This document shows positions 1 to 64,000 of a stretch of 64,000 nucleotides of DNA, piece by piece. Position 1 is the first letter of the stretch. Every line of letters begins with the position of its first letter. Under the pieces are notes generated by a model. That model was not told the DNA's origin. It searched no databases and saw only the letters and a list, made by a program, of their open reading frames with translations. Location: positions 15,087,185-15,151,184 of the forward strand of contig NC_135225.1 in assembly GCF_052324685.1 (NCBI RefSeq), in the 5' to 3' direction. Both the position numbers and the translations under genes were made by a program. Source of the DNA: Brachyhypopomus gauderio. Lineage: Eukaryota > Chordata > Actinopteri > Gymnotiformes > Hypopomidae.

Positions 1-1231
1 AGCTCCAGCCTTCCTGGCTGAACTGTTTGTTCACACCAAAGGTTAAAAAACAGCATCATACTATCTTTCATTATGTTCTTTAATTAAAAGGGATGTTACA
101 CAATGCAGTCAAAATGCACGAGTACTGAAATGAATGCTGAAAAATATAAAAAAAAAATACAATCCTGAGGCCAACACTAAGAACTGAGCTTTGGTGAAAT
201 CATCTCTCCATCAGCCAGGATCAACCTGATCAGTAACAGGGTAAATGTGTTTGTAAACTCACGTTGTTATGTACTTTAACACCACATTAACATGAGGGAT
301 TATTTTAAACACACTTAAAGTAACAGAAAAGCAGTCGAAGCATGGTTTAAATGCCAGCACGTGAGGGGGAGTCAGCTCCACATGTAACTTCCTGAAAATC
401 ACATTTTCTTTAATATTACAACCGCCAAATGATCAAAAACGCATCTTTGAATACGCAGTAGTGATGACAAAATGTAATCATTTATGAGTCGTTTCTCTGG
501 CATCACAGAGAGGGGAGTGCAAAAATATATATTTTGCATAGAAAAAATAATATTGTCTTTATATATAAACTCTGACCAGGTATTTTCAAGGCAGGAATGT
601 TATAACTGGGCTGTGAGTTGGTCTGAACTATAAAAATTGCTAAGCTATAAAATAGGAAATGACCCTGTCAGAACACCAGTCTTCACCTCACTATTCGTTT
701 AGTTCATTGAGTCAGCCTCTCCTTTGGCAATGTCATCTTCACGTCCAACACTGCACAGTTTAGTGAGTGGAGCAAATTCGATCAGACCACAGCCACGCCG
801 ACAGCTACACCCTCATCACGCACATATAACGTCTCAGTAATGAACAAGGTTGTTTTCATCTCCAAGGGAGAATATTATTCAGTATTATACTGCACATGCA
901 GTCACAAATTAAAAAACTTAAAAAGCTCCAGAAGCATTTGATCTTATATAATACAGTTCTTGTAATATTTGCAGATACTATACACTTCATATACATGTGC
1001 AGACACATAACCAAAATAAATACAAGCCAAAAAAAAAGGATAGAGTATAAACGTAGCAGGACAAACACAAATGATTCAAACGAAAAAAAAAAAAATTATT
1101 TTCTCTGTGCTGCTTTGGTCTGAGTACTGGACACAGTTTTGCATTAGACTGGCCATGTGTAATCCCCTCTGAGTATCGGTCTGTCTGGGTCTGTCTGGGT
1201 TGAAACCCCATATGTCCCACTTCCTTTGTCC
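1..1231 (-). other. Probable ldlrap1 3' UTR and downstream sequence
   Basis: This AT-rich stretch follows the ldlrap1 stop codon at 1232-1234. I see no coding exon and no recognisable transposon in it. Part is likely 3' untranslated sequence, but I could not fix a polyadenylation site. Confidence 0.35.
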
Positions 1232-4200
1232 TCAGAAGCCAATCACATCCTCCGCATCATCACCCTCAGTCCTGCCCAAGCTGCCCGCCTTGTGGTTGTA
1301 GTCCTGAAGGTTCAGCCCAGTGTCCAGGACCTGGGGGTTAGCACGACACTCAGCAAGCCTATGGAAACCACACACACACACACACACCTGTTTAATCAGC
1401 AGTCGGTAGTTCATGACGAGTAAGAGCAGCATAGTCGTGCAGTGATGGATAAAAATGGTAATGGAGTTTAAACACAAGCAGAAACTTCCCATACTGAAAC
1501 ACGGATATGAATGTCCCAATAGTTCCGGTCAGATTTTCATTGTGCTTATGAACATGTCTACAGTGATCCTGTCTGGATGAACCTGCTCCACTCAGTCCTT
1601 CAGGCTTTAAGGAAGTTGCTCGCTTCGTTTGTCAGGTCAAGAATAAAGAGTCACGATGCATTTTTCAGGTCTACATTTACTTTCCAGCTGGGTCGTGTTG
1701 TGGGCAGCCTGACCGAAGGAAGCAGCAGCAGAGGACGTAAACCTGCCCGCTCTACAGGTGACGTGCACCGCAATCTGTACGTAGACAGCAGGGGTGCGGG
1801 AAATTTTTGGAGTGCAGGCGCGTGTGAGGAGTGAGGAGTGCAGCTCACTGCAGCCACACGGCTGTTAACCTGCAGCTCCACATCCGATAGTTCGTCCCGG
1901 TTTAAGGCCTCTGTGATTCAGCTACTGAAGACACAACTGCAGGTGACATTCTAGGACATCAGATCAGTACAGTAACCCTACCCAGCGGCTCTACGCCATG
2001 TTAATGTCCTCCCTGGAAGGAACAAATGGGCGTGAAATAAACCCATGAAGATTAAAGGAGACATGGAGGTGAAAGGAACTGGATGAACATACAACACTAC
2101 AGTACACAAGTGTGGAGGAGGCGGAGAACCCTGCCCATCCGCCCTCATCACGGCACAACAATCTCCTGAAACAAGCAAAAAATTCAATAACATTGAATTA
2201 TTATTTTTAAAAGACGTTTTGTGATTGAACAGGGTTCTAAGCCACCTTACGGACCTCTACGGCAGGACATGGGAGAGACGAACAGATCTATAGGGAGGAC
2301 GGCCTCTGGACACGAACACCAGGAACAATGGTGCTGGAGGTGAGGGGTGTGATGGAGAAGAGAGAGTTCTGTATGCAGCGGGAAGACAGCACGCAACACA
2401 AAGCCGTTTACCTGAGCACGGATCAAAACTATCCAAACTGCGGCTGAAGAGAAAGATGCTGGCAAAAGAAAAAAATGAGTCAAGAGTCATCGTAAGGTTT
2501 CCGAAACAGGCAGACGGGGCCCAAGACACAGCACACGTTCCAATTAGATGAGTTTATCCGTTAAACCTCTACATATCAACTACCATTGCAATCGCTCTAA
2601 TACAGGGATGGGCAACTGGCGGCCCGCGGGCCGCACACGGCCCTCGTCCTCACTCAGTGCGATCAATAGATCAATAATAGTTAAATAATTAAAAGAAAAA
2701 ACCCGTTTGTGTCCGCCTCCTCACTCCGCAGCGCGCCCCGCGCTACAGTTCTTTGATATGAAGGAGTTCAAATTCCTTTTTGCACTTTTTTATTAAGCAA
2801 ATGTCTTTGTTGCTTATTAAGGACATGTTAATGCATTTATATGCCGAAAATAGATGTATGTTGGTGCAATAAACATACAGATCTGAATTAATTTAAAATG
2901 TGTTCTTACAGAGAATACTTTGTAGTGTCTTTCATATCCAATTATTTGAAGTGCATGGTCATGTGGCCCTCCAATAATAGTGCTGAAAAATTTTTGGCCC
3001 TCTTTATCATGGAAGTTGCTCATCCCTGGTCTAATATATTCCTCTTGATCAGCAGGTGGCGCAAGTCTTCCTTAGTTTAGATATTCAGCATCTTACATGC
3101 TAGGCAGTTTGCTGCCTCTTCAACGGACTCATTGGCAAGATTAGTGAATGTCAGTAAGTGGGCGTTTCACATACAACCGCACAGACAGATGAAAGGGTTT
3201 GTTAAGAATACAGGCCTTCCTTTCTTATGCCTTCCACTCTAGACAGAGGTAAGAAGCATTGTATTGAGACCACAGCCAGCATATACAGCCTACGGCCGAG
3301 ACAAACACCTTCTCTGAGAGAGACGTCTCAGGACAGCACGTGTGGAATTAGCATATTGAAAATGAAAGCAGCAGTGTTATTCTAACCAACAATGAAAAAT
3401 ATCCCCAATAAACAACATTTTGGATTGATCATGTTTTGGCTCAGTGTACTTTGGGATTACCAATAAGCATCAGTGTGATTTGAAGCCCTGTTCAAACTGG
3501 CTAAGTTTTACTCAGGATGTGGCATAATACAGAGTAAAACTCTGGGATATTTTAACCCTGTGTAAATTGCGAATCCTGGGAAATGTGTTTATGTGCCTTT
3601 CCTCAAGAAGAGAAGCTCTTTTCTTCTACACTTTGGCTTTTGCCAAAGTGGAGGAGCACGGTGTAGTACATGTACAAGTTCAACTAAAGTTATTGTTACT
3701 ATACGCTGCTTTATTAACTAGCAGCATTTTGTGTAGAGGATGTGTGTAGGATTACAGATTAAGTGACAGGAATGTAGACCTAGTCCAAGTCTTCATGGAT
3801 TAAGTGACGGGAATGTAGACCTAGTCCAAGTCTTCATGGATTAAGTGACGGGAATGTAGACCTAGTCCAAGTCCTCATGGATTTTTTGTGTGACGGTAAT
3901 GCACATGTGACAAATGAATCTGAAGGCCAAACAATGTGTTCAGAACTTGGTGTCACTTTTGATAATGAGCTCAGCTTTAAATCACACATCACAACTACAT
4001 GCAAGACAGCTTATTTTAACCTTCAAAACATCGATCCAAGATATAAGGTCCAAGATATACTCTCTCCTGCTGATGCATTTATCACATCAAGGCTAGATTA
4101 TTGTAACGCTGTTTTATCTGCTCTTCTAAAGAGCTCTATTTCTCACCTACAGCGAGTTCAGAAAGCTGCTGCAAGGGTCCTGACCCGCAGGAGAAAGAGA

Positions 4201-6928
4201 GATCACATTACACCCGCACTCCACTCACTGCACTGGTTAGAATAGATTTTAAGGTTCTGCTGATGGTTTTTAAATGTCTTCATGGCCTTGCTCCTCTTTA
4301 CCTCAGTGAAATGATGGTTAGATAAGTTCCAGTCAGGTCTCTCAGGTCTTCAAACAGTAATCTACTGGTGATTCCTAAAAGCTGATTAAAGATTGGCGAG
4401 GGGGCTTTTAGCCACTATGGCCCAAAGCTCTGGAACTCTCTTCCTGAAGAGCTTAGATGCATTTCATCCCTGCACAGATTCAAGAAGAGTCTCAAAACCT
4501 TCCTGTTTAGATCTGTTTTTAGTCAAGAAACTATCACATATTTTACTTTTTTAAATTTTATTTATTTTAATATCACATTATTTTACTTAACTACATTTTA
4601 TGCTTCTAATTATTTTTTATAATTTTGGCATTTTATAATTTCATTATATACTTTCATTGTTTTCTTCTATTATTTTAATAATTTATCATTTTATTATTTT
4701 ATTACCTTATTTGTTTGTTTTCTTCTGTTTCTTCAGTAAAGCAATTTGAGTTCCATGAATTTATGAAAAGGTGAAATACAAATAAAGATTATTATTATTA
4801 TTATTATGATATTATTGACAAACCAGTACCATCTCCATAATCACCACAATGTCTTATTCTGTGCCAACCAGTCATAAAAATGAGGCCCTGTGAGCTGTAG
4901 GGAAGACCAACGTATTCAAACAGTGTGCTTCAGACCATAAACAACATACAAATGTTTTAGAATCAATGTCATATTTGAGATCTATCTGAACCTACATTAA
5001 GTAGAATGTTTTATAGCAAAGTTAGCACACCTGATCACTTACTGTTTTAGTAAATTCTTATAGAAGTATAGAAATGTCAACACTGCCACTGAGACAATCA
5101 TACTGAATGAGAACCAAATAAATGATACATCCCAACAAACAAGACCATACACAATTCAGAACAGTTCTGACTGCTGTACTTAATGTAACACCACAGTACT
5201 GTTGCTCACAACACTCCAGCACTGAAGTATTCTCACTTACTCTATTACTACACAAAGCCTGGCCAGGTACTTCCTACTTATTCTGTGGGGATGATTCCTC
5301 AATGACCACCACTGCGCCAGTGTCTCTCACACTCACACACACACACATACACACACACACACCCATGCTGCTTTTACTCAATACCTCAAGGGTGTGGTCC
5401 GATATCCTCTGTGTAATTAAAGCTTTGTACAGCTTTATTGTTGTATAATGTTATTAATCATGTGCCACTTAGCAAATGCATTACTAGAAACGAGTGAACT
5501 GGCAGGCCTACCAGCACCATGGAAACAACAGCCAAGCACAGTTCCTGTTATACTCCTCTGTAACAGCAGTCTGGAGGAAAAGCCAAACCCCAGAGTCGGG
5601 GTCAGGGGTCAGGGTCCTGGTCAGCTGTGGGGATGTGCCCCACATGTCCCAGCATCCCTAGCATCACCAGCTTTAGTGACCTTTTTTAAAGTCTAAGTCT
5701 CTTAGAAACCGATCTTAAGGCCTTTCTAGCATGTGCCTTAAGACCTCACGGAAACGGTACTCCTTTATGGTCCAGTATGAATGATCTAACACACTGGAAT
5801 GATGAACGTAAATGTGACGGACATTTTTGTTAACAGAGCTACACTAGACACTCCTGGATGACAGGTGGCCCACAGACACACCTGCATTACAGGTGACCCA
5901 CAGACAGTCCGGGATTACAGGTGGTGCACAGACACTTCTGGATTACAGGTGAGTAACCTGTAATCTAAGAATTTGACTGAGCCGAGCACTCCAACCCTCA
6001 TGGCGAAGCATCACTGTAGCGTGCAGCTCTGTGTGGGGACAGGACAGACGTTCCACATACAGAACAGAACAGTGAAATAATGTGACTAACCTTGAGAAAG
6101 CTTCATCCAGATCGTCATCAAGCTCCTGTATAAGAAACAAATGCACCCGCTTTATGTTCACTGCCATCCAGAGTGACTCACAGAGGTCAGGGGTCATACT
6201 CCTTTACAAGGTCAAATTCAAGCACTTTAAAGGTCCATTTTCAATATTTTCCAGCACCTTACAGCTGTAGTAAATTACATATTTACATAAACACATCTTC
6301 AAAATGACGAATTCACTTTTTGTGAAACATAATACTTACAATTTCAAGCATTTTCAAGTACTTCAGACAAAATTCCAGCACTTTTCAAACCTTGAAAATG
6401 CAACATTAAAATTCAAGCATTTCAAAGGATGTCAAGCACCGGTATGAACTCAGAGATGTGCTCTGTAGTCGGGTCCTCATGTAACAGGTCAGTGTACTGC
6501 CGTCAGGCCTGTCTAGAGTGGATGATGGAGAAGTTTGTTTCTAAACCCGCACTGAAGTACTGCTCTGTGTGTTTACCCGCACTGAGGTACTGCCCTGTGT
6601 GTTTACCCGCACTGAGGTACTGCTCTGTGTGTTTACCCGCACTGAAGTACTGCTCTGTGTGTTTACCCGCACTGAAGTACTGCTCTGTGTGTTTACCCGC
6701 ACTGAAGTACTGCTCTGTGTGTTTACCCGCACTGAGGTACTGCCCTGTGTGTTTACCCGCACTGAGGTACTGCTCTGTGTGTTTACTCTGTGTGCTTACT
6801 GTGCTATTCTGTATGTATGTGTGATTACCCATTCAGTGGTACTGTTCTGTTCTGTTCTGTTCTGCGCTGGATGGGGGTCATTATGCACAGCACCTTGCTC
6901 CAAATTCAGCAGGTTCCCTGTAGCCACT

Positions 6929-6986
<58 letters not shown>

Positions 6987-7079
6987 TAATAAAGTCTTAA
7001 ATAGAATAATAGTCATACACACAGAACAGATTCATACAGAATAATACCGTCAGACACAATAATACTGCCAGACAATCAA

Positions 7080-7172
<93 letters not shown>

Positions 7173-7289
7173 GTTTTTTGTTTCTTCCTGAAAACATGGT
7201 GAGTATTGGTGTCCACAAAGATGCTGTCTTACTGCTCAGTGTGTTCAGTGATGAGTGAGTGGGGGTTGGAGTGTCAGTGAGCACAGGAG

Positions 7290-7346
<57 letters not shown>

Positions 7347-7447
7347 ACACGCCCCCTATATGACAGGAAACTGGTTCTGGCTGAATTGGATTTAATCTAA
7401 AAGTGTCAGACCTGACAGCGAGGGGGGAAGAGAGAGACAGAGAAAAA

Positions 7448-7528
<81 letters not shown>

Positions 7529-7593
7529 TGTGTGTGTGTGAGTGTGAGTCTGTGTGTGTGTGTGTGTGAGAGTGTGTGTGTGTGTGTGTGTGT

Positions 7594-7632
<39 letters not shown>

Positions 7633-10600
7633 TGTGAGTGTGAAAGTGTGTGTGTATATATGTATATATCACCTCCTTCTCTCAGTGTGTGTGTGTGTAT
7701 CACCTCCTCCTCTCAGTGCATGCGTGCGTGTGTGTGTATCCCCTCCTCCTCTCAGTGTGGGTGTGTGTGTGTATCACCTCCTCCTCTCAGTGTGGGTGTG
7801 TGTGTGTATCACCTCCTCCTCTCAGTGTGTGTGTGTGTGTATCACCTCCTCCTCTCAGTGTGTGTGTGTGTGTGTGTGTATCACCTCCTCCTCTCAGTGT
7901 GTGTGTGTGTGTATCACCTCCTCCTCTCAGTGTGTGTGTGTGTGTATCACCTCCTCCTCTCAGTGTGTGTGTGTGTGTGTGTGTGTATCACCTCCTCCTC
8001 TCAGTGTGTGTGTGTATCACCTCCTCCTCTCAGAGTGCATCTGTCACCTCCTCCTCTCAGTGTGTGTGTGTGTGTATATCACCTCCTCCTCTCAGTGTGT
8101 GTGTGTGTGTATCACCTCCTCCTCTCAGAGTGCATGTGTCACCTCATCCTCTCAGTGTGTATGTGTGTATCCTCTCCTCCTCTCAGTGTGTGTGTGTGTG
8201 TACCACCTCCTCCTCTCAGTGTGTGTCTGTGTGTATGTGTGTATCTTCTCCTCCTCTCAGTGTGTGTGTGTGTATCCCCTCCTCCTCTCAGTGTGTGTGT
8301 GTGTATCACCTCCTCCTATTGTGGTGGTTCCATTATCTTGTCCATCAGGTGTTGTCTTCACTCGCTTCTCTTTCTCTGAGAGCAGAAACTGAGAGTGACT
8401 TTAAATACACACACACACACACACACATACACGGGATGTGCCATTTTTTATCCATCGTTTACCTATTTTCAGCCAAATAAGTGAAAAGGCTGCATAATTA
8501 TTACCGAACGATGACGTTTTTAATGGATGTTTTACGCCTTAGCTAAAGCTAAAGCTCACGGCTCCAGTGTTACACACATTAACTAAAACTCACAGATCTC
8601 TGTCTGAACTGTGTGGTGTGTGTGTGTGGGGTTAAGTTTGGTATAGTGTTAAGAGTAAGATTAGGGTTAGTAGCCAAATTTGTAGAACTATATACTATAA
8701 TTTGGAGATATCAGCAGACTATTTGTGTTTGTGACTGGCCTTCCACCACGCACACACAGACGTCCCTCACGTGACTGGCATGAAGGGATACCCAGCAGAG
8801 CATACCTTCTTCTTTGGCAGCCTGCCAGAACTCAAACGCCACCCTGAAGGCCTGAGCGACTGTTAGGGTCACTGCCTGAGCCTGGAGAGAGAGAGAGGAG
8901 GGAGAGAGAGAGAGAGAAAAGATAGACATTTAGCAAGGACAAAAAGGATATGTGTGTATATACACTACCGTTCAAAAGTTTGGGGTCACTTAGAAATGTT
9001 CTTATTTTTGAAAGAAAAGCATTTTTTTTTTCAATTTAGCTAACATTAAATGCATCAAAAATACACTCTATATATTATTAATGTGGTAAATGACTATTCT
9101 AGCTGTAAACATCTGGTTTTTAATGCAATATCTACATAGATGTATGGAGACCCATTTCCAACAACCATCACTCCAGTGTTCTAATGGTACATTGTGTTTG
9201 CTAACTCTGCTAACTCTTGCCACAGCTCGTATTGATGTGCCATCCTGGATGAGCTGCACTACCTGAGCCACTTGTGTGGGTTGTAGAGTCCGTCTCATGC
9301 TACCACGAGTGTGAAAGGACCACCAACATTCAAAAGTGACCAAAACATCAGCCAGAAAGCATATGTACTGAGAAGTGGTCTGTGGTCCCCACCTGCAGAA
9401 CCACTCCTTTATAGGGGGGGGGGGGTCTTGCTAATTGCCTCTCATTTCTACCTGCTGTCTATTCCATTTGCACAACAGCAGGTGAAATTGATTCACAATC
9501 TGTGTTGCTTCCTAACTGAACAGGTTGGTTTCACAGAAGTGTAGTTGACTTGGAGTGATATTGTGTTGTTTAAGTGTTCCCTTTATTTTTTTGAGCAGTG
9601 TATATATATATCAAAATTTATTGAATTAATTAGAAGCATTGTAATTAATTAATCAAAATTAATCGCATTTTAATCGCATTTCAATATTTAACATGAGAAA
9701 TATTTATTTAAGTTTGAATGATGAATGAATCAATGAACATAAGCATAAACTTCAACATCTTGTTTATTTTTCCACCAGTCTACTACACAGACCAATAGAT
9801 GAGTGCAGAAAACAGAGCAAACAGTTTTCAGAACACTGGAAATTCTGACCAAAAATGTTGTTTAATTTTGGGAGTTTTGCTCAGGATATTGGAAGAATAA
9901 GAAGAACTGAAGTATATCAGAAGATGTTTTTTTTTCTTTAATTCAGGCATGAAAATGGGTCAGGGGTTAAAAAGGTGAGAAGACCGGGGGCGGGGCATGT
10001 GACATCATGGGGATACGGGGCGTTGACATGTGACGTCATGGGTATACGGCGACGGGGAGGGGGGGTGGCTGCTGGTGTACGGGGATACAGCGACAGGTGA
10101 TGCCAAATATTACGGAGCCCGTAAGGTGACATCATGTAAAAAATATAATAACGCGTGGCCACGACTTACTAACGCGTGCGAACGAGATAATTAACGCGTG
10201 CGAACAAGATAATTAAGTATTACTTTATATAAAGCCAGGTTTACCTTCCTTGGGTAGTCAGTTCGCGAACATCCCTGGGATCTGCTTGCTTTGCTGTGAA
10301 AAAATAAACTTTGTTGCCGCGTGTGAAAGGCGACATTAGTATCTCGTTCCCACGCGTTAGTAAGTCGTGGCCACGCGTTATTATTTTTTTTACATGATGT
10401 CACCTTACGGGCTCCGTAAAATATAGTAAAATCCATAAAAAAAATTTTTTTGACTGTCTTGTCAATGGATTCAATATATGGAGCCAGATCCTTAAACGCG
10501 AGAGGCCGCTTTCGCCATTCCAGATGGCTCAGTCAAAACCATTACATCTTAATGAACCAATAAATACATCAGCAGCGAAAATGAGTGTAAAAATACCAGG

Positions 10601-12637
10601 GTTCATGTGTTTTTATTTTCTAACATGGGCTAAAGCACAGGGTAGACTCAAACGACAAGCGTTTACAACTTCATCTTCAACATTTTCAGCCCTGGCGCGA
10701 ATGTTATCCTCACCCGTCCCTGGATTCACCAGTTACAACTACAGACACTAGAAAAATCTTGTTTCTTATTTTATGTCACCGTTAACTACACGGGGTTGAC
10801 GCGAACTTAATAGGTCTATCTGTCTACCTATTTATCACAAGAGCTTGTGGCTCTGACAGTATTTAACGCTGTAGCGAACGGCAGTAACTTTGTTTTACCG
10901 CAAAATATGAAAACGATTGAAACCATTAATAACCCAATTAAATCCACTGGGAAATGTACGATCTGGTAAATGTAGTGGTAAATGTACGATCTGGTAAATG
11001 TACGATCTGGTAAATGTAGTGGTAAATGTACGATCTGGTAAATGTAGTGGTAAATGTACGATCTGGTAAATGTAGTGGTAAATGTACGCTCTTCTGACTT
11101 GTCTGCGGTGTAGCACTAGGTCCTGCTTCTCATCCCGCTTAGCAGTAAATGAATACCATGAATGAAGAACGTTCGTATGATTGAAATGCTATTTGGCCTC
11201 TACGATGGTTCGGGGCGGAAACTGCTGGCCACTGTGTCATTGAAATTGCCGATTTCGGTCACCCGGTCACCGGTCACCCTTTTCAACTTCAAAACGGCAA
11301 ATTTCGCCGAAAGGTGACAGATTTTCATCCCTGTTAATTTCCCAGACCTCTGTCACAGCCCTAAAGTCCTCTGCACAGGCATATCCATAGTGCCTAGAAG
11401 TGGCTTCTGCATGCTCAACGCAAATGACTGGATCTTCCATTCATCATCTATAATATGAGCTGTCACACCAAGATAATTCTTGTTGCTAACAGATGTCCAG
11501 TGATCCCCAGTCAGAGCCACATTTGTGGCAATTTTCACAATAACCTGTTTTACTTCCCTTTCCTCATCATACAGCTGCTGGATTTTCTTCGACATTGTCT
11601 TTCTGGACGGCAGTTCGTAACTTGCAGCAGCTGACGCAGTTTGCAGCGCTCCTTCGACCACATAGAGCGGTCTACAATCCCCAGCAATCCATCTCGCCAG
11701 TGAATTGGTAAATTTGTCTAACGTGGACTTTGACGTTTTGTTTCTTAATTTGAACCCCAACATGTGGTCGAGTGTTGACTCGCGACACTGTTTGCTCAAA
11801 CTAGGAATACATTTAGCAACTAAGTTATCATTACTGACCTGCGCTTTAGCCCCAACACGTTTTGCGTTGAGGTTGTAACGAAGGGTGGAAGTGCTCCTGT
11901 GATAAGCGAACTCCTTCCTACATAAAGTGCAAATAACACTATTTTTGTTTGTACTTCCATCTGGAAGTTTCTTATATTAAAATTTCCCATCCACCAGCAT
12001 ATCCTCTTCAGTCATCTCCATCATGCTTATCTTATTTTGCGTCCATATAATCTGTATGCCTGGAACTCGTGCACTGAGAAACATTCCACGGTGCAAAAGT
12101 GTCTCATGCGTTAAATGCGTTAAAATGCATACATTTTTTTAGTTTGTTAATTTCCCTGTAATTAATTAATCGAAATTAACGCGTTAAAGTCCCACTACTA
12201 ATATTTATATAGGTGTATATATTAACCATAACCTTCGGAAGCGTTTATTAGTAGATCCTCATCTCTCCGTCAGACGACGTGGAATCTGCTTTGCAGTTAA
12301 ATTGATGATGGGAAGGAAAGGGTGTAGCCACACAAGAGATCACACGCACGCACATGCACATGCGCACAGGCACACACATCTCACCATTTTCTTTTTGGGG
12401 CAGAGGAAGGCGTGGCACTCCAGTGTGTCATTGTGCTGGCTCTGAGCGATGTAGGCAAACACTTTATCATGCATCTTATCAGCTGTGCAGTAGGATATCC
12501 TGTAGAGGACAGGAAGGGCCATGAGGGCAGGACCCCTACCAAACTGAGGTGCCCCCCCCCCCCCCCCCACCACACACACATACACACACAGAGGCCCCAA
12601 ACGCACACACACACGGCCCGCACACACACACACGCCC

Positions 12638-12671
<34 letters not shown>

Positions 12672-13282
12672 GACTATGATGACCGCATACCCTCCTTGAG
12701 GGGGGAGTGAGAGAGATGGACAGAGAGACCTCTGACCTGTAAATAGAGATGTTCTCTATGAGCTGGTTTGATACACCGTCATACAGAATGATCCCTCTTG
12801 GAGAGACCTTTAGTGTAACTTTCTGTAGTTTTCTCCCGCTGGCTTTGGCCTGGGGGGGGGAGGAAGAGAGGGTGTTTTGATGTTACTGCAAATTAAAGAT
12901 CATTGGCTTTAGTCTCCAGTGTGTTCTCTGGTCTGACTCTGAGAGAAGTGCAGTGATCTCAGATCAGATCTCAGTGTTCCATTACATTCACCAAGAGAAC
13001 TGTCATGTCCTCTTACTGCACTACCTTGTACACACAGACACCCAAACTGCTGAACTCAACAGCACACCAGTCACACCACGTCAGCTGCTTGCTGTTGTCT
13101 GGTTTCCAAGGGAAGCTCACCGTAGCAACAATCCTCTTGACAGCAGCGGCAGACAGCTCCTCTCCTTTGGGCTGTTCCACCAGAGTCACTCCCAGATATC
13201 TGAGCTGGAACACCACGCCCTCTAGTAGTGTCTCCCTGGTGTCAGTCCAGTTCTCTGGGAGCTCTGTGGAGACAGGAATGTT

Positions 13283-13326
<44 letters not shown>

Positions 13327-13798
13327 GTGACTCTGTAGACTCTTTTAGCTGCCGAAATGTTTTTCTCTCCTGCACATTTCAGTTTGATAAATCTGCAGTC
13401 TGTAATGTGACTTAAATCACAACAAATATGTGTGCTGTGCAACCCTGACACCCTTAGCAACATGTTCAAGTACAGCTCAACTCAAACGGTCTGTGTGTTG
13501 ATGAACTGGGTTTAGTTTAGTTTAGAGTCAGGAACCAGCAGACCAGTTCTGCACTCGACTGAGCAGGTCTGGACTTGACAAGCGTAGCTGTATCCATTAG
13601 CTGCAGATGTAGCACAGTTGCCTCTGCGTTTAGGATGTCCTGTTCCTTAACTTCCTGACTACACAGGATTATTAGGGTCTCATTAATATGTAATTAGACA
13701 CACACACACACACACTCACAGAAACACACACACACGCACACACAGAAACACATAGTGACATGCACACTAAAGTTTGTTCAGGTTCAGCATGCTGTTTG

Positions 13799-13845
<47 letters not shown>

Positions 13846-14607
13846 CAGCACACACAGCAGTCTGCCCCACCCACCGGCATCACAGACATTAAACACTCAC
13901 ACAGCTGGATCCAGTTTCCTCTGATTCGTTTTCCCATTCTGAGGTCACCATTTCCCAGACTGAGCATCACACAGCAGCCCATGGTACAGCCACATTCATT
14001 CTGAAGGTTAACTTTAAATGTCAGCACTCTTAGGTTCCAGTGCCCCAAACATGACCCCTACTTTAACTCGTCCAGTTACAGCCCATTACAGTATACGCCT
14101 GGGGTGTGTTTGTGTGTGTGTTAGAGAGAGAGGATGTAGGTGTGTCTGGGTACTGTTTATTACAGTATAGTACATAGTATTGTACAGTGTAGTACCATAG
14201 TGTAGTAGTACAGTATAGTACTGAAAGTGAGGTCAGGCTGAGGTCAGAGTCAGTACAGTGTAGTATGAAGGTGAGGTCAGGGTGAGGTCAGTGTAGTATG
14301 AAGGTGAGGTCAGGGTGAGGTCAGTGTAGTATGAAGGTGAGGTCAGTGTAGTATGAAGCTGAGTACAGTGTAGTATGAAGGTGAGGTCAGGGTGAGGTCA
14401 GTGTAGTATGAAGGTGAGGTCAGGGTGAGGTCAGTGTAGTATGAAGGTGAGGTCAGGGTGTCTAACAATCTGTGCAGCAGCAGTGCAGTGACTGCCAATG
14501 CTGGCGAGGGACAATAAGATGAACACTGTTACGTCTCTCTCTCTCTCTCTGTGTCTCACATACACCCACACAGACACGAATACACACCCACATGTATATA
14601 CATACAT

Positions 14608-14641
<34 letters not shown>

Positions 14642-17600
14642 CCCCACATACACATACACACACACACAGTATGAAACAGGCTGACTGAATCTGATGACAT
14701 CACTTCAGTGTTCACAGTGGCCTTCTGAAAATATCACTCCACTGTCTGCATTCTCTCATTCTGAAGATATCACTCCACTCCACTAAAATTGTACATATCA
14801 GATTAAACAGCCATCAGCTAATGATGACTAATAGATGTGGTAAATCTGGGTTAGAAGATGACAGGAAAACAGAAGGACACCGAGAGGTGGTGGTGAGTGA
14901 AGCCCACATACAGAAATGATCCTCCACTGGGAAATGGCAGACAAAACCAGAGTGAGACCAGGACAGAGTGAGTGTCTCCGTTTGTCCAGGACTGATTAAC
15001 CATCCCTGCAATACTGCTCTGGACAAAACGAATATGGCAACACGCAAATCAGGCATGTAACAAATCATGTGCAGCAAAACATAATGGGTTATTACTGGTA
15101 CATACTGGGTTATTACTGGGCTGCAGCTGAAACTGGCGACAATGCACATTGCCTCACTGGGGAAGGTTTACATTTATTTTTGGCCCGGCTCCTCCTTCAA
15201 GTTGTGCATCCCTGCTCTAGCAGTTGGCTGTTGTCACTGGGCATTCTACTTCAATGGGAGTTAAATATGCAGAATACTAATTTAAAAAATGGAAAAAAGG
15301 AAATCTTAGCAAATCTAGACCATGAATAAGAAGTCAAGATACTCAGACAAGAAACATTTTCTTTGAACTGTTGCTATGAAACGTGGTGTAATGGCCGTGA
15401 TGCACATGGCGCTGGCCAGCAAGTGGCCCGAATTGGGACTGATCTTTCCAGATACCTCCAGATGTACTGCTAGCTGCACGCATGAACTTCAAAACGAAAA
15501 TGAATTTCTTGAAAATGCTGCATGACGTGATGAGATGACTGAACTCGGGTCTACATCCAAAGAGTGGGTAGAACAGAGGGACGTTCACCACAGGTCTGAT
15601 AATAACAGACAATATAAGAGAAGAAGCCGCAGGTCTGATAATAACAATATAAGAGAGGGAGTCACAGGTCTGATAACAATAACACATAACATAAAAGAAG
15701 AAGCCACAGGTCTGATCATAACAATATAAGAGAGGGAGCCACAGGTCTGACAATAACACAAAATACAGGTCCTTCTCAAAAAATTAGCATATTGTGATAC
15801 AGTTCATTATTTTATGTAATGTACTGATAAACATTAGACTTTCATATATTTTAGATTCATTACATACAACTGAAGTAGTTCAAGTCTTTTATTGGCTTAA
15901 TATTGATGATTTTGACAAAAAAGTAAAGAAAAAACAAAAATCTCAAAAAAATTGCATATTTCATCCGAATAATAAAAGAAAAGTGTTTTTAATACAAAAA
16001 AAGTCATCCTTCAAATAATTATGTTCAGTTATGCACTCAATACTTGGTCGGGAATCCTTTTGCAGAAATGCTGCGTGGCATGGAGGCAACCAGCCTGTGG
16101 CACTGCTGAGGTGTTATGGAAGCCCAGGATGCTTCGATAGCACCTTAAGCTCATCCAGAGTGTTCTTGCGTCTCTCAACTTTCTCTTCACAATATCCCAC
16201 AGATTCTCTATGGGGTTCAGGTCAGGAGAGTTGGCAGGCCAATTGAGCACAGTAATACCATGGTCAGTAAACCATTTACCAGTGGTTTTGGCACTGTGAG
16301 CAGGTGCCAGGTCGTGCTGAAAAATGAAATCTTCATCTCCATAAAGCATTTCAGCAGATGGAAGCATGAAGTGCTCCAAAATCTCCTGATAGCTAGCTGC
16401 ATTGACCCTGCCCATGATAAAATACAGTGGACCAACACCAGCAGCTGACATGGCACCCCAGACCATCACCGACTGTGGGTACTTGACACTGAACTTCAGG
16501 CATTTTGGCATTTCCTTCTCCCCAGTCTTCCTCCAGACTCTGGCACCTTGATTTCCGAATGACATGCAAAATTTGCAGTGCTGCTTCTCTGTAGCCCAGG
16601 TCAGGCGCTTCTGCCGCTGTTTCTGGTTCAAAAGTGGCTTGACCGGGGGAATGCGGCACCTGTAGCCCATTTCCTGCACACGCCTGTGCACTGTGGCTCT
16701 GGATGTTTCTACTCCAGACTCGGTCCACTGCTTCCGCAGGTCCCCCAAGATCTGGAATCTGTCCTTCTCCACAGTCTTCCTCAGGGTCCGCTCACCTCTT
16801 CTTGTTGTGCAGCGTTTTCTGCTACACTTTCTCCTTCCCACAGACTTTCCACTAAGGTGCCTTGATGCAGCACTCTGGGAACAGCCTATTCGTTCAGAAA
16901 TTTCTTTCTGTGTCTTACCCTCTTGCTTGAGGGTATCAGTGATGGCCTTCTGGACATCAGTCAGGTCGGCAGTCTTACCCATGGTTACGGTTTTGAGTAA
17001 TGAAGTTTAATTTTTTATCATTACATTATGGAAAAGAATGAACTTTATTACAATATGCTATTTTTTTTTAGAAGGACCTGTATAAGAGAGGGAGCCACAG
17101 GTCTGGTAATAACATAAGAGAAGGAGCAACAAGTCCGATAATAATAGTGGAACTGTATGCAAAAGTCGGATTAACTACAGATCACTGGAGTCTAAACTAA
17201 TGGAGGAGTGACCAGTTCAGCTCGGCTGACCCGAATCATCCAGCGATCTTGTTTCATTCAGAATGTCAAGGCAACTCGATCTTAAGAAATGCCTCCGATA
17301 TGTAGCAGTTATTAAACTGTTTACAGAAATGTAAAAGGCATAGATGGATAGCTAACCACGCTAACTTTACACGACGATATCATTAACTGATAAGGTAAAT
17401 CAATGAAATAAACCGAAAGCGAACGTTAGTTTGTACAGCTGTTTACTGTGTGCGGTGCCAGTCCCGCGCTAGCAGCTAGGCTAACTCCACAGTGCCAGTC
17501 CCGCGCTAGCAGCTAGCCGCAAGGCTAACTCCGCTGAGCTGGGCGAACCGGGCCTGCACGCACCAATCTGCCGCTGTTTCCCTCCCACCACTTTATTTTC

Positions 17601-17979
17601 ACATAAAGTCACGACACTGCACCGCTGACACGGACATCACGGTAATGTGAAGCGCTAGCGGCGTTTACAGTAGCTCACTAAAGTACTAACGCTGTGAACT
17701 TAAAAATGCAAGAAAAGCTGCACATGTACAAACATTTATTACCACTAAACGTGCTAACCAACCAACTGGCCGCTGAGTTTCTCTTCAGGAAACAGGTGAA
17801 CAAGTAAATTATTTTGGACGGAACATGCTGCTCAAAGACAAGTTTCATACTTTAGAAAATGACTGATGAAGGAACCACGACACGTAGAGTTCAGGACATT
17901 AGTGAGAGGGACAGACAGGCAGGCGAGGATCTCTCTCACACTCACACACACACACACACACACACACAGAAACATATGT

Positions 17980-18050
<71 letters not shown>

Positions 18051-18063
18051 TTATGTTCTCCAC

Positions 18064-18117
<54 letters not shown>

Positions 18118-18247
18118 TTATGTTCTCCACTAACACACACACACTCGCTCACACTCACTCACTCTTATGTCTTCCAGAAGTCCAAGACTGTTTGGCGATG
18201 TTGGGGCTCCGAATGATCGCCCGTCCTGCCGATTTCAGAGCGTCCAT
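1232..18247 (-). CDS. ldlrap1: LDL receptor adaptor protein 1 (ARH), PTB-domain endocytic adaptor
   Basis: Nine coding exons are read on the minus strand: 18163-18247, 13121-13263, 12737-12849, 12385-12499, 8806-8881, 8310-8375, 6894-6929, 6091-6125 and 1232-1358. The first ATG of the frame (18247) gives [16 protein letters not shown], the known ARH start; the frame is open upstream but shows no ATG there. Exons 2-5 encode the PTB domain that binds FxNPxY tails of LDL-receptor family proteins, including [15 protein letters not shown] and [10 protein letters not shown]. Exon 7 encodes a clathrin box (LLNLE). Exons 8-9 encode the AP-2 appendage motif (DEAFSRLAECR). The protein acts at clathrin-coated pits. 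All junctions are GT-AG and in phase except exon 7 (ends phase 1) to exon 8 (starts phase 0), so a linker exon of length 3n+2 is probably missing from this model. Without it the product is about 265 residues; human is about 308. Family knowledge is from memory of vertebrate ARH. Confidence 0.93.
2603..3028. mobile_element. hAT-type non-autonomous element
   Basis: The ends are matching inverted termini: cagggatgggcaact on the left and a reverse match ending in catccctg on the right. The flanks are ctctaata and gtctaata, a 7 of 8 match, which fits the 8-bp target duplication of hAT elements. The inside has no transposase. The GC-rich start followed by an AT-rich body suggests a non-autonomous copy. 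A fragment with a related right end lies near 15175-15225. Confidence 0.6.
3752..3882. repeat. 41-bp tandem repeat, three copies
   Basis: Three near-identical units begin gattaagtgac and contain gaatgtagacctagtccaag. The last unit ends against the LINE fragment that follows. Confidence 0.8.
3890..4810 (+). mobile_element. 5'-truncated L2-type LINE, 3' end of the reverse transcriptase ORF
   Basis: Frame +1 from 3877 encodes [26 protein letters not shown] and [19 protein letters not shown], which is the C-terminal part of L2/CR1-type fish LINE polyproteins (family known from memory). The frame stops at 4243 just after SLHWLE. The homologous reading ([20 protein letters not shown]) continues in another frame, so the copy is frameshifted and dead. 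It ends in an (ATT)n tail at about 4787-4806, typical of the 3' end of such LINEs. It lies in the last ldlrap1 intron, antisense to the gene. Confidence 0.75.
6200..6445. repeat. Dispersed teleost repeat fragment rich in ttcaagcact motifs
   Basis: Sequence such as attcaagcatttcaaagga and ccagcacttttcaaacc repeats in degenerate form. I recognise this type as a common interspersed repeat of fish genomes, but cannot assign a family. Its right edge is near the ldlrap1 exon gap discussed in the findings. Confidence 0.4.
6545..6790. repeat. 30-bp minisatellite in the ldlrap1 intron, eight copies
   Basis: Eight units of 30 bp start at tacccgcactga on the plus strand. Because the period is divisible by three and has no stop, several frames on both strands stay open; these are not genes. 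On the ldlrap1 sense strand every unit reads gtgcgg|gtaaac followed by acacacag, so each unit carries both a donor-like and an acceptor-like site. Confidence 0.9.
6932..6982. repeat. (CA)n microsatellite abutting ldlrap1 exon 7
   Basis: A run of about 25 CA units ends two bases from exon 7. In the sense orientation of ldlrap1 this is (TG)n directly followed by the acceptor tag. Confidence 0.95.
7083..7163. repeat. (CA)n microsatellite
   Basis: About 40 uninterrupted CA units in ldlrap1 intron 6. Confidence 0.95.
7291..7343. repeat. (CA)n microsatellite
   Basis: About 26 CA units in ldlrap1 intron 6. Confidence 0.95.
7450..7660. repeat. (TG)n microsatellite with interruptions
   Basis: About 200 bases of TG repeat interrupted by gagtg steps. 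It runs into the compound minisatellite to its right. Confidence 0.95.
7664..8316. repeat. Compound minisatellite that includes the ldlrap1 exon 6 donor site
   Basis: Around 20 units alternate cacctcctcctctcag with a variable (TG)n stretch and tatc. On the ldlrap1 sense strand each unit reads ggaggag|gtgatacacac, which is the same string as the end of exon 6 plus its 5' splice site (exon end at 8310). The long frames through this block are repeat artefacts. Confidence 0.9.
8956..9145. mobile_element. Terminal fragment of a Tc1-like element
   Basis: The string cactaccgttcaaaagtttg followed by gggtcacttagaaatg is a terminal inverted repeat widespread in fish Tc1-like elements. No matching opposite end is seen before a different Tc1 fragment begins. 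Confidence 0.6.
9146..9603 (-). mobile_element. 5' end of a second Tc1-like element with transposase N-terminus
   Basis: On the minus strand the piece starts with the terminal sequence cactgctcaaaaaaataaag near 9600. It then encodes MVTFECWW and [20 protein letters not shown], the N-terminal DNA-binding region of a Tc1 transposase. It breaks off near 9170 where the other Tc1 fragment begins. Only the start of the gene is left, so it is a relic. Confidence 0.65.
10108..10428. mobile_element. Foldback MITE of about 320 bp inside the hAT remnant
   Basis: The left arm begins attacggagcccgtaagg and the right arm ends ccttacgggctccgtaa. The arms match in inverted order for roughly 80 bases and include cgtggccacgac and acgcgttagtaagtcg. 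There is no coding capacity. Superfamily not assigned. Confidence 0.65.
10960..11095. repeat. Tandem repeat of tggtaaatgtacgatc / tggtaaatgtag units
   Basis: Two short related units alternate about eight times. Confidence 0.85.
13280..13326. repeat. (CA)n microsatellite upstream of ldlrap1 exon 2
   Basis: About 20 CA units lie just upstream, in sense, of the exon 2 acceptor at 13264. Confidence 0.9.
14175..14462. repeat. Tandem repeat of gtgtagtatgaaggtgagg units
   Basis: Degenerate units of about 20-35 bp built from tgaggtcagggtgaggtcag and gtgtagtatgaagg. It lies in ldlrap1 intron 1. Confidence 0.8.
15175..15225. mobile_element. Fragment of a hAT-type element
   Basis: The string ggcccggctcctccttcaag followed by ttgtgcatccctg resembles the right end of the element at 2603-3028. 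No left end is seen. Confidence 0.35.
15585..15763. repeat. Tandem repeat (left part) split by a Tc1 insertion
   Basis: Degenerate units contain cacaggtctgataataac and ataagagagggag. The same units resume at 17081-17145 on the far side of the Tc1 element, so the transposon landed inside the array. Confidence 0.8.
15766..17080 (-). mobile_element. Tc1-like transposon, near complete, transposase defective
   Basis: The ends are inverted copies of caggtccttctcaaaaaatt, with the right end degraded, and are flanked by TA on both sides (15764-15765 and 17081-17082), the Tc1 target site. It carries one transposase frame on the minus strand. It sits in ldlrap1 intron 1, in the same orientation as the gene, inside a pre-existing tandem repeat. 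Confidence 0.9.
16029..16982 (-). pseudogene. Tc1 transposase, open frame but missing the first catalytic region
   Basis: The 317-residue frame starts [20 protein letters not shown] and has the paired helix-turn-helix region ([20 protein letters not shown]). It retains the second Asp ([10 protein letters not shown]) and the third acidic residue ([12 protein letters not shown]) of the DDE triad. Between TEKQHC and KFCMSFGNQ the stretch that normally carries the first Asp (the FSDES block of this family) is absent through an in-frame deletion. Another deletion near residue 280 garbles the C-terminus. The enzyme should be catalytically dead. Family features are from memory. Confidence 0.85.
17081..17145. 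repeat. Tandem repeat (right part) split by the Tc1 insertion
   Basis: Continuation of the units seen at 15585-15763, including taagagagggagccacaggt. Confidence 0.75.
17455..17530. repeat. Direct duplication in GC-richer part of ldlrap1 intron 1
   Basis: A block containing cagtcccgcgctagcagcta appears twice about 36 bases apart. The surrounding 17400-17760 is richer in CpG than the rest of the intron and could be regulatory, but nothing else supports that. Confidence 0.45.
17940..18140. repeat. (CA)n and (CT)n microsatellites in ldlrap1 intron 1
   Basis: Two CA tracts flank a (CT)n tract and a duplicated tattatgttctccactaa block, close to the exon 1 donor at 18162. Confidence 0.9.
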
Positions 18248-18501
18248 AATCTGTTTCCGTAGTGGGAGTCCGAGCCCACCGTGTGCAGCTCCGACAGCCA
18301 CTCCCAGCGCTCGCCTCGATCTTCCTCCCTTCACTAACTTTTTGGGTATGAAGCTAAATTTTCCTCCCGTGTGTGAGTTTATAAGAAAATCCAACTGGAT
18401 GGACGATCATGTTCGCCAGGGAGGGCGGTGTTAAATATGCAAATTAAATAGACAGTGTAATGTCATGACGTGAGCTTTGAAGCCACAGTAGGCAAGTACA
18501 G

Positions 18502-18556
<55 letters not shown>

Positions 18557-19639
18557 ACTACAGAGAGACACATTGTGATGGGTTTGACAGTCAGTACTGT
18601 TTTCCACATCGACCATAATAGGCAAAAAATGTTGAAGTTGATAGCATCTAACATGACATGACTTATCCTATGAGGAAAGTAACAAATAAAAAACAATTTT
18701 GTAAAGTGTATTTAAGCATAAATGTCTTCCACTAACCCCTTTTAATTATGAATCATCCCATAAAAGATTTTCCAGTACAGACAAAGGCAGAAGAGTCCCC
18801 AGGAGAAAGAGACTATTATTTACGTGTGTGTCAGTAAGACTCTGTTGTAACAGCACTCTGCACTGTCATGCTGTGTAAACAGCAAAGGAAAACCACCCAA
18901 GATGTTCAGATAAGCATTGGTCTTTTTTAAAGTGATTGTTTTGTAAAGTTTTCTGTGGATAAGACGCACCTATTGACACCCCAGTTGAGGCAAGAAACTG
19001 ATTCTGAAAAAATCTAGTCCTCCCACATTCCTGAACATCACTGGTGCCTCACCCTCCCTAATAGGGGAGGGGCACAAGACTCTGTTTTCAGACCTGTTTA
19101 CACCTCTACCTTTGAATTGGATCTGTGTTTTCGGACCTGTTTACACCTCTATTTTTGACCTGGATCTTGGCACCCAGACAGCTCACAGAGCAGCATGCGG
19201 TCGGGATTCAAGAGCAGTTCATTCAAACCCATCAATGGGCAAGTTCATGCACCGAAATTGACATCTAACTGATTACAACTGCAGGCCTGTGAGAGAGAGC
19301 GAAATACAAGCCCCATTGCCCACGTTAGCGGGTAGTTCCTCCCACCACCACCGAGCTGTGACTGTATTAATCTGCACAATGATTTCTCTATCTGACGCCA
19401 CAATCACCCAACTACAGCTACACATGGTATGCAAATGCACTTAATCCCCCTGCTGGCAAAACTGAGAGGGAAGCGAATCTCAGAGATGGACTGGATCTTT
19501 CTACAAGAACAGGTGGAAAGGGTGTGATGTGCAGTCCTAAAGGCCACACCACAATCTCCAGATTATACTCAAGTATCACAGCCTTGGATTAGAAAAATAT
19601 GTAAAATGAGTTAGGTCTTTGGAATACATTATGAGTGTA

Positions 19640-19850
19640 TTATGTATTAATATTATGTTTAGGGTACCTAATGGCTTAGGCCTAGGGTAATTGGGAACAT
19701 TATGAATTATGGTTAGTGTAATAGAGTACATTACGAATGAGGGTTAGTGTAATAGGGTACATTACGAATTAGGGTCAGTGTAATAGAGTACATTACGAAT
19801 GAGGGTCAGTGTAATAGGGTACATTACGAATTAGGGTCAGTGTAATGATA
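19640..19850. repeat. 31-bp tandem repeat
   Basis: Units contain agggtcagtgtaatag and gtacattacgaat, about six copies with drift. Confidence 0.8.
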
Positions 19851-20658
19851 TATTAACGTTTAATAGCTATGCTGTACTTCACAGAATTTTGCTTCTGTGC
19901 AAACACAAAAGCAGAACAAATTCAGTCTTTAGAATATAGGCTACAGAATTTCCATATTAGTTTCAGGCTAGCAGATAAACAGCTGATATTTATCAGATAG
20001 GTCTGTTCTCATTTCTTTTCTTTCCATATTCACACTGACAAAAGTCTGATATACATCATAGATGTGCCCTCGTTTAAAAGGCTGAGCTTTAGTCACAGGC
20101 ATGGTGCATGCTGGGACCTGAATCGAATATTCAATAAATGATAAACAATCTTTTCATAAAGTGAGGCACACCCATATCTTTTCCATACGGTTATCACATG
20201 TATGTGATACTATTAGTGCAGGAATGCTGCATATAACTAGTATCTCATCTCTGGTCTGAAGTGCTGAACTGGCCTCCAGAACTACTGGAGACTGAAGCTC
20301 ATGATCAGGGGCCCTCACAGAGGTCCATATTGTCTGACCTAGAGCTCACAGCTATTTTGTAAGAAATCCAGTTGCAGTGCAATGTGGATCTGGCACAGCT
20401 GAATCATTTGAATCTGATTAGTGAAATCACTGAAATCAAAGAGTGTAGAAAGTGTTAGAGGCAGTGGATTTATCTGAGACATGAGACACTGTAAATATAA
20501 AACAAAAAGTAAAAACTGATTCCAGTTCAGACGTGAATGTGTTCATATGACATTACTAGAACTCAAAGCTACTCTAGTGGATCCAGGGCCAGATAGCTGA
20601 CACATTGCTGACAATGTGATGTTTATCACCACCTAGTGGTGAGCAGAGAACATTACTA

Positions 20659-20685
20659 CCCCCCCCCCCCCCCCCCCCCCCCCCC
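20659..20685. repeat. Poly-C run of 27 bases
   Basis: Uninterrupted C; the opposite strand is poly-G and could form quadruplex structure. Confidence 0.95.
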
Positions 20686-21009
20686 AAATTGTATATTGTA
20701 TAGCAGAAATCTGTTATATTCAGTTTTCCACTTCATGGAACAAGGCAAGTTCCCAGACAATTCAAAAAGTAAATAGTATAGTAATTGTAATAGTAGTATT
20801 ACAAACACAACATTTTAAACCACCCATTCAACCATCAATGTGTAATAAAATGCTGTCTTTGTGCATCACCATATCTCACAAATTTTCCCTTTCATACTAG
20901 ACAGAGCAAATGACATGACTCCTTCCAAGATGCCAGAAAAAAACTTTATTCCTCGAAAACCTCACAGAGTGAGAATGCAGTCAGGTTAGCTGTAAATAAA
21001 GAGGGGAGG

Positions 21010-21042
<33 letters not shown>

Positions 21043-22309
21043 GGAGGTGGTGTGTTGAGGGGAGCACACGTGCTTTCTTCTCGTTTGAACTTTGTTTGCT
21101 AATTCACTAGTTCTCCCGCAAAACTTGCAGTCTGTGGAAAACTAGTCCTTCACACCAGATTTTAAACAACACGCGCACAACAACTTGTAACCACTAGAAA
21201 AACTAGAACACCACACAGGACTCACTCTGGATCCTCCCGTCTGGTAGTACTGAAACAGTAATACAAGCAACAAAAACGGATTCATTTTTATGGGGCTGAG
21301 ACCGTCACACCCAAAGCAAACCCGAACTTCCTTTCCTAGATCCCTCCATATCACCATCACATCTGGTGGTTCTTCAGCTGAATTGCCAGTATTCCAGAAT
21401 CTTCCTCACAGCTGGACGGGGGTTCCAGGATTCTAGAATCTTCCTCACATCTGGTTGGGGTTTTCACAATTCTATAATCTTCCTCACAGCTGGTCAGCAG
21501 TTCCAGGATTCTAGAACCTTCCTCACAGCTGGTTAGGGGTTCCAGAATTCCAGCTAGCCTCCATCATCATGCACCATTGCATGCTTCTCTGTGGGCAGGT
21601 GTCTACTGGTACTATCAACCACTTGTGGAATGCTCCTAAGATTCTCACTTTTTCAGGAGTTAAATCAAAGAGGTTCTGAATACAAATCAGGCGTTAACCA
21701 ATCCACAGCCCGTCAACGTGCAGGTTCCTGCAAACACACACAACAGGCTTAACATCTGTGAGAAGCGTCTTGAGGAAGAGGGTAACTGATGGCTTCCAAC
21801 AGTTCTTTTCTTAACACTTGTTTACTTAGCAGGGTGCGAACTCTGCAACACTGAGAACTTGAATCCAAATACTTTCCTATGTACAACAGCGCCATCATGT
21901 GGCAACACCAAAAAGCTCTCTGCTACCAAGACATCAAAAGAGAAAAATACACTTTAACAGTTCTGATGGCTGCTTCTGGCATTAGCCTAGCACTGAACAT
22001 TTAAAATTACAGCCCTAGTTACTTGGCACTGGACTACATTTTAGCACTCATCAGACATCTCATCATCAGAACTGACTGGCCAATGTAGTAAACCTTAGGA
22101 GTAATCCAACATACTCCATGAGTCCCTGAACACTGCACAATATCATTAATGTAACCCTTTCCCCTTCTAATCTACTTTCAAGCACAGTGCAATACAGCCA
22201 AATAAATAAATGTAAACGAGAGCAAATTAAATTATTTTCTGTACTAGAAGTGAAGTGGTGTTATGAAGGTGTGTTTGGATCTGTCTGGGAACAACTGTGT
22301 ACGGTCATA

Positions 22310-22850
22310 CTTAGGGGGATGGCAGAGCCATGTGGTCATATTTAGGGGCGGGGCAGAGTCACGTGGTCATATTTAGGGGCGGGGCAGTCACGTGGTCATA
22401 TTTAGGGGCGGGGCAGAGTCACGTGGTCATATTTAGGGGCGGGGCAGAGTCACGTGGTCATACTCGGGGGCGGGGCCGACTCACGTGGTCTTACTCGGGG
22501 GCGGGGCCGACTCACGTGGTCTTATTCGGGGGCGGGGCTGACTCACGTGGTCTTACGCGGGGGCGAGTCACGTGGTCTTGGTCAGGGGCGGGGCCGAGTC
22601 ACGTGGTCTTGGTCAGGGGCGGGGCCGAGTCACGTGGTCTTGGTCAGGGGCGGGGCAGAGTCACGTGGTCTTACTTAGGGGCGGGGCAGAGTCACGTGGT
22701 CTTACTTAGGGGCGGGGCAGAGTCACGTGGTCTTACTTAGGGGCGGGGCAGAGTCACGTGGTCTTACTTAGGGGCGGGGCAGAGTCACGTGGTCTTACTT
22801 AGGGGCAGGGCAGAGTCATGATGTCATACTTTGGGGCAGGGCAGAGGCCT
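22310..22850. repeat. 31-bp minisatellite carrying E-box and GC-box in each unit
   Basis: About 17 units of 31 bp. I count 15 intact CACGTG hexamers, mostly as GTCACGTGGT, and nearly every unit also has GGGGCGGGGC. The outermost units have CATGTG or CATGATG instead. Long open frames through it reflect the repeat only. Confidence 0.92.
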
Positions 22851-23244
22851 AAGCAGGGACACTGTCTCGCAGGTCCAACAATGATGTCCAAAAGGCACTG
22901 GTTATCGGTTCAGTTCAATAAGCTTTATCCATGACTATATGATCATTACCTGTAAACAGGTCTGCATTTAGGGCTACTGGACCAAAAAGTATTTATAATA
23001 ATTTTTTTGATATTCCCTATCAAATAAAACAAATGTGTTGGTTTGGTGTAATTAGAAAACCAAAACACGTGTCCTGTGTGAGTGGGTGAGAAAACGTGAT
23101 GACATTCTTCAGGAAAACTCACTTTCATCAACAGAACATTCAGGAATTCTAGGTTAGCATGGCGCTTTCCAGCTTGTAGGACCTTGAACTGAATAACTAA
23201 TGCTTTGTCTTTAAGGGAGGAAAAACAGAAAATCAAAGCGTAAA

Positions 23245-23405
23245 AAAAACTCAAGGAGAGCGGGTGTAAGCCAGAGCTCCACCAATGAGGGGAGAGAGCA
23301 GGTGTAAAGCCAGAGCTCCACCAATGAGGGGCGAGAGCGGGTGTAAGCTAGAGCTCCACCAATGAGGGGCGAGAGCGGGTGTAAGCCAGAGCTCCACCAA
23401 TGAGG
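23245..23405. repeat. 38-39-bp tandem repeat, four copies
   Basis: Units contain gagcgggtgtaagccagagc and tccaccaatgagggg. Confidence 0.9.
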
Positions 23406-23683
23406 GGAGTGCACGCCCACTTCTGTGAGGTTTCTAAACATTTACAAGAAAAAAACCAACAGCAATTTCCTATTGGACAGGTGATGTCTCAGTTTCCTAT
23501 TGGACTGGTGATGTCCCTTAAAAGTCTCTTTTTTCCTTTTTCTTTTTTACTACAACAATTACAGTCACACAATACAACATCCTTCTGTCCAGCGAGAAGC
23601 AGCAGGAGAAACCGGAGGAGAAAAAAAAAAAAAAAAAAAAGTCCCAAAAACATTTGGAGCCTCAGAAATGACAACAGAGGTGT

Positions 23684-23730
<47 letters not shown>

Positions 23731-23760
23731 TATGAATTGTTGGCTGGTCTGTGTGGGAGT

Positions 23761-26700
23761 TTATTTTTTGAGAGGCTGGTAGACGGATGCGTTGGGGTCT
23801 AGGCTGGAAGGGCTGGTGTCCATAAACTTGGAGGAGTAGTGCGGTGTGACAGGGCTCATGTTGCTGGTGTCTGCTGAATACGCGATGCTGGGCATGACGG
23901 CCATCACCTCCGCAATCTTCTGCTTCAGGTCCTTTATCTCTTGGTCTTTCTGCAAGATCTGACCTGGGGAAAACAGGAATGTCAGGTTTCCGTATGAGGA
24001 GAAATGTTTAGAACATTCGTACATTTAAACAAAACATCCACAGCATGCACAAGCCCTGAGCAGAGGTCTGCACACTCAGGACTGACGGTGCCACACACCC
24101 GCCCCTCCTACAGCTTTCTGTCTGCTACCTTCAGCCTGACTAACCTTCATACTGATCAATATGATCTTGAGGCTGCTCTGCTAGGTGAGCTACAGTAATT
24201 AATCAGTTTTACAGGCGTCGTAGTAAAACACTCAAACATCTGTGAGGATTCCCAGAGGGCCCCGTGTTGGGGCGCTGGGTGCAGACCTTGTGCGATCTCC
24301 AGTTGTCTCTTGGCGTCTCCGAGAGCGGAGAAGAGGTCCAGCTTGATCCTGGTCTCTGCACTCAAACTGTTCTCCAGGTGCTGCGTCTTCTCCTGCATGG
24401 CTGACAGGGCGGACATCAGCACCTCCGTGTCCTTCTCGCTTTCTTTGTACTTGTGCAGCTCCTGTGGGGCACAAGGCAGCGTGCTGGACCTCAGGCACAT
24501 ACAGGAGGACCCAGAGCGGTGGAGTGAACCGCTGGGCTGTGATCGATGGTTTGGCCGGGTGTGGGAGGCGTGTTGTCACCCACCTGGACTTTGAGCTCGA
24601 GTTCGCGAATCATGTCCTCCTTGACTTTAATGTCCAGTGTGAGTTTCTTACACTCGGTCTCCAGTTCAGAGATTCTCCTCCTCAGAGTCTCTGTGCACTC
24701 ACCTCTGCATGGAGGCAGAAGGTCAGAGGCAGTTAACCACAAACTCGGGCACAAACGCGTGAGACAATGAATGGAGCAGGGGGCGGGGCAGGGGGCGGGG
24801 CACCTGGAGGCGGCTGCTAGGGCGACGGCGCGGGCCGCTGTGGCCTCCTCCAGCTTCTTGCGTTTCCTGTCGTCGGCCAGCTGTCTCTCAGCAGCGGCGC
24901 GAGCATCCTGCTCCACCTTCAGACGCTTCTCCAGCTGACCCAGCATCTGCTTGTCCTTCTGCTTTACCTGCACAGCACTGTGGAGCCTGACACACACACA
25001 CACACACACAGATACGCACACAAACACACATTAGTGTCTATTACAGCTGCAACGTGCAGACACAACACAATGCAGGTCTTTATATAAACCAATAACAATC
25101 AACCAGATAGAAATTATCCCAACAAAATCAAACTCAGTTTAGTCTTTCCTGTTTAAAACATCTGTAGTCATCATGGTGTTACTCATGTAGCACTACTGGA
25201 CTACATGGTAAATGAAGTTACAGAAAAGCTTGTAGCTGCATGGGTAGAGTGTGTGTGCATGTAGGCTTTTATGACCATGAAGTGTAGGCAGTCATGGTTC
25301 GGGGGCAGTCATGATCTGGTGGTAGGGAACTGGTCTTGTGACCGGAGGGTCATGGGTTCGATTCCCAGACCTGAGGCCATGACTGAGGTGCCCTTGAGCA
25401 AGGCACCTAACCCCAACTGCTCCCCGGGCTCCGGGCTAGGGCTGCCCACCGCTCTGGGCACATGTGATCCACAGCCCCCTAATAATCACTAGTGTGTATG
25501 TGTGTTCTAACTGCACAGATGGGTAAAAGCGGAGGACAAATTTCGATTGCTGTGAGGGGAAAAAATTAAATAAATAAATCACAATTGACATAGTATGGCA
25601 CATTTAAATTTTACATTTACAATAACACAAGTGTATATTAGAAGAAAACATAAGTGATGAGTGAAACTGGACCTCAGTTCCAACAATCACAAATCTTAGG
25701 TCACAACTTTACCAGGACCAGCGGAGGGAAAACAGATAGATTCGGACATTTTCTGAGGAGTGAAAATATTGCTAGTTGTACTACCTAAAGAATGTGAATG
25801 GGGTGTGAGTGAGAGTGGTGTGTGTGATTCAGACAGCGGTGTATGTCTGTGTGAGTGCGCGGTGTGCATGAATAAGTGATGTGTGTGAGACAGTGGTGGG
25901 TGTGTATGTGTGTGTGTGACAGTGGTGTGTGTGTTTGAGATCAAGGTGTGTGTGGTGTGTGTGCGCAGTGTGCATGAATAAGTGATTGTGTGTGTGTGTG
26001 TGTGTGTGTGTGCGCACGAGATTGAGGGTGTGTGGGTGTGTGTGTGCGTGAGAGATGTGCTGCAGTCTCTCACTTGTTCTGCAGTAGTTCATTGTCATGG
26101 CGGAGCTGACTGAGTTCTGTGCGTACGCTGCGCTCAGAGCTGCTCAGAGAGCCCAGCTGGCTACGTAGGTCCTGCTCCACCTGCCGGCTCAACTGCAGCT
26201 CCGCCTTTAGCCTCCGCACATCCTGCTCCAGCCTGTCAGACACACACACGTGAACACACACACACACACATGAACACACACACACACGTGAACACACACA
26301 CACACACACGAACACACACACACACACACGAACACACACACACACACGAACACACACACACACACAAGGCCTTTTAGGGTCACCAGTTCAGACGTACAGC
26401 ACTTGTGTTACTGGTTCACACAGAATTACACAGAATCTATACTACTAACTTTCACGGTTTATATGAGCAGCTCACAGGTGACTTACAGTGGGGCCCCATC
26501 TCCACCCTAACCCCAACCCTAACTCCAACCCTTACACCATGGGGTCTCCACTACTGTCTGAAATGGTTGATTTTGTCACTACCGTCTTTCTTCTACAAGC
26601 TCTTTATTTATTAATGCCAATTCAAGCAACGTTTGGTCAATAAAACTAAATGTTTGACTAAGTTTTAGAATTACTGTTAACAGACTATTATTAACGTCAC

Positions 26701-29700
26701 ATGATGCAGAGATAATAAATGTGGCACAACCAACATCAGAATAAACAGAAAATAGTAATTTTAAACCGTGGTGCTGATTCTTCTTGTATTGTACAGGGTG
26801 ACGGGCTTGACAAATGCAGCCATAAAACCGGTTTATTTCCCAGAGTTCTCCTCTGTGAGCACACTCACAAGAACTTGATTCTTTACACCCAAAGTTACAC
26901 CCATGTACCAACCAACACCCATCCACTCATCCTCAGGGGTGTAGGGAGCTGAAGGCATCAGGGGACTCGAAATACAAACTGGAAGAGTCCAATGCCAACA
27001 GCAGACAATAAGCTATCCTACATCCAGACAGCATTCTGAAAACTAAGGCATCCAGTGCATCAAAGTGTGGGGCTGTTGGGTAATCCGTGTGTACGAGTAC
27101 CTGACCCGTAGGTTGTGTGGGCCAGGCTGTGTGTACCTGACCCGTAGGTTGTGTGGGCCAGGCTGTGTGTACCTGACCCGTAGGTTGTGTGGGCCAGGCT
27201 GTGTGTACCTGATCCGTAGGTTGTGTGGGCCAGGCTGTGTGTACCTGACCCGTAGGTTGTGTGGGCCAGGCTGTGTGTACCTGACCCGTAGGTTGTGTGG
27301 GCCAGGCTGTGTATACCTGACCCGTAGGTTGTGTGGGCCAGGCTGTGTATACCTGACCCGTAGGTTGTGTGGGCCAGGCTGTGTGTACGATTACCTGACC
27401 AGTGCCTCAGGCCTGCTGAGCTGGTTATTGGGGATGCAGTTCTCTGCTGGATCTCGGTTTGACCCCGCCCCTTTCCCTCCCCCACACTTTTGTTTCTTCT
27501 CTCCCTTCCCTGAGGAAGAGGATGACGAGGGCGTCGCCGTGGAGGTGGGAACACTGCCATTGGCGGTTCCGTGTCCACGGGGCGATGAGTTCCCCCCGGC
27601 CACACCGCTTCCTGTGGCCTGGTTTTTAAAATTTTTGGAGGAGGTGGAGTTGGAGGAGGAGGAGCATGACGATGATGATGATGAGGAGGAGTTGTCCTCT
27701 TTGGTTTCAGTGCTGCCCAGCAGCTCAGAGCTGCTCAGTCTTTTGCCACTAGTGTGATTCTCCATGTACTCCAGTTCCTGGGCCCTGCAGTCCAGACCAG
27801 GCAGCACACTGCTGCCGCTGTTGTGGTTCTGGTTCTGGTTCTGGTTGGGCTGCTTCTTGGACTCCCTGCTCTCTGCCTTCGCACGCTCCTTCTCCCGGTA
27901 TTCCAGCTCCGGCAGAGGAGTCGTCGCGGGTTTCCTGCCACCAGCAGAGCCGTTCTGAGCCGTGGGGAGAGCGTCGGTTTCGTGGACACCTTTGACTGCA
28001 GCAGTTAGGAGAAACATGTGGAGGAACAGAGGAGCAGACTGAGTAGTGACGCCACTGTACCGTTCACCACACTGAAATCACACTCCTGCTCAACAAGACA
28101 CACTTCATATCACACAGCTCTACTTCTACAGTAATATGAAACCAACTTCACAATGACACCATGTTCATTATTCAGATGTGTCCAAGAGCACACAGGATGT
28201 CTGGTAACAAAACTGCTCTTTTATGAAAATACAGAAAGCCATCATTCAGGGGAGGATATGTGGATTTGTAGTAATGAAAACTATTTAGCCATATTGGTGA
28301 GAAAATGCTCAGATTACCTACATACACTATATTGCCAAAAGTATTCATTCACCCATGCAAATGGTCAGAATCAGGTGTTCCAATCACCTCCATGGCCACA
28401 GGTGTATAAACTTACATGCAGACTGTTTTTTACAAACATTTGTGAAAGAATGGGTCACTCTCAGGAGCTCAGTGAATTCCAGCGTGGAACTGTGATAGGA
28501 TGCCACCTGTACAACAAATCCAGTCTTGAAATTTCCTAAATATTGCACAGTCAACTGTCAGCTGTATTATAAGAAAATGGAAGTGTTTGGGTACAACAGC
28601 AACTCAGCCATGAAGTGGTAGGCCCTGTAAGCCTTGTACCCATGTTAAAATTGTAAAGCGACCATGGGTATCTTGAAAGGTGCTATATGAATTGAACGTT
28701 CAATCATTCATAAACTGACGGAGCGGGGTAAGCGGATGCTGAAGCACATAGTGTGAAGAGGTCACCGACTTTCTGCAGAGTCAATCACTACAGACATCCA
28801 AACATCATGCGGCCTTCAGATTAGCTCAAGAACAGTGCGAAGAGATTCATGTAATGGGTTTCCATGGTTGAGCAGCTGCATCCAAGCCATACATCACCAA
28901 GTGCAATGCAAAGCATCGGATGCAATGAGGAGTTACAAATCACACTTCTTCATCTGGCAATCTGATGGATGAGTCTGGGTTTGGTGGTTGCCAGGAGAAT
29001 GGTACTTGTCTGACTGCATTGTGCCAAGTGTAAATTTTGGTGGAGGGGGGATTATGGTGTGGGGTTGTTTTTCAGGAGTTAGGCTTGGCCCCTTGGTTCT
29101 AATGAAAGGAGCTCTCTCGCACAAAGCAAAGTCCATAAAAACATGGGTGCCAGAGTCTGGTGTGGATGAACTTGACTGGCCTGCACAGAGTCCTGACCTC
29201 AACCTCATGGAACACCTTTGGGATGAATTTGAGTGGAGACTTAGAGCCAGGCCTTCTCATCCAACACCAGTATGTGACCTTACAAATGTGCTTCTGGAAG
29301 AATGGTCAAAAATCCCCATAAACACATTTCTAAACCTTGTGGACAGCCTTCCTAGAAGATTGATGGTGTTCCAGCTGCAAATGGACCAACGTCATATCAA
29401 GAACCCTGTGGATTATGAATGGGATGTCACTTAAGCTAATTTGTGAGTCAACGAAGGTGAGCGAATACTTTTGGCAATATGTATGTGTTTGTATATGTAT
29501 GTATGTACGCTGTGCGCAATTGGCTGCCGCTTCTCGCCGGTGTGTGTGATTGGTTGTGTAAGAGTTGTACCTGTATTAAAATTGTAAAGTGACCTTGGGT
29601 ATCTAGAAAGGCGCTACATGTACATCATGTACATTCATTTCATGTACATATGTATTTTATACACAGAAAAACACACAAGCACATGCAGATTGAGCTCATT

Positions 29701-32700
29701 TACCCCCCCCTCCAGTCTCTTACCCTCCTCTGCCTCCCTCTCCTGTTTCTGCAGCAGCTGTTGTTCTGGAGGCAGGGCCTGCTGTAGGAGCTGCATGTAG
29801 AACTCGTTCTCCTTCTGCACCTCCTTCTGCTTACGCAGCCGCATCTTATAGGTCACGTAGCTCTTGAACCCGAAGCCCAGTGTCACCACGGGGTAGCCGA
29901 TACTGCACACGGGGCACAACACGGAGCTTACTCACACACACACACACACACACTTCACTACTAGGGAAGCTACTGAGATATACACAAATGTCTGTAAAGG
30001 TTGTGTGTGTGTGTGTGTATTAAAACACACTGGTTTGGGGACACTTCTGGGTTCCTGCTCTACTGATTAAAAATCTCCGACATCTAGGCTAAAGCTTTCA
30101 CACTTAAAATTCCTCCAGGGGTGTCTAGTATGAGTTTTAACCACCAGGAAGAAGAAAGGTTGTGTTGGACTGAAGGAGGCTTGAGAAGTATTGTTGCTTC
30201 CTCAGTGGGGAGCGTGACGTATCCTAAAAGGACAGTAATGCAGTAGGAAATCTGAGCTGAGAATCCTCCATTCAGAAAGTCTCTAATTCATCCCTGAATA
30301 GTGTGAGTGTGTGATGATGGATCTGGGTTCAGAGGATCATAATCCCACACGGCATCTGAAGGTCCATCTCAAGCTCCACATCACATGGTCAGTGATGCAG
30401 CACACGCACTGTGTCAGTCTGAAGAACGTGTGTGATCCTCACCAGTGTGCTGCGAACGGGCGACACAGATCCACGTGGAAGTCTTTCAGATCTTTGAATC
30501 TTATAGCTGCCTCTATATAAACAAAGAGTATCCATAGCGACACAGTGGGAAGGCAGACCCCTCTTTCTGCAAGAGAGAGGAAGGAGTGGGAGAGGTTAGT
30601 ATAGCACAGCTGACATCAATGAGGATGAAGCTCACACACACAGTGATGCTACAGGACACCTGCACCAACACAGGGAGCTGTCTGTGTCCTCCCCGGGTTC
30701 CATTCAAACAAGGAGACTGTAATGATGTAGGAGCTCCAGGCTCAGAGTCCCCTATAGTCCCTAAAACACCCCTATAGTCCCTAAAACACTCATGCCCCCC
30801 TCTGCTGTACAGAAAAGACACTACACACCCAACAAAGTAGGGAAATGTGCCAACAGGAGGGCGGTATCCACACCAGATTGGACTGACTGGAAACCTCAGA
30901 AATAGCGTAAGGCCTGAAGAGGTCAAGTGATGTGCTCAGAATGCAGTGGTCCATTACAGCCAGAGTTAAGCGACTGGATGACAGCTGTTCACTAATCAGA
31001 ACACGATTAAGATAAATACCGAGGACATAGTTTACTCAGCCACAGAGGAGACGACACTGGGTGTGATCTGAGACACAGCCCAGGTGTGGACAAAAGAGAT
31101 CAAATACTTTTTGTCACATGCAGAAATAACTAAGCCTACAGCTGTCCACTATAATCTGTGTGTGTGTTCAGAGAGGAAACACCATGTACGTATCCAGGAT
31201 TAGCACAGTGTCACCTTACTGAGTCATGAACATACCTAATCAACACCCCTTTTACCAGAGTCCAAATGACCCACCGTGTTTGTGCTAACAAAGCACCTCT
31301 AAACTCTGGACAGTTCTAACCCTAACCCCAACCCAACCCTAAACCCCAACTCTAACGCCACAGTCAGAGACTTCAGCTCTCACACTTAGAGGGTGTGAAA
31401 CCCTGGGGAGTGGAGAGGTTCTCGAGGGTTCAAAAGTTTTATCTCAACCCTTAAAGGGTTTTGGATAAAAGTTTGAAAGTGAGACTCAATGTATATTTTT
31501 TGTCGTGTGTATCGAGAACTTTAAGACTGAAAAAGCTGACAAACCATTGTCGATGATTGAATATACTTTTTCAATATACAAAAAGTATGCAAAGAAACAT
31601 TTTTTGTTTTATTTCATGATACAATTTCCTGTTTGATTAGCTGGTGAAAACACTTATGGACACTTAGCTTAGCGGTCTGGTAGGAAAATGCTGAAAAGTT
31701 ACATTCTGATAACACCACTGAGGAAGAAGAAAGCGGTCATAAAAACAAAAGCAAGCTAGAGTGCCACAGAGAATCCTGCTTTCTGAGGTACTCAAACACA
31801 CCTACAACACCTCAACACATATGAAGGCTGCTCAGATCTACTCACTTATTGTAACTTTTTGTTGCATGCATGCGGTTAATTCAGGCACTTTCAAACAGCT
31901 CAAAAAATAACAATGAGAATACTTCAAACATACATAATTTAATGACTTCAGTGTTTGCAGGGGAATTGGTTGCATTCAGATGCTTTGCTTGAATAAAGTA
32001 TTGTTGCCAAGTTCCAGGTGTGATGGCTTGACCTGTGCGGCCTAGTTGAGCAGGCCTTACCCGTGTGGCCTTACCTGTGTGCCAGACGTACTGCACCCAC
32101 ACGTAGGTGCTGGCGGCGAAGAACAACCACTGCACAGGGATGAACAGCAGGCAGATGATGTCTGATGTAAACGCCACACATACAAAGAACACTGAGAAAG
32201 CCTGAGGGGGAGAAGAGAGGAGGGTGACATAACGGAGCTGAAAGTCCTTCACCGCACATCAAAACCCCACATGCATTTCAGAAAGAAGGAGCATTATTTG
32301 GTTCTTACTATGACCAACATGACTGAGATGAAGTGTGTGAGAGGAGCTCACCAGACCCTGGTATCTGAAGGAGTCGTACACACTCCGGATGAAGAGCCAG
32401 AACGGCCAGAGGTACTCGAACCTGAACTCCAGCACGAAGTCCGCCAGCAGCACAAGGGCCCACACCACCAGGAACTTCAGGTACAGGAAGGTACTGCAGA
32501 GAATCAGATGCAGGAGAAGCAACACCACACGCTTCCTGGTTATGCAAACGAAAGGACATCATGAATCAAGCACTGATTTGCAGTATTGCACTTAAAAGCG
32601 CCGGACTGTGGAGATGGACCGGGACCCAGAGACAACACATCACTCCTCCGACCGGAGTCCCTCACTGGGCACATCTGTCTTTTTCAAGCCTTATAATTGT

Positions 32701-35031
32701 TATTGTCTCTTACACCATCAGAAGGCATTTACTGATTCTGGTTCATCCTCTCATAATTATAAATTACATAACTCTAACCACAAACAAAACTGGTAATGAT
32801 CCCATTTCCAAAACTGCAGTGAACATTTGTAATAACTTCTATGCTGTGTCCAGTACTCATTATCCCCAGAATAAGACCAAACACTGGGCGTATGCCGGCG
32901 TCCACAGGTGTGCCACTATTCCACAGGTGTTTTCATATGTGCGAACAGCCCATTGGGGAGTTGCAGATCCAGACTGATGACATTTTTACATGGTGTAGTA
33001 CATGCCAGTAATCCTGCTGCTATTGACACTATCATGGAGAACGCAACCTCCACTAACCAGATTAAACAGGCCCTAACATTATAAATGTAAACTGAGACCT
33101 TTCAGATACAGATTAGGTCTGGCCCTTTGCCAGGTAGTGCTTAATAAATCTCTTATTCAGGGATGTATTTCCTAACAGACCCTTAAGTTGAGACGTTGTT
33201 GAGCATATCACACAGTAATAGATAATTAAGTACTGTGAAGTCCAATACATTATTCAAAAATACTTAAGGTAGTCTGAGAGACTCAATTCAGGGATATGTA
33301 AACACGTTCATGTACATTATCCAACTTTTATTTTTTTTATGTCTTAAGAAAATAAACAGAACAAGAAAGCAGGGGTCGGAGCTACAACACCAATGGCTGC
33401 AACAGTTAGAACAATAACATTTGTCTGCAGGAGTTACATGTTTAGTATAATGATAAAGTATATCAAACCCAGAAGTATCTGTCCATCTTCTACACCAGTA
33501 ATCAAATTTCCCCCATATACAATCCAGTACCTCCTATTAGGAACTGGTTATCCCAACACCTAGTTGAGAGTGGAACAGACCCACACGTGCATTTATGACA
33601 ATGTATCCGATACGCCCAGTACAAACCCACTACCATGTCTCCACATGACACAGACAGTAAACAGCCGGCGGTGGTCCTGTGGCCCTATACTGTGTAGCAA
33701 CCTGATCATTACAGTAGATGCTTACAGTCTGTAGTAATGCTACAGTAAAGAAAAGTTGCATTGCAGCATGTTTGATCTGGAAATAATGAATGTGAAATCA
33801 GACCACGGAAGCAAGTCACCTAGCATGGCTGTTCAACCAAAAAAGTAATAGGTATTAAACTTCAGACAGCTTTTCTCTGTGATGGCAATAGCTGTTGTCT
33901 ACAGAAAATAATCTGAATGACAACTCCACTGCAGCTATTTTTGTTACTGTACTTTTGTGGACCATGTGCATCTTTCTCCGACGTGCTACACTGACCTGCC
34001 TAAATACTGTTAATGTGAGTACTGCTGTGCTGTAGTTGAATCACTGTTAATGTGAGTACTGCTGTATTGTAGTTGAATCACTGTTAATGTGAGTAATGTT
34101 GTGCTGTAGTTGAATCACTGTTGATGTGAGTAATGCTGTGTTGTAGTTGAATCACTGTTAATGTGAGTACTGCTGTGCTGTAGTTGAATCACTGTTAATG
34201 TGAGTACTGCTGTGCTGTAGTTGAATCACTGTTAATGTGAGTACTGCTGTGCTGTAGTTGAATCACTGTTAATGTGAGTACTGCTGTGCTGTAGTTGAAT
34301 CACTGTTAATGTGAGTACTGCTGTGCTGTAATTGAATCGCTGTTAATGTGAGTACTGCTGTGCTGTAATTGAATCACTGTTAATGTGAGTACTGCTGTGC
34401 TGTAGTTGAATTACTGTTAATGTGAGTACTGCTGTGCTGTAGTTGAATCACTATTAATTTGAGTACTGCTGTGCTGTAGTTGTCTAAGATGTGTTTGCCA
34501 CAGGTCAGTGTGGCTAGTGCTGCTCTCCTACAACCGCGCTAGCTAACTTGGTAACTAGCGTTGCTATCCTGGAAACACAACTGCGCGCGGGACAAATCAC
34601 GGTAGTTAGTTACCGTATGTGGACACGGTGGACGTTTCCAGTGTAATCTGGACGCTGAGTGACATAAGGGCCTGTGTCTATCTACAAAGACCAACCCTGC
34701 TAACCGGCTAACGGCGCTAGCGGGGCTGTTAGCTCAGCACGACTGACAGGAGCGGACACCGAGACCGCGACAGGCCGCCAGACCCCGCTGGTTTACAGCC
34801 CCGGGACGAGCCGCGCGCGTCTCCGTCCCCCCGCTCATGTTTACCTCCGTGAACGGGACCGCGGAGACGCGTGTGCGCGTTTCGACACCGAGTCCGTCGG
34901 GCGGCAGCAGCAGCGGCTCGGCCGTTAGCGCGCGCGCGGACCGGAGCCTACCTGCCGTAGATGCCCTCGGTGATCCGGCTCCGTTTTAACGGCCGACGGA
35001 GCTTGCTGCAGTCCGCGTTGCGCCGCTTCAT
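23761..35031 (-). CDS. maco1: Macoilin (MACO1/TMEM57), ER membrane and coiled-coil protein
   Basis: Eleven coding exons on the minus strand: 34952-35031, 32352-32493, 32075-32201, 30443-30566, 29724-29902, 27395-27995, 26074-26232, 24804-24986, 24584-24704, 24287-24461 and 23761-23963. All phases agree; total 2094 nt, 697 residues, with no break. The product starts [20 protein letters not shown] and ends [13 protein letters not shown], both hallmark macoilin sequences. Exons 2-5 encode hydrophobic membrane segments ([48 protein letters not shown]). Exon 6 encodes a low-complexity Ser/Asn-rich linker. Exons 7-11 encode coiled coil ([20 protein letters not shown]). Macoilin is a neuronal protein of rough ER and is linked to nervous system function in worms and mammals (family knowledge). 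It lies head-to-head with the Rh gene. Confidence 0.96.
24987..25012. repeat. (CA)n tract abutting maco1 exon 8
   Basis: In sense this is (TG)n followed directly by the acceptor cag of exon 8. Confidence 0.9.
25290..25582 (+). mobile_element. tRNA-derived SINE
   Basis: A Pol III A-box-like stretch (tggtggtagggaactgg) precedes a B box (gggttcgattccc). These are followed by tgcccttgagcaaggcacct, a body motif shared by several fish SINEs, and an (aaat)n-like tail at about 25562-25580. It lies in maco1 intron 7, antisense to the gene. Confidence 0.8.
26237..26366. repeat. CA-rich minisatellite abutting maco1 exon 7
   Basis: Units of acacacacac plus gaac or tgaac repeat about eight times. In sense this TG-rich tract ends at the acceptor of exon 7 (exon starts at 26232). 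Confidence 0.9.
27095..27400. repeat. 36-bp minisatellite that includes the maco1 exon 6 donor
   Basis: Eight to nine units of 36 bp. On the sense strand each unit contains gggtcag|gtacac or gtatac. The first unit is the end of exon 6 itself (tggtcag|gtaatcg, exon end 27395), so the array begins across the exon-intron border. Open frames on both strands here follow from the period being divisible by three. Confidence 0.93.
28328..29482 (+). mobile_element. Tc1-like transposon with decayed transposase and an insertion
   Basis: The termini tattgccaaaagtattc and gaatacttttggcaatat are inverted copies. The plus strand encodes transposase remnants: [18 protein letters not shown] near 28450 and [16 protein letters not shown] plus [20 protein letters not shown] at about 29025-29250. 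Frames are broken by stops and indels, and 28631-28713 is foreign sequence. It sits in maco1 intron 5, antisense to the gene. Confidence 0.85.
28631..28713 (+). mobile_element. Retroelement 3' tail inserted in the Tc1 copy
   Basis: The block containing aaaattgtaaagcgacc and a ctatatgaattgaacgttca end interrupts the Tc1 sequence. The same tail type (aaaattgtaaagtgacctt) occurs at 29575-29620, so it is a dispersed retroelement end. Confidence 0.6.
29500..29640 (+). mobile_element. Truncated retroelement (SINE or LINE 3' end)
   Basis: Sequence from gctgtgcgcaattggctg to the tail aaaattgtaaagtgacctt and aaggcgctacatg matches, in its tail, the insert at 28631-28713. Family not assigned. Confidence 0.5.
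34010..34490. repeat. 37-bp tandem repeat in maco1 intron 1
   Basis: About 13 units containing gttgaatcactgttaatgtg and agtactgctgtgctgta. Confidence 0.92.
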
Positions 35032-35560
35032 CCTCCTGCCGTGGGGTTGGAGCTCCTACCGCGATATCGTCCAGTTTCGCGCCGTGGTCGGACGGAGCGA
35101 CATTGAAGTTCCCGGAGAACACGGCGCTGGACACAAAGACACCGACGACTCCGCCGAGGACCCTCCTCTTCCTCCTCTCCCTCCCCGACGCAGTTTATCC
35201 ACACACGGCTGTCGTCCACTCCAATCACAACCTTTAACGGCGGCGATAACGCTGATGGATGTGTCGCTACACCGTCAGCCTACAGCCATTACCCCGTTCC
35301 GTCACGGCGCCATAGAAAACGGAATATAGAGCGACCGACAACCTACGAACAGCCTCGCGACCGTCGTTGTCCCTCGCGGACCAATCGTGCTCTTTGTGGA
35401 CAAATCAGGTAGTGCCAAGCGCCCAATGAGAGGACTGTAGGGCGGGCTATCGCTGTCGCTTACGCTATTTGCGTAGAAATTATTTCCCTTCGTTCCCTGA
35501 CGTTGCCTGCTCTACCAAGCTTTGATAAGACAGCCAACAATAGAATATTCCGTTCAGCGT
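34780..35560 (-). promoter_or_regulatory. CpG-rich region at the maco1 start
   Basis: The sequence around the first coding exon is much richer in CpG than the rest of the window (for example ttagcgcgcgcgcggac at 34925). This fits a CpG-island promoter for maco1. No core promoter element was identified. Confidence 0.5.
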
Positions 35561-36360
35561 TTCAAACGCGCGAAGAGGTTGAAACACAGTGTAATATTAT
35601 TTATATGTGTAACAGTGTTTAAACTGATTTGCTTAAGAAACTACTAATGACTAACGGAAATGTTCAACATTTTCCATTTGCTTGTTACAGGCAGTTATTA
35701 ATGGTTGTTGAGACAAAAAGCGTGGGGAAAAAATTATTAAGATGTCCGACACTGTAATAAGGTGGGAGCCACTAGGTGGAAGACTAGACCTGCATTATAT
35801 TTTTGCATGATTCAAGGAGTCATGTTAACCCTCAAAGAATCATATTAACCCTCAAAGAATCATGTTAACCCTCAGAGTCATATTAACCCTCAAAGAATCA
35901 TGTTAACCCTCAAAGAGTCATATGAACCCTCAAAGGATCATATTAACCCTCAAAGGATCATATTAACCCTCAAAGAATGATGTTAACCCTCAAAGAGTCA
36001 TATGAACCCTCAAAGAGTCATATGAACCCTCAAAGGATCATATTAACCCTCAAAGGATCATATTAACCCTCAAAGAATCATGTTAACACTCAAAGAATCA
36101 TGTTAACCCTCAAAGAGTCATATGAACCCTCAAAGAATCATATTAACCCTCAAAGGATCATATTAACCCTCAAAGAATGATGTTAACCCTCATAGGATCA
36201 TATTAACCCTCAAAGAATCATGTTAACCCTCAAAGAATCATGTTAACCCTGGGTGTTTGCATGTCTCTGGGTGTTTGCATGGCACTTTGTGCTGCTCCCA
36301 ATTCAGAGGACAGGCTGCCGTGATCCCCTCCCTGGCCAGTAGAGCTCATCCAACAGTCAT
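35032..36360. other. Divergent interval between maco1 and Rh
   Basis: No gene is supported. It contains the upstream half of the maco1 CpG-rich region and then a 20-bp tandem array. Confidence 0.5.
35815..36250. repeat. 20-bp tandem repeat between maco1 and Rh
   Basis: About 21 units of the type tcatattaaccctcaaagga, with alternating ttaaccct and tgaaccct variants. Confidence 0.95.
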
Positions 36361-36628
36361 GCACAGACCCACGGAGGGGTGAACACTCTCACATGCTCAG
36401 ACCCACGGAGGGGTGAACACTCACACACACTCAGACCCACGGAGGGGTGAACACTCTCACATGCTCAGACCCACGGAGGGGTGAACACTCACACACACTC
36501 AGACCCACGGAGGGTGAACACTCACACACACACACAGACCCACGGAGGGGTGAACACTCTCACATGCTCAGACCCACAGAGGGGTGAGCACTCACACACA
36601 CACAGACCCACGGAGGGTGAACACTCTC
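36360..36628. repeat. Minisatellite reaching to the Rh start codon
   Basis: About eight units of 31-34 bp contain cagacccacggaggggtgaa followed by cactcacacac or cactctcacatg. The last unit ends within a few bases of the Rh ATG at 36631. Confidence 0.92.
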
Positions 36629-36630
36629 TC

Positions 36631-39600
36631 ATGGCTCCCCGCTACGCTCCCAGTCTGTGGTCGCGGCTGCCACCTGTAGCTCTGCTGCTGGAGGTCATCT
36701 TCATTGTGCTTTTTGCTTTTTTTGTGGAAATAGAGGAGCTCAAAGATAAAAAGAATCAAGAGTTTCTTTACTTCTATGCAAGTGAGTATTTGTATGTATG
36801 TAAGTAAGAATGTATATATTAGTATGTATGTAAGTTTTTAATGTGTATGTTTAGTTTGTGACACAGCTTCTGTTTTAGAGCATGTTTGGAGAAAGTAACC
36901 ACCCTTACACTTCAGTAATAATATCTTGGATGAGCAAATTAGTTTAAGCTAATATACTTCTGGTATGAATATATTATGTATGCCCTGTTTCAGTCAATTG
37001 TGAATCAATTAAAAACACAAATGTGCACTTGTCCTGCAAAGGCAAACTGATCTTCAGGAAGTCTGATATTTATAGTGGATCATTTAGAGTGTACTGCAGT
37101 GTCCATCTTGTTCAGTCTGTGCGCTGTGTAAGGGAGTGACCCTCACTGTTGGGGTGGAGGCACCATGCTCTGCTGGTTTGGGGTGATAAGAGGGCCTCCA
37201 CCCTAACCCTAACCCCTCCACCCTTTAACCGTGTTTGCAAACATTCGTGCACTAATGTAGAATAATTTGCCCTAATTGCCAAGTTGCTACTCCGTCAGCA
37301 GTGCTGGTTTTCCAGCAGAAATCAGGTGAGCGGATCTGGGGTGAGTTTTCCCAAAACGTTCTTAGCGCTAAGTACTTCGTAACCTTGTACTTACATACGA
37401 GGTTACGAAGTACTTAGCGGTAAGAACATTTTGGGAAAACTCACCCCTGTTCAGCAGGTGAGTGGATCAGGTGATAGGATCAGGTGAAAGGATCAGGTGA
37501 CAGGATCTGTTCAATAGGTGAAAGGATCTGTTCAGCAGATGAGTTAGTCAGGTGAGTGGATCGGAGGATCAGTTAATCAAATAAGCTGTTATTAAACTTA
37601 TTTTTGGGGAACGGATTATTATAATAGTACTTATCTAATGAAAGATGGACATCCTTAATAGGCTGCATTATCCATAGCCTTACAGTCACTAAACTAAAGG
37701 CTCCTAAAAATTGCACTTGCCTTCCCTCATTTACAGGCCAATGTCTGATTACTGTGGACACCAAAACACAACTTGCCCTCTCATGAAACAGAAACAAGTG
37801 CTGCATTGTTTACTTATTCACTTAACACCGTAAACAGTGCTGGAGTTCAGCTGAACGCACCAGTACATTTGGGAGACACGCAGTGGCCTTTGTTAGACTG
37901 GACTGTCTACTGTTAGACTGGACTGTCTACCATCTACTGATTTCTGAGTATGCACACGTACCTCGGCTGCCTTTCTTCCCTCTCAGTCTTTCAGGATGTC
38001 CATGTGATGGTGTTCCTGGGCTTTGGCTTTGTGTCTGCGTTCCTGGTGCGCTATGGCTTCAGCGGCGTGGGCTTCGGTTTGCTGGTGGCTGCCATGGTAG
38101 TGCAGTGGGCCACCTTCATCAACGCCTTTCTACCATCTTTCTACTTCAGTCATTTCAACTGGCCAGTCCACATCAATCTCAACAGGTAAGGACATGCTTG
38201 TGTGGATATCAGTTTCTATAAGACCCTAGGGTGCAGTTCTGGCTCATTTTCCCACAAAACCGGCACCAGAACTGGCACCAGAACTGGACCTGCAATGGAC
38301 ACAGAGGGGTTTCATCATCCACACTTGGACATCCCCTATAGATTAAGTTCTTCAGAGAACACTGGTTACCATGACTACACACACACTATAGCACAGCGCC
38401 CACAGGACACTTTCAGACATGTGTCATCATGACTCAGAACACCTCTCCATCACTTTCACAATCTAGTGGTAATTTGTCACCAAGGAGACAAACTAAGGAT
38501 TCGCTCCTGAATTTGCAAGACAGCACCAGCACTCTGGGAGGGGAATATCAGAACACATTTTATAATGTGTCAGTGTGGACTCTGTTGCTATAATTACACC
38601 TCCAGTAAAGCACAGGAGAGATACTTCTGCCTCTGACTTTTAGAAGATTCAGCACATTATAGTCACATAAAATGATTCACTACAGAACCTAAACAATTCC
38701 TTCAACTTAAATGATTCCTTCAACTCAAACGATTCCTTCATCTCAAACGATTCCTTATTCTTCCTTCATCAGCTTGGCTGAGGCGGAGCTGTGTGCTGCC
38801 TCAGCCCTTGTTGCCATGGGAGCGGTCCATGGCAAGACGAACCCTACTCAGCTTCTTCTGTTTGGGCTCCTGGAGGTCACAGGATTTGTGGTGACCCAGA
38901 AGCTCATGGACACACTCTTCAAGGTGAGCAGTGTGCACACACTGCGCCATATCCATGGTCACAGCATCGTTTCCATGGTCACAGCACATTTGACTCAGGT
39001 ATTGTCCATCGGCATTATTCAGTTGTTTTCTGGAAAGGAAACACCTGAAATCAGAAGGTTAACCGCGTACATCCTGAACAAACTCATTTCCATCTCTATT
39101 CTGAATAGTTACATTCTTAGAGACCTAAACGGTACAAACATATACAGTCACACATGATAAAACAGGTATTGTATTGCTGAAATGTAGATGTTTCTTGAAG
39201 CACTCACTGTTTGGTGTGAAGCTGACCACCCTGTTTTACCAGAGCGGGAGGATCTACGCCACCATGCAGATGTATGTGTTCGGCGCTCTGTTTGGAGTGA
39301 TGACGTCCTGGGTGCTCTATCGCAGTGATGCTGAGCCCAGGCATGAGAAAGAAAAGTTTGACAGCAAAACTGGCCTGTTTGCTATGTTAGGTATGGTAGC
39401 AGCATGCCTAATCCAGCTCAAAAAGACCTGCTATTGGCTTAGAACATCACGCTTCTGCTTTGTTGTTGTCATCATTTTGACTTTTTTTGCCTGATTATAA
39501 GGAAAGAGTAATACTGTTATGAAGAGAAGTACTGATATAAATAGTAATACTGTTTTAGAGAGTAGTACTGCTATAAAGAGTAATACTGCTATAGAGTACT

Positions 39601-42492
39601 ACTGTTTTAAATAGTAGTACTGTTATAAAGAGTAATACTGTTATAAATAGTAGTACTGTTTTAAAGAATAGTACTGTTTTAAAGAGCATTTCCTCTGCCT
39701 TGTGAAAGGGAAAAGGTGTATAAGCTTTATGTCACTTAGTGCAGATCTGCCCCTCCCCCCAGGTCTGTTGTTTCTGTGGATGTTTTGGCCCAGTATGAAC
39801 TTCATGCAAGTAAAGGACATCAGGGTAGTGTACAGCACATATCTGGCCCAGGCTGTGAGTGCAGTGACCGCCATGGCCGTCTCCGTGCTGTCAAGTCCTA
39901 AAGGGAAAATCAACCTGGTCAGTCTGCCAAGCTTTTCTTATTACGTCTTAGACAGGCTAAGATAGTCTTAAGATTAACATAAATAAATATTAATTCAAGA
40001 CTACTTTAAGACCGATTTTCTTGAAGATGCTAGTGCACCCCAATATGCTGAGATGATACCTTATCTATAGGAATCATTTTACTGTGAACTATGCATGTCT
40101 ATGTGTGACCCAATAAACTTGTAGGAAACTCTAGTTTCCCAAATCTCCTCCCAGATACTAAAAGCAACAAAGCTGCTGTCACTAACATCCCATCACATTC
40201 AGTTTAGTAAGTCAACGTCAGCTCTTTACTATGCAGATCAGACAATGTTTTCAAAATTGTACTAAAATAGTCATAAATGTTAAAAGTTTTGACATAGTTG
40301 GTTAACCCTGGCTGTGTCAGACGTCTGAGGGCTCTCGCCCTCCTCCTACTCTCACCCTCCTCCTACTCTCACCCTCCTCCTCTCTCACTCCTCCTACTCT
40401 CACCCTCCTCCTACTCTCTCACTCCTCCTACTCTCTCACTCCTCCTACTCTCACCCTCCTCCTACTCTCTCACTCCTCCTACTCTCTCACTCCTCCTACT
40501 CTCACCCTCCTCCTACTCTCTCACTCCTCCTACTCTCTCACTTCTCCTACTCTCTCACTCCTCCTACTCTCACCCTCCTCCTCTCTCACTTCTCCTACTC
40601 TCACCCTCCTCCTACTCTCTCACTCCTCCTACTCTCTCACTTCTCCTACTCTCTCACTCCTCCTACTCACGCTCCTCCTACTCTCACCCTCCTCCTACAC
40701 GCTCACTCCTCCTACTCACGCTCCTCCTACTCTCACCCTCCTCCTACACGCTCACTCCTCCTACTCTCACCCTCCTCCTACTCTCACTCCTCCTGCACTC
40801 TTACTCCTCCTACTCTCTTACTCCTCCTGCTCTCTCACTCCTCCTACTCTCATTCCTCCTACTCTCACACTCCTCCTACTCTCTCGCTTTTCCTACTCTC
40901 ACTCCTCCTACTCTCTCACTCCTCCTACTCTCACACTCCTTCTACTCTCTCACTCCTCCTACTCTCTCACTCCTCCTACTGTCTCACTACTGCTACTCTC
41001 ACTCTCCTCCTACTCTGTCACTCCCACCAGGTGCATGTACAGGGTGCCTCCCTGGCAGGAGGGGTTGCTATTGGAGCAGCTAGAACAGTCCATGATCCAT
41101 GGGTTGCCATGGTGATTGGCATGTGCGCTGGCCTTTTGTCCGCACTGGGATATCGATATATGAAGGTTAGTGCAGGTCACATGATCAATCAGTCCCTCCA
41201 AAGCAAGCAGATCTGTCAGCCTTATTTGGTTAGGGGACAGATCTCATCTTTGTTTGTACCTTGTTGACATGTTGGTATAAAGATGTTTGCCACACTACAC
41301 TTTATTGTACATTTTACATATGGTAAATAGGTACAAGTTTGAGAATGCCATTAGGACACTTTTCCTGGGGTAATGATCTCAATATGCCTTTGTGTATTTA
41401 TGTCATTAATAATCAACTCTCTGTTTCCCAGGATCACATGCTGTTTGCATTTGAGTGTCATGACACCTGTAGTGTCCTGAGTGTTTATGCCATACCAGGA
41501 ATTCTGGGAACTTTTGGCCATCTCATTCTACAGCTGACCAGCACTGACGATCTTACAATGTAAAATCAAATTCCATATTACATAGCAAATTTAGAATGGA
41601 ATTTTACATTCTGAATAGCAATGATATGTATGTAAAAAGTCTAATATATATATTGAATGTTTCTGTTGTGTCTTCTCCAGAGCCATCAGGTTTGCAGTAC
41701 ATTTCATCTGTGTTGTATTTATCTCCATCAGTATGAGCCTGGTCACAGGCTCCATCACAGGTGTGTCACTATGGTAACTCAATTTAATTAAGAAGGGAAG
41801 CCAGGTTTAGACCCCCTACCTGCTGTGGGAGTGTTTATAAAGGCCTTGTTACTCATGTGCTATGTACTTACACATCTGTAGTGGAGATGTCATTTAACAG
41901 GTGTGTAAAGCCCAGAATAAGTGATCACCATTTGTTTAAAATTCCCTCATTTCAGAAAACAGCCCTTATCATCAAGCCATTAGCTATAAATCACTTTTGC
42001 AGTCATATCATTTAGCAATGCATGTTTACTGAAGTTTGTAAGATTTGTTTGATTTAATAACCTACATGCTTAATTCGTGTACCAAATTTAAATATCCTTC
42101 TAGCGCCTTATCTAGAGGTCCCGTAGACTACAATAATCTACAGTTTCCTTTATTCTGTACATTTAAAGGATTCCTCCTAAAACTAAAATTTTGGAAACCT
42201 CAGCAAGACAGGAAGTGCTTTGATGATCAGGCATTCTGGGAGGTGAGCAGATTTAAAATCTCACTAACTAAAAATTCACAGAATCACTAAAGTTCCGCTA
42301 CAACTCTCCCTGTATAGAAGAACTGTTCTACTCTCATTCTTGAAAAAAATTTCAGTTTGGTGGAAATCAAAGGAAGGTTTCCACTAATGTAATGAATCCA
42401 TTAATGTAATTCGTTTGTAACTAACTTGCTGTTGTCTTGATTGTTCTTGGATGTGTTTTCTACAGTTCCCACACTTAGCAGTGCACAAGTGA
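36631..42492 (+). CDS. rhd: Rh30-type Rh blood group protein (RHD/RHCE-like)
   Basis: Ten coding exons: 36631-36781, 37987-38185, 38773-38923, 39243-39390, 39763-39917, 41031-41165, 41432-41559, 41681-41760, 42169-42242 and 42466-42492. Phases agree throughout; 1248 nt, 415 residues, close to the 417 of human RhD, which also has ten exons. The protein is an Amt/Rh-fold membrane protein: [20 protein letters not shown] at the N-terminus, then [22 protein letters not shown] and the C-terminal [18 protein letters not shown]. By my alignment the two pore His of Rh glycoproteins are replaced by Tyr (MQMYVFGA) and Asp (VHDPWVAM), which places it with Rh30 rather than RhAG/RhBG/RhCG. Human Rh30 works with RhAG in red cells. 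ATG 36631 is the first in-frame ATG. An AATAAA lies at 42978. Assignment to rhd versus another Rh30 name is by synteny. Confidence 0.93.
37338..37447. repeat. 110-bp near-perfect palindrome (hairpin MITE)
   Basis: Arms of about 50 bases start ggggtgagttttcccaaaac and end with its inverse; the interior holds aagtacttcgtaacc and its complement. It lies in Rh intron 1. No coding capacity; superfamily not assigned. Confidence 0.85.
40335..41024. repeat. Polypyrimidine minisatellite running into Rh exon 6
   Basis: About 690 bases of ctcctactctc/ctcctcctactctcac units, almost pure C/T on the Rh sense strand. It ends a few bases before the exon 6 acceptor caccag at 41030. Confidence 0.95.
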
Positions 42493-42717
42493 GACAGGAA
42501 TGCACTCGCTACACCAAACCCGACAGCAGGACGGATCAGGACTGTCTAATCAAAACCCGACAGCAGGACGGATCAGGACTGCCTAATGGAAACCCGACAG
42601 CAGGACGGATCAGGACTGCCTAATGGAAACCTGACAGCAGGATGGATCAGGACTGCTTAATCCGAAACCTGATTGAATTAGTTAAATGTTACCAAAGTAT
42701 ACAAACAGTGTACATGT

Positions 42718-42774
<57 letters not shown>

Positions 42775-44467
42775 ACCTTCTGTTCAAGGCTGCCAGTGTA
42801 CACACAGAGGTCCTTGTTCTGACTGCACAGAAAGCCTTCCAATGCATTTCGGCTTACACGAGAGAACGGCTCATGCAGTGTCAGTGTTGTTATAATCGTC
42901 ACTCTTGGTCATCGTCTAAATTATCCACTACAGGTATAAACATGCAAGTGTGTAAGCCACTGAATTTATTAGGCATCAATAAAATTATAGTAGTACAACG
43001 TGTCTTTTTGGACGTCTAGTAAATAGAACACAAAGTGATCATTAGTTCAATAAAAACACATCACAGGCTGAGCAAACAGACAGCAAACTCCCACCAGCCT
43101 TTATTCCCCCCACCACAGCCATTAAACATCTTTACTGTGTGTCCAAAGTATAGAGGAAACTGTGTTTCTAAATCACAAACACCACTGTGCTGTAAAGGCT
43201 GCTTGTCCCGCACACGTCAGCTCCGTCTGACCAAACTAACAGGGACACTGTGCTTTCTCTTTCCTGTCATCTCTTCTGTAACGTAGCCACATAGAGTGCA
43301 AACGAAGATAAACGCTACACAACCTGATCAAATCAAGAATACAAAATAAACAAATTATAAAGAATACAGTTACAAAGACGAACAACCTCCAGTGCTGTTC
43401 AACAAACCTAAGAGTTTGTATATTTGTGTTTTCTACAAAGGGAAGGGGGGGCGGGGGGGGGTCTTGAGCAGGAAGAGAACTGGGTCAAAGCCAGAAGGAG
43501 CGAGACATAGAGACTTTCTCAGACGAGACATGGTGGAGATGTTTTGACAGTACACATCCCTTGTGTGTAATGTCTGACATGGACAGAGGGGTGAAAACAA
43601 CAGAGCCGTTCTGAGCAGCACTAGCCTTTAATCACCCGGGACGTTGGTTCTGGTTGAGGATTTGGTTAGGCCCACCTTCATTTCCAATTACACTTCCAAA
43701 TTAAGATCCTACAAGAACATCTCAGAACATTCTCAACATATCAGTTCCCTCTTATAAAGCCACTGCGGAGAGTGCTGGATGCCCTCACGACCCAGTGAAC
43801 TGCGTGTGGAGAATCCCAGTGACATCAGTGAATGAAGCTCCACCCTGTGTGTGGAACCCAGGCCTCATCTGAGCGAGTACTTCACAGCAAGTGCTACCAG
43901 AGTCCCAGGAGTAGAAGGTGTTGCAGTCGCGCAGACGGGAGTGTGGATGAACTCGAGACACCGAGGAGGTTTCTGCATCACCAAAACGGAGCTGTCTTGG
44001 TCATCGTGGCAGTGCGTGGGAACCACCAACTCCTCCTTGTCCTTCGGTGGCCATCATATCCATCAACCAGGTGAGCAAAAGGTCATGTTTCATGTTTCAA
44101 AAGTGGTCAAACATCTACACCATGTTATAAAATAAGATGGGCGAGTCTTGTGGGGAGTGGTCAGTTATGTCATGTTTCAAACAATGATGGGTAAGTCCTG
44201 TGGGGATAGTCAAACAGTCACGTCACTTTCAGAAGATGATGTGAGGGTCTTAGGGATGTGGTCAAAGAGTTAGATCATGTTTCAAAAGAAGGTAGGCGGG
44301 TCCTGGGGGCATGGTCAAACAGAGACTTTGTCTGCTCACACACGGCCACAGAGCACCAGTCATTACAGGAAAGAGGGACAGTGTTTAAAAAGCAGGGAAG
44401 AAAGAGAACAAAAAGACAGATGAAAGAGGAGACAGACAAATGCTTGGTTTATAATGGTGTGACCTCC
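42493..44467. other. Convergent 3' ends of Rh and tmem50a
   Basis: This is non-coding sequence between two stop codons. An AATAAA for Rh is at 42978-42983 on plus. For tmem50a a minus-strand AATAAA is at about 43101-43106, giving a 1.4-kb 3' UTR if used. A (CA)n tract lies at 42726-42772. Confidence 0.5.
42500..42660. repeat. 37-bp tandem repeat in the Rh 3' UTR, four copies
   Basis: Units of cgacagcaggacggatcagg plus actgcctaatggaaac begin right after the Rh stop codon. Confidence 0.9.
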
Positions 44468-45910
<1,443 letters not shown>

Positions 45911-47330
45911 CGTCCTGAACACAAGGGGAAACTGACGTTTATTTACAGTACAAAAACAGACACGTTACTCCATTCGCATTTCTTCTACACAATCTATTCG
46001 AATAACTAGTGCTTAAAGAAATATAACCTTAATAACACGAATGAGACGGTGGTGTGAAAATGTTCCCGGAAGAAGGTGAACAATACTGGATAATACACAT
46101 GAGGACAGTGCGCCACACATGACCCAGAACAACCAGAACATGGATCTACGACCACTCGTATGATTCATGTTAGGCAGTAAGACAACTCAATTATCTAATC
46201 AGTAAAACATCCAATATCCAGCGAACTAGCTGAACTAGCGAACTTGTTTAGATCAGATTACAAGTCATTGCCGCTGCACTAACGGCTCACAGTCAAACAG
46301 CCTTTACACAAACGGAGACAAACAGCTTTCCACACAGGTGTTGATGTTTACTGCCCGCTGCGAGGAGCAGTTGGTGGGGCAGTTGGTGAGGTTTGTGCAC
46401 CTCTCCCTGGGTTAGCACGTTAGCAGCCAGCTAGTGGCTATATGTGTTGTTTAGCCAAAATCGCCCCATCAAACACTGATTAACAGCTGAAAGGAAAACG
46501 CCCGGTTCGCCTGTACGTGTCGAGTCACTTGAACAGCACGTGTGTGCACACGGTTCAGGTGTGAATCTGCACATTTTTCCTCACCTTACGATAATTCTGT
46601 CGTCCGTAGAGCCCAACAAACAATCCTTTCGCTTCGTTCGGAAGCTCAGTAACGCGCATGCGCGCAGCACGTCCTCCGGTCTTCGACTCCAGGCGACTCT
46701 CCGACTGTACGTCGTCCACAAAGACACCCGTTTTAGCAACATGGGGAAGGTCACTTCCTGGAAACATTTAAAGACTCGCTGTTTACTGATGTGCATAGTT
46801 TACAACTGCAGCATACTGTAATACCAGATAAACAGGAGACAACAGTGATTGGGGCAGTATGGTCACGCAAGCAAGATCGTATGGAGACATAACAGAATCA
46901 GGACAACACATTCAGGGTCAGAATTATGACATTCACCTACAGCAGGAGACACATGGAGACATTTGATGATTGTTATGTTAACGTCAGCTGTGAAGGACTC
47001 TGGTAACCATGCAGCTGAGAACATGGAGAAACATTGCCCTTTCTTAAATCAACTATAGATCTACTTTTTCTATGGAGCCGATCGACCTCCCTTTGAAGCC
47101 CCCCCCCCCCTCCTGTGGTGCTGCCATTAAAGTGTTGAGAATGAAAATGCATTTTAGTGCGGCCTCCATGTGGCAACACAGTTGCTACTCTCAGTACTTT
47201 CATACTCAACTGTCTCCTGTCCGTTAACCTTCCCTACATTTACTTTGTCATTACCAGAAAATGCAGTAGCTGATTTTTCCGTTGTTGATCATTACTACAA
47301 TAAACATTTTATTTGATTATAAACTATAGA
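45911..47330. other. Interval upstream of tmem50a
   Basis: No coding exon seen. It should hold the tmem50a promoter and 5' non-coding exon. The stretch 46600-46740 is CpG-containing (acgcgcatgcgcgcagcac) and is a plausible promoter, but this is inference. Confidence 0.35.
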
Positions 47331-47334
47331 CCAT

Positions 47335-47845
47335 GCATAACTTAATTTAACAATATACCCCCCCCAACTCATTCATACAGCACAGCTCTGATCACATCTG
47401 GTTTTATTCTGATTTATCAATACAATAATATACATGACACTGAATGTATAGAACAAAGGTAACTAAGAGTGGTCTAGAGCAAGGATTACTTTCACATTCT
47501 GTATAAGTAGAGACAGAATAAAAAGATATTTCACAGGCCAAAGAAGTAGCCTTTAGAAGTCATACAAATTAGATCTTTATTAGTAATAAAAATTAGATTT
47601 TTATTAGATGAAAAACTATATTGACTATGCATAGCTTCATTTAACAATACACCCCCCCCCCAACTCCTTCATACAGTATGTGAGCTCTGATCACATCTGG
47701 TTTTATTCTTATTTATCAATACAATTTTAGATACATTACACTGAATGTATAGAACAAAGAATTGTAACTAAAACAGTGGTCTAGAGCAAGGATGTACTTT
47801 CACATTCTGTATAAGTGGAGACGGAATCAAAAGATATTAAAAGGC
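47335..47845. repeat. Direct duplication of about 200 bp in the mgst3 3' region
   Basis: Two copies (about 47335-47555 and 47635-47845) share atgcata, ttaacaatac followed by poly-C, gctctgatcacatctggttt, actgaatgtatagaacaaag and ctttcacattctgtataagt in the same order. Copies lie about 300 bases apart and differ by small indels. Confidence 0.85.
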
Positions 47846-47915
47846 CCAGAGAAGAAGCCTTAAGAAGGTCCCACGCTTGGTGAGTGGTGGAAAAGGTCCT
47901 GCTGGCCAACAGTGT

Positions 47916-50328
47916 CTAGACGACTCCAAGCAGTTGCAGAGCGATGTATATAGACAGAATGATGACCCCAAAAAGGCCGATGTACCCATAAGCTCCATTC
48001 ATCCTCTTTGCGGGTTCTGAAAAGACAGAGCAATGAGGGTGCAGGTCACTGAACATGGACTATTGTTTCTCTGTATGAACTACATTTCCCCATTGTTCAT
48101 ACAGAGAAGCTAGACAAGTGCTTTCTGTTTTACAATATTCTAACTAGCTAACCCCAACCCTGTATCTTGAAGCACTTCTATTAATGTCCAACTGTGAAGC
48201 CAGATGTCTCATGTAAATTAGGTATTTAAATCAATCTAGTCACAGTGATTTCCAGTGTGATGCATACAGAACGATAATGCATTAGATTCAGTTTAACTAA
48301 TTATACTGTAGCACAGGGGTGCCCATTACGTCGATCGCGAAGGAAGTGAGGGTAGATCGCATGACATTAAAAAGTAGGAGATGAATAACAGGCTATCATC
48401 CATCTGCACTGATGGTTGTCTTTTGATTGACACACAGGGTACCCAATCTGACATTTGAACTTCTGACAACCTATGCATGCATGTTAAACCATGCTAACTT
48501 GTTACATTGCTGCGTAGCTAGCCTCCAATTTATTTGAACTAAATACAACAAAGGGTATAAAAATGAGTGCCGTAGCTGGTCTGAGTAAGAAACCTAAAAG
48601 CTACCACTTCCATACAGAATGGGAGGAGGATTTTTTCCCACTGTGCAGTGGTGGATGCAGCCGGCAGTTTTTGGACGGGCCAAAGTGTAATTGGGGTGGG
48701 CAAGCACGAACGAAAGTTTTGTTCGGGGTGGGCGGGGTGTATGGTCATTAAATGACTCGTGCACTAGGCGCCATCCTGCAGCAATTAAAGTTTATTTTCT
48801 TAAATTTTCACACGGAAAACTGTATTCTGAGCTTGTGATTAGGTGGGCCCAGCTGCCAATCAGGGTGGGCCTGGCCCACCCAGGCCCGCCCGTAGATCCA
48901 CCCCTGCCACTGTGTCATATTCTAAGTGCGTTTGCCTCATCATATAAATATAAACAAATCAAATACTTTATTTATCCTAAAAGGAAAAAAAGGAAAAGGA
49001 AAGAAAGAATACACAATATTAAATAGCAATAATAATAACTTAATTTTTTTTTTGCATTTTTATGTATAGGTACATAAAACTGCATTTTTTGCATTTTTAT
49101 GTATAGGTAGATCATTTTGACTTGGTCATCTTATAAGTAGCTCGCAAGCTGAAAAGGTGTGGGTACCCCTGCTGTAGCGATATGAGTATGACAAAAATAA
49201 GTGATGAAAGCCAGGACCCAAAAAGTTAGGTCTGAGTGTGGTGTGTGAACATTCCTTTCAGAACTTTACGAATGACTTGAGTGCTGAAGTCTGACTAACC
49301 AGACGTTAGCGGGAATGACACTCATCTGCAGCAGTGACACACACAGTTAGGTAGAAGACTTACTGCCAGTGTAGTAGCCCCAGGCGTAGGAGAACCTGCT
49401 GGTCACCCAGATAACTCCCAGAACAGAGGTCACAGTCTGAAGAGGATATGACAAGGACATAATATGTTAACATGTTCATGCTGGCTGGAGGTACCTGTTA
49501 TACCTGAACAAAGTAAAACACTAGCCTTAAACCAGTTAAGATCAACTATTTCAAAACGTGTACCATGCACCTTTTGGGTGTGGCTTGAACTGTGAAACAA
49601 CTCTTATCTTCCACAGTGATAAAACGTTTTAAAAAAAAAAGGTAAAGATTCATTAAGTATGCGTGATATTCGATTGATACTTTAAAAAGACGTCCACTGG
49701 GTTACTCACAGGATACACGAGAGATGCAAGAGTCTGGAAGAGCAGCCACTGTGGGTAAACCTCCAGGGTGTTCTGGTGGGCTCTCTGGATGCAGTTGAAC
49801 ACCTCTTCCTTATCACTGTACATGGTAGGGTACTAAAGCACGAGTAAGACAAAGAGAGCTAATCACGGTACAAGAACCAATTAAATATTTCTGGCTAAAT
49901 AGTTCAAAACTAAATATGTCTTGGAAAATCTGTTAATTAGTTAATTAACACAACTAACGTTAGGATAACTTGCAGACAGAGCCCTAACCAGCTATGCATC
50001 TAACCAGCTAGCCAAGACACAGCGCCTGGAAAAGAAACCGACGTTTAGACGTTAGAGTTCGTCGACAGTGAACTAAAATACTCTATAACTATATATAACG
50101 TGAAATATATTTATAAATACATTTGTGAAACTGGTTCCCGCGACCAAATCCTAGTTAGCGTAAGGTCGATAACACGAAAAGCAAACGCTAGCGTTAGCCC
50201 ACCTTCACGCCGTATTTCTTCCTGGCCGCTCCGACTTTGAGCGCCAGGTAGCACAACATCACCCAGCTGTACAGGTAGGTCAGGATCACGTAGCCGTAGT
50301 TGGCGGGCAGAATCTCTAGAATATCCAT
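47916..50328 (-). CDS. mgst3: Microsomal glutathione S-transferase 3 (MAPEG family)
   Basis: Four coding exons on minus: 50203-50328, 49710-49832, 49364-49436 and 47916-48016; 423 nt, 140 residues, phases consistent. It starts [20 protein letters not shown]. The MAPEG signature [19 protein letters not shown] is intact, followed by [26 protein letters not shown] and the end LQLLGVV. Four membrane helices are expected. MGST3 enzymes have glutathione transferase and peroxidase activity on lipid hydroperoxides and LTC4 synthase-like activity in ER membrane (family knowledge). The C-terminus lacks the Cys-Cys-His end of the human protein. This gene is the one member of the block that is not next to RH in human. 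Confidence 0.95.
48314..49171 (+). mobile_element. hAT element with transposase N-terminus, interrupted by a second element
   Basis: Ends caggggtgccc and gggtacccctg are inverted, flanked by ctgtagca and ctgtagcg (7 of 8), the hAT target size. At 48563 a frame encodes [20 protein letters not shown] and EEDFFP, the start of a known fish hAT transposase group. This frame is broken at about 48650 by another element, and resumes near 48912 with CHILSAF-type sequence. It lies in mgst3 intron 3. Confidence 0.75.
48649..48911. mobile_element. Second hAT-type MITE nested in the first
   Basis: Ends are cagtggtggatgcagcc and a matching inverse, tagatccacccctgccactg. The flanking host sequence cccactgtg/ccactgtgtc is duplicated. 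The body has paired ggtgggc/gcccacc blocks near the right end. Confidence 0.65.
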
Positions 50329-51656
50329 GGCTGAATACAGTTGAGCGAACTAATCTAGAAGCTACTGCAGCGTGTTTTACATGCACTTGCCTACCGACTA
50401 CTGCACACTCGTCGCTTTAACTATGTACAAGGGTTACAGACCTAACGGCGCTGTAGACAGCAACGCAGTCTCGCGATAGAATACGAGTGCACGTCTGGAG
50501 TGCAAACCTGCTTGTGCAGTGTACCGCTGTCCAGCTCACTCCAGTCTGAACGGTGAAGAGGAAGAACATGTTTTTCATTACACAAAGCAAAATACATTCC
50601 TAGTGGCCAGGAATGTACATTATGATAAGAACAATAAAGCTTAGTTCACTACCTAGCTGAAAATCCGTTTAATATATTGACGAACACCTATAAAATGCTT
50701 TATTGAAATGTATAAATCATGTCTCCATCAACCGTTGTGACTATATAGTGTAGGTAAAACAGCTTACCAGCAAGTTCATGTAGTCTGCAGTCACAAAATT
50801 CGGTGTAACACCGGAATCTTATTCAGAAATTATTTCCAGAGCTCTAAATGCTCCTATATATGGAAGCCCATTTCCTTGAAAAAACGTTCATACAGTATCT
50901 CAAAATTATGAATTAGTATCTCATAATTACGGCTTTCTCATAATTGTCTTACTATCTCATTATGATTTACTATCTCGTAACAATGAGATACAAATTCATG
51001 CAGTATCTCAAAATTATGAATAGTATCTCATAATTACGACTTTCTCATAATTGTCTTACAATCTCATGATTTACTATATCGTAACAATGAGATACTAAGT
51101 CATAATTGAGATACTAATTATTATGACTACAAGATACTAAAATTATGAGATGTCATGAGAAAGTATGTCGTAATTATGAGATACTAAATCAAAATTCTGA
51201 GATACTAAATGGACTTTTTTCTTTATGCCTAGGTTGCAGAAAATGTCGCGCATGCGTCCTGTCTCGACACGTGTCACTAAATTAAACGTACGTTTTAAAC
51301 GTCCAGGTCTCACAGCCCTGAGAAAAATAAGTCCTGGTGTGAACACGACCCGTGGAAAATATTGATATTGAAATTGAAATATATAGTATTGACATGATGG
51401 GTTGAAAATGTTATGGTTAGTATGTAGGGTTAGACTGCGGGGGAGGTGCTCGGGCAGTGACACAGCAGAAAACAAGAGTTGTTGTTTCTCTTTCACTCTG
51501 TTAATAACGTTTCCTTCCAAGGGGTTTTCCATTATTGTCTCCTTTTTCTTCAATAATCTGTTTTTCTACTTTAGCAGAAGTTCGTGTTCGTTTCAACATT
51601 AAGACGATTAGACAATCTGTGAAGTAACGTCCGCTCCTGCGCGAGCTCAGCGGAGA
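50329..51656. other. Interval between mgst3 and rsrp1
   Basis: No gene seen. It holds an AT-rich inverted repeat block (50890-51215). Confidence 0.4.
50890..51215. repeat. AT-rich inverted/direct repeat block of tatctcataatta units
   Basis: Units such as agtatctcataattacg and their inverse gagatactaa recur about a dozen times on both strands, so the block can fold back on itself. Likely a MITE-derived repeat. Confidence 0.7.
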
Positions 51657-51664
51657 AGATTCTC

Positions 51665-51931
51665 GTGATGTGTCGGTCGCGAACGAACCGGTTCAAAGAG
51701 CCGGCTCTTTTAAGTGAACGACGAGAGCTGGTTCCCCTTTAAGACCGAGCCGGTTCCCATCTAAAACCCCTCCCCGGTCAACAAAGTACGTTCGCCACCC
51801 CCCCCCGTCAACAAATTACGTTCGCCACCCCCTCAAATAAGGAGCCATTTTGGAGCCGAAAGAGCCGACTCTTTATGAGGAGCTGAGCTAAAAGATCCGG
51901 CTCCCTAAAAAGAGCCGAAATTCACATCACT
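51665..51931. mobile_element. hAT-type MITE with perfect 8-bp target duplication
   Basis: The element runs from gtgatgtg to cacatcact and is flanked on both sides by agattctc (51657-51664 and 51932-51939). Inside are agagccggctctttt and aaagagccgactcttt. It lies about 100 bases upstream of the likely rsrp1 first exon. Confidence 0.8.
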
Positions 51932-52019
51932 AGATTCTCCGGTTTGCTGGAAAGTTCCAGATCGTCGCGTGACGTAAGCGACGTTCTCGCCAGCAGCGCT
52001 GAAAACCTGATCCGCCTGC

Positions 52020-52114
52020 GCGAACTCGTTTAGTTCCGCGCTCATCCTCGGTCGTGTCGTGTTTTGCTCTGGGATTTTATTTTTTCAAGGACAAAGCTGC
52101 TTGTTCCTCGCAAG
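52020..52114 (+). other. Probable 5' non-coding exon of rsrp1
   Basis: A donor (cgcaag|gtataa) at 52114/52115 follows GC-containing sequence near 51960-52060 that resembles a promoter. The coding exon has its own acceptor (tttgtgcag at 52670), so a spliced 5' UTR exon is needed. Exact start unknown. Confidence 0.45.
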
Positions 52115-52675
52115 GTATAAAATGGGTTTTGGTTGGAAACAGAAAATTGTTTTCATTATACACACGGTTATTTTAATTTCGAAAAAAATAATCTCGCCAT
52201 CTCTTCAGAAACGCTCGCTTATCTTAGGTAACATAACCGTATGTATAATGAAACGATAATTAGTTGGTTTATCTGTTTTTAGCTAACCTAACGCTTTTTT
52301 AGTACAGTTAACTAATTTGGGGTTGGAAAGAAGACCGTTTAATACACCTCTAGCTACGCATTCTCTTAATCAATGTCATGGGAATGGTCTTTGTGTCTTA
52401 TCTTACTCTTGCGTAACCAGTATGGTAGGGTTATGGTAAACCCTAAACCCTAGACCCTAATCCCTAACCCTTATAGCGTCGTATCCCAGTACGTTCACCA
52501 GCATTATAATCTTTAATATTTATGTTTTGTGGGAATCTCGAAATCTTGGGTTACCATATCGTATGGCAGTAACTAGCTGAATTTGCAGTGAACTTCAAAC
52601 CTGTTTTTTTCTGATTGTGTTTGGTTTTCAGCAGCGTTTCAGAGTTTCTTACTTCCTGTTTTTTGTGCAGGTCTG

Positions 52676-54996
52676 ATGATGAAACGTGAGGTTGGTGGCC
52701 AGTGCCAGCAGGTCCGTCTCAAGGAGGGTATGCATCTCGTATTTGACAAGGCAACTCCCGGTTCCTCAGGCTCTCTCAGTCGCAGCAGTAGCAGTGACAG
52801 TTCCTACGCGAGCAGCGAGAGTAGCTCCTCCTCCTACAGATCACACCATCGCAGACCTCGCCACAGGTCTTCCTCCTCCTCCTCCTCCTCTTCCACCTCC
52901 TCCTCTCGTACGCGCTCTCGCTCTCATCCCCGCTGTCACCGGGCTTCGGGTCGCTCCCGTTGTCGGCGCCGGGCCAAGTCTAGATCGTTCAGTCCGTCTC
53001 CAGACTGCTCATCCCGCAGCAGTTACAGGACACGGTCTCGCTCCAGCAGCCGGTCCTCTAGGCAGCGGGATTTGCGACGAAGGTCCCGCTCGTGCTCGTC
53101 CCGCTCATCCTCATCCCGCTCGTGCTCGCCCCACTACAGGAGAGGCCCTCGTAGGTTTGTGGGGCGCTACAGGTGCAGATTCTCCCCTTCCCCCAGGAGA
53201 CGCTACAGAGATTACAGGAGCAGATCGAGATCTCCTGAGTACTCTTCTGTTCGGCTCAGTCACAAAGGTAAAAGCCTTTCTAGTTGTTAGAATATGGAAA
53301 TAAACTTTAGCATGTCTATCCTTTTAAAAAAATCAGCTAAGAAGATTATGCTTTTAATGTTTCTTCACAGAAAAGATGGATCTTTTGAACATTGCTAAAG
53401 AGAATGCTGCTAAACTTCTGGGAGTCAGGTTAGTGGAGCTGCCTGCTAGCGTCAGCTCTGTGCAGCCGAAACCAGACTGTACCACTGAGGAAGGGGTGAG
53501 AGAAGACAGGCTTCGGAAACGACAGGCACAGGTGAGTGGTGAGCGTGCATACACCCCCATTCTAGAAGTCCAGGATTCAGAGATGAGCTGTAGTGACAGA
53601 AAAGCCATCTGATTGGTGGACGGGGGCTAAATGAATAGAACGATGGAGAGCTGTCTGGACGTAGTCTGCATGCAGTCTTACTATATGTGCAGTGTATGTA
53701 GTGAAAGAGGCTGGGTTCATCATGTACGTTATCTCCTCAGACATGATTAATGGAAACCTGATGAAGGCAAAAAACACTCCCCACAGCGGCTGCGTATGGT
53801 AATGTCTGGATTAGGTAATTTTACAAATACAAGCAAATGTATTTGTGTGTGTGTGCTCAGGTGCACACAGGTGATATAACCTTTTTTCCTTTTCTTTTAA
53901 AACCTTGCGCAGTGTCTAGGTGCGCTTCAATTGCTTTGTTTTGTATGGTCTCTGTTCCTGTAGATCACATGACAGGGGTCTCCACTCCTCCAGCCCTGGG
54001 AGTAGGAGAGACATGACGTCTTTGGCTTTTCAAGGTTTTAAAACTAAAGTCTTGGGGAAGGTCAAGTGACATCAATGCAAATCCTGCGACTTCCTCTCTC
54101 ACTTAGTGAAGTATTTGGTCTGCACAATATTGTATTTCATTGCCACTACAGTGCAGAGTGAAAGACGTGTTCATTTTCATATGTACTTGTACAAAACGTA
54201 TAATCACTCTAATCACACACACCATATAGATAATTGCAGGACCTTGACAATGTTGATGGTTGAACTGGGTGTGCTAATATTTACCAGAGTCTTCATCACT
54301 TCTGTGTCTGACTGGCAGTTAGTGGTCCATGAATGAGAAGAGTAGGCCATTGATCAGGCCTGTTCTCTGAACGCTGGATGGGGTTTGGAAAAGACAACAT
54401 TTCAGAATTCCTCTCGGACTGAGTGTCTCCTTTTTATCATGTTTTTAATATCTTTTAAGATCTGTGCATTAGTAGAAATGTAGATTGTGTCTGATGGCAG
54501 CTGAAAACGAGTGAATGAGAAATGTGTAACTACATAGTGTCAGCTGCCACTCAGATGGCCTCTAGACTTCATATGACATGTTTCCTCATGCATGTAAAAA
54601 GCCCAGTATGAGACAGATGTGATCTTGGTATTAAACTTTTTTTTTTTTTTTTCTTTGCCTGTCTCTGTAGGATGAAGGTGAGGATGACGAGCATACACCT
54701 CAGACGTCTCCGACAAGAAGGCCAATCACCTTCAGCATTAATGTGAGTACCAGTTTAACTTCTCTGCCTCAGCCTTTCATCCTGGAAGTAATCATTGCCT
54801 TCCCGCTGTGATTCTAAACTGCTGTTTCTTGTTGTAGAATACTGTTGCCAAACCGTCGATCTGTGCATCATTCCAGGCAGCGGAGAGTAAAGTGACGTCC
54901 AGAGCAGACAGCATGGGGAACAGGAAGCCATACGGACACTGGGTCCCTGTCAACAAAACGTCTCCTAACAAATCCAGGTTGCCCATGCTGCCCTGA
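52676..54996 (+). CDS. rsrp1: Arginine/serine-rich protein 1
   Basis: Four coding exons: 52676-53267, 53371-53531, 54671-54742 and 54838-54996; 984 nt, 327 residues, phases consistent. It starts MMKREVGGQCQQVRLKEGMH five bases after an acceptor. Residues from about 30 to 195 form an RS-rich domain with SR, SYRS and RSRSRSPEYSS runs. The C-terminal part is the conserved region: KMDLLNIAKENAAKLLGVRL and GNRKPYGHWVPVNKTSPNKS. The short 103-base first coding intron would give a premature stop after GKSLSSC if retained. A polyadenylation signal lies at 55189-55194. SR-like proteins of this kind are nuclear and linked to splicing; the precise role of RSRP1 is not established. Identification rests on the C-terminus and on position next to RH and SYF2. 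Confidence 0.9.
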
Positions 54997-55199
54997 TCAG
55001 GCAAGCTTGTGGCACTTGTAAATAGTGTAAATAGATTACTGTGGGGCAGGATAGCAGTCATAGTTCATCAGACACGTTTTCTTTCAGATGTTGAGGGACT
55101 ATATTTGGAGGAAGATGAGACGATGTTGGAACAGGTGGGAGCTATCGAATTGTATACATTTGTTTTGAAATGTTCAAGGAAGTTTCTTAATAAAAAATG

Positions 55200-58100
55200 T
55201 GTAGAGTTTGTGTGTCTGCTGTGTCATCTGTCATGTCCTGTGGAGGAAAAGCAGGTTCTGGTGGAAAAAATAATGAACAATAATTAAGACAAAACAAAAA
55301 GAAATCCTAGGGTTAAGTAACTTTATGCATGAGTTTAGTTATAAGTCTAAACTGTGGAAAATAATTGCAGCAACTCTTTTCTAAAATACAAGAGAAGTCT
55401 AATATTGGCTGTGGATAAATCAGGCTACCTCCCAGAAGGTCCCAGCTGTGAAGGAGCCTCCTGTCCAGGGAGTGATGCATCCAACAGCGCCAGTGATACA
55501 CTGATAAGGGAGTTGTGAACTCAGAACTGTATAAATGCAAACTACAACACCAGTGATTTCATTAAGACATCAAATGATCATTAATGTTCTTGTTTCTTTA
55601 GCCCATTAGACTCTGGGATGTGTTCTGAACGTGGGAAGGTTTCCCCCCAGTTGTTTCTTTGGCATACATGAAGGAATAATGGTTGCTCAGTTACTCCCAG
55701 CACTGGGTAGCCCAGAAGGCTCAGGATGAGAACATTGGTAGAGCTGTACCATCTCCAGCACATGGTCCCTTCTCAGGACAGCACACGCTCAAGCAGTAAT
55801 TAGTGTTGGGGTTAGGTTAGGGTTAGTGTTGGGGTTTGAGTTAGTGTTGGGGTTAGGTTAGGGTTAGTGTTGGGGTTAGGTTAGGGTTAGTGTTGGGGTT
55901 TGAGTTAGTGTTGGGGTTAGGGTTAGTGTTGGGGTTAGGGTTAGTGTTGGGGTTTGAGTTAGTGTTGGGGTTAGGTTAGGGTTGGGGTTTGAGTTAGTGT
56001 TGGGGTTAGGGTTAGTGTTGGGGTTTGAGTTAGAGTGGAGTGGCAGTGTAAGTTTACAGTAAGACAACATCCAATGTTGCAGTAGACTGGGTCACTTTTT
56101 ATGCTATAAAAGTTTATATAGGTTATAAGGACTATAAGATTATAAAGACTAGACACAATGCACAATGTACACAGTGGCAACATGATCTGTGTAAGTGTTT
56201 AAACGACCCCTAATCCTGTACTTACTGACATATCATCCTGAAACTTCCTGAACTGCCCTGCAGTGTTTCTCCTGTCCATGTTGGATTGATATGAGCCGTC
56301 TCTCCTGTATTCCTGCTAGTTATCAGCACTGACTGCTGCATCTACCAGCAGTGTTCAGTGACACTCTAACCTGTACCAAGATGCATTTTCAGAGTAGATG
56401 ACAAAGCACTTTTGATAAAGGCTTTTTTTTTTATTTTGATAAACTTTTTGTAAATGTTTTAAACACAATAGTGATTTAGTTATTAAAATATCAGATAAAG
56501 CTTTACTCAGATTAATACGTTTGTATTTGTTAAATAATTGACTGAGTGTTCCTTAATAAAACTTTTAGATAAATTTAGGATTTTTTGAAAATGACCATTT
56601 GATTCTTATAGTAACTTAAACACCTGCATTAACGTTCATACACATACACGTAGTTCACCCTTTCGAAAATACGAAAATATAAGCAAAGTTTGACCACTGG
56701 GTGGCGACATTGTTATAAAAGTCAAAGTGCTTATATAGAAAAACAAAGTGGTGTTCGCTGTCATCGGTTACGATCGTAACGAAGTAAATGTCGATGTTCC
56801 ACGCATTTAAACTCTGAGCCTGAGGTTTGAACAAGCCCCATAAGATATATTTTATTGGCTTTTCAGTTTGAAAACGTGCTTAGATGACTAAGACTGGTTG
56901 GTAACAGCTTCTTCAAATGTTTGATACTTTCTATGAACAACATTTCCGCCTGAACACTGTTGGAGTCACGCAATAACGGGCACCACCGCGTAGCACTAAT
57001 TAATTTATTCCGTTTATTGAGATGAGCGGATACCACGCCGAGAGGCGCGGATAAAATTTGGTTTTATGATTTTAATGACGGATGTGCAGCTCATCAAAGC
57101 ATTGCTTTCTTTTAAAGTAACAGGTTCCCTTTGATGATTGGCGGTTTTAATTAGCTAATAAATTTCGCTTGATGTAATATTAAGTCAGCGTGTAATGCAT
57201 CATCGCGTTGTTTGGCAGGCGCGCCCCGCCGCCTTTGTTCTCGCGCTCATAAACCGCGTTCCAAACAGCCCGGGGTGCGCGTGCCAGCGGTTCGCTTCAC
57301 GGCTTTGATGTGATCACAGAGCTCGAGCTTTTGTCACCTGCCCTAATACCCGAAAGCTGACCTAGATGTTCCTGTGCAACTGCACTCGGGGAGTATGTCT
57401 GTTTTGGTGATTTCCAAGCCAAGCACATGTGCGTAGTGATGCAAATTTTTATGGAAATAAAACTGATATCGTTTTTGCGTTTGGGCTGATTTGAGTGACG
57501 TGACAAACGTCACACCGCGGAGTGTGTTTCCCTCCATCACGATTAGATCGGATTTTGGCAGAAATTTCGCTGTACTCGCGTGTTTACTAATTTTACACAT
57601 ACGATTGAATAAATGAGACTGTTTGGCTTAGAAACTTCCCCACGTAGGTAGCTACGCTACAGCTATGGATGGTAAATCCCGTGTGCTGCTGTGTCCTTGA
57701 TCCTCGGATTCTGGGTGAATGTGTGGTGGCAAAGTATCTTTGAAAAGAGCAAAACCCCCTTCGCACAACTTGGACTGATTTTGTTTGTAACGCTAACGAG
57801 AATCCATGGTCTCGATGTCGGATTATAACGAAACCCACTTTGTGATGTTTAGTGGAGTTTGACTTCCAACTCCTCCACAAGTCCTACTTCTTGTCTGAAC
57901 TCCAGGGAGTTATTTTTAACAATGGTAGAAAGTTAGTTACAATGCTGAAAACCAACAGTCACACAGCCTTTCCAGATGGCCATTAGGGTTAGGAAGTCAT
58001 TAGAGAAACGTGTGCACACGTCATGAGGTCGCGTGGCATCAGCCCACCTTAGCTACGCGGGGAGCAACCGAGCCTCCTAATCCCCAACCCCCCCCAATCC

Positions 58101-60137
58101 CCAACCCCAACCCCAACCCCAACCCCAGGACTTCCACTTCAGGCTCCGTCACCCAGAACACGCCACAGAAACCTGGGCAAGCGCGTGCGCTTTGGCAGCC
58201 TTTGCGCACCCTGCCAGTTCCTGGTAATATATATTTGTTCTTAGGGCCGATGGAAGATGGTTGTAACAGCACCTGAGTAGGCGTGACACGCACACACACA
58301 GAATAATTATGCTCATAAACATGTCCTCGGGACTCCATCTTCTCGCAGATCTGTATTTTGTTTTTGCCACAGGGAGATTCCACAGGCTTTAAAACTGGAA
58401 CGCCCTGGCAGACCACATACTGGATCCCTGACGCCTCCTCGCAGAGACGAGAAGAGGGGAAACTACTGTGTGTTTACAAAGACACATAAAGGACACTATT
58501 GTCTGAGACACACAAGACGTCTTTTGAATTCGACTTGAGAAAAACGCAGAGTCCCCCTGGCAGGCTGAATGCCCTTTGATGTCTAATTAGTTGCTCTTAA
58601 TGCTGTGAATTCCGTGGCAACTGTTCAAGCCCATCACATGAGTAAAATAGTATAGCCCCCCCTAGAGGAGGATACTGTAATCACCCCAGTGATGTCACCA
58701 CTGCAGAGTTCTAACACACCTTCCGACACTAGGACAGAAACAAGAACGTATGAATAGATTAGCGAACATGAAAGGAGGACTTGGGCTGTGGAGGCTCCTT
58801 TCAAAAGAATTTTAAATGCATGCGGTAATAATAACCGATAACTCACGATAACTGTTTCTCTCATGTAGATCCTGGGCATTGGGGAAACTTTTCATATTAT
58901 TAGTAGCTAGTGAGCAGCTAATGATTCTGAACATTAAAACATGTTCATTAATGTTCGGCCACGGAAACATCTGAGCTCCTGAAACGTTGGAAAGGTTCAG
59001 TCTATGTTCAGGACATTTTCCACCGTGCTTCCGTAGGGGGAATGACGGCCAACAGCTGTACACAGGACCCCTGACAGGACAGGCACGTGACCGCGGGGCA
59101 AATGGTGGGCGGAGGCTCTCAACACGGCTCTGACACATGGGCCACCCACACACCCCCCTCAGCCGAGTCTACCTGTGAACAAGATTCTTAAAACTGCCCC
59201 TCTGCACTTTTCAGTCTTTCACCAAGTTTTCAGTGTAGATAAAATATCAGGAATTCATTTGTGCAGACTCAACAGTCCAGATGTTTTGGAAAAAACGAGA
59301 GAAATTTTAAACGAGTGACTATAAACTCCAACATGCTGGACTCTGGAAGCCTCCCTCTAACCCCCAGTTATCCCTACAAGACCATTCTCAACATACTCAT
59401 CACCATGGCGACGGATCTTGTGCTCTGACACGGCTCTCCCAGTGCAGGGCCCTCGTGGTCGCGTGATGCGCTCAGCGTGGGAAGACACGCCCAACAACTT
59501 GCGTTTCCTAGAGTGACCTGGACGCTCCCAGAGTAACGAGGTCTTTACTCGTCAGCAACGTGTTTCGTACTGAAGGAATGTGTGGCTCGGTTTACACTGA
59601 GCTCGTTTGAGCATGTCTGCCACCCACGTTACCTCCCAAGAAAAAACGGCTCACGCTGCAGCTCTCACATTTACACGGGGAAGAAGGAACACACAGTCTG
59701 GGAACAGCTGCAGTCGCCTTTGAAGCCGATTCAGGTCACAAGTCTCTCCTCTGGTATCTCCCCTCTGGTATCTCCGCTCGGAGGATGGGGAGATGGGGGA
59801 GATAATAGTCTCCCTGTCTTCTCTCGTGGCCCCTACGCTCAGCCCCCTTCATGTCCTGGGGAGAAACGACCCTGCTGACTTCTCATGTTAAGTCCTGCAC
59901 ACACGCGGCCACGAGAACAGACGTGTTTCAAACTGACGCCTTTTTATTTAAGTGAATGAACATTTAGCACAAATAATAGGACAAAACAAGAACAAGATCA
60001 AGAAGCATAAAACAAATAAGAATGTCCCTTCTCTGCGTTGGTCTTATAGTACCAGGCCTCTGGGTGATTAAATTGTTTGATAGAAACTGCTATAGAGCCC
60101 AGATAAAACAGCCAGAACCTGACTCCTCCAGGTTCTG
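55200..60137. other. Interval without a supported gene between rsrp1 and syf2
   Basis: rsrp1 and syf2 converge here. I find no coding exon with recognisable homology. It holds a TTAGGG-like degenerate repeat (55800-56035), AT-rich sequence to about 56600, and then more balanced, apparently single-copy sequence with CpG (57200-57300) up to the end of syf2. The minus-strand AATAAA for syf2 is not fixed; a candidate is at 59941-59947 (tttttattt on plus). Confidence 0.35.
55798..56036. repeat. Degenerate TTAGGG-like tandem repeat
   Basis: Units of ggttagggttagtgttgggg and ttgagttagtgttggggt repeat about 12 times; related to, but not, pure vertebrate telomere repeat. Confidence 0.85.
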
Positions 60138-63100
60138 CTAGACTGCGGTCCCTCTCTCCAGGTTCTGCTTGATTTCAGCGGTGTATTTGCCGTAGAAGCG
60201 CTCTGCCTTCTTGTTAAACTTGGCGTTGCGCTCGTTGATGTAGTCGATGTCGGCGTCGTCGTTGTACGCCCTGCGACGACTGTATTTGGAACGCTTCTCA
60301 ATTCTGGAAGAAGAACGATGGAGTGAACCAACAAGGGCAGGCGCGCGCACACACGACCACACACACGACCACACACACGACCACACACACGACCACACAC
60401 ACGACCACACACACCAAACGTGGTCCAGATCCCCACTCATTCACCAAGGCTGTATGACACGCAAACACACTACAGTGCTCTCCTGTCTTACTGTTTGTGC
60501 ACATCCTCCTGCATGCGGTCGATGGCGTCCCTCGAGGGCACGTGGGTCCCATGGAGAAGGCTGTTGGATGTGGGGTGGAAATCCTCTCCACTGACAGCAC
60601 ACACAGACAACATGTAGTGTTAGAACATGGCAACCCCTAGGTTTACCATTACTAATTACCACCATGATCACCACTGACTCACCACCATGATCACCTTCAC
60701 AATCGCCATTAAAGAGACTACCCAGTATTATATTTAAACGACTAATCAACCATAGATCCCTCCTGAAAGTCATTTTTACGAAATTCGTACCGGACATCCT
60801 GTACAGAACAGTGTGTAGTGTTAAATCACAAAGGCAAACGCGTACCACTCCTCCCTCTGTCTCTCATAGTCCTCCATATCCGGCTTGATCTGCTTTGTGA
60901 GCCTCTGGTATTGTCTCAGATGGGCCTCAGCGTACCCTAGAGAGACATAGAAGAGAAAACAGATCAATGACAACAGGAATGAATAAAATCTACCCAAAAC
61001 TGGAGAATGATGCCAGAGGAGAGACTGAGGGTGGACTGTAATTAGCAGAACGGATCTTAAACAGGTGCCCAGGCCCGCAGCCTCGCATGGCTCCCATCTG
61101 TTCATCTCTCCACATGGCAACCATTCTGCAGTCCACATGCACAGAGCCATCGGTTTAGCTGACACTGTAACTGGGGTGAGTGAAACTTGGGACTGGGTGA
61201 AGTTAAACACTGTCATCATTTTTACCTGAAATAGTCTATACATCACAATTATCGGAACATCTTAATGGATGAAGATTAAGACCACATTTTGTCCTTTTAT
61301 ACATTAACACAAAACATCTACATCTTCTTACAACATTAATGTAGGAAACGGGGTCATTTTTCACAACATTAAAGCTCTGTCATTACTGATATGGACACAC
61401 TGTGCTCTTGCCTTCCCTCTCTACACCCTCCTCTCCCTCTTTCTCTCTCTCACTCCCTCCATCGTCCGTTTCCCCCACCCCCCAAGAACAGACAACAATA
61501 ACACTGCAATGAAATATATACACATACAAGTAGATATGAAGTGTCTAAGTATGATATTTAAATGTAAGTAAACAACTGCAAAGGATGCAATGAGGTACTG
61601 GTATGCTGAGCAATGCAACTGATGAACACTGCTGCTGATATAAAAACTACACATTCTAAATTATAGACTGCAACTACAACTGTAGTGTGACTGTTACATA
61701 GAGGTGTACAACTACAACTGTAGTGTGACTGTTATGTAGAGGTGGACAACTACAACTGTAGTGTGACTGTTACATAGAGGTGTACAACTACAACTGTAGT
61801 GTGACTGTTACACAACCCTAAGTGGCACTATCAGGGTTTTGTACATATTATCTGGAGACAGACAAGCGGGTTGTGATCTTGTGACTCATTTTTTTTAAAC
61901 GTGTGAGGTTTATGGTCTATTAACAAGACCTGCTTCAGTAATGATGAGGGTGCTTTGCCAGTAAAATGTGTGACTGACTGAGTTACGTGGACTGATTTAC
62001 TCCAAGACATGCAGCCGTTCCCCTAGTGCAGTGGTTCTCAAACTTTTTCTATCATTCCCCACCTCAGAAGAAGGGGAAATTCCACGCCCCACCTGTCCCA
62101 TATCACCCAAACAAAATGGTAATAAAATACAATTGCAAGGTTTACATTATATAATTTATTGAACTAAATTCAATAGGGGTGGCGAACATGATTTGCTGAC
62201 CGGGGGGGCCGGTACAGATTCATTAAAGGGCCGAATCTAGCCCTGGTTTACACTGTTCCGCAGACATTTTAAACATCCGGGGATTATGCAAAACAAACAG
62301 GCATTAAAACGACAGGCTTAAAAAGGTTCATTTCTTCCAATTGCTTGCACCCCACCTGCAATACCCATGCGCCCCACACTTTGAGAAACACTGCCCTAGT
62401 GTCACTACAACTCCCAGGTTCCCCAGCAGTCTGAGGGATCTTCGATCCACCCACTCTTTAAAACACGCACATGTAAAACGCCCCTTCAGTGGTTGGATGT
62501 CCTTCTGGGAGACTGTAAGCACGATGGATCCTGATAACGGGTTAGTGTTAAAGAGTTCCTCACCGGAAAAGCCAGGGTCAGGGTTCTTCTTCTTCCTCTT
62601 CCTCTCCCAGCGGTCTGCGTCATCAGCGCTGATCTCCAGTAGTTTCACCCGGTTGTAGTCTTCACCCCGTGCTGCACAGTCCTAACCCGCAGACACACAT
62701 CTGAGCACAACTCCAACCTCTTTACACATGACCATGCAGAACCAACAGCCTAACTGTGATGCCTTAATATCAAAACAAAAACTCTATGCAAGTATGGATA
62801 ATCTCTGTACAGGAAGGGATGTCTTATGCAGAAAGAAAACCTTTTGGTCTGCCTAAACATTAGCTCAAAACATTAGTAAATGAGAACTTTCAATAAAGAG
62901 CACAATTATAATTTAGTTAATCAATAAGCATCTTATATGACACAGTACAAAGAGTCCCTTCTCCACATCTTTGTCATATCTTCAGGCGTAATACCTTCTT
63001 CTTCTGGTCCACGAGGAGCTCGTACTCAAGTCGAGCTTTCTTGGCCTCCCAGTTGGAGGGCAGCTTCAGCCTCTTGTCCTCCTCCACCACCTCCTGGTGA

Positions 63101-63925
63101 TTCAGCTTACGCGCCTCATGCTGTGAAGGCAGGAGTCACACCTGTGACACTCTGAATGGATCTTCAGTCACACCGATGACCAACACATTACCGTCTTCCC
63201 TTACACTATAACATACTACAAACCAATGCAGCACTGGCTTGTGGGTGCTAATAACGACATACGGAGAAGCTAACACCACACAATGCTGCCATCCTGTCCA
63301 GGTTCACAATACACATCCGATTTTACATGACACATGACATCAGCTTGACGGTTCTTTTAAAATGTTGTAGAAACAAAGCCCATTGACAAAAGCCCATGTG
63401 TAGCATCACCCTGTGAGTAGCCATCAGACACAGAGTCTCAGATGCTGGAGGTTACATAAGTAGTGAGCTTTCCACTAATGAAAAGCATCCTTCTCATGCT
63501 TAATTTATACACCTCACTAGTATAAAGGACATTCACAATGATTATGTTACTTATTAAAACACCATTCGTTAAAGATTTTTTTGGTGGTACCCATGGCAAG
63601 GGTACAATTTTAGAACGAATGTCTTGACCCGTTATATAGTAAGAGGGAATAAAGTAATACAGACATTTATTCTTCCTCAGTGCTCTGTACTTCACGAGAA
63701 GCGTCGAAAGGATCTCAGCAAGCAGGCAGTGTGATTTATATTGCAAAACGAACCTATTGAAGAGTGTTTAGTCGACAAGTGTCTCCAAACGCCCATGACT
63801 GTGGTAGTGTGCGTTTGGGCTCTTACCCTTTTGAAATGAAGGTCTCTGAATTTTCTCAACTTCTCCTCCCTCTTCTGTGACGCCAAAGTCTCGGTGGGTT
63901 CCTCGACGCTGACCGCCTCAGACAC
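60138..63925 (-). CDS. syf2: SYF2 pre-mRNA splicing factor (partial, first exon off the right edge)
   Basis: Six coding exons on minus: 63827-63925, 62995-63120, 62564-62681, 60846-60936, 60492-60590 and 60138-60303; phases agree. Recognisable sequence includes [70 protein letters not shown] and the C-terminus [20 protein letters not shown] to LERGTAV. SYF2 is part of the XAB2/Prp19-related complex of the activated spliceosome, in the nucleus (family knowledge). The window shows 232 residues. The N-terminal exon lies beyond 64000; the left edge of the 63827-63925 exon uses a weak acceptor (aatgtgaag), so its true start is less certain than the other exons. Confidence 0.95.
60345..60416. repeat. 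14-bp tandem repeat close to the syf2 last-exon acceptor
   Basis: Five units of cgaccacacacacg type. In syf2 sense this is a GT-rich array about 45 bases upstream of the acceptor at 60304. Confidence 0.9.
61660..61815. repeat. Tandem repeat in syf2 intron, four copies
   Basis: Units contain caactacaactgtagtgtga and ctgttacatagaggtgtac. Confidence 0.9.
62029..62393. mobile_element. hAT-type MITE with perfect 8-bp target duplication
   Basis: Ends cagtggttctcaaacttt and actttgagaaacactg are inverted. The flanking ccctagtg is repeated exactly at 62021-62028 and 62394-62401. It lies in a syf2 intron, immediately downstream (in sense) of the exon at 62564-62681. Confidence 0.85.
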
Positions 63926-63954
63926 CTTCACATTGAGAAATGAGTGTTGGCGAA

Positions 63955-64000
63955 GGACCCTAGGGTTAACCCTAACCCCTAACCCTAGGATTAACCCTAG
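63955..64000. repeat. CCCTAA-type repeat at the right edge
   Basis: Short imperfect run of taaccctaacccctaaccct at the window end. Interstitial telomere-like sequence; extent beyond the edge unknown. Confidence 0.7.

Follow-up and report, generated by a model that had tools for sequence, protein, structure and literature searches.

A minisatellite repeating the exon 6 donor of ldlrap1 within an AC/GT-ended intron, and two further donor-headed arrays in the same window

The window, i.e. the whole stretch of 64,000 nucleotides from Brachyhypopomus gauderio analysed here, carries on its minus strand the gene ldlrap1, with macoilin, TMEM50A and SYF2 as neighbours. The nine ldlrap1 exons join into an 861-nt open frame of 286 codons plus a single terminal stop. 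The nearest solved structure for the encoded protein is the PTB domain of the LDL receptor adaptor protein (PDB 3so6, E 6.3e-72), and Pfam finds a PID/PTB domain in it, while NCBIfam returned 0 families. The protein combines the PTB domain with an LLxLE-type clathrin box and an 11-residue block, as does human LDLRAP1 (ARH). ARH is a binding partner of clathrin and AP-2, and mutations in it are found in autosomal recessive hypercholesterolaemia (PMC6912373). A search with a 193-aa piece of the protein in genome_contigs (collections without fish) gave 79 pattern matches and no relative among them. The exons of interest are as follows:

18247-18163, 13263-13121, 12849-12737, 12499-12385, 8881-8806, 8375-8310, 6929-6829, 6125-6091 and 1358-1232, minus strand: ldlrap1 exons 1 to 9
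8310-8375, minus strand: exon 6 of ldlrap1 (66 nt, phase 1/1), coding for the linker that joins the PTB domain to the clathrin box; supported by the in-frame model and a weak tblastn match to human LDLRAP1
6829-6929, minus strand: ldlrap1 exon 7, bearing the clathrin-box-like LLNLEQ (gene model)

Two other features lie within the gene: a Tc1/mariner-like transposase frame of 325 aa (DDE_3, HTH_Tnp_Tc3_2; 16029-17006, minus strand) in intron 1, and AGAAC tandem repeats (6842-6864, minus strand) in the coding part of exon 7, on the 3' side of the clathrin-box-like motif.

The main object of this work begins at the end of exon 6:

8308-8309, minus strand: GT of the exon 6 donor, array unit 1, GAG/GTGATA (the slash marks the exon-intron border or its copy), position-weight score 5.76
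7667-8317, minus strand: minisatellite of donor plus AC, 20 units by core count (TRF limits)
8257-8259, minus strand: in-frame TGA closing unit 2, met by all 15 later array donors (frame reading)

On the minus strand exon 6 ends GGAGGAG/GTGATACACACAC (border sequence AATAGGAGGAG/GTGATACACACACACACACTGA), and this donor is indeed, as the initial annotation had recognized, unit 1 of an array that goes on repeating it. TRF reports 19.4 copies at 7667-8317, so that the last 8 bases of exon 6 lie inside the array; counting cores gives 20 units, of 27-41 nt apart from the ragged last one, mostly of the form GAGGAGGAG/GTGATA(CA)nCTGA. With at most 2 mismatches allowed, the window matches GAGGAGGAGGTGATACACAC at 17 places, all of them inside this array, and 100 shuffles give 0; the unit has no exact match in viral_contigs. 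The earlier count of about 20 near-identical donors holds for the units but has to be lowered for the donors themselves, since GT is retained in only 16 of 20 units (it is lost in units 2, 3, 5 and 18). By a human position-weight table, which is not MaxEnt and serves for ranking sites only, 15 of these 16, the true exon 6 donor included, share the 9-mer score of 5.76 (13 read GAGGTGATA and 2 GAGGTGACA), and the sixteenth, GAGGTGGTA, is weaker (3.2). The exon 6 donor is weak, with no G at +5, and among the eight ldlrap1 donors only that of exon 7 (3.54) scores below it.

It had also been proposed that the array was seeded across the exon-intron border. The overlap with the exon end is real, and seeding is plausible; however, just 8 exon bases match the unit, and an equally good match is found in 315 of 2958 random stretches, so outward growth of the array into the exon end is also possible. 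The loss of GT from units 2, 3 and 5 could be read as selection against decoys close to the true donor (hypergeometric P 0.016), a reading that we do not claim, because the edge units of arrays diverge anyway.

The reading frame sets strict limits on what the later donors could produce. The phases of exons 6 and 7 agree at unit 1, giving one uninterrupted CDS. Read-through from exon 6 adds 17 residues and then meets the TGA at 8259-8257; the first-unit read-through, said earlier to stay open, is thus open across unit 1 and unit 2 as far as this closing TGA and no further. As units 2 and 3 lack GT, each of the 15 later donors includes this premature stop, and only two of them (7991 and 7703) are in phase with exon 7. 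No full-length alternative isoform is thus available from the downstream donors, and variation of protein length through their use, which the initial annotation had expected in the form of CA-coded residues added to the linker from PTB domain to clathrin box, is ruled out for this allele at the sequence level. The product of a later donor would retain the PTB domain and lose the LLNLEQ motif of exon 7, and the slipped mRNA would be expected to decay, because exon junctions exist downstream. Alleles whose CA tract in unit 1 or 2 differs in length could be read in another frame, and since one of the array's three frames stays open over 56 codons, some of them could reach unit 4.

Between the array and the exon 7 acceptor, intron 6 contains the following tracts:

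7451-7655, minus strand: (CA)n block (gene-strand reading) with interruptions, to which the two inner GT tracts are predicted to pair
7294-7350, minus strand: GT tract a
7083-7164, minus strand: GT tract b
6930-6984, minus strand: (TG)26 and the acceptor AG of exon 7; a polypyrimidine tract is missing, and AC arms of the array are the predicted pairing partner

Lin et al. have described AC/GT introns, with AC and GT tracts at opposite intron ends and a stable structure, in zebrafish, other fish and lamprey (PMC7404189, PMC9198270), and intron 6 of ldlrap1 likewise has AC and GT at its opposite ends. AC tracts take up 50 nt of its first 100 nt and GT tracts 60 nt of its last 100 nt, and no other of the 8 ldlrap1 introns reaches 12 nt of both in these positions. 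Its GT tracts are confined to the 3' half (194 nt vs 0 nt in the first half), and its AC tracts cover 281 nt of the first half and 160 nt of the second. A missing polypyrimidine tract is our own expectation for such introns, drawn from their U2AF2 independence; at positions -22 to -3 of the exon 7 acceptor the pyrimidine fraction is 0.50, the lowest of the 8 ldlrap1 acceptors (others 0.55-1.0). Tract frequencies in the window, counted after the pattern had been seen and leaving out the exon 6 array and the CA block, are as follows: 16 of 8649 random GTs have a 12-nt AC tract within 10 nt downstream, and 15 of 8485 AGs have a GT tract within 3 nt upstream.

In the predicted fold of the 1547 nt from exon 6 to exon 7 (partition function), the array is the partner of 52.8 of the 55 nt of the acceptor tract (44.1 + 8.7 expected pairs); the long CA block pairs with the two inner GT tracts and not with the acceptor tract. 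Forcing the acceptor tract to be unpaired costs 80.6 kcal/mol. If an in silico cut leaves only 1 or 2 array units, the CA block becomes the main partner of the acceptor tract; from 5 units upward the partner is the array. The AC-UG pairing follows from the complementarity of the sequences, and three results warn against over-reading it. First, the predicted partners of the acceptor are units 11 and 14, with 0.0 pairs for unit 1. Second, in 300 sampled structures the donor nearest to the acceptor is that of unit 11, which yields the stop, in 76%, and that of unit 1 in 1%. Third, the graph distance between the exon 6 donor and the acceptor, 41.9, is not special: random stretches give 33-114, with 3 of 8 shorter, and hence we reject the shortening of this distance by the fold as specific evidence of bridging, even if all 8 block shuffles are longer (42.6-110.5, one of them barely).

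The arrangement at exon 6 is not unique, as arrays headed by a donor occur at two more places in the window:

6545-6828, minus strand: second donor array, beginning with the true donor of exon 7 at 6828 and comprising ten copies of GTAANCACACA (TRF 6545-6786, 30 bp, 8.1 copies)
27394-27999, minus strand: macoilin exon, protein match 27999-27394 ending RPEALVR; exon end 27395, donor GT 27394-27393, CAG/GTAATC
27097-27388, minus strand: third donor array, 36 bp, 8.1 copies, eight further CAG/GTA sites, most of them followed by ACACA
26233-26366, minus strand: GT-rich acceptor tract of the macoilin exon that follows (intron 6)
24987-26073, minus strand: macoilin intron 7, an AC/GT-ended intron of the plain kind, AC-rich near its donor and with a GT tract at its acceptor, in which no donor array was seen

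The ten copies of GTAANCACACA start with the ldlrap1 exon 7 donor, TGG/GTAATCACACA; elsewhere the two strands of the window contain just one more copy. With a score of 5.43, seven of the later units surpass the true donor (3.54); these seven lie at +72+30n, in frame, and lead to a TAA after 10 codons. One copy, at 6799 (+29), scores 5.62, falls out of frame and stops further on. Intron 7 of ldlrap1 has the array and AC and no GT at its acceptor. In macoilin the border GGTCAG/GTAATCGTACACACAG is followed by the eight further CAG/GTA sites of the 36-bp array, which score 3.9-4.7 where the true donor reaches 7.26; the unit contains another donor-like site, CGG/GTCAGG, with a score of 5.28. As the macoilin copies are weaker than their true donor, decoys of equal strength are not a general feature of these arrays. 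Seven of the later macoilin sites lie at multiples of 3 from the true donor, in a frame that stops at once (AG G TAA). Straight read-through past the three array-heading donors (ldlrap1 exon 6, ldlrap1 exon 7 and macoilin) meets a stop after 17, 10 and 1 codons, respectively, split codons included. Macoilin intron 6 has the same layout as ldlrap1 intron 6, with 81.2 of the 131 nt of its acceptor GT block predicted to pair with the donor and array; in macoilin intron 7, 39.3 of 63 nt of the acceptor GT are predicted to be paired without any array. No donor array was seen at the matched exon ends of SYF2 and TMEM50A (six matches each, read by eye).

Two more sites in and near macoilin deserve mention on their own account. 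At the donor CAG/GTAAGGCCACACGGGTAAGGCC (32050-32077, minus strand) a span of 22 nt contains two copies of the donor sequence, perhaps an incipient duplication. Downstream of the last matched macoilin exon lies a minisatellite of 31 bp and 17.8 copies (22303-22846), whose minus-strand unit is donor-like (6.03).

Altogether, 3 of 20 minisatellites adjoin a mapped donor on the intron side vs 0.49 on average under random placement, with P about 0.013 in a test that was likewise made after the pattern had been seen. The test comprised arrays with a period of 20-120 and at least 3 copies, and 28 donors, 12 of which (two from macoilin, five each from SYF2 and TMEM50A) are approximate, being placed near the ends of protein matches. 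For ldlrap1 alone, 2 of 8 arrays adjoin donors (P 0.021). Donor-like units as such are common, a score of 5.4 being reached by 9 of 40 array strands. Of 16 mapped introns, 8 have GT tracts of at least 12 nt within their last 100 nt and 0 have AC tracts there (P 0.008), an orientation bias that could also stem from general U-richness before acceptors. In the same 16 introns the association of AC at the donor with GT at the acceptor is not significant (Fisher P 0.28). This table leaves out two of about ten macoilin introns, which have no exact junctions, and its m1 acceptor is 2 bases off.

The explanation that we tentatively favour, with a probability somewhat short of even, is that intron 6 is an AC/GT-ended intron whose donor and AC arm were amplified together, unit 1 remaining the true donor, the later units acting as decoys, and the acceptor being used with the help of structure. 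The 5' arm, i.e. the donor with its AC tract, would have been copied with the last 8 bases of the exon into the 20-unit minisatellite, and the 3' arm would offer (UG)26 in the place normally held by the polypyrimidine tract of an acceptor. By prediction this UG tract pairs with AC arms of the array, which may in this way assist the use of the acceptor. We take unit 1 to be the working donor, as the sole copy that preserves the frame, judging the use of this and every other donor from the sequence. The later units would then be decoys of equal strength, and slipping to one of them would run into the stop that closes unit 2, with nonsense-mediated decay as the probable outcome. If the later copies truncate and expose the message to decay, array length would tune the output of mRNA and not the length of the protein. 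The decoy part of this explanation is likelier than the pairing part, and structure-assisted use of the exon 7 acceptor is possible.

A strong rival, and one nearly as likely, is that the array is neutral. It would simply have grown beside exon 6 in DNA rich in AC/GT tracts and minisatellites; unit 1 would be used as the donor nearest to the exon 6 acceptor, the others would be ignored, and the pairing would follow from composition without any function. The window indeed contains 55 perfect AC/GT tracts of at least 12 nt, covering 2% of its length, and 20 minisatellites of at least 3 copies; the graph distance and the AC/GT association are unremarkable, and unequal exchange predicts more diverged units at the edge of an array. 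On the other hand, neutrality would not lead one to expect three arrays in two genes starting at donors, or the preference for GT over AC at the 3' ends of introns.

GGAGGAG repeats are bound by SR proteins, and CA repeats by hnRNP L. The array could therefore be a putative cluster of sites for both, strengthening or repressing the weak exon 6 donor, an idea that fits a donor without G at +5 and units that have a purine core and, for the most part, a CA tract. We nevertheless regard it as improbable, since the other two arrays repeat the donor and ACAC without the GGAGGAG core. Less probable still is a linker lengthened by CA-coded residues in a frame that depends on the allele, for which the 56-codon open frame leaves some room in other alleles, against the common stop and mostly wrong phase of the 15 later donors in the present one. 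An assembly artefact in the copy number or homogeneity of the array is the least likely of all: repeat arrays of this kind are prone to assembly errors, but many units have a CA length and substitutions of their own, and the junction of the first unit with the exon is clean.

Returning to the explanation by an amplified donor and AC arm, one may speculate beyond ldlrap1, in a generalization that we consider rather unlikely, that in AC/GT introns of fish the donor and the AC arm keep amplifying as one unit, with three origins within 64 kb and two genes here. Such amplification would supply AC arms for the UG tract, the extra donors would compete, their early stops would lead to decay, and array length would become an allele-dependent dial of output.

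Several known systems share single elements with this locus. The CA repeat in intron 13 of eNOS is bound by hnRNP L and affects the use of a nearby donor. It resembles ldlrap1 in having a CA repeat near a donor but lacks a repeated donor. The repeat units of the minisatellite in human IFI6 (G1P3, 6-16) are about 12 nt long, without long AC arms. According to Turri et al. (1995), that minisatellite contains several donors, and use of two downstream units gives three mRNAs (PMC4526556). The likeness is that in both genes the units carry several donors, for ldlrap1 as read from the sequence, its array starting at a donor that is "authentic" by frame and homology and that the units repeat; in contrast, the IFI6 variants encode different isoforms, while the later exon 6 donors of ldlrap1 all truncate. 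In TERT, the intron 6 minisatellite VNTR6-1 (38-bp unit) is a splicing switch, with nonsense-mediated decay contributing; it acts via G-quadruplexes, and, unlike for the ldlrap1 array, donor-bearing units are not mentioned in the abstract (PMC11830802). Similarly, the passages on the AC/GT introns of Lin et al. make no mention of an AC arm amplified with its donor into a minisatellite, as in intron 6 of both ldlrap1 and macoilin (PMC7404189, PMC9198270). No title among the literature matches listed names a donor-repeating minisatellite in fish. What is new, as far as these sources go, is the repeated joining of a donor-supplying minisatellite to an AC/GT intron, each kind being already known alone.

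The choice of the spliceosome among identical neighbouring donors has mostly been studied with engineered minigenes. Intron 6 of ldlrap1, with a row of 15 donors that share one 9-mer score, of which the first alone keeps the frame, and with an acceptor that lacks a polypyrimidine tract, is a natural test of the proximity rule against bridging by RNA structure. The recurrence at three donors suggests that donors flanked by AC may seed minisatellites.
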